64,000 nt of DNA, taken from assembly GCA_026874595.1 (NCBI GenBank), contig CM049308.1, forward strand, positions 459,001 to 523,000, written 5' to 3'. The notes below the pieces were generated by a model, which made no database searches, was not told the origin of the DNA, and was given only the letters and a program-made list of their open reading frames with translations. Of the stretch, positions 1 through 64,000 are shown piece after piece (positions within the stretch are counted from its first letter, which is position 1; the number at the start of each line of letters is the position of its first letter). Source of the DNA: Sipunculus nudus (lineage: Eukaryota; Annelida; Sipuncula; Golfingiida; Sipunculidae). Made by a program: the position numbers and the translations under genes.

Positions 1-294
1 TATTTGATTCCTATAGGAACTTAAAATTTTGTTAATTTTTAATTTAAAAAAAAATGTATCTGAATATATAATTTAACATCAGGGGCTCCAAATAAGGCTA
101 ATTTTAGACTGGTTCCTTGGAACTTTACTGCATATTCAAAAGATACATATAAATACTCAGCTATATTCAGCCCTGGAAATCGTACTATCTTCCCTATTTT
201 TGTGCATCACTTTTGTGCGTCAACCTGTTTGCTATGTTTCCGTAAGTTACTGTGTATGCTGTACATAGCAATATTTCAGAGAACAAGGTCCCAC

Positions 295-447
295 CTCCCA
301 TTCCATTTGAAGTTTGCGCATGGCCTGGTATCCTTCATCTTTTGGTATAGTGCCACCTCCTTTAGCGGACAGTAAGGACTCTTTCATGGACACACTGCTC
401 CTGGTACGAGCACTTGTAGAGACAGCCCTGCTCAAAATGCGGGTAGC
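295..447 (-). CDS. Exon 2 of a small nuclear gene for a mitochondrial protein, possibly COX7A-like
   Basis: This is a 51-codon internal exon on the minus strand. A pyrimidine-rich acceptor (TTTTCTTTCCAG) precedes 447 and a GTGGGA donor follows 295, so the exon is phase 0 at both ends. It begins ATRILSRAVSTSARTRSS, which is rich in Arg, Ser and Ala and lacks acidic residues, as mitochondrial presequences do. It ends with EGYQAMRKLQMEWE. Joined to the 5-codon exon at 13937-13923 it gives a complete N-terminus. In cytochrome c oxidase subunit 7A a Tyr-x-x-Met-Arg/Lys-x-x-Gln segment comes just before the DDGxPVxLKGG membrane entry. The spacing here would fit, but the next exon lies left of the window, so identity is an inference. 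Other small inner-membrane subunits are possible. Exon structure is fairly sure; the product is uncertain. Confidence 0.6.
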
Positions 448-690
448 CTGGAAAGAAAATAATATTATCCAATATAAATCAACATGAACAAACAATAATT
501 ATGACAATGCCTAATGGTCAGAAGATAAAATGAGATTCAACGTATAGAGAGGTAACCTAAAGGTAAAGCCCTGATTGTGTGTGAACTGTCTGCTAGATAC
601 AACTTATTTATTACAAGGAATTTTTATAACCCTACACAAATATACCTAACAGTGGCGTAGACAGGTCTTCAGACCTGGGGGGGATGGTCA

Positions 691-692
<2 letters not shown>

Positions 693-735
<43 letters not shown>
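693..735. repeat. (TA)n microsatellite
   Basis: A nearly pure TA run with two TATG interruptions, inside the intron of the minus-strand gene. Confidence 0.9.
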
Positions 736-1429
736 GCGTGTTCGTACATATATATTTATATATATAGTGTGTGGGTGATTGTGTGCACAGAAAGTTCATT
801 GCATAATATATAGAGATAAAAAAATAAAAAGTGTACACTGTAGAATGATTACCTCATGCATTTTTATAACTCTCAGTCTATCACTCTACTTTCAGCAATA
901 AACTGTCCTGCACATTATTTCATGACTGATATTTTGTATTTTGTTTCTGATTAAGTTATAACCAAGAGAATCGGTAATCATAAGACCAGGTATCTAGATA
1001 TCATCTTGATCATGACAATGTACACTGCTACATTATTTAGAATAGAACTAGTAACATGAATTCCTTTAAGTATTTAAGTCTAGAAGAAGTGATATTGTTA
1101 ATGAACAAACAAATGAAGCCACAACTAAATTAATAAACCAATAAAAAGATAAATGATAAATCACTAGAAAAGAATCATAATATAAAGAACCATAATAAAC
1201 TAGATGTGGTCGGACAATGGTCCTCAGAGGGCCCCGCGTTTCTGCTAGTGCTGGACTCGTTTACATATGGGTGAAAAATAAAGTTAAATTTGAAAAATAT
1301 GACCAACAGAAACAGGTTTTTATCCATATGCATGAAAGAAAAAATCCTACTGGATCAAATTATATTAAGGAAGATATGTCTGAAATAATGTGTGCAATAG
1401 AAATTAAATCACCGATTGTAGTCTGTTAG

Positions 1430-1910
1430 CCATATTTGATTTTGAGCAAGTCTGTAATTCAATAGGTCTGGAGCCCTCATAGGCACCAATGATCCCTGTG
1501 AAATTGGGAAAGCTGTAGTAGGTTGTTGTTATTGAGTGATCACGTGTGAAAGAAAATCAGCGATCGGGCTGTGGTGGCCATATTGGAATTTCAACAGGTC
1601 TGTAATTCAATAGGTCTGGAGCCCTTGTATGTACCAATCATCCCTGTGAATTTGGGAAAGCTGCAGTATGTTGTTGTTGAGTTATTGCGTGCGTAAGAAA
1701 ATCTGTGATTGGGCTGTGGCGGCCATATTGGAATTCCGGCATGTCTGTAATTTGATAGGTCTGGAGCCCTCATAGGTACCAATCATCCCTGTGGATTGGG
1801 AAAGCTGCAGTATGGTGTTGTTGAGTTATTGCGCGCGAAAGAAAGTGTCACTGACGGAAAGACGGATGGACAGACTTACATGGTGATCACTATAGGGCAC
1901 CGCTTTTAAA
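1430..1910. repeat. Interspersed repeat with three ~147-bp tandem copies
   Basis: Three imperfect copies start near 1449, 1598 and 1742, each opening with GTCTGTAATTCAATAGGTCT. Each contains 'ggagccctcatag', 'atccctgtga' and 'gggaaagctg'. The array ends in 'acggaaagacggatggacagac' and 'actatagggcaccgc', a tail style common in molluscan intron repeats. No coding potential was found. Confidence 0.7.
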
Positions 1911-3565
1911 GTGGGGCCCTTATAATTAAAGGGGTAAAATTAAAATAATCAAAATTATATTCTTCATCAACCTGCAGCTATGCAGAAAATAAAATGCTAA
2001 GCAAACTCTATATACAAAGCTTGATAAAATGGGTTTTATCAAGCACGGTAAATAATGAAATTAAACCCAATGGGTTGTAGGAAGTAAACTGTATAGATAT
2101 TTTTTTTTTTTTTAATTTTTATCACCATTGAAGTAATTTCTTATTTTGAATGCTTTAAGTGCTAGATGTTGCAGAAGTTTCTTGTCATCTAGTCAAAGAA
2201 ATGCCTGAATGTTTGGTGCCTCTTCTAGCTTTTGTTCGCGAAGTTGAAATGCAGTTAGTATATAACATGAGGCTGGAGTTTCAAGATTGCTTAAAATTTC
2301 CATCTTAAAGGTAAACTTTCAGAAGCATGCTTTACTTCTTATGCTGATTCTCTGCATTTAGATTCAGTAGTTTCCTACAGGGGGACAGAACTTGCCTAAA
2401 AGAAGTAGAAAATTGCAGGAGTAACTTTAGCCACAATGGCCAGGATTTATAAAGAAAACACTACATGGGTATTTTTATTGTCAAGTACATGCAGCAGTTT
2501 CATCCACTTTTTTTAAGCCAGGACACATATTTCTCAGCAATTTTCATAAATGTCAATGTCTGCACTTTAGGGTCACAGTATATGATAAAAATCATTCTGA
2601 GCCATGGCAAACAGTTGATAAAATAAAGTTTCATTCATTCTAATGTGCTCAACTTTTACTATATTACAGGGAAAATAATATTTTTGATTATACTAAGTTT
2701 TCTTCTTTAAAAAAAGGGTATCAAATTTGTAGGAATTTATTTTTTGTCATTCCATGTGAAATTCCACAAATACCTCCTAAAAGGCCATTTCTGATATGCC
2801 TAATACTTTATGATGATCCGCTGAATTTTTCCAATAGCAAATATGCAAAATTTTAAGCCGTGTATCTGCTAAAGACTAAAGTTTTGTAAATTTGGAGACT
2901 TTAACCTAACAAATGGGCATGGCCCTAATTTACTGCAAAAAAAGTTGCTAAAATGTTACAAGTTTTCTTAAGTTATTACTTTTCAACTATTCATTCAAAA
3001 TGCATGAGCCTTTAAATGCAAGTAGGGGTTGTTCTACACTGTTATGTGTCTTCGACTTCTAAGAGAGATTGAAAATTGAAAATTTACAAAGTGATACCCT
3101 GGTTAAAATTATGTAAAATAATTTAAATTCCAGTCTCTGTGACCCACTGTTTCTGACCCAAACAAGTTATTTCAAATTGATAAATACATGTTACTTATGT
3201 TTAGACGTTTTCTAAGCAAATTGTTTGATTTATATGACATTACAACTGAGATTTACATAACTTGAATGCTTGTTTGCAATGATTCTGTTATGATGATTCT
3301 ATATAAGATATAGTTATAAATGTGATAAAAAGAATTTTTAACTATTCTCGCAAGGGATTTTTCTGGGTTAATCTGTCCTTTTTAGAAATTTCTTATTATT
3401 TCCCTTTATACATATTATCTAAATATATACTTAGTAACTATGCCTGTTAGTTCAAGAGTTCTTTTGTATCCTATGTAAAGCAATACACAATTTATAGACT
3501 GTGTCTACACTGACCTCTTATATTGGAACGATTTTGAAGATATGATTTTCCTTCAGTGAAATTTA

Positions 3566-3598
3566 AACAAGTGACCCATGGGTCATGACGCTCAGCTG
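3566..3598 (-). repeat. End fragment of the CCGTCCG repeat family
   Basis: These 33 bases are the reverse complement of 50568-50600 with a single mismatch. That sequence is the tail of the interspersed family described at 48349-50600. It may be the far end of a reverse-oriented copy whose head is near 8036, with a hAT element inserted in between. Confidence 0.65.
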
Positions 3599-3806
3599 CC
3601 AAGCATGACCTGAGACATCATGGGCAGAATTTCACGAATTCTAGTCAAATTTGAAGAACTTATTTGCCAATTTGTGAAATTTTCTATTACAACAGAAATA
3701 TATATCACCTATGTCTGGTTAAATTGTGAATTGATGGTCTGAGGAAAAATGTATGATTGTTAAGCTATCAGGAACTATTCCCACAGCTTGCTTGATACCT
3801 GTCAGT

Positions 3807-5359
3807 CAGGGTTGGCAAGTTTTAGGCAGGAAGGTTTTAACCATAGGTTATAACCTGGTTAAAACTGCCCCGCCTAAAACAGGTTTTAGGCAGGTTTTGG
3901 GCACCAAATGTGCCTAAAACCTGTATTTGTTTGAATTTTGACTTAAAGATCTATAAAACTATCAAACTGGAAATGGTGATGCAGTCACAAGGCTTTGTTT
4001 TGCTTCTGGAAGGTTTCAGGTATAAGGAATGCATAATTTCCAGTTGGATGGTATCATGCAGTCTTCAAAGAGCCTGTATAGGTTTCTTGAGCATAAAACC
4101 ATATTTGTGTGGCACATGGTTTCATTGGCCAAGGTAGTGTCATTATCACGACCCTTTGGGTTTGCTGATGAGTGCCCTGCTACCAGGAATTATGTAACAG
4201 AGCCTCCAGTATCAGAAGGGGAGGCCATGCTTGATTAGACCAGTTAATTACTATTTATCTGGGTGATGGGGTCATAAGACCCAGTGGTCAGAAGTCCCAC
4301 TGCAGTGTCCTAGTAGATGTTCATGTGAACTTTCATAAATGACTAGGATGATGTAATCAAAGCCCTTGCCCTGAAAACTGTTCTTGAGTCAAACGTTTTA
4401 CTGGGTGATGCAGTCAGGGCCTCTGGCTTGTAGGTTTCTCAGACCTTTAGGTTGAACACAAGTAATTATGAATATTCTGTGGTTTGCAACATATTCACTG
4501 CAATATATTTTCACATTTTCAGTTTTATACTAATTTAGTGTTTCATGAGGGTTCCATTTTCACAAGGTAAACCTTTCACAATCTTATCATACAGTTAACA
4601 GGGCATATTGATCATTATATAGACAATAAGGATGTGCACAAAATCTTAAAATTTGACAAAGCATGATCTAGCTAAGGGAATAAAAAAACCTTGTTCATTA
4701 TCATATAATGTAAAAGATATCATATTTTTAGTTGATAACTAGCATAAAAGATATATTCTGATATTATTTAAAACATCAATCTTTTGCTTTGTGCCATTTG
4801 AAGCTACAGGCATACAAAACATACATAATATATTAGTGAGACTACAGTATACAGGGCTATTCATCAGTGTGAATGGAACAACTTAATTTAGGAAACATTC
4901 TTTCGCATATATAACAATATTTAATCCCTTGTGATCATAAAGCCAATCAAACTATCTGGTTATAAGCTTACAGTATGAGCATTCTTTTATAAATTGGCAG
5001 AAATGGCAGTAATGAAGGTGGGAGACCTCAGACCATAATTCGGGTATACAAGCTAAAACTGTCAGAGAAAACCTGAAGTAGTGTTGTATTCATTAGATTT
5101 TTTTTTGTATCATAGTTTAATTTATTTAGTTTAAATAAAATGTTCCTCACTTTTAATTTGTTGAGCATATTTCTTTAATGCATTTAGTTGTGTAACAATA
5201 AAACATAGTTAAACTACAAGTCAAAAGTGAGGGTATGCAAGGTTTTAGGCAGTTAAAGGCAGTTAAAGGCAGGTTATAACCTATTTTAGGCAGTTAAAGG
5301 CAGGTTTTAGGCTCTGCCCTGCCGAAAACAGGTTTTGGGCAGCCTAAAACCCAACCCTG
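3807..5359. mobile_element. Non-autonomous hAT-type DNA transposon with 8-bp target duplication
   Basis: The left end begins CAGGGTTGGCAAGTTTTAGGC and the right end finishes GCCTAAAACCCAACCCTG, an imperfect terminal inverted repeat with the hAT-typical CAGGGTT tip. An identical 8-bp direct repeat, CTGTCAGT, flanks both ends (3799-3806 and 5360-5367), which is the hAT target-site duplication length. Subterminal GGCAGGTTTTAGGC and AGTTAAAGGC motifs are repeated at both ends, as transposase-binding arrays in hAT elements often are. The 1.55-kb body has no transposase frame, so it would need enzyme from elsewhere. Confidence 0.85.
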
Positions 5360-7289
5360 CTGTCAGTCTCAAATGGAACACCACCAGGGTTATCCACTAG
5401 CCAATATAGCCTGGCACACTGCCAGCCTTTCATTTCTCACCGCCAGCCTTTAATGTTACCTGCCACTCTTTCATCTGTCCCCGCCACCCTTTCCCTGTCC
5501 CTGCCAGACATACAGTGGTCAGGGGTAACAAGGACTGGCCTTACAGACTGACCCTGCAAGGGGTCTTGCTGTGTGATTTTTAGTCTGGAGTAATTAAGCT
5601 GGTGTCAGTGCTGGGATCTTATCATCACAGCCAGTGACATCAGGTTACTGGATGGGTATAAGACAGCCCACTGCTGTAAAGTAAGAGAAGCCACAACTCC
5701 CTGGTTCCCTAATTTCTTTTTAATTACACAATGCCTGTTGCATGGATATTGGTTAACGTTGATACATATTCTGGCTGTGGATTCTAGAAAGTATATTCAC
5801 TCAGTGTGCAGTCATAACAGAAGTGTGGCTGATACAATAAATTTCTGTATTTTCATTTTATTGGTTGTTCTTATGACAGCTCATACAAACAAATTACACA
5901 TGCCCTTCCTCTTGCTCTCAATGTTCTTACATGCATAAAAAAGCCATGCAGATTAAATTTTTAATCAGACTTTAAAAAATGCTTGATGCGCAACAGGTAA
6001 GCACCAGGCCTGGTTCGACAAAGCTTACCACCAGCCTATCAGAATTTCTAGTGGAGAACACTGACCACAAAGGGCAAATATAAGATCAAAATATATAGCA
6101 AAAATCAAGGAAATCCATGCAAGAATTATTGAGAAATGGGTGCTTCTGTATGAATTTTTATTCAATACAAGCCAACTGTACTGCACTTTTATAAATGATG
6201 GTAATATTTATTGAGAAATATTTGACCCAATCTTTACAAGATTACATAAATATACATCCAACTGCATTCACTTTAACAGTTCTTGAGATAATATGATCCA
6301 AATGAATTAAAAGATGGTTGCCTGGTGGCCATATTGGACTTCTGACAGGTTTGAAATCAGTCAAAAAACATTCTCTAAATCGGACCAAACACTGAAGAAA
6401 AATTACTGAAACTGCACTGAAAAAAGGATTTCTTAGGTGGCTAACTGGCAGACATAATGGATTTCTGACAAGTCTGACATTTGATATCACACATCCTCCA
6501 ATAAGAGACCAAACTTGGGGCAAATTCTCCAAAGGATGTTACAGTAATGAATGTCCAAAACAATTCAAAAGGCATGTTCAGGCCATCATATCAGATTTAT
6601 ACATATGCAATTGTAAAAAGAGTAAGTCCAATATTTTTTTATTATCACTCTGCTTTTCAATGGGGTCAGCAGGGTAGGTAAACTGCCAAACCTGAAAGAA
6701 AAGAAATGCAGAAAGCAATAAACCTTAATACTATATTCTCATAGTCTTAATACCTGGCTGAAGCATTCCAACAACAGTGTTTTTGTTATGCAGTAATGAG
6801 GTACTTATCACTCGGCCTTATCACTTAATAGGCTGATACAAAAGGGAGTCATTTGTCACCAGTGTCACTCATAATTACAGCCAAACAGGGAGATGTACCA
6901 GCTGAGTGCAATGGTTATATATATACAAGAAAAATAGAGGTCTACAAAATAAGTAATTGTGAACATCCCTGACCTATTACCTTGGCCTTTTGCCCACATA
7001 TCAACTGGATTCTTTCTAAATGATGAGTAACTACTAACCACTTAAATCTGGTGTAATTATTTGGCAACCAATGAGTGAATAACTTTGACCTGCAACCTTT
7101 AACCTCCTGACTAGCTGACCCCAAAATCAATAAGTTATTTATTCAAGCAAAAAGACCCATAAATATGAAGTTTGAGTCCAATTAAGTGATGAATAGATGT
7201 GGCATATGTGAAAGATTGAAGGTTTGGGTTGAACAGTTACACTTGAAATATGTTCGCAAGCATTTAGAACAATTTAAGATTGTGACTTT

Positions 7290-7800
7290 GACCTTTTGAC
7301 CTCATAATCAATAGGTTTCTTCCCCTATTTGTAGGTAAGCCATATAAATGGAAGGTATAGATTGAAAAGTTTGCCTGAAAATGACTCCACGCAAGAAGTG
7401 TGTGCTGTGAACTTGACCTTTGACCTCAAAATCAACAGGTCTTTTCCCCTGTTGGCAGAGAAGTGATATCAGTGCTGAAAGGTTTGGAATGAAAGGTCTA
7501 GCTTGAAATGTGTCCACAACCTTTTCAAAAAAGTGGATCCTGTGACCCTGACCTTGACCTTGTGACCTCAACATCTATAGGATTCTTCTCCCACTTAGTA
7601 GGTGAGCTATATGTGAAAGATCAAAGAATTGGGATGAAAGGTTTGGCTTAAAATGCATCCACAGGCTTTTCAAAGAAGTTGGTTCTGCGACCTTGACCTT
7701 TGACCTTGTGATCTCAAAATAATTATGGTTCTTCCCCTGTTGGTAGGTGAGCTGTATGTGAAAGATGGAAGGTTTGGGATGAAATTTTTGGCTAAAAGAA
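7290..7800. repeat. Four ~125-147-bp tandem units rich in TGACCT half-sites
   Basis: Units start near 7297, 7421, 7562 and 7709, each with 'tgacctcaaaatcaataggt'-like openings, 'cttcccctgttgg' and 'gaaaggtttgg'. Short TGACCTTGACCTTTGACC runs occur at the unit junctions. They are part of the reverse-oriented interspersed repeat that ends at 8036. Confidence 0.75.
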
Positions 7801-7899
7801 TTATTTCTGGGGGGTGCAAACACACCCCATAACTTCGAGAATATAGGTCGCAGTGACCTAATGTCAGGTTTGTAAGGAGATCATTTTAGAACCTCTAAG

Positions 7900-8036
7900 A
7901 CTGCATAGGGTTCATGGCCCTAGCCCCTATGGTTACAATTTGTGCCCTGCTAACGGACGGCCGGCCGGACAGACAGAAGGACGACGGACAAAGACCCATC
8001 GCTATAGCCCAGCATGACTGAAATTCAGCTGAGCTA
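7900..8036 (-). repeat. Head of the CCGTCCG interspersed repeat, reverse orientation
   Basis: On the minus strand it reads TAGCTCAGCTGA, then a GTCCGTCGTCC-like block, CCGGCCGGCCGTCCG and TTAGCAGGGCACAAATTGTAACC. This is the same order as the plus-strand heads at 48349 and 49395. Confidence 0.75.
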
Positions 8037-8052
8037 AAAACAAATTCAAGTG

Positions 8053-8325
8053 CAAACTAAAATTCTAAAACTAAATGTTAATCCAAGGTTCCGCTCACAA
8101 AGAGTGGCCTCACTCAAGCAGTATCTGTCGGACCTAATCCTGTCTCCTGTGCCTAAAGATCTCACTGACTTGTTTGAAGTGATTGTTAATCCATCAGGTT
8201 TGGTTGGCACAACATATACACATGCCTGGCAGGATGGCGATACCAAAACATGGTATGAAGGCGTGTTCAATGGACTTGTGAAAAAAATGATCAGTCACAA
8301 TTTGAATTTGAATGTATGTATTTGA
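8053..8325 (+). other. Unidentified coding-like fragment
   Basis: An open frame of about 90 codons starts right after the repeat boundary at 8036. It has no ATG at its start, so it would be an exon or a truncated element. The composition is protein-like: LKQYLSDLILSPVPKDLTDL and then HAWQDGDTKTWYEG, the latter resembling a small barrel or Tudor/chromo-like turn. A stop follows at 8325. No family was recognised. It could be a relic of a transposon protein or a 3' exon of an unseen plus-strand gene; an AATAAA-type signal occurs downstream near 8824. Confidence is low. Confidence 0.3.
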
Positions 8326-10446
8326 ATGAAACTGACAAATGCTACGTGACAGTAGCAGGTCCTTGTTGCCATTGTGAATGGAGATTTAGATATTCATTGA
8401 GATTTCATTCTAGTTGTCAGGTGCACATTTTTTCTGTTCACATAATTATTTTACATATTTGGCATGTATATATGTACATATCATTATATATATTTTTTTA
8501 TTCAGGGTGCTTTTAATGTGATGATTAAATCCAGTACAAGTTACACAGTTTGAAAACATAACATGTCAAGGATGTTTATATTATATGTAAAAAGTTTTTG
8601 AAGCATTTGTAATTTTTTCTTTTAGGGTTTGTAAATTAGGATTTTTAATGGATAATATTTCATAATTAAAACTTTGCATTTCAACTATGCTCTTTATATA
8701 CAAAGTAAATTTGATAAATTTTTTTGGTGTTTACACCTATTTAACATTCCTTGAATGAGCAGTTTTAGTTGATTTTAAGTATAAAAGGCATTCCATGTAC
8801 AGTCTGGTGCAATCATGTTAATAATAAAACATTTACTTTTATAAATAAATATTGTTTATATTTTATTGGATTAACTGCTCACAATTATATCATTAATTAA
8901 AATTCATTTAAATCCCTATTTCCATCCATATTACAAGGTGTGATCCAATTGGCCTCAAGTGGGCCAAATTGGTCATTATGGGGACTGCTGACAGAGATCA
9001 GGGCTAATTGCACTGGAGACATGCCCAGGCTGGCCAGCCCTGGCTAATTAGGCTGCTACAGTTTTGGTGCTGAAATCTGGGTACACATTCCCTGTTATTT
9101 TCTCTCATATGTTTCCCAATAACTTTGGTTCTAAAGAACATAAATGCCACAATCCCCCGATATGAATAGCCTTTAATGAACATAAATCAAAATCCAGGAG
9201 AAACTTGCAGGCTGTTTACGACATTTTGTACCTGACGTCATAAGCGGTGTTCCATTTTGCAGGAGATAGATCTCGCTGTTTGGCAATGTGAGGTTGTTTG
9301 GTGATGTGAGGTGGTCAAACAATAATAGCAGCTAGCACGTTAAGTACTTTTATTAATACATGCATGTAGCTCCTGTTATATCACAATTCATATGATTGTA
9401 CATGAATGATGTAATGGCAACCCAGCTCTCTCCCTTCGATACGCTGTTTTAGTCATAGGAGATTTTTTTAAGTTTGAAAATACCTGATACATTTACATCA
9501 ACAATAAAGTTACTACAAAGTACAATACCTCGGCTTAAATGGTGTCCGTATTCATCACAAAACAACCATGTATCACCAGAATGTGTTTATAACAGTGACA
9601 CCATTCAAAAGTGTTATTTCCACCACCACCCATAATTTAAATATCGATGGAAGATTACTATCCTTATGACCTTATCAGTGATTACAAGCAGTGTTTAAAT
9701 GGCAAAACTTGTGTACACGTGTGTGCCCTATAGATTTTCTCCAGGCACATCCCCACGCACCACCACCTTTTACAATGTATCCCTGGCGGCTCTCTGAGCA
9801 GAGGTCAAACAGTCCATTCAATCCAATATCAATTTCAAGCTCTGCAGGGTTTAAATTTTTTAATTTTAGTGATCTCTTGTTTTTTTTTCATAAACTATTC
9901 CTCAGTGACAGTCATTTGAATACATTACCTTTCCTGGCCAAGTTTACGTAAATGCCCCTGTCACAAGCACAATATTTGATTAGCCTTGCATTGATTTTTT
10001 TGTACAATTATCCACGGAAAAGGAAATTCTGGTGTTTCAAAAGGCCTACTCTTGACTTTATTGGTAATATCAGAAACATATATTCATTACCACTTCCATT
10101 GTTTAAATATGACGTGTGTATACAGTGATTATGCCCACATACCATTTAAATATTATTTCTGAAAACATGATTTTATTTCTGTCTTAATTTAGGCATAACC
10201 TACGGGCCAGAATAAACATAAGTAATGTCTTGAGTCATCCCAACCTTGAAATGGAATTGTCTATATCTATAAAGTGTGCAAAATGAAATTTAAATCAAAA
10301 ACAAAATCTGCAGTGGCTTAACATTGAGCCTTTACTGCAGATTGGCTATTGCATGTATTTGATGAGATCTTTTTTTATACCTGGGTAGACAAGAGAGTTA
10401 ATTTTAAGAATAAGTCTTACACATTTTGAGGATACAAATATATATG

Positions 10447-11012
10447 TTATATATCAGTATCCTGACCAATATGTATATATAAATATATATAAAAGATTCA
10501 AACAACATTGAACAGCACTAATGAAACTATGAAGTGGTAAAAATAAAGCCCAGCGTCCTCATCCATTTTGATCACTGGCTGGGGCCCTTTTCAGTTTCCT
10601 GACCAATATGTATATATAAATATATATAAAAGATTTAAACAACAAGATTCTAACAACATTCACCTGATGATCGGGTCACATCCCATGAAACAATCTGTAG
10701 TGAATTTACAGTGTTGTTTTTCTCCAGTGTTATATCGCTCTGGCCTAGTCAGTAGGCCATAGAGCACTTTACAACGGAGGGTAGGCCTTACTCAACCTTA
10801 TATATATATACAGGTTTCACAGACTCATGAAATATGTGTATACGCATGGAATTTTTCGCAAAATTTTGTGTAAAGGTGAAAAGTAAAGTAGCATTTTCTT
10901 TAAAAATTTGAACAGATTCACACCCGCTTGTTACATCCGCAGCATATCTATATGCAGTTGAACAGCACTAATGAAACTATGAAGTGGTAAAAATAAAGCC
11001 GGGCGTCCTCAT
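10447..11012. repeat. Two dispersed repeat modules, each duplicated
   Basis: Module A ('tgaccaatatgtatatataa', then 'aagattcaaacaaca') occurs at about 10463-10507 and 10599-10642. Module B ('gaacagcactaatgaaacta', then 'gaagtggtaaaaataaagcc' and 'gcgtcctcat') occurs at about 10510-10562 and 10960-11012. Together they look like pieces of one interspersed repeat rearranged locally. Nothing coding was seen. Confidence 0.6.
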
Positions 11013-11995
11013 TCTGTATCTATGTGACTGAACGAAATGTGTTTACCATATCCTGTTCATCAAGCTTCACTCGGAGGAAAATTAGTAACATCACCATAAA
11101 ACAATGGGTGAAGATGCGTCAACCCAATTTTAAACATGGGCATAATGACAGAAAAAATAATGGGGATGTGTAAATTAATGATCGAGCCTCAAATAGGACA
11201 ATGTTTCAGCCTGGATAGAACAGTCCAATGTTTGAAAAAGGGGTTTTCAACACATCGATATATTATAAATGTACGAGTCCTTTTGAAATTTGTTGATAAA
11301 CAAATGGGAGTATTTATGGTAAAATCACAATTTATTTCGAGACTTCAATACCATGCCTTAATCAGACGGCAGCTTTTCATTTTATTAATTTGCAATCCTT
11401 GCTTTGTAACCCACAGTTTGTGCTGCCATTAAGCCATGATGCCTGCATTGCCTCCCATGACAGCGTTCTGCCCATGTGTATTACAAGTTGACAAAATATA
11501 TTAACTCATCTTAGAACAGGATTCCCAGCAGTGCAAAACACTTTGGTTTTAAGTGGATTTACCTCAGGCTCTGGTAATAATGATGAATAATGTTCTAAAT
11601 ACACATTATATGTGGATAAAAATGAGCAATATTAATTGTCACTTTTGGATAATTATGCCTTATAATTCGGGTGTATATTATAATTATTAAAGATAACATT
11701 TATTAGCCTTCAGTTTCCAGGAATTTGTCGTTGACTTGCAATTCATTACATAAAAAATAATTAAGTAAATAGACAGTTACATAATAATAATACATAAAAA
11801 TATTAAGATAACGACAAGTTGGACCATAAGCTACATGTATGAAACCGCCTGCCTGGCCATGACAAGGGCTCTGTGTACTTTGTTAAAAGACGGGCAGTAC
11901 GCATTGTAAGATATCAGAGGCCAGCTGGGTCTACTGAACATGGTGACACCTGCTGACCTCTTCATAAAGTGTATTCAGAAAATTACACGCGATTA

Positions 11996-13225
11996 CAAAC
12001 AACCGGTAGGGTGCCGGCAGTTTAGCCTACAAGCTAAACAGCCGGCAGAGGAAATTGACCTTGCCAGCAGTCTGGCACACAGGCTTAACACTGGCAAATG
12101 AATGTATTCTCTATCTCAGTGTGATACTCCATAATTTCTATTTTTATTGTGATAATGAGCTGACAATATAGAGCTGACTTACCAAATTAGATATTTTGCT
12201 GGTCTATATGTAAGAATTACCAGTTGATGTGGATATTTCTTGCATCACCTCACAAATCAGTAGGCTCAACTACTTTAATCGGGTGAGGTGTAATTATGCT
12301 TGATTACCTTTGATCAAGTAATAAGCTAATCCTTGGATCATTCAGTGTATTTGACATATCCTGAGTTGTTTGTTCTCATACACTAATTATTTGTTTACTG
12401 ATAAGCATACTAGTGTATACACAGTCATTATGCTTCACACTTGATTAAATTTAATCAAACATATCCTTTGATATGACATCTCATGAGTTGTTTGTGCTTT
12501 CACACATTGTTTGTTTGTTTGCTCACATGCACACCAGTATATAAACAGCTGTTACGCTTCACAGTTAAGCTAAGTTAACTTAATACCTTAAATCAAAGAA
12601 TCTGCATATATCCTTTGATATGACATCTAATGAGTTGTTCGTGCTTTCACACACTACAGATTGTCTGCTCATAAGCAAATATAAGCAGCTGATATATGCC
12701 AGTCAACTTCAGTTCAAATCCTACAGTAACAGTCAATGTGTCCCAGCAAACACTTCACATTTTTTGTGTATATATTTCTTTTATTGTGATATGGAATAAA
12801 TATTTAGTATATATACAGTGGTCTTTGTTGTTATAATTTGTAAGCTAACTATATTTGCAATTTGCCCCCCCCCCCAACACCCTGTAAATATCACAATTTT
12901 TATCACAATATCTATTTAAAACTACCCTGTAAATATTACAATGTGGACTTTTAATACCTACTCAACATACTTATTAGAAATTCCTAATTATTACTTAATG
13001 ACGAGCAAAATATCTAATTTTTAAAGTCAGCTCTATATTGTCAGCTCATTATTAAAATAAAAATAGAAATTATAGAGAATCATACTGAAATAGAAAATTC
13101 ATTCATTTGTCAGTGTTTAGCCTGTGCGCTAGACTGCCGGCAAGGTCAATTTCCCCTGCCGGCTGTTTAGCCTGTGGGCTAAACCTCCGGCACCCTGCCA
13201 GCCGGCACTCTGCCGGTTGTTTAGC
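11996..13225. mobile_element. Foldback-like element with ~200-bp terminal inverted repeats
   Basis: 11996-12205 and 12995-13225 are inverted copies of each other over roughly 200 bases. They share GCCGGCAG, 'gaggaaattgaccttgcc', 'aatttctatttttatt', 'gagctgacaatatagagctg' and 'ttagatattttgc'. The outer ends carry several short self-complementary GCCGGC / TTTAGCC...GGCTAAA palindromes. The ~790-bp interior has three imperfect ~120-145-bp tandem copies (near 12360, 12482 and 12628: 'gagttgtttgtgctttcaca') and a C-run at 12865-12875. There is no transposase frame. Exact outer borders are uncertain. Confidence 0.75.
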
Positions 13226-13480
13226 CACTTCCTTGTTTTTAATACATTATCATTGACTTCTTAATCTTATAAAATTAGGTTGTTTTCTAGGCATTCACCG
13301 TATCACTTAGAACACAGATTTTATATCCAGGTAGAAAAGAAAACTTGAAAAAAAAACAGTGTTTCACGGTTAGTGGAATGGACTATAAAATTTTATTTTT
13401 TTACAACTTTGAATTTTTTACTGATATACCCAATAATGAGAAGTATTGAGTATAAAATTGAAACAGAGCATAAATTTATT

Positions 13481-13600
13481 TGCCGGCAGTTTAGCCAGTA
13501 TGCTAAACTGCCATCAAGGTCAATTTCACCTGCCGGTTGTGTAGCCTGTGGATTAAACTGCAGACACCCTGCCAGCTGTTTAGCCACTTCCTTAAAAATT
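13481..13600. repeat. Partial copy of the foldback TIR
   Basis: It repeats the TGCCGGCAGTTTAGCC, 'aaggtcaatttc' and 'agctgtttagccacttcctt' blocks of the right TIR of the neighbouring element, about 265 bp further right. It is probably a solo or truncated relative. Confidence 0.65.
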
Positions 13601-13922
13601 AGTTCCAACCTTTTTTTGGAGGGTATCGGAGTGTACGGATACCGATACCATTAGTCCACTACAAGCAATGTCGGTTCAGCTTGTATGGTATACAAGTGTA
13701 TGCCGCTATATTCAGGGAGGCCAGAAAGGTAACGGACGGTAAATAGTCGCATCGCATGGGTACTCCGAGTCTGTGTCAAGGTCACGACTCTACCTAACGA
13801 TTAGGCGTCCTCTGGTCGGGGGGACCAACACAAATAATTAAACTTAAAGGCATGAATCAGTATGGCACATGGCCTAAAACGTAATAAAAGTCGTCAGCGG
13901 CTCATACCAAAATGCGACATAC

Positions 13923-13937
13923 CTGAATGGCTCTCAT
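13923..13937 (-). CDS. Coding part of exon 1 (MRAIQ) of the mitochondrial-type gene
   Basis: The minus strand reads ATG AGA GCC ATT CAG followed by a strong donor, GTATGT. The phase-0 end matches the phase-0 start of the exon at 447, and the join MRAIQ-ATRILSRAVSTSAR makes a continuous mitochondrial targeting sequence. The start is too short for any ORF search; it was found by matching phase and product. The roughly 100 bases upstream on the minus strand (13938-14060) would be 5' untranslated and promoter sequence; they include GC-rich stretches with GGAA/TTCC cores, with no clear TATA box. The implied intron is about 13.5 kb. A spliced transcript would prove the pairing. Confidence 0.55.
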
Positions 13938-14059
13938 GTTTGTAATCTTGACCACTCCCGCTCGCGATTAATAGTGTGAAATTATTCCTTGTGCTTTCCT
14001 AACAAGGCTGTCAATGTGAGAGCGGTCACGCATTCTAAGCGGAAGCGGAAAGGTACTTG

Positions 14060-14115
14060 ATAAAAGCCGGGTGTCCCGGCCGGGAGCCGGTATATCCCGG
14101 CTGCCGGGAAAATCA
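14060..14115. other. GC-rich palindromic cluster upstream of the minus-strand gene
   Basis: CCGGGTGTCCCGGCCGGGA, then GCCGGTATATCCCGGCTGCC, has nested self-complementary CCCGG/CCGGG words in otherwise AT-rich DNA. It lies about 130 bp upstream of the exon-1 start codon, so it could be promoter DNA or a repeat end; related GCCGGGTGTAATAT sits at 14278. Confidence 0.35.
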
Positions 14116-14437
14116 GGGACCTTGGATTTCTATAGAAGCGAACCGTATCATATACATGCTCAATTTGCTGTACATAAATTAAACCCCATATACCTATGTT
14201 TTGGTCCTTTACAGATTCCGTTAATCCGATATATGCACAAAGGGTTATGTTTAATTGATGTTTGGAAAATGGGTAAGAGCCGGGTGTAATATACATTTTA
14301 ACTCACAACCCTCTAGATATTTAATGTTTTGAATTATGTGTTTTACCTGCGGAATTATCTGTTTTATCATTTATACATGCTTATTTTTACATGCATAGTC
14401 AATACATTATGTGTTATTTTTATGTATTATTTTTATG

Positions 14438-14441
<4 letters not shown>

Positions 14442-14491
<50 letters not shown>
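14442..14491. repeat. (TA)n microsatellite
   Basis: About 25 TA units. From here to 17200 is AT-rich DNA with no coding or RNA gene that I can support. Confidence 0.9.
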
Positions 14492-14496
<5 letters not shown>

Positions 14497-17400
14497 TTAT
14501 TTTTATGTAATGAATTGCAAGTCAACAAAAAAAATCCTGGAACTGAAGGCTGGTAAATGTTATCTCATCTTACCTCACGGCCGTTTGTCACGTAAAAAAA
14601 TTGTTCTCAGGACTTGGTAAAAACCGGGACTCTATAGTAAAAAATCGCCGGACCCCGAAACAACAGATTCCAACTCGTACTCCGACAAATGAGTGAAGAT
14701 GACAAGGGTGTAATGGAAATAATTACTTCTGAAAACATTTATTCTTTTTTTTCTTTTTTTTAATCCGGACTCGGACTCTATGGAAAAAATTGCAGTTTCT
14801 CTTTGTAATTAAAAAAAAAATTATTTAAAATTAATTTTAATTTACCAAAATGCTTTTGAGAATTCAACACTCATGTTGTTAATTCATTTTAACACAATAA
14901 TGCAATTTTGTGAATTATGATTATTGAATCATAACGATACGTATATTTTTTTCTTCACACGTTGGAGCACCTAGAAATAACTAAAACAACATAACACATA
15001 TGCTCAAGATCCAAGCTGAGTATGAATATGATGCATCTGGTACTTTCATGAAAGCCTTTTTTATATAAAAAAAACAGTACCTTACAGATGTTGAATAAAA
15101 TATTACAAATGAATAACTCAACTAAATTAATCATTAAGGTAAGATTGATTGAAACTAAACACAGCACCCAGTATGATAAGAGGTGTTTTCGATAATATTT
15201 TATTATTTTTTTTTTTTAAATGTTCTTCCTTAAATATACAGATATACAGGTGTTCCAAATTTAATTTCAAAATGTGAAATATACATAATGCTGCTAATAA
15301 AATTTACATGTATAATTTAAACAGTAATACCATTCAATGATAATTAAGCATACATGATTGAAATTTATAAACAATAAAATACAAAATAATTTAAACAAAT
15401 CTGTATACCTTGAATCTCAAATTTAAAAATGCAAAAAGTTCTAGAATGGTTAAATGAAACTACAACCATATTTTAATTATTTGAAAATGAAAATGAACTC
15501 ACTACACTAGCCAACACATTAAAGAGAGAACCACTATTTGGAATTTTGCGGCTCAATGTTCATGCAAGTGTAAAAAAAACTTTCTATACTGGTCACATCT
15601 GATTATGTTGTACAGGCAGTCTGGCATTAAAGAAGTAAATTTCAATTTCCTTTCTATGTGAATGGATGGTACAAAGTAACAATAATGTTTCAATAAATTT
15701 GGAATATTAAAAGGATCCTTGATTTTTTTCTCTGTACAGTTTGTTTCAAAATATATAGCAATATATATATATATATATCAGTAATCCTCAGCTGTGAGAC
15801 ACAAGAATACTGATACATATATGATCATGGTTTAATAAAGACACCCATCAGGCCTACCACATGATCAGGGTAAGCAGGGTGAGCTTTTCGTACGTTCATA
15901 AATATAATCCGTGACATATATAGATCACCATATTTGTTTTGAGATTTTAAATATCAGGCATGTTAAGATAAAAAAAAGTTGAATCCCTCATCTGACTTTT
16001 TTTATGGATGTAATGAAACAATTTTATTTCTCTATTTATTTGCGACTTTTGACATACTTAGTTTCTTGTAAACGTAAAAGTTCAAACACTACAGTTCATA
16101 GATAAAGTTCCTCAGCAACAGTTCACAGTATTTTTCTCCGTTTTGTTTTGTATTTGTATAGAGCACATGCCAAGAATGACATATTCATTTCTATAAAATC
16201 CGTGTAGTCATTTCCATATTGATATCCAAACAAAACCTGTCTCCACTCGTGCCTACATCAAAATTTTATATCAAATATATCCAACAAAATATTATTAGCC
16301 TGTAACTATATGTAATGTTCAGTAATTTCCCCTAGCCGACATAGAAAACAAAGAGGTGAAATAATATATAATTTCTACTCAACACATTATTTGTTAGGAT
16401 CAAATTATGTTTTAACCGGGAATTAAATTCAGATATTCAACTTATTTTTTAAGCTCCATTTTTTCTTACATAGGACCTTGAAATTAATCAAATCCAATAA
16501 TTTTATATTGCTTTTTCCAATGTTTTACAGAAAAAGGTTGTTGAACATTTTGCTTTATCATACCATATGGAATAAAATAATTTACACTTAAGTTGTGGTA
16601 AATTATATTGTATTCACATAACCATGCAGTTTCTCTTATATTTAAAACGATTGTGAATTAATTCTGCAGAGACAAAATTTCCTGTTTCCGAAAAAAACTT
16701 TAACATATGCGGAGCCACTGTCAACCCAAAATTGTCAAAACATTTACACCCATTCAGAAACATCTTATTTAACCATATATCTTTAATTGATAAAGTAAAT
16801 TTGTTTTTTTCATTAACAGTAAAACCTTGGGATATTATTCAACCAAATGACCTGTTTAACAGTAAAGTTATCATGCAATAAGGTATTTATATATAACATT
16901 GCATATCTATTTTATACAGTTTTTACCGATTTTGAACAATGGTGAAGATCGATGAATTAATTTTATTAAATATTCTGGGAATCCAGTTAGCTTTCAGTGA
17001 CTGTACAAAAAATCCTAAATCAATATTCTTTCTATAAAAGATCCTTTATAAGTAAATTTACTTTTAATAATCTTCAGAGTGTGAAGAAAAAAAATTTGTA
17101 TAATTATAATCCAATAATCATAACTCACAAAATTTATAAAGTAATTATTTCCATCACACCCACACCATGCCAAGCCAAAAGAAGTATACGCTCATCGGTG
17201 TCTGGACATTTATGTCCCATGCCATTTCGGTCCCGGGGCCGATTGAGGTTTGCCAATTACCGTTTCGGTCCCGCGTGGTTGCCGTTTCGGTCCTGCCCAT
17301 ATATCGCGTCTGCCAAATCGGTCCCGCTTCGTGAAGATAAAAAAAAATGTTACATGTACAAATTGCATATACATTATTCAAGTTTAATTGTGAATGTATA

Positions 17401-18339
17401 TAGTCATTATGTTATTGAATATAGATTGTACTATGTAACAAATAAAATATTGATTCCCCCATTCTTCTTATTTTTTTCAGTTTTATTTAGGCCAATGTTA
17501 TATCCATATATAGTGATATTTACAGTCGTCAGAGTTACTGTCAAGTTGATCTTGTAATTTTAATTATTTCCTTTCAGATAAAACCAGGGTTCCTTTGAAT
17601 AAGGAAATATTCATCGTTTTTGTTTTAACTATCAATGGTTATTTAATTTCAAATAAAAACGTGAAGGCCTATGTGTATGCATATTATGTGTAAACTGACC
17701 TATACATATATGTATATGAGCCGTGAGCCTGTAATAAAGCGCATTATCATCATCATGAAAGTTATATTTACTTTATCATTACAACACATGCAAATACCAT
17801 CACCGTCAAGACATTTAAAAAGTGTAACATGCACTCGTTCTTGTTAAGTTCGATCGCAGTACCTTTGATATAGTTTCCTGCTATCGCAAATTTATACTCT
17901 TCCGTATATAGCACATCAATTAACTTATAACTATATTATATGTACATATGAATATCGTTTGCTAATAAAAAAAGCACAATGTCAGCATGAATTGTTCTTA
18001 CATGCAGAAATCGATGTATTTATCAATGGGTGTGGCAGTACAAGTAAATTTACCAAACAATGGTTAAAACATGTAGGCTTATGGAAAATTATGATACGAC
18101 CAGTGCTTTGTGAAGAATGAAGGCCTATTTTATCCTATCTTTATAGTGAAGTATCAGACTGGGGAATTATATAGATAGGTTCATCATTTAAATCAATTTC
18201 ATGTATTTTAATATATTTAATATATAATTATTATAATATATAATATTTACATATTTAGTTTCATATTTAGTTACTCTTAATATATAAATCAGTGATATTT
18301 AACTCAGACCATATCACTCTACAAGCTACTATACTCGGC

Positions 18340-18454
18340 TGTTTACATCTCCCTGATTAACTCGAATCGATTCATTTGTTGGATTAACTCGCTGCATGCA
18401 TGGACCAAAGGCATGCCACCTACCATGCAGGATTCGCAAACGCAGGTTAAAGGG
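18340..18454 (+). other. Possible untranslated 5' exon with strong donor
   Basis: A locally less AT-rich stretch ends in TTAAAGGG followed by GTAAGTATTT, a near-ideal donor. The peptidase coding exon is preceded by an equally good acceptor (TTTCTCTCACCAG, ending 25051). A non-coding exon here is therefore possible, but there is no direct evidence of its 5' limit or of transcription. Confidence 0.2.
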
Positions 18455-18954
18455 GTAAGTATTTTATTTTTTCAACCTCTGTATACGAGTGTTTCTTTAA
18501 GGGGGAATATTAATGTGAACAGTACCCATATTCTGTATTTACTTTAACTGGATGAAACTCTGCATGCTATAACTGATATAAACCTCAGTTTTTCATCAAA
18601 GTAAATATAAAGTATATGTTCTTATAGAGTCATTGTTCAAGTTTCTTCTTTAAGGGGAAACTTTTAATATGAGGTAAACAGCACCAATATTCTCTAAATT
18701 TATATACTTTGTTATAACTTTTTAAAATGATATAAAAATGAACTACACGCCATAAGGTAAAGTATATGTTCTTAAAGTCTTTCTTTAATTTTCTCTCCTT
18801 TAAGGACTATTTAATTTTACCGTTACAGACTTTAAACAGTGCCTTGAAAGTTTTATGAAAGATTGAATTGAATATTTTCTTTGGCAGTTTCATGGTTCAT
18901 ATATAAGGAATTTGGAAAAAAATAATACAGATACACCTGTACGATTAATTATAT

Positions 18955-18959
<5 letters not shown>

Positions 18960-18997
<38 letters not shown>
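18960..18997. repeat. (TA)n microsatellite
   Basis: An uninterrupted TA run inside the GGGACCGAAA-TIR element. Confidence 0.9.
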
Positions 18998-19000
<3 letters not shown>

Positions 19001-20994
19001 ACCGGCAAAATGCATATTTTTAATTTTATGAGTAACGTTTATATCCTGAAACAAAATACCGCCGCAATGCATTGAAGGTATATCATGCAATATATATGGA
19101 AGGAAAATATAGCAATATATTATATACCTGGGTTAATAAAAAGGCGGGATAGAAAAGCATTTTCTAATATGTTTAAGTCCTTATTTTCTTGAACTATGCC
19201 CATTTTCAAAATGTAACTGTGTTGATGAAGGAACGGTGTTTATTTATAATATATGGAGCCATTGCCAAAGTTATATACTAAAAGGATGCAGACTACTTAT
19301 AACATTTTTAAAATTTATATTATAACTTACATAGCACAGCGATTCCTATAAAACGGTGAAATTCTGAATATTAATGTTAGTTTGTAGAATTATAAGATGT
19401 TAAATAAATCCTGTCACCATTTTATTTAAACACCGTTCATTGATACTTACCACCGTTAAAAGAGAAAAGTATATAACGATGTTGTTATGTTATGGTGCTA
19501 AAAATGTGATATTTATTCAAAGAAAATCAATTACTCTTTCAACTTTACTAGTATACTCATAAAATGTTCTCGAGCCAGGCTAGCTTACTAAAAGGGTAAT
19601 AATATTAATACCTATATATATTATTCCATGTAACTCTGAAATTATTCACAGATATGTGTCTATTTCATTTCATTAAATACTTATACTTTATATAATTTCT
19701 TATATATTATATTATTACTATAACCACAATTTTATATATAAATGATATACATTAATATAATCAAGTACACTTTGTTCAAATAAATAAAAAATAAATATTC
19801 CTTGGTATTTTGGGAATAAATGACTGTTACATTTTTTCATTATTATACAGATAAATTCAATCCTGTCCCACCCCTTTGATCCACTTCTAAACACTGTGAT
19901 GGTACACATTTTATAATAATAAATCAAAAGCACTTTGATCAAATGAACGTGAACCAGTCTCAAAGTTGTTTATTCTCAAAGATATAATGTCACGATCCTA
20001 GAGAAAAAGATTTTCTGTCAAATGAATAAAAGTTTTCAATGAAATGAAATAATCAACGTCAACAGCTGTGAAAACGAATAATTCTCAAACCAAAACATTT
20101 AAAAGAGTAGTTATTATTTCAAGTGAATAATTAAACATTAAAATAATTAATCCCGTGAGCATGTTGATAAAAAAGAGAATTTCATAGGTATATTTGTGCT
20201 GGTCTGCATGGCTATAACTTGTGCATGTAACATCTCTTTCGTCTTCATGACGCGGGACCGATTTGGCAGATGCGATATATAGGCGGGACCGAAACGGCAA
20301 TCACGCGGGACCGAAACGGTAATTGGCAAACCGCAATCGGCCCCGGGACCGAAATGGCATGGGACCGAAATGTCCTGTATTCATGTGCAGAAAATAAAAC
20401 AAATACTCACCCAAACCCAAGGCCAAAACCTAGTAATATATGCAAAGAATAAAGGTTAAATGAACTATTAATTCGCAGCAGAATGGAATCAAATAATGAT
20501 CTTAATGGACAGGGTCTCCTGCAGTTTTCTGCCAGTGGGGTTCGAATCGTTTGAAAGAATATACCCAATAACTTTAATCGATATATAAAAATTTCACGCA
20601 CAAAAATAAAATATTTCTGTTCCATTGTGTCTTTGCATTGGTAGTTGTTTTATAAATGTAGATATTTATGTAAATGCATGCAACAGCAGGGGGCTTTTCC
20701 ATTCTGAAGAAGTATTGGGGTGTGCGGACCTAGGTATAATGGTTAATTTTCAAAAATAAGAAAAAATTCAAGCTTGGAGGTGTCACTTAGAAAGAAACTT
20801 AATTAATGTTAAAATATACTTTATCACAAATACATTAAATATTACCAAATACATGAAATATAAACTGTAACAAAATGTATTGTAGTGAAAGATTATTTAC
20901 CATGAGGTAACGTTAACCCTACGTTTCCAGCAACTAGGTTGTTTTGAGTTCTCTTAGCAATAAAGAGAATGGCTGAAATAGGGGCATATTGTGA

Positions 20995-21190
20995 GGGGGG
21001 GGGGGGGGGGGGAGGTAGGAAGGGGATTAACTTGATATGAAATCGATCTCTTATGACATTTATAGATGCAATACTAATTGATGGAAAGGGACGGAGGGGA
21101 AGGCAGCAAACAAAAAGATGGAAAGCTAAAGGGGGGGGGGGGGGGGTGCACCTGCCCCCTGTACCCCCTCTCGATCCGCCTTTGCCTGTG
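20995..21190. repeat. Poly-G tracts with a GGGGTGCACCTGCCCCC module
   Basis: There are two G homopolymers (20995-21012, 21131-21146). The second runs into 'gtgcacctgccccctgtacc', 'ccctctcgatccgcc', a recurring module in invertebrate repeats. It gives glycine/proline-rich open frames on both strands that I regard as spurious. Confidence 0.7.
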
Positions 21191-21921
21191 ATGCCGGGGA
21201 TAATGTGCACACTTTCCTTTTGGAACCATACTCATAAGACTTTTTACATGCCCAGATGTGCCTTCTTTCTGCGGAGCAGGTTTCTTTAGTAAGTTTTTCT
21301 CGGAGCATTATTTGTTTGTTTTTAGCTTTTAGAAGTACCTTATTTATAACTTGTAACAATTAGAATTATATCTGACCTGTTACAGCTCACATTCAGGTTA
21401 ATTAGAAAAAAGTAACCAGACTCTTCTACCAATCCCCCCTCCTGTTTTACAAGGTACTTGGAATAGTTGGATAAATTACTATGCTATAAACATTTATGTA
21501 TAAAGATCACCAACAAGGCTTTTAGAATCTTTGAATCTTCCATATAACCACATAAATTTGTTCTAAATATTTGTTTTAAAGTAATATGGTAGGACCTGGT
21601 ACTTCTTATGAAAGAGTTAGCAATATAAAAACATGCAATCTACACCAAATGAAACTGACAAACGTTATAAATATATTTCGGCGCAACACCACGGAATTAG
21701 TCGTTTGATGTTAGTTTTAGTGGTGAAATGAAACATCTTTCAACTATCCGTAATTAAGAAACTTCCACTTGTTAAAGTCATTGTGCACATGTCACATTCC
21801 GTGTTTGTGTGGTCTTCCATCGTCGTTTTGTACATGTAATTCTGAGACACTGTCTAATGCATGCACATAGAAAATTTAATGAGACAGAGTTTTTTCTTAG
21901 CTTATCATATTTATACAGATT

Positions 21922-21944
21922 CCCCCCCCCCCCCCCCCCCCCCC
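21922..21944. repeat. Poly-C tract
   Basis: An uninterrupted run of 23 C, followed by 'gctggaagggggccgc'. No gene is seen from 20400 to 22400. Confidence 0.9.
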
Positions 21945-22431
21945 GCTGGAAGGGGGCCGCATACCCTCACCCCGAGAGCGCTTGCCATATCTCCCGATTT
22001 TACATTTTAAAAGTTGAGTGGTATGTTCAAGCCATGTGGTCATACATATTTCTCCACATTTTTTAGTAGTTTATATTAATATGTATTTGATATAAAGTTA
22101 TATCAATATAGGGTCATACAATGTTGAATTTATGCGTAGGTCTGTGTGTACTCATAAAGTTGCCGCACGGGTTGCGTGGGTTTTTTTTTTTAATGCCGCA
22201 GGGACTCCGCTATAATTATTAGACCACAGTGGATATTAGCACTATAGCGCATGTTGTTGAGGCAACCGCGCGTCGACGGTATCCTTACGTAGGATACCCC
22301 TGTATACGATGTTCACGCTTAACTGAGCACCCGAAAGACAAAAAAAAAAAAAATTACAAAAAAATATAAAGAACACGGATGCCATGCGGCAAATCGCCGA
22401 AAACAATCGCGATACTGCGAACTTATCACAT

Positions 22432-22628
22432 GAGTGACCAGCGTCAGAATACCAGCGTCAGAGTGACCAGCGTCAGAATGACCAGTGTCGGAATACCAGC
22501 GTCAGAGTGACCAGCGTCAGAGTGACCAGCGTCAGAATACCAGCGTCAGAGTGACCAGCGTCAGAGTGACTAGTGTCGGAATACCAGCGTCAGAGTGACC
22601 AGCGTCAGAGTGACCAGTGTCGGAGTGC
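22432..22628. repeat. 14/15-bp minisatellite (GTGACCAGCGTCAGA)
   Basis: About 13 tandem units alternate between a 15-bp form (agtgaccagcgtcag) and a 14-bp form (aataccagcgtcag), with occasional CAGTGTCGG variants. An open frame beginning ATGGAGGGCCGGACT at 22642 follows immediately, with a donor-like CAG-GTACGC at 22716; its 25 codons match nothing I know. Confidence 0.85.
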
Positions 22629-23080
22629 CTTTACATCTAGTATGGAGGGCCGGACTAAAAGGCTCGATGAGGATACAATATTTTCGTCACATTTGACGAC
22701 GCCTCATGGCCTACAGGTACGCTGGCAGCCTGTCATTTTAAATAAACCAGACCAGTTGTTAGATATGTCCGTGGACTTTCCATCAACACCTACCATTTCG
22801 TTTTAACTCGGCATATTGGTAAATCCACAGCATCTTTAATGAACACAAGCATGAACACAAGAAAGTCTCGCACTAGTTACTGGACGATGTTTCCAGGTCT
22901 TCATGAAAGAACCTTCTCCCATAGTGGACCACATTGAGGGCCAATCCATATTCAAGATGTATGAGATGATATAGCACAACAGTTATAGGAGAAACATTTT
23001 TTTTTCTGAGCACATCTTTTCAGTAATAGATTCCAAATGTACATTGCAATAAACTGAGTTTTTAAACAATCACAAAATAA

Positions 23081-23600
23081 AGACGATCCACTGTGAATTG
23101 TGATGTGAACACTAAAGACGATCCACGGTGAATTGTGATGTGAACACTAGAGACGATCCATGGTGAATTGTGATGTGAACACTAGAGACGATCCACTGTG
23201 AATTGTGATGTGAACACTAAAGACGATCGACTTTGAATTGTGATGTGAACACTAGAGACGATCCACTGTGAATTGTGATGTGAACACTAGAGACGATCAC
23301 TGTGAATTGTGATGTGAACACTAGAGACGATCACTGTGAATTGTGATGTGAACACTAGAGACGATCACTGTGAATTGTAATGTGAACACTAGAGACGATC
23401 CACTGTAAATTGTGATGTGAACACTAGAGACGACCCACTGTGAATTGTGATGTGAACACTAGAGACGACCCACTGTGAATTGTGATGTGAACACTAGAGA
23501 CGATCGACTGTAAATTGTGATGTGAACACTAGAGACGACCCACTGTGAATTGTGATGTGAACACTAGAGACGACCCACTGTGAATTGTGATGTGAACACT
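23081..23600. repeat. 35-bp minisatellite, 15 units
   Basis: The unit is AGACGATCCACTGTGAATTG followed by TGATGTGAACACTAG. Fifteen copies are counted by TGATGTGAACACT or one-base variants. Most units are 35 bp and a few are 33-34 bp after loss of a C in GATCCAC. Substitution variants (GACCCAC, GATCGAC) recur in non-adjacent units, showing local shuffling. From 23600 to 25050 no gene is seen. Confidence 0.9.
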
Positions 23601-25062
23601 CAATGGATGTTTTCCTTTTTAAAAGCACGTTCCTTATTGTTTCACAATTATTTATTTTGACACAACAAAATCTACAAATAGATTATCATTTTTTCGTTAT
23701 CCAGCATTGGCTTTTGCCAAAGACTTCTGATTCCTTTTGTTAGGAAACAATACACTGCCTGAAATATACAGTTAACTCTAATATTTGCAAAAGCCAGTAT
23801 TACTCAAGTCACCCAATAATAAAAAAGATCGAGTTAATGAGTATCCTTGCTCATTTAAAAAAATGTTACTCGAAGACCATAATTGTTATATTACAAAAAA
23901 ATGTAAAAAACAAATGAGCACAGTTTAATATCTTGCTCTTGGGAAAGTTATTACATTCATGACAATTAATGAAGAAGGAAGAAGGAAGTACAAAAATTAA
24001 GTAATTAACTAATTTTCAGCCGGAGAACGTGAATCCAACACAGAAGTATACTGGGATCAGCAAACAATTTCCCTATTGCTTTTTCTTCCCTTATAGCTCG
24101 ATCTATCACGACTGTGGTCAGCTGAATAAAATTAATCAATAAATCAAACCACAAAGCGGACATACAACAATACCGCATACATCGTATGATGTATCAAAAT
24201 TTGGTTTCGCCTACATGGGTAGGTGGCAGCACCGTACCGCCACGCGTTAGATGCATGATATGACCATCTTTGCATGTTTCAATATGTAATATTTTTCAAA
24301 GTGAACTATCTAAATATGGATCTCAGGTATTTATTTTATTTCAACGACTGAGGTTATAACCAGCATGGGATAAAGAGTAAGGGTTTCAATGAGATGAGAA
24401 TTGAGCATTATGTCAATAGGCATGCTTTGTTAGATTTTTTACACACACACAAAATAAAAACATCATCGGTTTCCGATAACCTAGAAGGACAAAGAAACAG
24501 CCGTTTAAGTGTCCATTTAAGGGCCTGACCAGAAACAAGGACCCTTCTGAAGTATTTACAGTTCTCTTTATTTTGGGGCACTCTCTGCTATTGTGAAAGT
24601 GGGTATATTCTGACAATCCAAATCTGTTAAACGTTGAGAGGGTCAAACAATGAAAATAAATAGTCACCTGAGAAAAAAACATCCAACACAATAGCCATGT
24701 ACACTTGTTGTAACAAGTAACATGTTGGTGTGAGATTGATATGTAAATCTGTTTACGGTAGGGGCGAGTCCATTATCCCAGTTCATATGTTTGGGGTTTG
24801 TCAACCGCGTACCTTTCGATCTGAAGCGGGGGTGTCTAATTAATATCTGAAGAACACTTTTTTTTAGCTTTGTGACATCTGTGTGTTTTTTTTGTATGTA
24901 ATTATTGATCTGGATGCCGAAGAACGATCTGGAGATGACCTAGTTCCCGATTCCTCTACCCTGATGATCAAAATGGTATATCCAGTGCTGTCAAACATAC
25001 AGACAATCCCGTTATGACACCTGATCATTGTCAACTCGTTTCTCTCACCAGAAAGCAATAAA

Positions 25063-25310
25063 ATGGAGTCGATGGAAAACCTGAGCGAATACAGAAGGGA
25101 ACGGTCCCGGCGACCTTTAATCGTTGCCGCACTTCTGGCACTCGCTATAGGGTTGGCTGTTGGGGTGTGCATCGGGTACTTCGGGAAACCTCCCAGTGTC
25201 ACAGAGCCGGGTACCTCGCAGTTAAACAAGCTAATCAGAGATGCCGATCCCACCGTCACAGCCAAGATTATCCAACAAGTCAGTGCCAGCAACATTGATG
25301 AACACCTCAG
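25063..25310 (+). CDS. FOLH1/NAALAD2-like: Glutamate carboxypeptidase II / NAALADase-like, exon 1 (membrane anchor)
   Basis: This exon has 82 codons plus two bases, from ATG at 25063 to a GTAGGT donor at 25311. Residues 1-17 form a short cytoplasmic tail ending in RRERSRR. Residues 18-40 (PLIVAALLALAIGLAVGVCI...) are a single hydrophobic helix with positive charges on the inner side, as in the type II anchor of glutamate carboxypeptidase II. The stalk ends VSASNIDEHLR, which lines up with the family's AENI-helix before the PHLAGT motif. The family cleaves C-terminal glutamate from N-acetyl-aspartyl-glutamate or folyl-poly-glutamates outside the cell. Phase 2 at the donor fits exon 2 exactly. 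A TTTCTCTCACCAG acceptor ends at 25051, so an upstream non-coding exon is likely. Confidence 0.85.
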
Positions 25311-25499
25311 GTAGGTCCAGATATAGACCAACCCTAAAATACTGTCCTGTCGACGCTTAAATCGTTTATATAACTGTGGCGACAAAACCTTTCTCCTTAA
25401 TCCCCTAGTCAAAAGGACGAAGGCAATAATACCATAATCCTGAAATTACATATACATACACACAAATGATCTCCAATGACGCAGGGACGCATTTTATAC

Positions 25500-25505
<6 letters not shown>

Positions 25506-25536
<31 letters not shown>
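25506..25536. repeat. (TA)n microsatellite
   Basis: A TA run just downstream of peptidase exon 1. Confidence 0.9.
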
Positions 25537-25539
<3 letters not shown>

Positions 25540-25643
25540 GAAGTAAAACTAACTGTTTTTGATATATTATTATAATTTATGCTCTCCTGCATGGTAGAGC
25601 ACTTTCACTGTGATGTATTGAACTTTTATGTGTATTATATATA

Positions 25644-26503
25644 TAGTAAAACCTCGTAGTGTCGAATTTGAAGGGACTGGTGAATTTACTTCGACACAAC
25701 CGGAGTTCGAGACAACCGATGTTTATTATATTCAACTTTCTTCAGCCTTGATTATTATCGATAAATACTGCACATGTGTAAGGCCAATATTATAGAGTTC
25801 TCACAAATGTTTGCGTGAAAGAACATCACAATTTTTATATATATTTTTTATTAATAATAAAAAAGAACATAAGTATCACCAAAAAAAGGATTAGGTACGC
25901 TCTTTACACAGCGCTTTACCTGTAGGCCTACTACATATATCGTATAAAATCATTACCTTTTTCAGAAGCGCAAGATTTCCGCTGCCTCGGGAGCGTAAGG
26001 ATTAGGTAAATCAAGAAAACGTAATAAGAGCACACACATGTACATGTATAAAAGCACACAAATCATCAAATGATTGGCTCAGATTATTTTTAGATCAATA
26101 CATCAGATCTTCTTAAAAAATGCAGTAACAGTTCTTTGCTTAACACGAGAATGCTCCTGATGAGCTACAAAGTTCTCAATTCCCGACAGTAATGTGAAGC
26201 AGTCATCCGCGCCCTCTGACGACTGTAGCATGAGTGAGAGCCTTGTCGGTATTAATTAATTATGACTGAACATCACGGCCCAATCATGACTGACGGGCCT
26301 CGCACAAAACATGACTTCGAGTTAAGCGATAGAAATACTAGCTGGGGACCAAGAAAACACCTCGACACATCAGGTTTTCCGACTTCGACACAAGCGGAGT
26401 TAAATTAGTAAGGTTTTAACTGTTTTTTGCAGGGACTCCACATTCGACTTCAACACATGCGGGAATTAGACTTAACGGAGTTCGACACAACGAGGTTTCA
26501 CTG
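25644..26503. mobile_element. Pogo/Tigger-like MITE with TA target sites
   Basis: The left end TAGTAAAACCTCGTAGTGTCG mirrors the right end CGACACAACGAGGTTTCACTG. The motif CAGTGAAACCTCGTT is characteristic of pogo-type mariner elements. A TA dinucleotide flanks each end (25642-25643, 26504-26505). GTTCGACACAA/TTCGACACAACCGG words recur inside near both ends as subterminal repeats. The element is 860 bp with no transposase frame, hence non-autonomous. Confidence 0.75.
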
Positions 26504-27483
26504 TATATATATAAAAATATATGCTCCTAGAAAACAAAGCCTAGGAGGTACAAATGAGCGGTCTATATTGAGATATTCTTAAATAAAATACACAAATAGT
26601 TCGAATGAGAACTTATAAACAACAATAACAACATTCTGCGATTTCCAATTTGGAGCTTACACAAAGAGACTTTTGGTGTAACCAACTCTTGAAAATCAAC
26701 ATAGAGCTGGCCATGACAAAAATATGGCTCCTCAAGGTACAGGCAGCCATTGCCAGGGTCTGTCCTTGAGACTCATTGACTCACATAGCAAAACGTCAAG
26801 TAATGTGGCTCATTTTTGGGGCATATTTAGTTTGTGTGCGGGATAGACTCTATAAGCACATGTAAGCATTTGTGAAAAATTACATACCTAAAGAAAATAT
26901 CATGTATACTGTAGAAATGTCAAATATCATCAATTTTATAAAAAATTGGTGTTTTTTAATGGTACTAAAATGACGAATATGTAAAACTTTCTAAGAGGCA
27001 TTGAGCGGTGCAGAAAAATGTCAGTCTATGGAATATATGGTATTCCGTTGTGACTTAAATAGTTAAATTCTGAAGCAGCCTTATTAAATTAACGTGTGCT
27101 ATGTTTGTGTTAAACATGAGAACATTGGGATTAACTGCCTTTAATGTCCAGAATCACATACGACAATGCAGCATGGCACTGGTTCACAGAACAGCGGACG
27201 GAAACGAAAGTGGCCCCCAATCAGGGTGGCCGTCTAGACTGGTACATGCACTATTGTTAATACATAACATTCCTCCCTTTTTAGCTTGTGGCATATACCA
27301 AACTATTCACAGAGTCCCTGTAAAATGTTCCACGAAATATATCAAAGATGCACAATATATGAGGAGTCAATTTAACCATGTTCTATTAAAAGTTTCAAAT
27401 AAACATGTTGTTGTGATTTCTATCAAGGTATGGACTTTTTCTGACATTTAATAAATAGTAATACTAAAGCAACATGTAACTAT

Positions 27484-27605
27484 CCAGGGCAGCGATCCGC
27501 CTACACCACTGGATAGGAAGAAACAACTTATCTGAATTTTAGCTATCCAACACACATTAAACCTTATAGTTAGTCCAGGGCAGCGATCCGCCTTCACCAC
27601 TGGAT
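27484..27605 (-). repeat. Remnant flank of the gypsy fragment with a 31-bp direct repeat
   Basis: 'tccagggcagcgatccgcc' followed by '.accactgga' occurs at about 27485 and 27574, 89 bp apart. The motif is itself an imperfect inverted repeat (TCCAG...CTGGA). It directly follows the integrase tail on the minus strand and may be the start of a truncated LTR. Confidence 0.45.
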
Positions 27606-27611
27606 CTAACA

Positions 27612-28640
27612 TCACAAATCCAAGCGTTGCGGTGTTTTGCGTAATCTTTCTGACCGAAGTGGTTCAGCGGTCAATTTCACACACTCTGCTGACTCGTCTT
27701 GATCTGTTTGGCGAGCTGAATCCTCTGCATGCTGCTGTTCACTCGACTGACCAGCAGTGGGTTGCGGTTCATGTCGAGGAGGTTCAGGTGCCATGACCGA
27801 GCCTTCACCTGGGGGTAAGACAGGTTCTTCCTCCCTGTACAGAGGAGGGCTGACTTGACGATGGAGAAGTTGATCAAAGTGTCGTCTCCAGCTACGACCA
27901 TCGACGAGTCTGACTTAACATGAGACAGGTCCTGCACACTGTTCAATCACTCCTGGCAATCATTTAGTGTTACCAGAATAGTTACGAGCCAACACGGTGT
28001 TGCCAGTCTCAAATTCACGTGAACGTTCATCAGCTTTGATCATGCTTCTTGCCGAGCCAGTACGCGATCACTGACACAAGGCCGAAGAATATTCAATCTG
28101 CATCGCGGGCGTCTATTCATTAAGACTTCTGAAGGACATACTCCGGTAGTTGACTGTGGTGCCAACCTGTAATCCATAAGTAACCGATACAGTATAGATT
28201 CAAGATCACCTGACTGAGTTTTTCTAAGTCCATACTTAATCGTTTCCACTGCACGCTCCGCCAATCCATTGTTTGATGGAAGGGAGCTACCAATTTATGA
28301 CGAATACCGTTCTCACGACAGAACTGTTGGAATTCCTCACTGACAAAACATGGGCCATTATATGAAACGATTATGTGTGGCAATCCATGTGTGGCGAACG
28401 TCTGTCTCAGTTTCCTTACAGTGATTTCTGTAGTCGAGCAAGAGGTCACATGAGCATCAATAAACTCAGTATATGCATCTACAATAACTAATATCATCTT
28501 TCCATCAACTGGTCTAGCATAATCAAGATGGAGACGGAACCAGGGTTTCCCTGGATACTCCCACGGGTGTACTGTAGCTTTAGGAGGATTTCTGGAATGT
28601 TCCTGACCCTCCTAAATCACATGGATAAACAAATATGGCC
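27612..28640 (-). pseudogene. Decayed Ty3/gypsy integrase fragment
   Basis: Minus-strand frames from about 28620 to 27612 carry an integrase core. PWFRLHLDYA at about 28560 holds the first catalytic Asp. VSYNGPCF (near 28370) has Tyr where the family has the second catalytic Asp. MAERAVETIKYGL (28264) holds the catalytic Glu but lies in a different frame. Downstream come PSEVLMNRRPR and a C-terminal tail ending RSERLRKTPQRLDL, typical of metazoan gypsy pol ends. RT, RNase H and gag are absent. At least two frameshifts plus the active-site change make it dead. It is unrelated in detail to the element at 56-64 kb. Confidence 0.8.
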
Positions 28641-29188
28641 ACTTGACCTGACGCAATCATTTTGTACAGCTCTTAATACACGGGTCAACACCGTCCCAGC
28701 GTCGCAAAATGAATATATTTATTTCATGCTTATTTAAACCATCATAAATCGCCACATTACTTTGTTTGACAAAAGGTAATTTGTAGTGACAAACAAAATA
28801 GATTTGAAAGAAATATTGCAAAATTAGGTGGGCAGCGGGGTTGGAACAGAGTATAGACATTTAATTTAAATTGTTACTGAAAACAATTGCTCACAAATAA
28901 ATAGGCTCTACGACTACACCCTTTCTATCGCCGGAGTGCTTATACTGATCTGTTGTGGTTGTCTGTCATATTATTTCTGAGAAACCAATGGTCACCACTT
29001 CGTGAACAGGACCACATTCACGGTGTATTTGACTGGCAAGTGCACAGCAAGCGGGAAGGGTCACTCGTGGTGGGACACCTGCAGATACATTCACTACGGA
29101 TCGGGCCGCCGGTAAGAAAGGCCTTTCTTCAAACTTAGCCGAACTGATTTCGAAAGCTGAACATATTTGAAAGCCAAATTCGACGTGA

Positions 29189-30022
29189 ATGGCGGAGAAA
29201 GTTTATTTCGTTAGCAACGGCGAGGTACGTACCAAACAGACACAATGAGCTTGCCAGAAGACCATATGAGCGGGGATGGGCACGCTAAAAAGCCGGCGGA
29301 CACACCAGTAGATTTTGCAGTCCAACGATGGGCTGTACAAAACAATCTAACACAAGAAACTATTGCTGTCTTGGCGAATCATAGATTTACATCTATGGAA
29401 TTGTGCCTACTATTAGTTGAAAACGTCTTAACACCTATAAGTGTAAAGCCGTTGGCACACAAGCGCTCGCATGAAGCGGTCAGCCAGCACAACATACGGC
29501 ATCAAAAATGGGGCGCCAAGCAGAGTGTTTGCCCGCCCACCTGCACTGCTCAAACAACACAAGAAGGCGGCGTCCAGCCATCAACTATGGACGAAATCTT
29601 GGGCACCCTTCGGGACGAGCTAGCTACAGACGCCCTGCCAACAACTCAAATATCCTCGAAGATAACAAGACGCTGAGGCCGGAGCACTTCACCACATGGC
29701 GCTAATTCAGGGACAGTAATGATAACTATGGTCAACAGCCAATACTTGGACACCAAACAACACATGGTAGGGGAACGTATACGCATACTTCTGCACCCAG
29801 TTCACCGCATAACGATCTAGGGCTGTATAACGAACGATCATAGTATCTGAAGCCTGTTGCGGATGTTCCTTTTTTAAATATTGTAGACTTTGCTACCCCT
29901 GTGATTGGTAGTTCACACAACGTTGACGAGGAGGGGCTAGTTTCCGAGGTAGCAAGAGGGGGCATCTATTTTTAATCTAACAAAATCAAGGAACCTAAAT
30001 TAAAGTTCATCTTTAAAAACTG
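29189..30022 (+). pseudogene. 5' part of a DIRS-like (tyrosine recombinase) retroelement, gag-like ORF1
   Basis: A frame from ATG 29245 to 29676 begins MSLPEDHMSGDG. It contains a SAM-like helical stretch (residues ~24-60: FAVQRWAVQNNLTQETIAVL, then LANHRFTSMELCLLL) ending in a degenerate PLAQ-RR segment, the arrangement I associate with ORF1 of molluscan DIRS-like elements. Further right another frame reads DEEGLVSEVARGG, then EPKLKFIFKNW, the acidic-to-PKL...W segment that precedes the conserved DYLAY block of such gag proteins. The similarity stops at 30022 and the DYLAY block reappears at 37.8 kb, on the far side of a LINE. Frameshifts and stops are present. Family assignment is from pattern memory, moderate. 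Confidence 0.5.
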
Positions 30023-30461
30023 GACACCTTGATGAGATGCGCATGCGTGGTGATGGGTGCGCATGCATGGGTGACGACATGCGTGGGTCTTTGTGCAGAG
30101 CTTTTCGAAAATTGACAAAAGAACATTTTGACATTCACATTGAAATATCCATTAGGAGACAAAACCAGTTACAAACTTTGAAGACTTATTCTGTGAGTAT
30201 ATTGCTTTGTCATTATTACCAGTCTTGGAAGTTCATTCAACCTGTCACTTCCGGTCCAGCCGAAGGTAAACCATGCCGTTTCTGATGACAGTGACAGTGA
30301 TCTTCTGGCTTTTGTTAGTCACTAGTAATGGGGAGAAAACACCAGGCAAAATGATAATGCTAGGATTTCACACTACATCTCAATCTTTCACTTTAGACCC
30401 TCTGAATATGGCGCAAAACCGATTTTAAAACACTGTAAAAATAATCACTTGCTCTATTTAA

Positions 30462-30525
30462 GTCTGCTTCTACTGAGAGCAGCCGACTGTGAGCCGAACC
30501 CAGGCCCTAATACACCAAATATCCT
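30462..30525 (+). other. 2A-like motif DCEPNPGP in the LINE N-terminal region
   Basis: The frame encodes SLLLLRAADCEPNPGPNTP. The core DxExNPGP is the ribosome-skipping 2A consensus, preceded by a leucine-rich stretch as in several invertebrate LINEs. Here it is part of a dead copy; whether it was ever active as a skipping site is inference. Confidence 0.5.
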
Positions 30526-32219
30526 AACCAGATTTGTCACAAAGCTTACAAATGGGGTTAAAGCGCCATTGCATGTGACAATTGTAATGAATGGTACCAT
30601 GTTAACTGTTTAGTAATGCTTAGTCAGATACACCAATACCATGACGTCAGCTGCATATGCTACTCTCGGGGACTACCAAATTTTTCCACATCTCTCTTTT
30701 GTTCCTTCATTAAGGACGCACCCAATGTCAACACAAAACTCAAGATGGATAGCACTGTAGACCCTGGTACGCCGCTACACACATCATCACCAAAAACAAA
30801 AAGTTAAAAAAATGAAACGACCGCAGCATGACTATCGCATGATCTCAGTTCACATGCAAAGTATACGTGCGAAAAAACACAATCTCATAAATATGAAAGA
30901 TTCTGCAAATCCTCATATGGTTGAGAGTAGATGTTCACAACAGTGAATTCTTACCACCAGGCTACATTGTTAAAGAAAGAAGTGACCGTGGGGACGCATA
31001 CGGAGGGGTTTTTATCATAACATAAGCAAACATTCCCTGTGATGAACAATACGTCTCCAAAAGTTCAGAATTAATCACAATATCAGTCCAGAGAAGGACA
31101 AACTCAACACTACTCATAGCTGTCCTTTACAGACCTCCCAACGGAAACCAAGAAGAAGCTGAACTTATCTTTGAGAGATCCACGATCTCATAGGGCAACT
31201 CCAAAGTCTCCATTTTGGTTGACTGAAAATTTCAACTAACCAACTAACTCACAGGACACCAATATGATGGTCTACAATAAATGGTGGATTCTCAACAAGA
31301 AACAATTTTTCACTCATCACAAACCACCAGTCTCTAATAAACCGACTGACAACTTCAGGTATAGGTAATCAGGAGGCGATATACATTGATAGTGACGTCC
31401 AGACCAAGCTGCACCCTCCCATCAGTCGCTAAATATACCTGTGAAAGAGGGCAAACCTTAAAGGGCTACGATACAAGTGTCTTCTTTCAGCAAATCATTC
31501 TTGACAGAATATGACACATCACACCCTGATGAGGACCTCTGGACTAAATTCGAAGAGGGCTGTTTTAGCACCCTAAATGTCCAAATACCATCACGAATGA
31601 CATCACAACACTAACACTACAACCAGCCCTGGATTACACTGGACCTTAAACGACTTACCAGGAGAAAAGCACGTGCCAATAACAGATCAATGAAGACACA
31701 ATCTACACACGTCCATGCAACCTACAAAAACCTAAAGAAAACGGTTAATGTACCATGTTAAACAAGTTACGAGGTATATACGAACAATATCATCATAGAT
31801 GAAGAACACAAACCAAAACACTTTTGGAGCTTTATCGAAAGCAAACGAACAGCACCACTTAGGAGGCATGCGATAGTCTATAGTGAATCCAAGGTGAAAG
31901 CAGATATCCTAAACCAACAGTTCACATCAGTATTCATATAAGAAAATCCCACAGATCCGATGCCTACCATGGAACCTAGTTCACATCCAACAGTTCCCGA
32001 CATATGTGTTAACAAGCATGGAGAAGAAAAAAATCTTCTCCAGAACCCTATAAAGCCACAGGCTCTGATGAAGTCAGAGATGAATTTTAAGATACCTAAG
32101 GAAACTGCACTACAAATAGCAATGGCACTGACACACCTTTTTCAAGCTTTCTTGAACCAAGGAAAAGTATCTGCCTAATGGAAATCCGCACACATCACAC
32201 CACTCTTTAGGAAAGGAGA

Positions 32220-32910
32220 CAGAAGTCAGTCAACTACCGGCTAGTGTTACTAACCTCTGTGCGCAGTAAGGTCATAGAACATGTCGTCTACAACCACATC
32301 ATCAGTCACTTGGACAAGTATGGACTGCTGACAGATGCTCAGCATGGCTCCAGGATGGGTCGCTCAACTGAGACCCAACTACTCCTATCAGTAAATGATC
32401 TAGCGCAGAGAATGGGCACTGGGAATCAGATTTTTTTGCGGATGATTGTCTTATGTACAGAAGGATTAAGACGCCAGAAGACTAGACCACCTTACAAAGA
32501 GAGCTCGAAAAGTTGCAGCAATGGAAAGACAAGTGGCTCATGAAATTCAACCTGGACAAATCTGAAGTTCTATTAGCCACCAACAAGAAATCCCAACTGT
32601 TTGCTGACAACTCGATCCGTTGCCAAGTACTGAAAAAGTGGATTCTGCATAGTACCTCGGCTTTACCATCCACAAAAGCCTCAGCTAGGATAAACACACA
32701 TATGCTATATATCACCAAAAAGGCTAACTTCACCTTGGCCTTTCTCTGGAGAAACATCAGCAAGTGCTCAAATAACATAAAGGCGGAGTGTAACTCCACA
32801 CTTGTTGGGCCGACCATTGAATACGCGTCAACTGTGTGGAGCCCAGGAAAGAAAGAAGACATCGACAAAATTAAGGCTGTACAACGCAGGGCACCTAGAT
32901 TCGCCATAGG
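32220..32910 (+). pseudogene. LINE reverse transcriptase remnant lacking its catalytic core
   Basis: NYRLVLLTSVRSKVIEHVV (32235-32290; one frame then another) and HLDKYGLLTDAQHGSRMGRS are the RT finger motifs. Then SVNDLAQRMGTGNQIF is followed almost directly by FADDCLMYRR (32430-32470). Intact relatives have about 100 residues between these points, including the first catalytic Asp and the GVPQG motif, so they are deleted here. Palm and thumb follow: LEKLQQWKDKWLMKFNLDKS, then PTIEYASTVWSP and KIKAVQRRAPRFAIGDY. The FADD aspartates remain. Confidence 0.8.
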
Positions 32911-32920
32911 AGACTACCTA

Positions 32921-35900
32921 CGTTTCTTCGTACCATACACAAGAACAACAGTGTACAAGACCTCCTTCTTTCCTGAAACCATCAGGCAGTGTAACATCAA
33001 TGCTACAGCAGCTCCAGTGGCAGTCTCTCTAGAGCCGGCGGGAAGCATCCAGGGTAGTTATGCTGTACCGGATAGTCAACATTATAGTGGACATAGCAGC
33101 AGATAACTACCTGCAGGAGTCTTCACTAAGAACATGAGGCCACTAACTACGTTTCATCGTACCATACACAGGAACTACAGGGTACAAGACCTCCCCCTTT
33201 CCTGAAACCATCAGGCAGTGTAACATCAATGCTACAGCAGCTCCAGTGGCAATCTCTCTAGAGCCGGCGGGAAGCATCCAGGGTAGTTATGCTGTACCGG
33301 ATAGTCAACAACATAGTGGACATAGCAGCAGATAACTACCTGCAGAAGTCTTCACTAAGAACAAGAGGCCACTAACTACGTTTCTTCGTACCATACACAA
33401 GAACTACAGGGTACAAGACCTCCTTCTTTCCTGAAACCATCAGGCAGTGTAACATCAATGCTACAGCAGCTCCAGTGGCAGTCTCTCTAGAGCCGGCGGG
33501 AAGCATCCAGGGTAGTTATACTGTACCAAATAGTCAACAACATAATGGACATAGCAGCAGATAACTACCTGCAGAAGTCTTCACTAAGAACAAGAGGCCA
33601 CTAACTACGTGTCTTCGTACCATATACAAGAACTACAGGGTACAAGACCTCCTTCTTTCCTGAAACCATCAGGCAGTGCAACATCAATGCTACAGCAGCT
33701 CCAGTGGCAGTCTCTCTAGAGCCGGCGGGAAGCATCCAGGGAAGTTATGCTGTACCATATAGTCAACAACATAGTGGACATACCAGCAGATAACTACCTG
33801 CAGAAGTCTTCACTAAGAACAAGAGGCCACTAACTACGTTTCTTCGTACCATACACAAGAACTACAGGGTACAAGACCTCCTTCTTTCCTGAAACCATCA
33901 GGCAGTGTCACATCAATGCTACAGCAGCTCCAGTGGCAGTCTCTCTAGAGCCGGCGGGAAGCATCCAGGGTAGTTATGCTGTACCAAATAGTCAACAACA
34001 TAGTGGACATAGCAGCAGATAACTACCTGCAGAAGTCTTCACTAAGAACAAGAGGCCACTAACTACGTTTCATCGTACCATACACAGGAACTACAGGGGG
34101 CAAGACCTCCCCCTTTCCTGAAACCATCAGGCAGTGTCACATCAATGCTACAGCAGCTCCAGTGGCAGTCTCTCTAGAGCCGGCGGGAAGCATCCAGGGT
34201 AGTTATGCCGGACCGGATAGTCAACAACATAGTGGACATAGCAGCAGATAACTACCTGCAGAAGTCTTCACTAAGAACAAGAGGCCACTAACTACGTTTC
34301 TTCGTACCATACACAAGAACTACAGGGTACAAGACCTTCTTCTTTCCTGAAACCATCAGGCAGTGTAACATCAATGCTACAGCAGCTCCAGTGGCAGTCT
34401 CTCTAGAGCCGGCGGAAAGCATCCAGGGTAGTTATACTGTACCAAATAGTCAACAACATAGTGGACATAGCAGCAGATAACTACCTGCAGAAGTCTTCAC
34501 TAAGAACAAGAGGCCACTAACTACGTTTCTTCGTACCATACACAAGAACTACAGGGTACAAGACCTCTTTCTTTCCTGAAACCATCAGGCAGTGTAACAT
34601 CAATGCTACAGCAGCTCCAGTGGCAGTCTCTCTAGAGCCGGCGGGAAGCATCCAGGGTAGTTATGCTGTACCAAATAGTCAACAACATAGTGGACATAGC
34701 AGCAGATAACTACCTGCAGAAGTCTTCACTAAGAACAAGAGGCCACTAACTACGTTTCTTCGTACCATACACAAAAACTACAGGGTACAAGACCTCCTTC
34801 TTTCCTGAAACCATCAGGCAGTGTAACATCAATGCTACAGCAGCTCCAGTGGCAGTCTCTCTAGAGCCAGCGGGAAGCATCCAGGGTAGTTATGCTGTAC
34901 CAAATAGTCAACAACATAGTGGACATACCAGCAGATAACTACCTGCAGAAGTCTTTACCAAGAACAAGAGGCCACTAACTACGTTTCTTCGTACCATACA
35001 CAAGAACTACAGGGTACAAGACCTCCTTCTTTCCTGAAACCATCAGGCAGTGTAACATCAATGCTACAGCAGCTCCAGTGGCAGTCTCTCTAGAGCCGGC
35101 GGGAAGCATCCAGGGTAGTTATGCTGTACCAAATAGTCAACAACATAGTGGACATACCAGCAGATAACTACCTGCAGAAGTCTTTACTAAGAACAAGAGG
35201 CCACTAACTACGTTTCTTCGTACCATACACAAGAACTACAGGGTACAAGACCTCCTTCTTTCCTGAAACCATCAGGCAGTGTAACATCAATGCTACAGCA
35301 GCTCCAGTGGCAGTCTCTCTAGAGCCGGCGGGAAGCATCCTGGGTAGTTATGCTGTACCAAATAGTCAACAACATAGTGGACATAGCAGCAGATAACTAC
35401 CTGCAGAAGTCTTTACTAAGAACAAGAGGCCACTAACTACGTTTCTTCGTACCATACACAAGAACTACAGGGTACAAGACCTCCTTCTTTCCTGAAACCA
35501 TCAGGCAGTGTAACATCAATGCTACAGCAGCTCCAGTGGCAGTCTCTCTAGAGCCGGCGGGAAGCATCCTGGGTAGTTATGCTGTACCAAATAGTCAACA
35601 ACATAGTGGACATAGCAGCAGATAACTACCTGCAGAAGTCTTCACTAAGAACAAGAGGCCACTAACTACGTTTCTTCGTACCATACACAAGAACTACAGG
35701 GTACAAGACCTCCTTCTTTCCTGAAACCATCAGGCAGTGTAACATCAATGCTACAGCAGCTCCAGTGGCAGTCACTCTAGAGCCGGCGGGAAGCATCCAG
35801 GGTAGTTATGCTGTACCGGAAAGTCAACAACATAGTGGACATACCAGCAGATAGCTACCTGCAGAAGTCTTCACTAAGAACAAGAGGCCACTAACTACGT

Positions 35901-37530
35901 TTCTTCGTACCATACACAGGAACTACAGGGTACAAGACCTCCTTCTTTCCTGAAACCATCAGGCAGTGCAACATCAATGCTACAGCAGCTCCAGTGGCAG
36001 TCTCTCTAGAGCCGGCGGGAAGCATCCAGGGAAGTTATGCTGTACCATATAGTCAACAACATAGTGGACATAGCAGCAGATATCTACCTGCAGAAGTCTT
36101 CACTAAGAACAAGAGGCCACTAACTACGTTTCTTCGTACCATACACAAGAACTACAGGGTACAAGACCTCCTTCTTTCCTGAAACCATCAGGCAGTGTAA
36201 CATCAATGCTACAGCAGCTCCAGTGGCAGTCTCTCTAGAGCCGGCGGGAAGCATCCAGGGTAGTTATGCTGTACCAAATAGTCAACAACATAGTGGACAT
36301 ACCAGCAGATAACTACCTGCAGAAGTCTTTACTAAGAACAAGAGGCCACTAACTACGTTTCTTCGTACCATACACAAGAACTACAGGGTACAAGACCTCC
36401 TTCTTTCCTGAAACCATCAGGCAGTGTAACATCAATGCTACAGCAGCTCCAGTGGCAGTCTCTCTAGAGCCGGCGGGAAGCATCCTGGGTAGTTATGCTG
36501 TACCAAATAGTCAACAACATAGTGGACATAGCAGCAGATAACTACCTGCAGAAGTCTTCACTAAGAACAAGAGGCCACTAACTACGTTTCTTCGTACCAT
36601 ACACAAGAACTACAGGGTACAAGACCTCCTTCTTTCCTGAAACCATCAGGCAGTGTAACATCAATGCTACAGCAGCTCCAGTGGCAGTCACTCTAGAGCC
36701 GGCGGGAAGCATCCAGGGTAGTTATGCTGTACCGGAAAGTCAACAACATAGTGGACATACCAGCAGATAGCTACCTGCAGAAGTCTTCACTAAGAACAAG
36801 AGGCCACTAACTACGTTTCTTCGTACCATACACAGGAACTACAGGGTACAAGACCTCCTTCTTTCCTGAAACCATCAGGCAGTGCAACATCAATGCTACA
36901 GCAGCTCCAGTGGCAGTCTCTCTAGAGCCGGCGGGAAGCATCCAGGGAAGTTATGCTGTACCATATAGTCAACAACATAGTGGACATAGCAGCAGATATC
37001 TACCTGCAGAAGTCTTCACTAAGAACAAGAGGCCACTAACTACGTTTCTTCGTACCATACACAAGAACTACAGGGTACAAGACCTCCTTCTTTCCTGAAA
37101 CCATCAGGCAGTGTAACATCAATGCTACAGCAGCTCCAGTGGCAGTCTCTCTAGAGCCGGCGGGAAGCATCCAGGGTAGTTATGCTGTACCAAATAGTCA
37201 ACAACATAGTGGACATAGCAGCAGATAACTACCTGCAGAAGTCTTCACTAAGAACAAGAGGCCACTAACTACGTTTCATCGTACCATACACAGGAACTAC
37301 AGGGGGCAAGACCTCCCCCTTTCCTGAAACCACCAGGCAGTGTCACATCAATGCTACAGCAGCTCCAGTGGCAGTCTCTCTAGAGCCGGCGGGAAGCATC
37401 CAGGGTAGTTATGCCGGACCGGATAGTCAACAACATAGTGGACATAGCAGCAGATAACTACCTGCAGAAGTCTTCACTAAGAACAAGAGGCCACTAACTA
37501 CGTTTCTTCGCACCATACACAAGAACAACA
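32921..37530. repeat. 229-bp tandem array from the LINE ORF2 C-terminus
   Basis: The word CGTTTCTTCGTACCATACAC starts at 32921 and its last relative (CGTTTCTTCGCACC) starts at 37501, exactly 20 x 229 bases later. GCTACAGCAGCTCCAGTGG runs from 33002 to 37353, exactly 19 x 229, giving 20 copies. Units are 1-5% different with no net length change. Each encodes, over two frames, SVTSMLQQLQWQSL, then VVMLYRIVNNIVDIAADNYL, then SLRTRGH and LRTIHKNYRVQDLLLS: the LINE C-terminal domain. The junction joins the TSFFPETI end to the SVTSMLQ start. First and last units keep 'aagaacaacagtgtacaaga', while inner ones have 'aagaactacagggtacaaga'. Confidence 0.95.
35765..37100. repeat. Higher-order repeat of four 229-bp units (916 bp)
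   Basis: Variants recur at exactly 916 bp. GCAGTCACTCTAGAG is at 35767 and 36683, and the 62-codon open units at 35994-36182 and 36910-37098 are the same. A second shared variant (CTACAGGGGGCAAGACC, GCCGGACCGGATAG) recurs 14 units (3206 bp) apart at 34091 and 37297. Block duplications have therefore followed the initial expansion. Confidence 0.85.
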
Positions 37531-37696
37531 GTGTACAAGACCTCCTTCTTTACCGACACCATCAGACTGTGGAACCAACTACCAGAGGCCTGGACAGATT
37601 CAAGACCTTACTGTTCAAGGCAACGCAACAGTAGACCATTCTATGTTTATTTTATCTTTTAATCGTTTCAAAACTTTTATATGTACTGTACACAGA

Positions 37697-38800
37697 CGTC
37701 CGCCACCAAACGCAGAGTGCGATAATATTTAAGTGGTATGCACTACAAGGAAAAAGAAGAGACGAGGTAAGATTGGTCACACTGATATCCCAGACTATCT
37801 TGCTTACCTTATTCAGGTTACTGACTTAGCCCAACAGTATTGTTGGAAAGATGTAGTTATGTGTGATAATTTATACCGTAAAGAGCAAGCTAAATTGCAG
37901 CGCAGGTGGGGTTTGCATATCCCAACTTTAAGTATGGTTACAGCCTAAAGTAAATAACATGGGTTTTAAGAATCAGTCAGGAATTAGCAAACAAACAACA
38001 CAAAGTAGATTCGGGTCAGTATAATAGACCATCTGATCAATCTGGGAAAGAGATTTGTATCTTCTACAGTAGGGAGTGTACATGAAGGTTTAATGCTTAC
38101 TGTATACACGCCACCATATGCTCAGTAAAAGGGTGTTGAAAATCCATCCCAGGTCACTACACCAACAGGATTCCACATTTAAGTAATTCCCTCTTAAAAT
38201 ACTCCGAAGTATAGGCGACTGAACTAGAAGAGGATGGTGATAAGGAATTCTTGTTAAAGGGTATAAAATATAGGTTTCATAGATAATGTGGACTGTATGC
38301 ATATTGCATCAACGCCCAACCACAAATCTGCTGAAATACATAAAGAGAAGGTAGAATCAGAATTGATTAAAGGCATGAGAGAGGGTTATTGCACGTTTTC
38401 CCAACCATCCAAAAATAATAAGCGCATAAGGTGCAGTCCAAAAACCAAACAGTAACACAATCAGGCACATCCATGATTGTAGTCACCCAATCGGGACATC
38501 TCTTAACGATTATTGAAATAACACGTATTCAGTAAAATATCAGACATTAGAAGAAGCCCTCCATTTAGCAGGAAAAAACGCACTATCTCGCCAAAGTAGA
38601 TCTACTAAATGGCATTTAGATCCGTCCCATTACATCCCTGGTGTTGGTCTGCCTAATTCACTAGCAGAGGATTTTTTTCTCCGGTCTGTACTGTTAGGCA
38701 TCAAAAAGGCAGGGGTTGTTCATAAGAAACTATCTGTTACATCTAACATTTTGCTGGAAATGAAACCTTATATTAATCTGTCAAAGATCGAAGATGGGTT
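37697..38800 (+). pseudogene. 3' part of the DIRS-like retroelement (gag end, RT scrap, recombinase scrap)
   Basis: TDIPDYLAYLIQVTDLAQQY (from about 37785) and CDNLYRKEQAKLQRRWG complete the gag-like block begun before 30022. Next comes a zinc-finger-like EICIFYSRGVCT...C (38050-38130). ASTPNHKSAEIHKEKVESEL follows near 38305-38365, the segment at the RT N-terminus of tyrosine-recombinase elements. A scrap ALLAKVDLLNG (38580-38610) comes next. Finally LPNSLAEDFFLRSVLLGIKK and SVTSNILLEMKPYINLSK (38650-38790) resemble the core-binding region of a tyrosine recombinase. Most of RT/RNase H and the catalytic recombinase domain are missing. Family identity is moderate. Confidence 0.5.
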
Positions 38801-39180
38801 TTTTGGGCGGCCTGTTTGTTGGGTTTTTTGGCTTACTCAGATAACGGGACATGTTAGTCAGCGCCCTGGCTAAAGCGCCACTTTAGGCGTTGCGGCTTTC
38901 TTATTACATCAGCAGGCATTTTGGTTACACTAAGAAAAACAAAAACAATACAGTTTAGCCAAAGACAGCTAAAGCTTCCCCTCCCTACCTCACGGCACAT
39001 CCTCTGTGTCTTACGAGGGCTATAATAAATGCCTTTTCCTTGATACAGCCCCCTCTGATTCATAACCACCTTTCCTGACTTAACAACTAACCTGTAGAGT
39101 TCCTCGCTCCTGCAGACTCCAGTGAGCTCTCTCTTTAGACATGATACGTATCATGGGTGATTGGAAAAGCAATGCCTATA

Positions 39181-39345
39181 GCACTTACCTACATATTCCT
39201 CCCTCTCCAATCAACAGTACGCCTTACCTACATATTCCTCTCTCTCCAATCAACAGTACGCCTTACCTACATATTCCTCTCTCTCCAATCAACAGTACGC
39301 CTTACCCACATATTCCTCTCTCTCCAATCAACAGTACGCCTATAT
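39181..39345. repeat. 39-bp minisatellite, four units
   Basis: The unit CTTACCTACATATTCCTCTC, TCTCCAATCAACAGTACGC repeats about four times. Because 39 is a multiple of three it gives open frames (HIPLSPINSTPY) that I consider non-genic. Confidence 0.9.
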
Positions 39346-39415
39346 GATGGCATCCTCTATCCCCCTCTCTTAGGTTGGGGTCTTTATTTTTGACGGATGG
39401 TCGATGTGGTCAGTA

Positions 39416-39841
39416 TTTTAATGGAGAGATATCAGGGCTTTCAACCCTGACAGTGTGGGTTTTTTTTCTGTAGCCGCATTTGTTGCCACAGGAGTCCACA
39501 AAATAATGTTCCCTCATTTACCAACAACTACATGGTTGTTATTTTACATTTGTTTTCTATACACGTGGGCTGTTGAACTATGTTTAGACAGATTGATGAC
39601 ACTAAAGTGACCAGTCCACAAAATGACCGGTATTTTAGGGGTAGCAAATGGTGCAGCTCGGCTGTGGTCACATGCGGCCACAGCCAATCAGCGACAAGCC
39701 ACCCCACTTGGGTGCCAAGTGCCACGGGGGTTTCAAATAACTAACAGTGGGTCAGTCGCCATAATAACACACAATTTCTTGCCCCACTCACCCAACCCTT
39801 TTTTCTTGAGGTTTTTGTCAGTATATGTCCATATATATATA

Positions 39842-39882
<41 letters not shown>

Positions 39883-40497
39883 AAATGATTTTTGTTTAAA
39901 CTGCCTGTGAGCACTATCGGTGATTAACATACAATATAAATGGACCACGTAAAACTTTATCAGCATGGATACATAAACAGCTGTTGGCATATCGTATCTA
40001 GTAACTTTTGGTGTCGATTGCAGGTAATTAACGGTAGGCAGTAGATAATGTCATAATTGTATCAGTAAAGAGACATGGTATTATTGTAAATGGATTCATA
40101 CTTTGGTCTTATTGTATAATAATTTATCACATTTAAATGTACTACATATAATTTCATCGGCATAGATACAATATGTTTGCCATATAATGAATTATAAGAC
40201 TTTATTACTGGTTGCCAGGGCGCAATATTAGTGGATACTTAACCCTTACAATTAATCATGCTTGGAGATATGCAGCACATTCTCATGAATGAGGGGAAGG
40301 AATCAAGCGGTCAATTGTCACGGAATGAATCAAACAGTCAATGGTGACGAAATAGTAAATTGTCGACATTTTTAATGGAGGGGTATCAGGGCCTTAACCC
40401 CTGATAGTGTGTTATTTTTTTCCGTGGCCGTATTTGTTGCCACAGTCGACCACAAAAAAGAGTTCCCCCATTTACCAACAACTACATGGTTGTCACT
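39416..40497. repeat. Pair of ~129-bp direct repeats 954 bp apart
   Basis: 39416-39545 and 40370-40497 share 'tttaatggag', a hairpin (ATCAGGGCCTTAACCCCTGAT in the second), 'cgtatttgttgccacag' and 'catttaccaacaactacatg'. They could be two copies of a dispersed repeat or the ends of a small LTR-like (TRIM) unit. The second copy abuts the TIR element at 40499. Confidence 0.7.
39832..39877. repeat. (TA)n microsatellite
   Basis: A TA run broken once by TATTATA, between the two 129-bp repeats. Confidence 0.9.
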
Positions 40498-40498
40498 G

Positions 40499-41640
40499 TA
40501 TCCGCCAAAACAAAGTTTTGCGGATACTATGTTTTTGACCGGGTTCCGCCGCCGCCGCTGCCGCGTTCGTTTCCGGAATAGAACTCTGAGACCACTGGAC
40601 AGATTTTTCCGAAACCTTTCACGATAATCGGGTCACATGTGAACTGGTGCCAAAATACTTTGCGTTTACCTCTGACTTTTCCTTTCTCCAATGCGTCCAT
40701 TTGTGCGTCTGTTTTGACACACTAACCTACATATCTTTGGACTCGTTCGACCAATCAGGCTTAACATTAGCAAAAATATAGCGCTTGGAAAACTTTATAA
40801 CATACATAAAAATGGTGGCGCCACCTGCAACCATTTTTGCACAGCGTCCATCTGTTCATCTGCCTTGGGATAAAATCAATCATATCTCTATAGTGAATGG
40901 ACTTATCCACCTGAAATTTCGCATGTGTATTTATTCAGGATAGCTTTCTTGATTTTATGACAGGTGGCGCTTCCTACATTCACGTTCAGGCTACAAACAT
41001 CCAGACTTATATCTCAGGACTGGTTTGACGTATCCTCCTGAAATTTTGCATGTGTATAGATCTCACACAGCTCTTTATCATGCACAAAACTGGTGGCGCA
41101 ACCTGCAATCATTTTTGCACAGCGTTCGTCTGTTTGTATGCCTTGGGATAAAATCACTCATATCTCGTGATTTGACTAATCTGCCTATAATTATGCATGT
41201 ATATACATCTTGGATAGCTTTCTCGAACTTGTGGCAGGTGGCGCCACCTACCTTCACGTTCAGGCTGCAGCCATCCAAGCTGATATCTCAAGACTGGTTT
41301 GACGTATCCTCCTGAAAATTTGCATGTGTATAGATCTCACATAGCTCTTTATCATACGTAAAAGGGTGGCGCCAACTGCAAACATTTTTGCACGGCGTCT
41401 GTCTGTTTGTCTGCCGTGGGATAAAATCACTCATATCCCGACAGTGGTTTGACTTATCTGCCTAAAATCTTGCAATTGTATACAACCTGGATAACTTTCT
41501 GGATTTTGTGGCAGGTGGTGCCACCTACATACACATTTCGGCTGCAGACATCCATGCTAATATGCAACACACCTCTCCCCTTGCCACTCAATCCATGCCT
41601 CGCTTCACCAGTCCCACTCTGATTTCGGCGGATACGCGTA
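40499..41640. mobile_element. 1.1-kb repeat with GTATCCGCC termini and ~270-bp internal tandem copies
   Basis: The left end reads GTATCCGCCAAAACAAAGTT and then its own inverted copy TTTTGCGGATAC. The right end is TTTCGGCGGATAC, an inverted match to the left. Inside are three imperfect copies of a ~270-bp unit: 'ctggtttgacgtatcctcct' at about 41020 and 41293, 'gtggcgccacctgcaa'-type words, and 'ttgggataaaatcactcata'. The open frames in it are repeat-derived. No target duplication is evident. Confidence 0.7.
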
Positions 41641-41875
41641 ATCACTTGTCGACTACCCGTTTTTTGTTTCTTCTATGTTTTCAATTCACATGTATTTAGA
41701 CAGTTGGGTTACAAAAATGTCAAAACTCAAACTGAAAACCGCACCGGACTGCGGTACCCCTGGATCAGTTATGAAATGTCTAAACTTCTCCAGCTAAAAT
41801 ACGCTTCTGGAGAACTTCTGTTCCTTAAGATCAAAGAGGACCAAACATATTTTTTTCACAAGGTATTGTATTGAC

Positions 41876-43140
41876 TTTAAGTCATTTGAGCAATAGTCAT
41901 GGTCCTTTGTCCTTTGTCCGTCTGGCCGTCCGGGGCACATTTTGATACCGTTGGACCTACGAATCCAAAATTTGGCATCCTGTTAGATGTCCCAAAAATC
42001 TTCTACCATACCGAAAATTGGGTCACTTGACTTCGTTCCCTTTGAGATCTTAAGGAAAAACCTCATTTTCCATTAAAACCCATTGTTTCACTTCAAGAAT
42101 TCCTAATATCAAAACCACTGATCTGTCTTTGATTATATATAAAATACATATTCCTCCATACACTGCTATGTACATGCCAAAATTTAGGTCAGTATTGCGT
42201 AATTTGTTTATGTTATGGGCCCGAACATAATGCACTTTGAAAGAACAAGTAATATATTTACTCATTAAAATGAGAATTGCTAAAGCTAGAAAATGTTTCC
42301 CAGGAATATAACTTGATTTAATCAAGTTTCAATTGTATACCCAAAATTAGATCTGAATTACTCGGACAATTATTTCACATTTTCTTCAGCAGTAACCACA
42401 CAGAATTCTCCCCCAACCACCTCTTCAATACACATCTTATAGTTTTAATGTTAAATTCATTTTTTTTAAAACTTGAACAATTTTGAATTTTTTAAACCAA
42501 AAATGTTTAGGATTTGAATCTCAATATTCAAATGCGATAAAATATTAGGATCTTATGTAATGTTAAGAGTTAATAAAATATAGATACTTTGTAGCATTAC
42601 TTCATATCTCATAAAGTTGCCTGGGCGTTGATATGAATAACACTGTTTAACTTAGTTAATCAGGGATATTGGGTAAACTTTCGTAGTATTAATTTTAGCT
42701 CATATGGCCATGTATTCAATTTTTGGAAGGTTAATTAAATTCACACATTATTTGTTTGTGAAATGTATCCTTTCATATAACACTTAGGCCCATTTTTTTT
42801 CTTATTGCATCATTAAATGGTTCAGGACACAATTTTCCAAGCTTTATTACACTGTGCAAATGCAATTTATACCTAATTGGCTTGTTTTAACATGCTTATT
42901 AAATTTTGTTTATGCTCATTTGATTTTTTACAGCAATTTAATTCAGTTGATAAATTAATGTTTATTATTATACTCTGGCTTCTGTCCATTATTCTATAAT
43001 AACAGGGTTTCATTTTAGCAGGGCCATTTCATCTTACCTAATATATATGTTTAAAAACAAAATAAAAAAGTAAATTTTGCATTTGCTTAAATTTAAAAAA
43101 AAACGCTGAGCTACGTGACCCATGGGTCCCTTATTTTTAC
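41876..43140 (+). repeat. Single diverged copy of the CCGTCCG repeat family
   Basis: It starts AGTCATTTGAGCAATAGTCA, with TTTGTCCGTCTGGCCGTCCG and GGGGCACA, then 'ttgggtcacttgac'. It ends with CGCTGAGCTACGTGACCCAT, GGGTCC, matching the family tail. The middle is AT-rich and unrelated to the copy at 48-50 kb. Confidence 0.6.
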
Positions 43141-44754
43141 ATATGTTACACAACTTTATGGAATGATTAAACAGAGCCTGAGAACCCATTAGATCTTGAT
43201 GTTAATTTTTTTTCTAATAATTTTTTTGTGGAGGTCACATTATTTATGCTGTCTTATCTAATTCTTAATCTAAGTATGTACATCAGATTAATTTTGTATC
43301 CTGGTGTCACACAGGCACAGTGTCTATCGCACCTGCGGGTTCTGGATGTGTAATCGTCCCCATTGCTGGGTCATAACACCGAGGAACCCCGCAAATACGC
43401 ACTCGTTGAATAATACACGGCTGTGGGGGACGGTGCATGTCTGTGTTTACCATTACAAGACTGAACTTGATTTACGGACTGGCCATCAGATATGTTAATA
43501 TTTCGCGCTGCCGATCGCACCCGATAGAAGTTTATTTCCTCTTGTGAACAGGAGGAGGCAAACGGTGAAAACTGCAAACAACAGATTGGCAGACACAAAT
43601 GAGAAACAATGTATTTTATGTACATTTTATACACTTCATACATAAATTGATACCCTTAAACATTCATTTGTTGATACATAAATCACAGTCAAAATGTTGC
43701 CTGGATTGACAAATAATAAGCACCAGAGAAATTAAATAAATGAGCAAAACATGAAAAAAGGTGTTAGCCCTTACCAAAACCTGGGAATCTCGTAACACGT
43801 AAATAAATGAGCAAAACATGTAACCAGATGTCAAACCTAACCAAAACCTCGATATTTCGTAATACGCATAGATACTGCGTCTAATTGTATATCTAAACAA
43901 CAGTCGGACTACAAACTTATCATGGGCGTGTTCATTGGAGGGAGGCACTTTTAAGGTGAAGAGCCCTTCATTTTCATCCACTTTAATTTTGAGCCGGAGT
44001 ACATTCTCTTGTTCTGTTTCATGTCCCGCTGTCAAAAATCTCCTCAAATGATTAGATGTTAAACACGGGCCTACTTGAACACACAGCGGTATATGCATTT
44101 CTGTTTGAATTGAAAGGGTCTGTGGGGAATGCACGCTGGTCACAGATAATATTAAACACCATTACTATGTTATATGTTTACATAAAAAACGTCATGCAAT
44201 TTCAATTTTGCATTTATGAAGAGAAGGTGCTGCACACTGCAACAAGAAAAGACTTGTATTTACATAGTGCTAAATGTATGAATATTGAGACCATATTTTC
44301 GTCCATGCTCAGGCTAATTGATATATAGCATTTAAACGGCGGTTTATATTAAGCGATAAGATACTAACCTTTTATTGTGTGTGACATATTTCAAATATAT
44401 TACAACTAAGTATAAGGTTTAAAAAAATAATTAATATTTTTCTAGAATACTTTAATTCAAAACCAGGTTAGATATATAATATTCCATAGTAAACTCAGAA
44501 ATGAGCCACAGTCTATAATTCTAATGACTAAATTTCAATTTTTTTTATTTTTTCATTTCATTTAAATTTCACTATTCTGTGAATAGCGAGGGGGTGGGGG
44601 TGATTACATTAACCATCCCCCTTAACTAAAAAAAGTAGGCAGGATATATACCCCCATCCCAAACCACCCTGTATTTACGCCCCAGTAACAGGATAACTGA
44701 AACAGTTTTAGTAGACCTATGTTTATACAAACCTACTTGTAATGCATGAATGAT

Positions 44755-45795
44755 GTTGGAGAATGCCTTACATGTCAGATGATTGGAGGATGCCTTACAA
44801 ATCAGATGATTGGAGGATGTATTTCAAGTCCGATGATTGGAGGATGGCTTACAATCAGATGATTGGAGGATGTATTTCATGTCAGATAATTGGAGGATGG
44901 CTTACAATCAGATGATTGGAGGATGTATTTCATGTCAGATAATTGGAGGATGCATGGCAAGTCAGATGATTGGAGAATGCGTTACAAGTCAGATGATTAG
45001 AGGATGCCTTACAAATCGGGTAACTGGAGGATGCCTTACAAATCAGATAGTTGGAGGATGCGCTACAAGTCAGGTGTTTGGATCATGTGTTACAAGTCAG
45101 ATGATTGGAGGATGCCTTACAATCAGATGATTTGAGGATACGTGGCAAGTCCGATGATTGGAAGGTGCGTTACAAGTCAGATGATTGGAGGATGCCTTAC
45201 AAACAGATGATAGGAGGATGTATTTCAAGACAGGTAATTTGAGGATGCCTTACAAGTCAGTTGATTGGAGGATGCCTTACTATCAGGTGACTGGAGGATG
45301 TGTTAAAAGTCAGATGATTGGAGGATGCCTTACAAATCAGGTGATTGGAGGATGAATTTCATGTCAGATAATTTGAGGATGCCTCACAAGTCAGGTGACT
45401 TGAGGATGCCTTAAAAGTCAGATGATTGGAAGGTGCGTTACAAGTCAGATGATTGGATGATGTGTTACAAGTCAGATGATTGGAGGATGCCTTACAAATC
45501 AGATGATTGGAGGATGTGTTACAAGTTAGATGATTGGAGGATGCGTTATTAGTCAGAAAAAATGGAGAATGCCTTTCAAATCAGATGATGGGAGGATGTA
45601 TTTCAAGTCAGTTAATTGGAGGATGCCTTACAATTCAGTTGATTGGAGGCTGCCTTACAATTCAGATGATTTGAGGTTGTGTTACAAGTAAGATGATTGG
45701 AGGATGCGCTAAAAGTCAGATGACTGGAGGATGCATTACAAATCAGGTGACTGGAGTATGCGTTTCAAATCAGATGATTGAAGAATGCCTTACAA
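44755..45795. repeat. 27-bp minisatellite, ~38 units
   Basis: The unit is CAGATGATTGGAGGATGCCT, TACAAGT, about 1.04 kb in total. Units vary between 26 and 28 bp and in the GCCTTAC / GTATTTC / GCGTTAC segment, and variant types are interspersed. It encodes only a repetitive frame (QMIGGCLTN) with no sign of being a gene. Confidence 0.9.
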
Positions 45796-46639
45796 ATTCT
45801 CTGCTTTAATACTTCTCATAATAATGGTCCATTCTGTTTGTTCCAAGTGTAAAGCAAAGAACGGTTTGTATAGTGTTACTTTGCCAAGTTTATGGAAAGC
45901 TGACTGTCCCTGAATATAGGGAAAGGAAATATTCCAGTCTGTGAATTCAGAAAAAAAGATACCACGATAAAATATAACAATTGAGAAGAAAACCTATATA
46001 CCCGCTTTTGGTAAAATATATAAGCTTTTAAAAGAATGAAAATATTGCAGACTTTTAATAAAGAGAGGTGATAAAGATGACGGATAATTAGAGGATTCAT
46101 GAACCGCATTTCCGTATTTACTAATAGTTTGTTTTAAACATATTTATTTCATGTGGATCGACCTAGTAACTTCATAAAGCTAGAAGACGGCTTCTTCAGT
46201 ATATATCAAGAACATAATATTTATATACATGGATACATATATACAATCGATCAGAATGACCGAATTTGTCAGGTCATTTACAAACAAGTCTTTTGAGAAA
46301 ATGCATATAAGTAAATACGAAACATAATTTAAATTATATGTAGGAAAGAACTATTTAAGAATTAATTGACTCCTAATTCGTTGTGGTAAAATAAAATGCA
46401 TTAGGCAAGATGGAGTCTACATGTACGGCTGCCACCGCAAACTACAAAAATGTCTGGTTGACTTGATATATTCCTGCGTATACATGGCAATACGCGAGTG
46501 TTGATTTCATCGGAGAGAGTCGATGGTTCATGCAACAAATATATGATAAATAATGTGGCACATAACCACAAAGAGAATTTGACATTTGGGGAAAGAATAA
46601 AAGAGATATTACTAAAATAAAGTTTTGTTTGATAGGAAT

Positions 46640-46982
46640 ACAGAGAATAACAGAGCAGGTAATATTCGTTTGTTTCATTAAATGCCCCACAGTCACATTA
46701 TGGGGAAGACAGCGCCCCAATTTTGAATAAATGTTCGTTTAATGCATTGAAACGAAGTCTTGCAAGTATGGTATTTCTGATTCTGTTACCATATCTATAA
46801 TAAGGAGGAAATCGGTACTTACCTATTATAGTCCCTTTGAAAGTCTCGTTTGCTAGTTTCCATTTAGAAGGTAACGTCCGCTGGGCAAGCGAATCGTTAA
46901 AAAGGTTACAGTAAGGCTGAGAAAGGGCTGAAGCACATTCCGTTAAAATTCGGTAATTGACTCCATGAGGTCCGCATGCCAT
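46640..46982 (-). pseudogene. LINE reverse transcriptase fragment, second family
   Basis: The minus strand opens with GVNYRILTECASALSQPYCN and FNDSLAQRTLPSKWKLAN, the LINE RT segment before the NYRPIS motif. It then jumps to NTILARLRFNALNEHLFKIG and, in another frame, CDCGAFNETNEYYLLC, the C-terminal Cys-motif region of a LINE ORF2. The whole polymerase core is deleted. It lies about 300 bp upstream of peptidase exon 2 in the opposite orientation. Confidence 0.75.
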
Positions 46983-47273
46983 AACTACGAATTGTGCTGT
47001 AAGAACGTTATAAACTTTACCATTTGTGAACTAGAACAAGTCTAATTTATTTGAAGCGACGTTGTTTCTTGAATGATACAAATTTACTGCATTGTCTTGA
47101 TTTTGACACTGACTTGCAAAATAGTAATTGAATAGTCCAGCCTTAGCTACCACATCAAGAACAGATTTGGCGTCACTTATCAATGTTGGTATTGCGATTT
47201 CACATTAAGAAACGAAAATAGCTTTAGTTCATTTGCCACAAACGTCACAATAATATAACATGTTATGATACAG

Positions 47274-47367
47274 ACGCATGGCAGAGGTGCCGCACATGGC
47301 CGGGACGCCCGAGGACCGGGCTACTGCAGTCAGTCTCCGTGACCTGTGGAAGGAACAAGGACTACAG
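47274..47367 (+). CDS. FOLH1/NAALAD2-like: Glutamate carboxypeptidase II-like, exon 2
   Basis: One base completing the exon-1 codon is followed by 31 codons; acceptor ATACAG, donor GTAACT. It encodes MAEVPHMAGTPEDRATAVSL and RDLWKEQGLQ, matching the conserved PHLAGT...W...GL segment at the start of the ectodomain in this peptidase family. It ends in phase 0. The acceptor's pyrimidine tract is weak (TAACATGTTATGATACAG). Confidence 0.9.
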
Positions 47368-47761
47368 GTAACTAAACGTACTAGCACGTGGGTTTGTTGC
47401 ATCCAGTACAGAGACTGGGGCCTGATATGATTGGCTGGTTTGAAATGTGACGTCACGGAACAAATATTAGAAATTATTTAAATCAAGTTATTTATGATGA
47501 AAGTGTCATAAGCTTTTGTTGAGATTTATAATTTTTAGTCTTTGGGGTTTTTCATGAGACTGACGTCACTGTAGAGTTGACAGTGCTCTTAGATTTGCTG
47601 AAACCTTTTTTTATAAATCACAAAATCCCATGATTTTTTTTGTGGAAAAATAAATAGAAAACATGCTTTCTTCCAGAAAATGGATTTGGTATTAATAAAT
47701 GTTTGAAATGCAATTATGTTACATGATAATATGAGATTTAGAATACGTTTGCTTGACCTAG

Positions 47762-47956
47762 TCCGTCCACCTGGAGGAATACGACGTGCTTCTCTCATAC
47801 CCAAACCGGTCAGACCCAAACAGAGTCTATCTCCTTGGCAACGACTCAACAGTCATACACCAGACAGCTTATATGGAGGAAGCTATCTCACCCAAACATA
47901 ACCGGACAGATGTGGTTCTGCCGTTTCACTCTTATTCTGCACACGGCACAGTAGAG
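47762..47956 (+). CDS. FOLH1/NAALAD2-like: Glutamate carboxypeptidase II-like, exon 3
   Basis: This exon has 65 codons, phase 0 at both ends; acceptor TTGACCTAG, donor GTATTT. It begins SVHLEEYDVLLSYPNRSDPN, the highly conserved YDVLLSYPN strand of the family. It goes on to three potential N-glycosylation sites (NRS, NDS, NRT), consistent with an extracellular face. It ends FHSYSAHGTVE, just before the protease-associated insert. The segment after YPN is a few residues different in length from vertebrate proteins, as expected in this loop. Confidence 0.92.
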
Positions 47957-48348
47957 GTATTTTGACTGATGAATCTTCGTTATTCTTTCCTCAAATTTTT
48001 TAATCAAATTTGAACAAGTCTTACTATATGTTTCATTTTTCTGTTAATGGATTAATATTATTAGGATTTTATTAATGTTGTTCAAAGGCCGTTTCGCTGG
48101 TCAACATTGAAAACAGTGAAGGTAATTTTAATACATTCTTATACGACTTATTCTGATACACCTCTGAAGGTGATGGTACCAATAGACGATGTCTCATTTC
48201 AATTCTGAATCCGTTACAATACATATCCCACACAGCGGTAGACGGGGTTATCTAAAGAATACCGACGATGTAATCTGATTTAGTGCGCACATGAGAGGGG
48301 AATTTCATACCAGTGTAATATATCTGCTTTTAAGAACAAGCTCATTTT

Positions 48349-50600
48349 TAGCTCAGCTGACTGTAAGTCATCTGAGCTATAGGGATCACCTTTTGTCCGT
48401 CGTCCGTCCGGCCGTCCGGGCGTCTGTCCGTTAACAGGGCACAAATCGTAACCGCTAAAACTGGAATCTTCTTACTTGACATCCTGGGAGGTCTATGGAA
48501 ATTCTCCTTGTAAACCTGAAATTAGGTCACTGTGACCTATATTCTTCGAGCTATGGGGTTCCGAAGTACCCCCCAGAATAATGGAAAATTTGATACCAAA
48601 GCTCAAGTATCTGAACAACTAATGCATTGATCATCATGATTTTTTGCATGGATATTGATCATGGAATGTTTCATCAGTTTCTGCAGACTGGTGGCGCCAC
48701 CTGTATTTTTTCGATTTTTACCAATATTTTTCTCTATTTTTGAGACCTCTTAAGATGCGGCCATCTGTTAACAGGGCACAAATCGTAACGACTACACCTA
48801 GAATCTTCTCTCTTGACATGCAGGGAGGCCCATAAAAAGTCTCTTTGGAAACCTGAAATTAGGTCTCTGTTACCCATAACCTTTGAGCTATTGGGCCATG
48901 AAGTACCCCCCCAGAATAATGGAAAATTTGACACAAAAGCTCAAGTATCTAAACAACTATTGCAGTGATCACCATGATTCTTTGCATGGATATTGATCAT
49001 GGAATGTGTCATCAGTTTCTGCAGTATGGTGGCGCCACCTGTATTTTTTTTTATTTTTACGAATTTTTTACTCTATTTTTGAGACCTCATAAGATGCGGT
49101 CATCTGTTAACATGGCACAAATCGTAACAACTGGACCTAGAATCTTCTCTCTTGACATGCTGAGAGGCCCATAAAAAGTCTCCTTAAAAACTTGAAATTA
49201 GGTCTCTGTTACCCATAACCTCTAAGCTATGGGGCTCCGAAGTACCCCCCAGAATAATGGAAAATTTGATACAAAAGCTCAGGTATCTGAACAATTATTA
49301 TATTGATCACCATGATTCTTTGCATGGATATTGATCATGAAATGTTTCATCAGTTTCTGCATTTTGGTGGCGCCACCTGTATTTTTTCAATATTTAGCTC
49401 AGCTGACTGAAAGTCATCTGAGCTATAGGGATCACCTTTTGTCCGTCGTCCGTCCGGCCATCCAGGCGTCTGTCTGTTAACAGGGCACAAATCGTAACCG
49501 CTAGACCTGGAATCTTCTTACTTGACATCCTGGGAGGTCTATGGAAATTCTCCTGGTAAACCTGAAATTAGGTCACTGTGACCTATATTCTTCGAGCTAT
49601 GGGGTTCTGAAGTACCCCCCAGAATAATGCAAAATTTAATACAAAAGCTCAAGTATCTGAACAACTAATGCATTAATCACCATGATTCTTTGCATGGATA
49701 TTGATCATGGAGTGTTTCATCAATTTCTGGAGATTGGTGGCGCCACCTATATTTTTTTTTTATTTTTTTACGATTTTTTTTCTCTACTTTTGTGATCTTT
49801 AAACATTTGGCCATCTGTAAACAGGGCACAAATCATAATGACTGGACCTAGAATCTTCTGTCCCCACCTCCAGGGAAGCCCATAAAAGGTATACATGGAA
49901 ACCCGAAATAAGGTCCCTGTTACCCATATTCTGTGAGCTATGGGGCTCTGAAGTACCCCCCCCCCCGAATTAAGATTTGGTCATATATTAACAGGGCACA
50001 AATCATAATGACTGGACCTAGAATCTTCTTTCTTGACATGCAGGGAGGCCTTTGGAAAGTCTCTTTGGAAATCTGAAATTAGGTCTCTGTTACCCATATC
50101 CTTCATCCTCTGGGGCTCCGAGGTACTCCCCAGAATAAAGATTTGGTCATCTGTTAACAGAGCACAAATTATAATGACTTGACCTAGAATCTCCTTTCTT
50201 GATATGCTGGGAGGCCCCTGAAAAGTCTTCTTGTGCACCTGAAATTACATCTCTGTTACCCATATCCTTAATCCTATGCGGCTTTGAAATACCCCCCAGA
50301 ATAAACATTTGGTCATCTGTTAACAGGGCACAAATCATAATAACTGGACCTAGAATTTTATTTTTTGACATGCTGGGAGACCCCTGAAAAGTCATCTTGT
50401 AAACCTTGAAAATAGGTGTCTGTTACCCATATCCTTCATGCTACAGAGCTCCATAGTACCCCAATGAATATTGGATGATTTTATACAAAAGGTCAAGTTT
50501 GGAAAAAGTATTTCATTCAAATTTGACATTCACATGATAAAATTACTTTTGTCAATGTCTTCCTGGTCAGCTGAGCGTCATGACCCCTGGGTCACTTGTT
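48349..50600 (+). repeat. 2.25-kb composite of the CCGTCCG interspersed repeat
   Basis: Two heads (TAGCTCAGCTGACTG, then 'gagctatagggatcacctttt', GTCCGTCGTCCGTCCGGCC) lie at 48349 and 49395, 1046 bp apart. The word GTTAACAGGGCACAAATC or close variants occurs eight times (near 48432, 48769, 49109, 49478, 49820, 49989, 50155, 50319), defining ~340-bp and later ~166-bp sub-units. Each has 'ggtggcgccacctgtattt' or 'ctatggggctccgaagtacc'. The tail CAGCTGAGCGTCATGACCCC, TGGGTCACTTGTT ends at 50600, only 23 bases before exon 4. There is no coding potential. Confidence 0.85.
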
Positions 50601-50623
50601 AAAATCCTTAATCTATGAGACAG

Positions 50624-50749
50624 GGCCCCCTGATATACGTCAACTACGGTCGTATTGAAGATTTTCAGACTCTGCGAGATGTGTACAATCTCAGTCTGAA
50701 CGGCACGATAGCTATAGCGAGATACGGAAAAATATTCCGCGGATCAAAG
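50624..50749 (+). CDS. FOLH1/NAALAD2-like: Glutamate carboxypeptidase II-like, exon 4
   Basis: This exon has 42 codons, phase 0 at both ends; acceptor GAGACAG, donor GTAGGT. It encodes GPLIYVNYGRIEDFQTL and IAIARYGKIFRGSK, matching the family's LVYVNYARTEDFF and IVIARYGKVFRGNK, the start of the protease-associated (apical) domain. Two sequons (NLS, NGT) are present. The intron just upstream ends in a repeat, leaving a poor pyrimidine tract. Confidence 0.93.
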
Positions 50750-50869
50750 GTAGGTGACGAACATTGTAATAATTATATATCACTCATTTGACATCTAATT
50801 GCTTAGCAATCATTTCACCTATTACTGTTATCTCTTTCACAAGTACTTACACATATGCCTATTTTTTCG

Positions 50870-51300
50870 GAGGTTAACCCTATTGCTTACTTACTGTCAG
50901 TTCTATAGAACTACCTCATCTGGCTATTTGTTTGGAAGTAAACCCTATTGCCTACTTACTGTCATTTCTATAGAACAACCTCATCTGGCTATTTTTCGGA
51001 AGTAAACCCTATTGCTTACTTACTGTCAGTTCCATGGAACTATCTCATCTGTCTATTGGTTCGGATGTAAACCCTGTTGCTTACTTACTGTGGGTTCTAT
51101 AGAACTATCTGATGTGGCTTTTTATTCGGGAGTAAACCCTATTGCTTACTTATTGCAAGTTCTAAAGAACTACCTCATCTGGCTATTTGTTCAGAAGTAA
51201 ACCCATTGCTTACTTACTGTCAGTTCTACAGAACTACCTGATCTGGCTTTTTATTGGGCAGTTAACCCTATTGCTTACTCTCAGTTTTATAGATTGACAT
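50870..51300. repeat. ~62-bp minisatellite in intron 4, seven units
   Basis: The unit has GTAAACCCTATTGCTTACTT, ACTGTCAGTTCTATAGAACT and ACCTCATCTGGCTATTTGTT, with units near 50873, 50937, 50999, 51066, 51130, 51195 and 51258. The TTCTATAGAA core is a 10-bp palindrome. The last unit is degenerate. Confidence 0.85.
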
Positions 51301-51529
51301 TAAACGAAAGCAAACTCTGTTGTCCCTGTTGACATTTTGGTAAAGGTAAAGTTTGAAAATGATTATGTAACGTAATATAAAAGGACTAACTGAACAAACC
51401 TGAACTGAAGTGTTCGAAAGAATAATCTGATGTCAGTATTTTAAAAGAAACTTTATCATTTGATGCACTTTTCTGTCATACTCGTGATGAGCTGTTCTGT
51501 AGGCAATAACCATTGTGTATGATATCCAG

Positions 51530-51728
51530 GTGAAGAACGCTCAGGATTACGGTTGTATAGGCGTGATTCTCTACTCTGATCCGGGAGAGGTCGCTCCAGA
51601 GGGGACTGATCCCGAGCACGTGTACCCGAAAACCAAGTACATGCCGTCTACGGGGATCCAGCGTGGCTCTGTCCTCGGGATCTCTGTTGTACCTGGCGAT
51701 CCCCTCACTCCGGGTTACCCCGCAACCG
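51530..51728 (+). CDS. FOLH1/NAALAD2-like: Glutamate carboxypeptidase II-like, exon 5
   Basis: This exon has 66 codons plus one base; acceptor GATATCCAG, donor GTCAGC. It encodes VKNAQDYGCIGVILYSDPGE, then YMPSTGIQRGSVLG and GDPLTPGYPAT. The GVILYSDP, GxQRG and GDPLTPGYP motifs are the clearest family signatures in the window and belong to the protease-associated domain. The following 330-base intron shows nothing notable. Confidence 0.95.
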
Positions 51729-52076
51729 GTCAGCTAGTTTAATCTAGTATACCAACAATATTCAACCACGCATTAATTCTATAACCATCATATTGTACAC
51801 CCACCAGATTTTCAGCGACAATGGCAGTTACTTATTGAGGAAAGTTTTAAAAATACACGATGGTTATCACATCGAGATCCCACATCAGGATCCAGATCAA
51901 AACGTAATCATCTCCTTGCCGTATTGCGCATCTTTTCAAAGATGGACACGGGTTCATAAACAAATAATGAGACTGACAGAATGAAAAAAGACGTTACACA
52001 TTTTCATTAACAAAGCCACGTGATCAATATTATAAAGGTCCCAGCATTGACTCGGTTCGCCGCCTTTTGTTTGTAG

Positions 52077-52170
52077 AGCAGGCCTATAGGATACCTGAGA
52101 ACGAGTCTTATGTTTTGCCGACCATTCCCTCCCACCCCATCAGCTACGGGGATGCACGATTTTTTCTAAG
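52077..52170 (+). CDS. FOLH1/NAALAD2-like: Glutamate carboxypeptidase II-like, exon 6
   Basis: It starts with two bases completing the split Glu codon, has 30 codons, then two bases; acceptor TTTGTTTGTAG, donor GTACGG. It encodes QAYRIPENESYVLPTIPSHP and ISYGDARFFL, corresponding to the AYR...LPSIPVHPIGYYDAQ segment. One sequon (NES). Phases agree with exons 5 and 7. Confidence 0.92.
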
Positions 52171-52552
52171 GTACGGTATATTATAATTTTTACAAAAGAA
52201 AATAAGCGAATTAATAAGCATTCCCAATTAATCGTGTAAAGCTCAATATTCGACTATTTTTTATAGAATAATTCAGTAATTTTTTTTATGTCAACATGAA
52301 AAAGACCTCTTAAATTATACATTGCTAGTTCAGCGATTTAATCTTAAAAAATAGACGGACAATACATTTTTTTCTTGTACGCAAACCAACCAGTTCAAGA
52401 CATGATAAGTGGATTTTTATAGTCAGTTTTCGTTAAATGGATACTTCGTTGATCTTGTAACCCGTGTTCTAACTGAAACACGACAGTGTTTGTCTTTTTT
52501 AACCAGAAAAAAAAATAAAAGTTTGTCTTTATGACAGCATGATTCCTTTCAG

Positions 52553-52642
52553 GGAAATCGGTGGACCAAAAGCCCCAGAGAATTGGCAAGGGAAGTTGGG
52601 TTTTGAATTCCACATTGGACCAGGTCTCCTTGATGCTACCAA
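52553..52642 (+). CDS. FOLH1/NAALAD2-like: Glutamate carboxypeptidase II-like, exon 7
   Basis: One base, 29 codons, then two bases; acceptor TTCCTTTCAG, donor GTACCA (the second A-T pair of the donor consensus is weak). It encodes EIGGPKAPENWQGKLGFEFH and IGPGLLDATK, matching MGG..P...W+G.L...YN+GPGF in the family. The donor splits the final Lys codon, which exon 8 restores. Confidence 0.9.
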
Positions 52643-55344
52643 GTACCAAGTTCTTTTTCAATTTATTGTTTCATTTTTTCATCATAATTATATAGGTTAA
52701 TACAATAAACTAATCAGCTAAATTTAATCTGCTTTATCTCGGTACTTCGATCATTTACAATTAAAACTTATATCTTATCAATACAATACATCCATAATAC
52801 TATGAATAAGAATGAGGCACGAGGTAGATGATGTGACGTACGAGGCAATGAAACAATAAAGCCAAATACAATATTATGTAACTTTATGTAACATTATGTA
52901 GCAAGTCTTTGCCTTATGGAGCAGAAATATATCCATCGCCCTTTTAATTTACAGAATCAGGCTTATTCAAGGTACTTTTTTTATAAATTCCGTACTTTCT
53001 TCCTCAAGGTCAGGAACCATAATAGCTGTAAGTCAAGCACAGTAAGGGCCAACAGTAATTGTTTTTAAAGTAAAAATAATTACAGTTCCTTTTTTCAACG
53101 AATTGTAAACTTAATCGATTATTTTTTTCTCATCCTGGAAGGTAACTGTAATTGTTATTAATTGCCTTGGAAAAAATAAAGTCGCCGTTGTCCGTTTGTT
53201 TAACTGTCATCAAGTTTACTCATAAATCTTTTTGACAGATTTTGAAAAGAAAATTTAAGGGGGTTAGGAAACACAAAAGAAACAAACCAGTAAAATTTGG
53301 AGGTAATCGGGATCACCATAATTAAGTTTTTGTGTGTAAAGATTTTTTTTCATTCTGGAGATATTGCAGTTGAGACGATTGTCAATGTACGGAACCTAAT
53401 ATCAACAGATCACGTAGTCGTGAGGAGCATCAATTTGGTTATGGAGATGAAACAAAATCAGATTCTGTAACACTAGGCAGCGTGAAATGTCTAGGGGAAT
53501 GAATAAAAAAGTCAGTGGTTTTTTTGTTAACAAATAATTATAATTTATTCTTAAAACAATCCTAACATTACAATACACTAAATCAATACAATCACAAAGT
53601 ATAACAACAGTACAACAGTAAATCAATACAAGTATATAAATAAAGTGTACAGTTCCTGGTTACCACCACTGTCACAGCGACAACAAGTCCTTTATAATGT
53701 ATAATCCAGTTCACATAAATCTTCTCGGAGAATAACAGTCCAGTTATAACACATAATCAATGTGTTGTAATCCAAAAGTGAAGTTTGAGTAGTAATCCCA
53801 AAGGCAAACTGAAGACTTTATAAAATCCGTCAAAAATTCGAAGAAGATCTATAACTGCTGAAATTATTGGATAGGTCCACAAACTGGCTAACACTCTTTC
53901 GTGTACGCTGGAATATTTCTCTCTTCTCTCTAAAACACAGCCCCTTATTTATAACTTTTCACCTTTATCCAAGAACTTTCCATTTCCCGAACAATCCAAA
54001 GAACCCAACAATACACACGTTACAGGAAACATCTAGATCAAAGAACGCTGTTTTTTACTACATGTCAGGGTTCACAGGTGGGCCGGCCCGGCTCGCGTGT
54101 CGCCCATGGCAACGGACAATGCTAGCGCTGCACATACACATGTAAGACTGCTGCATACAATAAAAGAGACATCTGTAACATCATTCACTAGTATATAACG
54201 AGAAACTTAAGTGTCAGTTTCTGAACTAGGTGACACTGCCTGTGTTGTAACAGCTTTTGCCCAATTGGAGCCGCCTTTGCACAGCTGACCTTTGATGCAT
54301 CCTTCAAGTGGGCTTTGTGACACACATTTTTCTCAGCTTGCAGTAAAATACCTAGTAGCGCTTACAAGGCAGTTTGATGGGGATCCTGTACGCTCTGAAC
54401 ACAGCGCGTGACCTCCCGGCCCAGTGAACTTCCACTCACACACTGTGAGAAATAGCAGGATTCTTCAGGTTTGGCAACACCCAGTCAGTTTGCGCTGGAT
54501 AAAGTAAAATCTGATTGGCTCAGCGTTTAAAAAAATCTGCAGAACTGCTAGAAGAAATCTGATTGGCTTAGCGCGCGTGTAAACAAACATAGCTATGCGG
54601 GGCAAGCTTGTGCGGCACGCAATACAGGAAATATGCAGAGAGTGGGGGATAACTGACCTCAGGCAAGTCAGTATACAGACTGTGTTGAAAGCTGACGATT
54701 GCATCGTGTGTATTCCAATGGGGTGAAAAAAGTCTGTGCTGCCAAGCGCTTACCACCACAGTGTAAAGTGACCGGTATCTCGAAGAACATCCGTTTGTGC
54801 TGGTGATATCTGCAATGTGTTTGGTTAAATATAACACAAGGGGAATTCCACAGAGACAGCACCGTCTGGTTGCCAAACTTAACCGGCAACCGCGGTTTAT
54901 TGCAGCGGTTAGTGTAGCGAATAGTTGAGCGTTGCGTAGCCGCTGTTTATGGAGCGCAGGGATCCTGGTTTTCACCGAATATGGTGATCATGAATGTTGA
55001 CTGAAGTACATATGCAGTCCTTGGAAACCTTTCAGCTAAATTCATTTACAAGTTAAGATTTGATTCACTTATTTAACTGAATTTATTTAATTATCGACCG
55101 TCACATATTTTAGGAGCCCTAACCAAGCTCTGACCCAGTTTCTGTTATTATAATAATGTAAATTAGCTATCAGCAAAAAGGATATTGCAAAAGTTATTAT
55201 AATTAATAAGAGGTAATTGTAATTGTAATCAATTACTTTTCTGTAAACACTAACTTCATTTTAATTGTAATCAGTCACTTTTAAAAGTAATTATATTTGT
55301 AATTGATTACTTCTAGAGCATGTAGACGTAATTCTGATTTACAG
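52643..55344 (+). other. Intron 7 of the peptidase gene
   Basis: 2.7 kb without a gene. AATTACTTTTA / TAATTGTAATCAATTAC words cluster near 53070-53160 and again at 55190-55320. Such words are typical of hAT-type terminal regions, so most of the intron may be one decayed element, but I cannot define its ends. GTTTGGCAACAC (54471) and GTTGCCAAACTTAAC (54868) are inverted to each other. Confidence 0.4.
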
Positions 55345-55430
55345 GACAGTCAGGTTGCACGTGGGTGCGAAGAACAAGAGAGAGAAAACATACAACACGA
55401 TCGGCTACCTCCCCGGTGCCATAGAACAAG
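55345..55430 (+). CDS. FOLH1/NAALAD2-like: Glutamate carboxypeptidase II-like, exon 8 (last in window)
   Basis: One base, 28 codons, then one base; acceptor CTGATTTACAG, donor GTATTA. It encodes TVRLHVGAKNKREKTYNTIG and YLPGAIEQ, matching V.MH.........YNVIGTLRGAVEP. In the family this immediately precedes the DRYVILGGHRDSW strand that carries the first zinc ligand; that exon must lie beyond 64000. The visible coding total is 1132 bases, about half of the usual ~750-residue protein. Confidence 0.92.
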
Positions 55431-55559
55431 GTATTACAGCCTTATAATGTTCCATGTTACTTTAAAAAATAGTTGAGTATCATATTACTGGTTAAATCAA
55501 GCATACTAATGTAGGTTTTAATTTCTGTCTAATTATAGAATGGCATGTAACTTATCGTC

Positions 55560-56036
55560 TGATACCAAGCTGCTGACTTGTCTCTCGTTCTTAACACCGC
55601 ACGGGACCTGATGACATGCAACCTTGCACGGGGAAATTGTGGATCTTCTTGCGTTCCTCTCTCTCTCTCTCTTGCCTCGCTCTCAGGTCCGTCTACAAGG
55701 ACCAAGGTCTTTATGGCAACCAGGGGTTACAAGTTGCCCCAGACATCTTACACATAGTATATGCAAATCTCCAACACTCCCCCCTGTTTTCTAAAAGGAG
55801 ACCCTGTCTCCAAAACTTAAAAATAAAGCACAACTGTAGTGGAAGCCTCACTGCTCAGCAGTGCCGACCTCTATTACTTAAAAGGGGATTTAGCACATGT
55901 CCAGTGAATATCCCACACAGGATTCACAAATATAAACGACGACACACCAAATAAAAGCATGACCATTAGAACAGCCCAGTCCCGGCTGCTCTGCGTGGAG
56001 CCCGTACCCAGCGCATGGTTCCTCCGACTCTGAACA
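55560..56036 (-). repeat. Candidate 3' LTR
   Basis: On the minus strand TGTTCAGAG begins at 56036, two bases after a 29-nt purine tract. It contains ATTTGCATATACTATG (an octamer-like and TATA-like pair near 55760). No second LTR is available for comparison and the left border is a guess. Confidence 0.35.
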
Positions 56037-56038
56037 AA

Positions 56039-56066
56039 TCTTTTTTTTTCTCTCTCTTTTTTCTTT

Positions 56067-56067
<1 letters not shown>
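56039..56067 (-). promoter_or_regulatory. Candidate polypurine tract
   Basis: 29 consecutive purines on the minus strand (A/G only), directly before the presumed LTR start, the position where plus-strand DNA priming occurs in LTR elements. A plain homopurine microsatellite is the alternative. Confidence 0.45.

Positions 56068-56070
<3 letters not shown>

Positions 56071-56129
<59 letters not shown>
56071..56129. repeat. (TA)n microsatellite
   Basis: About 29 TA units between the TatD frame end and the purine tract; it probably expanded after insertion. Confidence 0.9.
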
Positions 56130-56133
<4 letters not shown>

Positions 56134-56140
56134 AAGTACT

Positions 56141-57011
56141 TCAATACTTCTCTGAATAGCACTTCTTAGAAATGCTCATAGAGACTGGTGGCATTACTGC
56201 TGGTGATTCGCACCCTGTCAACCACTGAGACTCCCCGCAGTCTCGCCAAGCGCTGCAACACCTGGAACAAGTCCAATGATGTATCAGTGAGATACGGGAA
56301 TCTGATTCGAGTAGAAGTCTTTCGAGGGACAACTCCTTCAAAGCCTGGCAGGTGGAGTCATCCTCCATGGACTTTCTGGTAACACCAAAATAAGAATCCT
56401 GTAAAGTCTCTTGCCATTCGTTAGCCTTCTCTAATTTACCCACAAAACAGTGCCTGTGCACTCTCAACTGTGTCATGTTGGTGTCCTTCAGGAGGTTCAA
56501 CATAACTGCTGCCGCTTTACCACTGCCCCTAACATGGATCACGAGGACACGGTTGCTGACTTGGTTGGTTCGGATAGCCTGCAACAAATACCTTAGGAAG
56601 CTATTCTGGTTGGCCTGTTCACTGGGGGGGTCCCTGAGTATTCCAGGCCTACCTCCCCAATGGCCGCGGCCTCGGAGCATTTGACCTTGTTAATGACCTC
56701 GATCGCCTTCCAGGCTGGAATTTTCTCCTTGCCAACCACCCTGGATGCAGCCCAATTGCCAGCTTGGTGGTTAGCCCGGGAACCTCCATTGGTGGCTCCT
56801 TGTTACTGTTTGGGAACACCCTGTTGTCCACCACACCAAACACAGGAAATATTTGGTGACCCATATGCTCACAGAAGACACTCCACGTCCTGTGAACAGT
56901 ACCATAAAGCAACCTGTCTGCGTGCATATGGGCGTCTATAACAGCCGGCGCCATCATCTCTCTGTCCTCCCAAGTCTTGTAGTGGATCTCCTCCGGTACC
57001 CTCTCTATCAA
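56141..57011 (-). pseudogene. TatD-family metal-dependent DNase domain, frameshifted
   Basis: Motifs in order on the minus strand: VIDAHMHADRL (56939-56910), the HxH metal pair; KLAIGLHPGW (near 56750); AIGEVGLE (about 56665-56642, a third frame), the metal-bridging Glu with the usual Asp as Glu; VLVIHVRGSG (His at 56536); LRVHRHCFVG (His at 56452); YFGVTRKS; and LERLLLESD (Asp at 56302), the final ligand. After 56295 the conserved C-terminal helix continues in yet another frame. All ligands of a TIM-barrel TatD hydrolase (TATDN2-like) can be read, but at least three frameshifts separate them. TatD enzymes are Mg-dependent 3'-5' exonucleases or AP-site nucleases. This is the same strand as the upstream pol. 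Confidence 0.85.
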
Positions 57012-57735
57012 CCTCTACCAGATCGAATATTGGAGTATGGACGCCTCGGAGTTGGGTGTAGACGCCTGCAGCACATCGGGCTTGGTCAATCCACACACTG
57101 CTGCCACCTGACGAAGCAAGGCTGCATGCGGGTCTGTAAATCCCTCTTCCGACCGCATCCTCAGGTGATCGAAACAATCCATGTCTCAGCACATACTGCA
57201 GCAACTGTGCAATTGTTTGCAGTTTGAGAGCAGCACTTAGACAATACAGTAAACTGTATGCTCTCCTGACATACCGTCGTTTGTGACTCTCGGCTAACGC
57301 GTCCCAATCATGACTATGGCCCCTTTTCCGATCATATGCGTCACCAGTGGAGATACGGCAGGTATGGCAAGCCGTCTCTGGGACGACCCAGAAGGGTAAA
57401 TGCCGACAGATCACATGCTGATGTACATGACGCGGCGAATATGGCTCATGACAGACAGGACATGGCCTACTGTCGTAGGCAGATGACTTCTTGGGGGCAT
57501 ATCCTGTGGCTTCTTGTTCTTGTCCCCCACACATTTCTGTTCTACCTCGTTTTCGAAGATCCGTAGACGTTGAGCCCTCGTCACTCTGTCCAGGTGTCTG
57601 GGACTCCACCACAACCCTCCTCTGTGACTCCGCTGAGCGGGACTTCACAGAGGGAAACGTCTCTCCGACATCCTGTTCCCCCTCGCTACTCTCTCCACTA
57701 TATACCGGAACAAACTCGTGCTCCCTCGGCTCCAT
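57012..57735 (-). pseudogene. N-terminal part of the TatD ORF with Cys/His cluster
   Basis: An ATG at 57735 opens an acidic, Ser-rich region (MEPREHEFVPVYSGESSEGE), about 90 residues. It is followed by a Cys/His cluster: C-P-V-C, then HVHQHVICRH, then ACHTC (57462-57353), fitting a C-x2-C-x11-H-x4-H or C2HC finger plus a second CxxC. A helical block (YVRRAYSLLYCLSAALKLQT, then LLQYVLRHGL) leads to the TatD domain, which begins in the next frame near 57010. The ATG sits 55 bases after the stop of the preceding short frame. I associate this finger-helix-TatD layout with TATDN2-like proteins multiplied in marine invertebrates. Confidence 0.65.
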
Positions 57736-57813
57736 ATCTGCAAATAGACTTTGGGGCACTTAAAACACTTATTCCTATACCTTAACTATGTTAGTACAGA
57801 AGAATCTTAACAC

Positions 57814-58041
57814 CTAGTCATTCTCTCCTTCACCACTAGATATCACATAATCATGCAAATATATTGGTCTCCGCCTGTTCCTGTTAGACCTCCTCGACTG
57901 CTGTGCAGGCATATCCCCTGAAGGAGACCTTACTCTATCTTGGGACGAGGTCCTCGCAGGAACTCGGGATTCTGGATTGGAAATGTCCTCTAACACCTGT
58001 TCCCCCTGTTGACTATCCCCATTTAGCCCTTGTATGTGCAC
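57814..58041 (-). pseudogene. Pol C-terminal basic tail
   Basis: A frame ending in RRSNRNRRRPIYLHDYV and an acidic SSGEGEND end. Arg-rich R-x-R-R-P-x-x-L-x-D-Y endings are usual for the last residues of metazoan gypsy pol polyproteins. Here it is separated from the integrase by a frameshift near 58100. Confidence 0.6.
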
Positions 58042-58112
58042 TGGCTCGTGAGGGGTTACCTATATCGGACCACCAGCCCCACTGCCTTCATCCTCGCCCA
58101 CGCTATCGGGTG

Positions 58113-59010
58113 TCAACAGTTTATGTGTCGCCCGACGCAACCATAAAGGGTACGAGGTCTTGGTGCAGAGCTTAAGATTGTTAAAGTGCCAATACTTGTC
58201 TTTATTGCTCTGACGCGTCCTGATAAGGTAAACAGGGGGTTTGACTTTATGACCAAGTAAGGACCCTTCCACACAGGCTGCAATTTTGGGCTTAATCCCT
58301 TTTTACTGGTCCTATCCCGCACATATACCACATCCCCAGGGGCAAAATGGGTTTCGTTACACCTCAAGTTGTAGTCGGATTCTTGCGTTACCAGACTTAG
58401 CTTTAATGTATCTCGGACAACCTTGTTTATTTCCGCCTGCCTCTCGATCAGATCCTGCACCCACTGCTCTGGACCCTGCACCTTTAATGGTGCTGGAAGG
58501 CTTCCCAGGACAAGATCGACTGGCTGTATTACCTCACGCCCCAACATGACCTCATTTGGCGTGAAACCAGTGGTTCAATTCACAGTGGCATGCATCGCCT
58601 TTTTTACTAAAAGCAGATCCTCGTCCCACCTATAAGTGTTGCCCTCAATAGAACACCTTATCAGTTGCAGCAATGTCCTATTCTGCACCTCCACCTGACC
58701 ATTGGACGAGGGGTGATAGGGTATTGCGCGCTATTCCCATTGACCTACAGAACGCTGCAAATAGATTAGATTGAAAGTTCTGCCCTTGGTCTGTATGGAC
58801 CTCCAATGGACAGCCAAATGTCACGACAAAATGTTCCAGAAATTTCTGGGCCACTAAATCTGCCTGCTGGTCTAAGTGCACTCTTTCCATTGGAAATCCC
58901 GCATGGTACCTTCTAAGTCTGGCCATGGCATTCCGAGGAACTTTCTTTTCTTGATTGCAAACTTTACAATTCATTACGAACAGTTTGCACTCGTTTTCAT
59001 GTTTGGCCAA
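58113..59010 (-). pseudogene. Integrase, internally deleted and frameshifted
   Basis: The zinc-binding segment is partly visible upstream (HFGR...near 59050) with CKVC at 58967. PMERVHLD (58890) keeps the first catalytic Asp but is followed at once by AQKFLEHFVVTFGCPLEVHTDQG. The second Asp is present, yet about 50 residues usual between them are missing. The catalytic Glu motif PSSNGQVE lies in another frame near 58695. MLGREVIQPVDL (58547) and PVWKGPYLV (about 58270) are the C-terminal target-binding GPY/F module. This integrase inserts the element's DNA in intact relatives. Confidence 0.85.
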
Positions 59011-59023
59011 AAGAAAACACGCT

Positions 59024-60103
59024 TTAACTTTGCATATGTTCTATCTCTCCCAAAGTGTCCTGCAAATTTCGCATAATGACATAGGCCTTTAAGGATATGT
59101 GGATATTTAAGGATTGTGGAACCACCAGTGCTGGTCTTTCTTCCAGTAAATCATGCCAAATGTAATACAACACCCCTTCCTTCACTTTTAAGTTCCGCCG
59201 TTTCAACAGAAGGGATTTTGTCACTGGGCCTGACAGGAATAACTCTGCCTGTGATGGCTCACTCTCTTTTGCAAGCCACTCCATGACAGGGCCGATGTCG
59301 CTGTCATCCTGCTGTCCTCTCCTAAGATTCTTTGCTGAGTAGGTCTGTGCCCAGTTGCTTTGTATCCAACTCTCTCCCATGGTTGCAGGATCCGGAGGCT
59401 GTTGTAGTGTTTCTGGTTCAACGGTAACCACCTCATCCTGCTGGCTCTCACTACCAGTATAATCCTCAAACATTCCCGTCAAAAACAAATCTTCCGCTTC
59501 AACTCCTTTACCGTCGTTCTCGGTGCTGTTTACTACACTGGATTCCTCTGAAGAGTTGGATGTGCAACCCTCATCCACAGATAGAACTTTGGCGTACTTG
59601 ACCAAAAAGTGTTCTGACTCGATTTTGCCAAGCGCCGATAACGGTCCACAAGGCTCAGTTCTAAGAGAACTTGGAACCAATGGAACTACATCGTCAACCT
59701 CTTCTGAGAACTGGTTCCATTGTTTGTGAGCTCTCTCACAATAGGCACAACCCTCAATGTGCCTAAACCGAGTTAGCCATGCCAAGCTGTTATGATCAGT
59801 TCTTATCGTAAACTGCCTGCCGAGCAGGTAGTGTCTAAAATGGCGACAGAACTTTACGACAGCTAACAACTCCTTCCTTGTGGTACAATATTTTCTCTGC
59901 GCTGCTAACAGCACATGACTGGCAAAAGCAACAGTCCTTTCTTTGCCCTCCTGGATCTGCGATAGCTCAGCCCCGATTGTTCCATCTGACGCATCACAGT
60001 CAAGGATAAACATGCCCTCCCTTTGAGGGAAAGCCAAGCAGGGTTGAGAACTCAACGACTGTTTCAAAACTTCAAATGATGCCTGATGTTTCCGGCAACC
60101 CAT
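59024..60103 (-). pseudogene. RNase H and connection to integrase
   Basis: This is the longest clean frame of the element (359 codons). RNase H carboxylates: FILDCDASDG (Asp37), TTRKELLAV (Glu78) and RTDHNSLAWL (Asp103). A Ser/Glu-rich spacer of ~130 residues follows, then the integrase N-terminal approach (LVVPQSLN). The frame drifts near its end, where the His-His zinc pair is read in the neighbouring frame. RNase H removes the RNA template during reverse transcription. Confidence 0.85.
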
Positions 60104-60862
60104 TGAAATTGATCTTTTGCTTGGTCAGCTGGAACAATGGCTCCGATAAACCTGCATATCCTCGCATATGAGCACGGTGATAGTTTGCGTACCCTAAGAA
60201 GCTTTCCAACTCCTTCCTGTTGGTTGGAGGGGGCCATTTCTGCAAGACTTCTTCTTTCGCAGGACTTATGTTTACACCCTCTCTAGTAATCTTCCGTCCC
60301 AAGAATTCAATTTTCTGTCTAAACAGGCAGCACTTAGTAGGCTTTAACCTCAAATTGTACCGTCGGAGTCTGTCAAAAACCCTTGCTAGACTTGCCAGAT
60401 GTGACTCAAAGCTCTTGCCCAGAACTATTACATCATCCAGGTAGACGAGGACTTCCATCTATATCAACCAGGTCAAAACCAGATTGATTGCACGCTGGAA
60501 TGTCGATGGTGCGTTGCAGAGTCCCATACCTATTCTGGTGTGCTCGTACAACCCATACTTTGTGATGAAACCGTCTTTCTACTCGATTCCTCATCTAATT
60601 CTATCTGGTAATACCCAAATGCTAAGTCAAGGGTGCTAAAGAACTGGGCCCCCGCCAAGGTATCCAGACAATCCTCTATCAATGGCAGAGGGTACAAATC
60701 CTTGACAGTCCTATCGTTAAGGGACCTATAATAACGCACCAGCGTACAGACCCATCTTTCTTTCTTTTGCACCAACACCGGCGCAGACGCCCACTCCGAA
60801 ACTGATGGCCTCATAACACCTGCAGTCAAAAGCTTGTCAAGATTTTTTTCCCTCGCCCTCAA
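60072..60862 (-). pseudogene. Reverse transcriptase core
   Basis: 60862-60530 holds LYPLPLIEDCLDTLAG and FFSTLDLAFGYYQIE with the first catalytic Asp (60628). A second frame has the GMGLCNAPSTFQR motif and a stop at about 60461. 60458-60072 resumes with VYLDDVIVLG (catalytic DD), FLGRKI and FLGYANYHR. The frames differ, so at least one frameshift and one stop interrupt the enzyme. Ty3/gypsy type is clear from the YLDD and FLGxxNYYR-like motifs. Confidence 0.88.
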
Positions 60863-61295
60863 AACCTAACGGAGTTCTTCTCATTCGTTCCCGTACATGC
60901 GGTGCACTTCCGGTGTCAATTCTATGCTGGATTCCCTTCATGCACCCCAAATCCAGATCATGAGATGCAAATACATCTTGGTAACTCATCAGGAGCTCCC
61001 CAAGACTCGTCAACTGAGACTCTGTCAGCTCCTTTTTTCTTGTGTTTTCAAACAAGGTAACTAGGTGTTGCGGCATTCCTGCCATAACCTCAGACAGTCT
61101 ATCCTGTAGTTCACCTCCAGAACTGTCACAGACCGGTGAACTGACACTCCCTGTGTCAGCTCCTATACATGCTTCTCTAGAGCACGACTCCACTAAACCG
61201 CAACCTGATGGCTCTATGGGTAGATTTACATTGCCGCCCGCAAACGGGCCTGCAAAGTCTTCTTGGACAACAGATAGCCTCACTACAGGTGACAC
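60837..61295 (-). pseudogene. Pol linker and RT N-terminal segment
   Basis: ELTESQLTSLGELLMSYQDV, then FASHDLDLGCMKGIQHRIDT, then RRTPLGFE: the conserved run-up to the RT fingers in gypsy pol. The preceding ~60 residues are low in similarity. Confidence 0.75.
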
Positions 61296-61786
61296 AACGG
61301 CTTGGTGGAATCCACGACATCCATCTCAGATGACGCTCGAGTCACTTCCCTGAGCAAAGGCACAGCATCCATCTCAGATGCTTCTCCTGAAGTGCCGTTA
61401 GGCAAGCTTATGACACCCATCTCAGATGCCACCTCAGTAACTCCCTTGGGTACAACCACAGCATCCAACTCAGATGCTGCCCCGAAGACTTCATTCTCCC
61501 TGAGAATAACAGCGTTTTCCTGACTGTTAATCACATTAACATACCCATTACTCAAAGTTACTGTAGCTGCCGCCAACAATCCCCTTCGACTTAACCATGG
61601 CTCTATCAAAAGGCCTGGTTTCCCCACCGTAGCATCTTGCACCGACACCGGAACGGCTGCCACCGAACTGGCCGAAATAACACTTCTTTTAGCCATCACC
61701 ACTCTATAAATAGGATAGCTAACACCATCTAGTCCTCCCTTGAACGTTGCATTAATCGGTCTACCATACCATCTCACCAGTTTCAA
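61283..61786 (-). pseudogene. Pol spacer with tandem ASEMDAV-like peptide repeats
   Basis: A 167-codon frame between protease and RT. It contains at least five imperfect ~20-residue repeats (ASELDAVVVPKGVTE, ASEMGVISLPNGTSG, ASEMDAVPLLREVTR, SSEMDVV). These look like a recent in-frame expansion of a disordered linker. Confidence 0.7.
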
Positions 61787-61789
61787 AGT

Positions 61790-62228
61790 CTATGACACAC
61801 TCTTGTCACATAGAAAACCGAGCCCTAGCAGAACAGGATCAGGTATTTCTGCCACATACACCGTCCAAGTATGTACCGAATTTCCTAACTTGGTGGAAAT
61901 TCCTTCCCTTTTTACAGCTGAAACTTTTTCTTCCTGGTCCCCGATACCCTCAAGGATCACCTTTTTGCCTTCCTGCTTTTCAAAAGTTTCCCCCAAATAC
62001 TCGTTGGCTTACCACTGTTACCTGAGCCGCACTGTCGACAATGGCTTCACTCTCCCGACCATTAACGACAATCGGTACCACTAGACTTAGTCCCATGCAC
62101 CTCCTGATGTGTATTACGTCACTGTCCTCCTGAACCTGGGGCTCCTCGGAATTATAACTGCTTATCACTTGTTGATCTGTTGTCACAGCTCCTCCTGGAG
62201 CTATTTGTTCCTTGACATCTGGAATCAC
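61790..62228 (-). pseudogene. Retropepsin-like aspartic protease
   Basis: AIVDSAAQVTVVS (catalytic Asp at 62036) has the D-S-A-A form seen in some invertebrate gypsy proteases in place of D-T-G-A. The downstream flank IPDPVLLGLGFL (about 61840) is in a different frame, so one frameshift lies between 62036 and 61996. Confidence 0.75.
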
Positions 62229-62487
62229 ACAAGAAATTATTTGGCAATTGTCTACTACATGGTCACTTTCAATAATTCTTTGGTTTCTGTTTCTTGACTA
62301 GGCATACTGGAAAACCCCTAATCCGCTCGCATATCTGGTACACAGTTACTTGAAACAACATTGCAGCCACAATCATCAGAAACACATGGCCGACTTTCAT
62401 TACTTACACTAACACTTTATACCGCTGATTCAACCTTTCCCTGTTGGCCTGTCGGTTCGGTCGAGCTATGGCCACCTGCCTCGACTC

Positions 62488-62937
62488 CTACAAGTTTAAA
62501 GGCTGTTGCTGACCTTCTGGTGGGCACTGTGCACCGCTAGAGGTTCCCACAGTAGCAGCTACTGTTTCAGCAGCCCTCGGCTGCCGAGTAGGACAATTCC
62601 GTGCGAAGTGACCATTCCTGCGACATTTAAAGCACAGAGTTTGATTGCGACCTCTACCTGCATTCTGTTGGAAATGCTGACCACTCTGTCGATACCTTTT
62701 CCCCAGTCTCTCAAACTGGAAAACGAATGTGTACCAGTCCTCCTCACCACTAAATGTTGGCATCCTGGCAGAGACTGGTGACCTACGTCTTCTACTGTGG
62801 CATCTTTGGTAATTTTGATATCCACGATTCCCAGAGCGCCGAAAACGGTTACCCACATGAGAATCGCTGTCATACTCTGACGACACACTAGGTTCCCTGC
62901 TGGTAATGCATGACGACTCATCAGAGCTGTCGTGCAA
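62488..62937 (-). pseudogene. Gag with zinc knuckle
   Basis: A basic Ser/Arg-rich region leads to MPTFSGEEDWYTFVFQFERL, which is the start of the gypsy gag core. Almost immediately comes LCFKCRRNGHFARNCP, a C-x2-C-x4-H-x4-C knuckle (62634-62593). Intact gag proteins of this kind have a long helical capsid region between the two, so a deletion is inferred at about 62695. Confidence 0.85.
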
Positions 62938-63735
62938 TTCATGCCGCTGCTAATGCCTCCTTCCCCATCTCTCATAATTGTGTTCCCTGGTGGGCCGCCC
63001 AAAAGCCATGTTCCTCCTTGACATCCGCTGTGGCCAATGTCTGTCCTGATTGCCACTGGACCAATGAGTAGCAAGGGCACTGGCTCCTTGATGATCCTTT
63101 TAGTGCCATAAACTATCACTATCATCATGTGAGACTGGCCTCGGTTGGCCTGAACTGCCGTCTCTCGGATCCTTTGAGGATCGATCATGATGGTTTCTGG
63201 TACGCCGCTCAGCAACTGTTCCAGGGGGACTCTGTCTATATACACTTGGTTGCGGCTGCAGGTGACCTTTCTTGATGGCTGTCAATAGTGCTGCTACAGA
63301 ATTAACCAATGGGGTAGCTTAAGTATGTGTCGGCTCTGGAAGGGCAGCTATTTGACAGGGCGGAGTGGATCTTATCTCTTGTACAAGTGGCGCCACCTGT
63401 GGTGGCAGTATCTGCTTGGTAGGCAGAGATTCCATGCGGGGTGCAGTACGGGTTGCATGATCTGATACAAGGTTGGCAGGGTGATGCCTATCATTGGAAT
63501 TCCCCCTAAAATTTACTCCCATACATACTTCTGATTTTAGGACAGATATCTGTGGGCATACACTATCTGATGGGACTTGGTCTTGCTGGCACATAACATT
63601 ATCAAGAACTGCTAACCTGTCATGTAGGTTTCTCAGGTAAAAGGTAAGAGGCATTATCAGGTAAAACAGACTTACCTGCCACTGTTCTCCCAGTATCTTT
63701 ATGCACATTAGATGTGGAACCCACTCTAGTGACAA
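62938..63735 (-). pseudogene. Gag N-terminal region, broken
   Basis: The frame from 63735 contains YLRNLHDRLAVLDNVMCQQD, plausibly a short coiled coil, and Pro/Thr-rich low-complexity sequence. It stops at 63319, and 63309-62938 continues in other frames (RRTRNHHDRSSKDPRDGSSG). The original start codon cannot be chosen. 63736-64000 is leader-like with no clear frame. Confidence 0.5.
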
Positions 63736-64000
63736 AATGCTGTGATGCCCCCCTTAGGACATTAGGTCATGATGATACAGCTGGAAAGTTGCTGAATGCC
63801 AGGGCGTTAGCACCAAAATTGGAACGTGCCAGTACTGGGCTACTCTGGGCCAGAACAGGATGAGATGCAGCACGGGAGTGAGAAATTACAAAAACACCCG
63901 CAGAGAATAATTCCTGCTAGGACTGGAAAGATCTACCCGAAATCCGGGCCAAATCTTCACAACTAAACCTAGGTTTTCACTACATAGGCCCACAATAGCT

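What the first reader, a model, noticed from the sequence alone, without database searches (positions are those of the whole stretch)
56141..57735. TatD-family DNase encoded in the env position of a Ty3/gypsy element
Directly after integrase and its basic tail, on the same strand and 55 bases after the last pol frame, is a frame with all metal-ligand motifs of TatD (HxH, GEVGLE, VIHVRG, HRHCF, LLLESD). It is followed by a purine tract and LTR-like end, so it lies inside the element. Gypsy elements sometimes gain env, chromodomain or RNase H modules; I know of none described with a TatD nuclease. TATDN2-like genes are numerous in marine invertebrates, so many 'genes' may in fact be retroelement cargo. 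Possible roles are processing of cDNA ends, removal of host or competitor cDNA, or evading repair.
Basis: partly seen in the sequence, partly recalled or inferred. Interest (0 to 1): 0.88.

Follow-up and report, generated by a model that had tools for sequence, protein, structure and literature searches.

The report
Nuclease gene riding a gypsy retrotransposon
A family of virus-like jumping genes in this animal genome carries, where related elements keep an envelope gene, a DNA/RNA-cutting enzyme of the TatD type, so that many apparent TatD genes of this genome are passengers of mobile elements.

Summary
Partly confirmed, interpretation supported. The window holds a decayed Ty3/gypsy copy (minus strand) with a TatD gene between integrase and 3' LTR. 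The matching 5' LTR (93%) lies just beyond the window, with a 4-bp duplication (GTAT) at both ends. All TatD motifs are present, but in three frames: this copy is broken.

TatD is no host gene beside an element. At least 74 of 109 merged TatD loci have gypsy pol upstream on the same strand. Eight of ten further copies examined on both sides have LTR pairs around pol-TatD, three of them identical over about 208 bp; seven of seven with both ends in hand show 4-bp duplications. The TatD ORF (about 500 aa) is separate from pol, has a conserved Cys/His N-domain, and folds as TatD. TatD families are strongly diverged yet form one integrase clade, so the association is old.

Against necessity: TatD was deleted at least four times, one deleted form multiplied, only 3 of the 11 closest relatives of the window copy have a TatD hit, and a TatD-less family keeps just the N-domain. 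Likely role: accessory nuclease acting in trans (inferred, about 0.35). Closest precedent: DEDDy-exonuclease ORF3 of bdelloid rotifer elements.

The parts
55503..55506 (-). target-site duplication GTAT (3' side; its partner lies at C3:524156-524159, outside the window)
55507..55776 (-). 3' LTR
   Evidence: 93% over 270 bp to C3:523892-524155
55777..55790 (-). polypurine tract directly before the 3' LTR
   Evidence: sequence
56141..57735 (-). TatD ORF region, broken into several frames; ATG at 57735
56869..57735 (-). open piece with the N-terminal Cys/His domain
   Evidence: alignment with relatives; tblastn
56649..57014 (-). open piece with the HxH motif (56942)
56141..56689 (-). open piece with TatD C-terminal half (IHVR, VHRHCF, LLLESD)
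   Evidence: PF01026 4.7e-13
57738..57748 (-). acceptor-like TCTATTTGCAG just before the ATG (weak; no RNA evidence)
57781..57788 (-). junction motif TAGTTAAG shared with other families
57814..58059 (-). integrase basic tail
   Evidence: alignment to L045
58113..58574 (-). integrase C-terminal domain
   Evidence: PF18697 1.6e-07
58678..59040 (-). integrase core piece
   Evidence: PF00665 1.1e-06
59024..60124 (-). RNase H and connection
   Evidence: PF17919 1.9e-30
60072..60865 (-). reverse transcriptase in two pieces
   Evidence: PF00078 6.6e-10 and 3.6e-04
61980..62297 (-). protease piece (weak Pfam match; tblastn to relatives)
62488..62949 (-). gag zinc knuckle; the element runs on past the window end
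   Evidence: PF00098 6.3e-06

Best explanation
SHOWN: a lineage of Ty3/gypsy elements in this genome carries, after pol and before the 3' LTR, a separate ORF of about 500 aa made of a Cys/His N-terminal domain and a Group II (HxH) TatD nuclease domain, and the ORF moves as part of the element. INFERRED: the protein is made apart from Gag-Pol, from a spliced subgenomic RNA as env is (about 0.6). It is a two-metal 3'-exonuclease/endonuclease brought to nucleic acid by its N-domain (about 0.6). It acts in trans as an accessory factor on the element's own replication or integration intermediates: RNA-DNA hybrids, R-loops or free 3' ends (about 0.35). It is useful but not needed in cis.
Against: TatD was lost at least four times with the 3' LTR kept; the four L017-type loci read share one deletion, and 25 of 30 integrase loci entered had no TatD hit. 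Of 88 merged integrase loci found with the L012 integrase, 27 had no TatD hit within 6 kb. Of the 11 loci closest to the window copy by RNase H, only 3 have a TatD hit downstream. A TatD-less family has just the N-domain there. Within-family dN/dS ran from 0.25 to 1.76 on few changes. Acceptor-like sites beat shuffles clearly in only 2 of 8 junctions. L019 has HxN, L024 Q for the metal-binding E, L026 and L027 miss patterns. Of 11 TatD relatives only one shares a contig length with the 120 pol proteins listed. No RNA, protein or activity data.
Confidence: 0.6

Rival explanations
1. Passive cargo: TatD was picked up once and is carried along without helping the element.
For: Repeated deletions that left the element's ends intact, one deleted form multiplied; within-family dN/dS not below 1 in every pair.
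Against: Motifs and open frame kept across subfamilies that differ at 59-67% of TatD residues, with synonymous sites saturated; recently moved copies carry it.
Confidence: 0.15
2. Counter-defence: TatD acts as AP endonuclease or exonuclease against host restriction of cDNA (deaminated or abasic cDNA) or against rival cDNA.
For: TATDN1, TATDN3 and three E. coli TatD paralogs are AP endonucleases (PMC10085689, abstract and passages); L012's TatD has QatD of an anti-phage system as second NCBIfam match, below its cut-off.
Against: No sign of a matching host defence was looked for; TatD-less forms spread too.
Confidence: 0.2
3. The N-domain does the main work (nucleic-acid or target binding) and TatD is a later addition or is on its way out.
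For: A TatD-less family has the same N-domain alone in the same place in 3 of 3 copies read.
Against: Whether TatD was gained or lost there is open: the tree is rooted at the midpoint.
Confidence: 0.12
4. An env-like protein of unusual origin.
For: Position after pol; acceptor-like sites in some junctions.
Against: No hydrophobic stretch fit for a membrane in 6 ORFs; fold of a soluble TatD barrel.
Confidence: 0.03
5. An independent host TATDN gene beside the insertion.
For: Cellular TATDN genes exist in this genome (exon-split locus L134).
Against: LTR pairs and TSDs enclose TatD; recurrence at 74 of 109 loci; own clade in the TatD tree.
Confidence: 0.01

Closest known systems
Bdelloid rotifer Juno and Vesta LTR elements with DEDDy-exonuclease or GDSL-esterase ORF3 (PMC5408684; abstract and passages seen)
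   Same: LTR element with an extra enzymatic ORF after pol instead of a true env; invariant catalytic residues kept in the GDSL and DEDDy ORFs; a nuclease fit for 3' ends; some families lack it; no TM domain.
   Different: The nuclease there is DEDDy (RNase D-like), here TatD (metal-dependent barrel). Here the ORF has a conserved Cys/His N-domain and TatD families group together; there DEDDy was acquired at least twice.
Group II TatD nucleases (YcfH, YjjV, TATDN3, TATDN2)
   Different: Element-borne, N-domain added, separate from 23 bacterial TatDs and the one host gene in the tree.
env-bearing gypsy elements (errantivirus type; recalled, not compared here)
   Same: Third ORF between pol and the 3' LTR, perhaps expressed from a spliced RNA.
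   Different: No membrane features; an enzyme instead of a fusion glycoprotein.

Membership tests
Ty3/gypsy LTR retrotransposon | pol order protease-RT-RNase H-integrase, gag before it | tested here: met
Ty3/gypsy LTR retrotransposon | LTR pair, polypurine tract, short target duplication | tested here: met
   (not found for L024 and L025)
Ty3/gypsy LTR retrotransposon | RT placed in a named gypsy clade by a tree with reference elements | not tested
   no reference elements used; only domain matches and a tree of this genome's integrases
TatD nuclease (PF01026), Group II | Pfam match above cut-off and TatD fold | tested here: met
   (102-149 bits in 5 of 5 relatives)
TatD nuclease (PF01026), Group II | HxH, E, H, H, D metal ligands | tested here: met
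   15 of 19 loci by pattern; in the window copy only across three frames; L019, L024, L026, L027 incomplete. Group II = HxH from PMC10085689
TatD nuclease (PF01026), Group II | nuclease activity | not testable with these tools
   needs protein
LTR elements with a captured enzymatic ORF3 (Juno/Vesta type) | enzyme ORF between pol and 3' LTR with catalytic residues kept | tested here: met
LTR elements with a captured enzymatic ORF3 (Juno/Vesta type) | same enzyme (DEDDy exonuclease or GDSL esterase) | tested here: not met
   TatD
LTR elements with a captured enzymatic ORF3 (Juno/Vesta type) | ORF3 expressed from a spliced message | tested here: inconclusive
   acceptor-like site clear in 2 of 8 junctions; no RNA data
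env-bearing gypsy element | signal peptide or transmembrane segment in ORF3 | tested here: not met
   a simple hydropathy scan of 6 ORFs
host TATDN gene | intron-split gene that groups with cellular TATDN | tested here: not met
   (one host gene only)

The most novel reading that the evidence does not exclude
An old, still recently active animal gypsy lineage encodes its own targeted nuclease (Cys/His N-domain + TatD) as a trans-acting replication or counter-defence factor; TatD-deleted derivatives multiply by borrowing it; and a large share of the 'TATDN2-like' genes predicted in marine invertebrate genomes are copies of such elements.
Probability: 0.35. Interest if true: 0.82.

Novelty: new variant of a known kind. 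Interest (0 to 1): 0.7.

Why it matters
It adds a second, unrelated nuclease fold to the enzymes that occupy the env position of LTR elements, which suggests that a 3'-end or hybrid-processing activity is useful there. The genome holds natural pairs of families with and without TatD, so its contribution can be compared. It also warns that TatD 'gene families' counted in invertebrate genomes may be largely mobile elements: at least 74 of 109 TatD loci are so here.

Tried and rejected
Host-gene neighbour: rejected by LTR pairs, TSDs and recurrence. Env function: no membrane features. Viral collection: 33 stretches matched a pattern, none a relative. The N-domain of P0001 alone returned only P0001 among 129 candidates. 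Homology of the N-domain to the finger ORFs of L047 and L048 was not supported. A first integrase tree was discarded because its outgroup was too far. Within-family dN/dS had too few changes. Whether pol (P0024) and TatD (P0001) are neighbours could not be seen. Foldseek pdb and viral searches never ran; a genome search with the N-domain-only ORF never ran, nor one with the window's integrase C-terminus. The N-domain was not folded alone. Literature: eight searches bear on TatD or enzymatic ORFs in retroelements and list no paper on TatD in a retroelement; two more were on TATDN2/R-loops and Qat. Listings were seen, plus passages of five papers (PMC6962438, PMC5408684, PMC12709183, PMC10085689, PMC5408686). 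The library lacks most subscription journals, and Repbase was not at hand.

Rows dropped before counts: one search used 124 of the 138 hits (14 on contigs C61 and above left out as probably not of the animal), merged to 109 loci; all 93 rows; 31 of the 94 rows, chosen by eye. Opposite-strand integrase was checked only for the 47 loci without a same-strand one (0 found). One search used 27 rows chosen by eye (178 matches, list cut) plus one locus read directly (L026). The genome search scores only the best candidates, so 74 of 109 is a lower bound, and 'no TatD hit' may include decayed TatD. In one search the bacterial rows were 7 proteins and every fourth locus that fitted a pattern, and the label 'element' for P0001-P0010 is mine: their context was not seen.

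Full report
What is in the window. On the minus strand, from beyond the window end down to 55.5 kb, lies a decayed Ty3/gypsy element: gag zinc knuckle, weak protease, RT, RNase H, integrase core and C-terminal domain, an integrase tail, then the TatD gene, a purine tract and a 3' LTR. The 3' LTR (55507-55776) matches C3:523892-524155, 93% over 270 bp in the same orientation, just beyond the window end; from outer LTR end to outer LTR end the element measures about 9.65 kb. Both outer ends are flanked by GTAT. TatD (ATG at 57735) therefore lies inside the element.

The genome. G000 has 1.43 Gb; the window is C3:459001-523000. PF01026 gave 138 matches. I left out 14 on small contigs (C61 and above) and merged the other 124 to 109 loci. 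Integrase proteins of two TatD families put an integrase within 6 kb upstream on the same strand of 62 of the 109; of the 47 others none had one on the opposite strand within that distance. RNase H hits add 11, and one locus read directly (L026) makes 74 of 109. That is a lower bound: only the best candidates are scored, and I entered only part. The other 35 include an exon-split host gene (L134) and many short pieces.

Anatomy of better copies. I fetched 19 TatD loci (L010-L028). In 18 of 19 pol pieces lie upstream on the same strand, in the order protease-RT-RNase H-integrase-TatD as far as the stretch reaches; L018 shows none in the short upstream stretch held, and L019 has pol without integrase. 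For 10 loci I fetched the 5' side too: 8 have LTR pairs (L012, L013, L014 100% over 207-210 bp; L023 100% over 156 bp with its outer end cut by my fetch; L020 and L028 99.6%; L019 97.3%; L021 96.9%); L024 and L025 show none. With the window, 8 of 8 copies whose outer ends were both in hand have perfect 4-bp target duplications: ATAA, ATAT, GTTA, TATA, CGTA, ATAT, CTAT, GTAT (the LTR ends were set by inspection and do not all end in CA). In the L012 family TatD is a separate frame of 505 codons that opens 22 nt after the pol stop in another frame, with its first ATG about 70 nt after that stop. The frame is 490-708 codons in 17 of 19 loci; it is shorter or broken in L020 and L021.

Age and descent. 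TatD of other families here is 33-41% identical to that of L012, and synonymous sites are saturated with dN 0.62-0.67. In the integrase tree of nine rows the six TatD rows lie on one side of a 100/99 branch, apart from a TatD-less family and two finger-ORF elements; the root is a midpoint and the window copy is not in the tree. L017 and L024 pair in both the integrase and the TatD tree, as expected if the two travel together. The 8 element and 10 database TatDs lie on one side of a 98/95 branch, apart from 23 bacterial TatDs and one host gene. So this is not a fresh pick-up of that host gene. In the protein database the best relative of TatD (P0001, 46%) and of pol (P0024, 66%) both report a longest contig of 557,787 bases. 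The simplest reading is the same element in another genome, though I could not see that they are neighbours, and none of the other ten TatD relatives (P0002-P0011) shares a contig length with the 120 pol proteins listed out of 4349. P0002 stands for 27 sequences, as expected of a repeat.

Losses and results against need. I fetched the stretch after integrase for 10 loci without a TatD hit (L039-L048). L039-L042 share one deletion (about 1.39 kb) that keeps the first ~38 codons and the tail; in that family 25 of 30 integrase loci entered had no TatD hit, so a deleted form has multiplied, although only 4 of the 25 were read. L043 and L044 (L012 family) have two different deletions with 8 and 9 bases of overlap at the joint, as expected of template switching. 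L045, from the closest relative of the window copy, lost TatD but keeps the junction and tail, and its LTR is 89% like the window's. L046 belongs to a family (with L049-L051) whose ORF in that place is the N-domain without TatD (hhalign E 4.4e-15). L047 and L048 have other finger ORFs. Of 88 merged integrase loci found with the L012 integrase, 27 had no TatD hit within 6 kb. Of the 11 loci closest to the window copy by RNase H, only three (C5:40.9 Mb, C2:1.86 Mb, C2:25.1 Mb) have a TatD hit downstream. So TatD is not needed in cis, while the flanking non-coding parts were kept in the deleted copies that I read.

Expression. The pol-TatD junctions are non-coding and carry TAGTTAAG in 6 of 8 families (shuffle mean 0.05, highest 2 in 5000). 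Some have a polypyrimidine stretch and CAG just before the ATG, but against shuffles only 2 of 8 stand out (p 0.0025 and 0.004; the rest 0.13-0.97). A spliced message, as reported for rotifer ORF3s (PMC5408684, passages), is likely but not shown.

What it does. E. coli TatD is a 3'-5' exonuclease on ssDNA and RNA, TATDN1/3 are AP endonucleases and 3'-exonucleases, and TATDN2 resolves R-loops (PMC12709183 and PMC10085689, passages). With an N-domain that looks metal-binding and no membrane segment, I think an accessory nuclease acting in trans on RNA-DNA hybrids or 3' ends is most likely (0.35), counter-defence next (0.2), passive cargo 0.15. The presence of an unrelated 3'-exonuclease (DEDDy) in the same place in rotifer elements (PMC5408684) is the best outside argument that such an activity is useful. 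None of the roles is tested.

Novelty. Eight literature searches that bear on it list no report of TatD in a retroelement; the library is incomplete. Enzymatic ORF3s, a nuclease among them, are known, so this is a new variant of a known kind.

Noticed in passing
L046, L049, L050, L051 (C7:53.23 Mb, C17:43.90 Mb, C5:57.82 Mb): Gypsy family with an ORF in the env position that holds only the N-terminal Cys/His domain, no TatD, in 3 of 3 copies read.
   Followed up: partly
L047, L048 (C17:26.84 Mb, C3:1.80 Mb): Related gypsy elements with Cys/His finger ORFs after integrase, not detectably homologous to the N-domain.
   Followed up: partly
window 57781-57788 and junctions of L017, L021, L023, L025, L028: TAGTTAAG shared by pol-TatD junctions, in some near ACTAAC or an inverted repeat; also seen in TatD-deleted copies. 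Meaning unknown.
   Followed up: partly
G000 C12:71232972-71270216: Four RNase H hits of the window's own subfamily (78-83%) on one strand, spaced about 12.6, 12.08 and 12.09 kb: perhaps a tandem array that holds the element.
   Followed up: no
window 32913-37565: Satellite array, 229-bp unit, about 20 copies, 96% matches.
   Followed up: no
window 28120-28611: A second, very different integrase fragment on the minus strand (PF00665 1.9e-11).
   Followed up: no
proteins P0040, P0107, P0137, P0108: Pol proteins of related elements elsewhere carry extra Pfam domains: PF01661 (with a source name O-acetyl-ADP-ribose deacetylase), PF07496, PF00628 (names zf-CW and PHD recalled): perhaps other captured modules.
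   Followed up: no
PMC6962438, legend of the Hox-cluster figure: The giant squid Hox cluster map lists a 'TATDN2' gene beside a gene named pogo transposable element; it could be a copy of such an element (one passage only).
   Followed up: no
G000 contigs C61-C89: The strongest PF01026 matches lie uninterrupted on small contigs and recur across them; probably bacterial sequence in the assembly (not checked).
   Followed up: no
L012 8484-10000: The L012 copy sits beside a frame that looks like a non-LTR reverse transcriptase, perhaps an insertion into a LINE (by eye).
   Followed up: no
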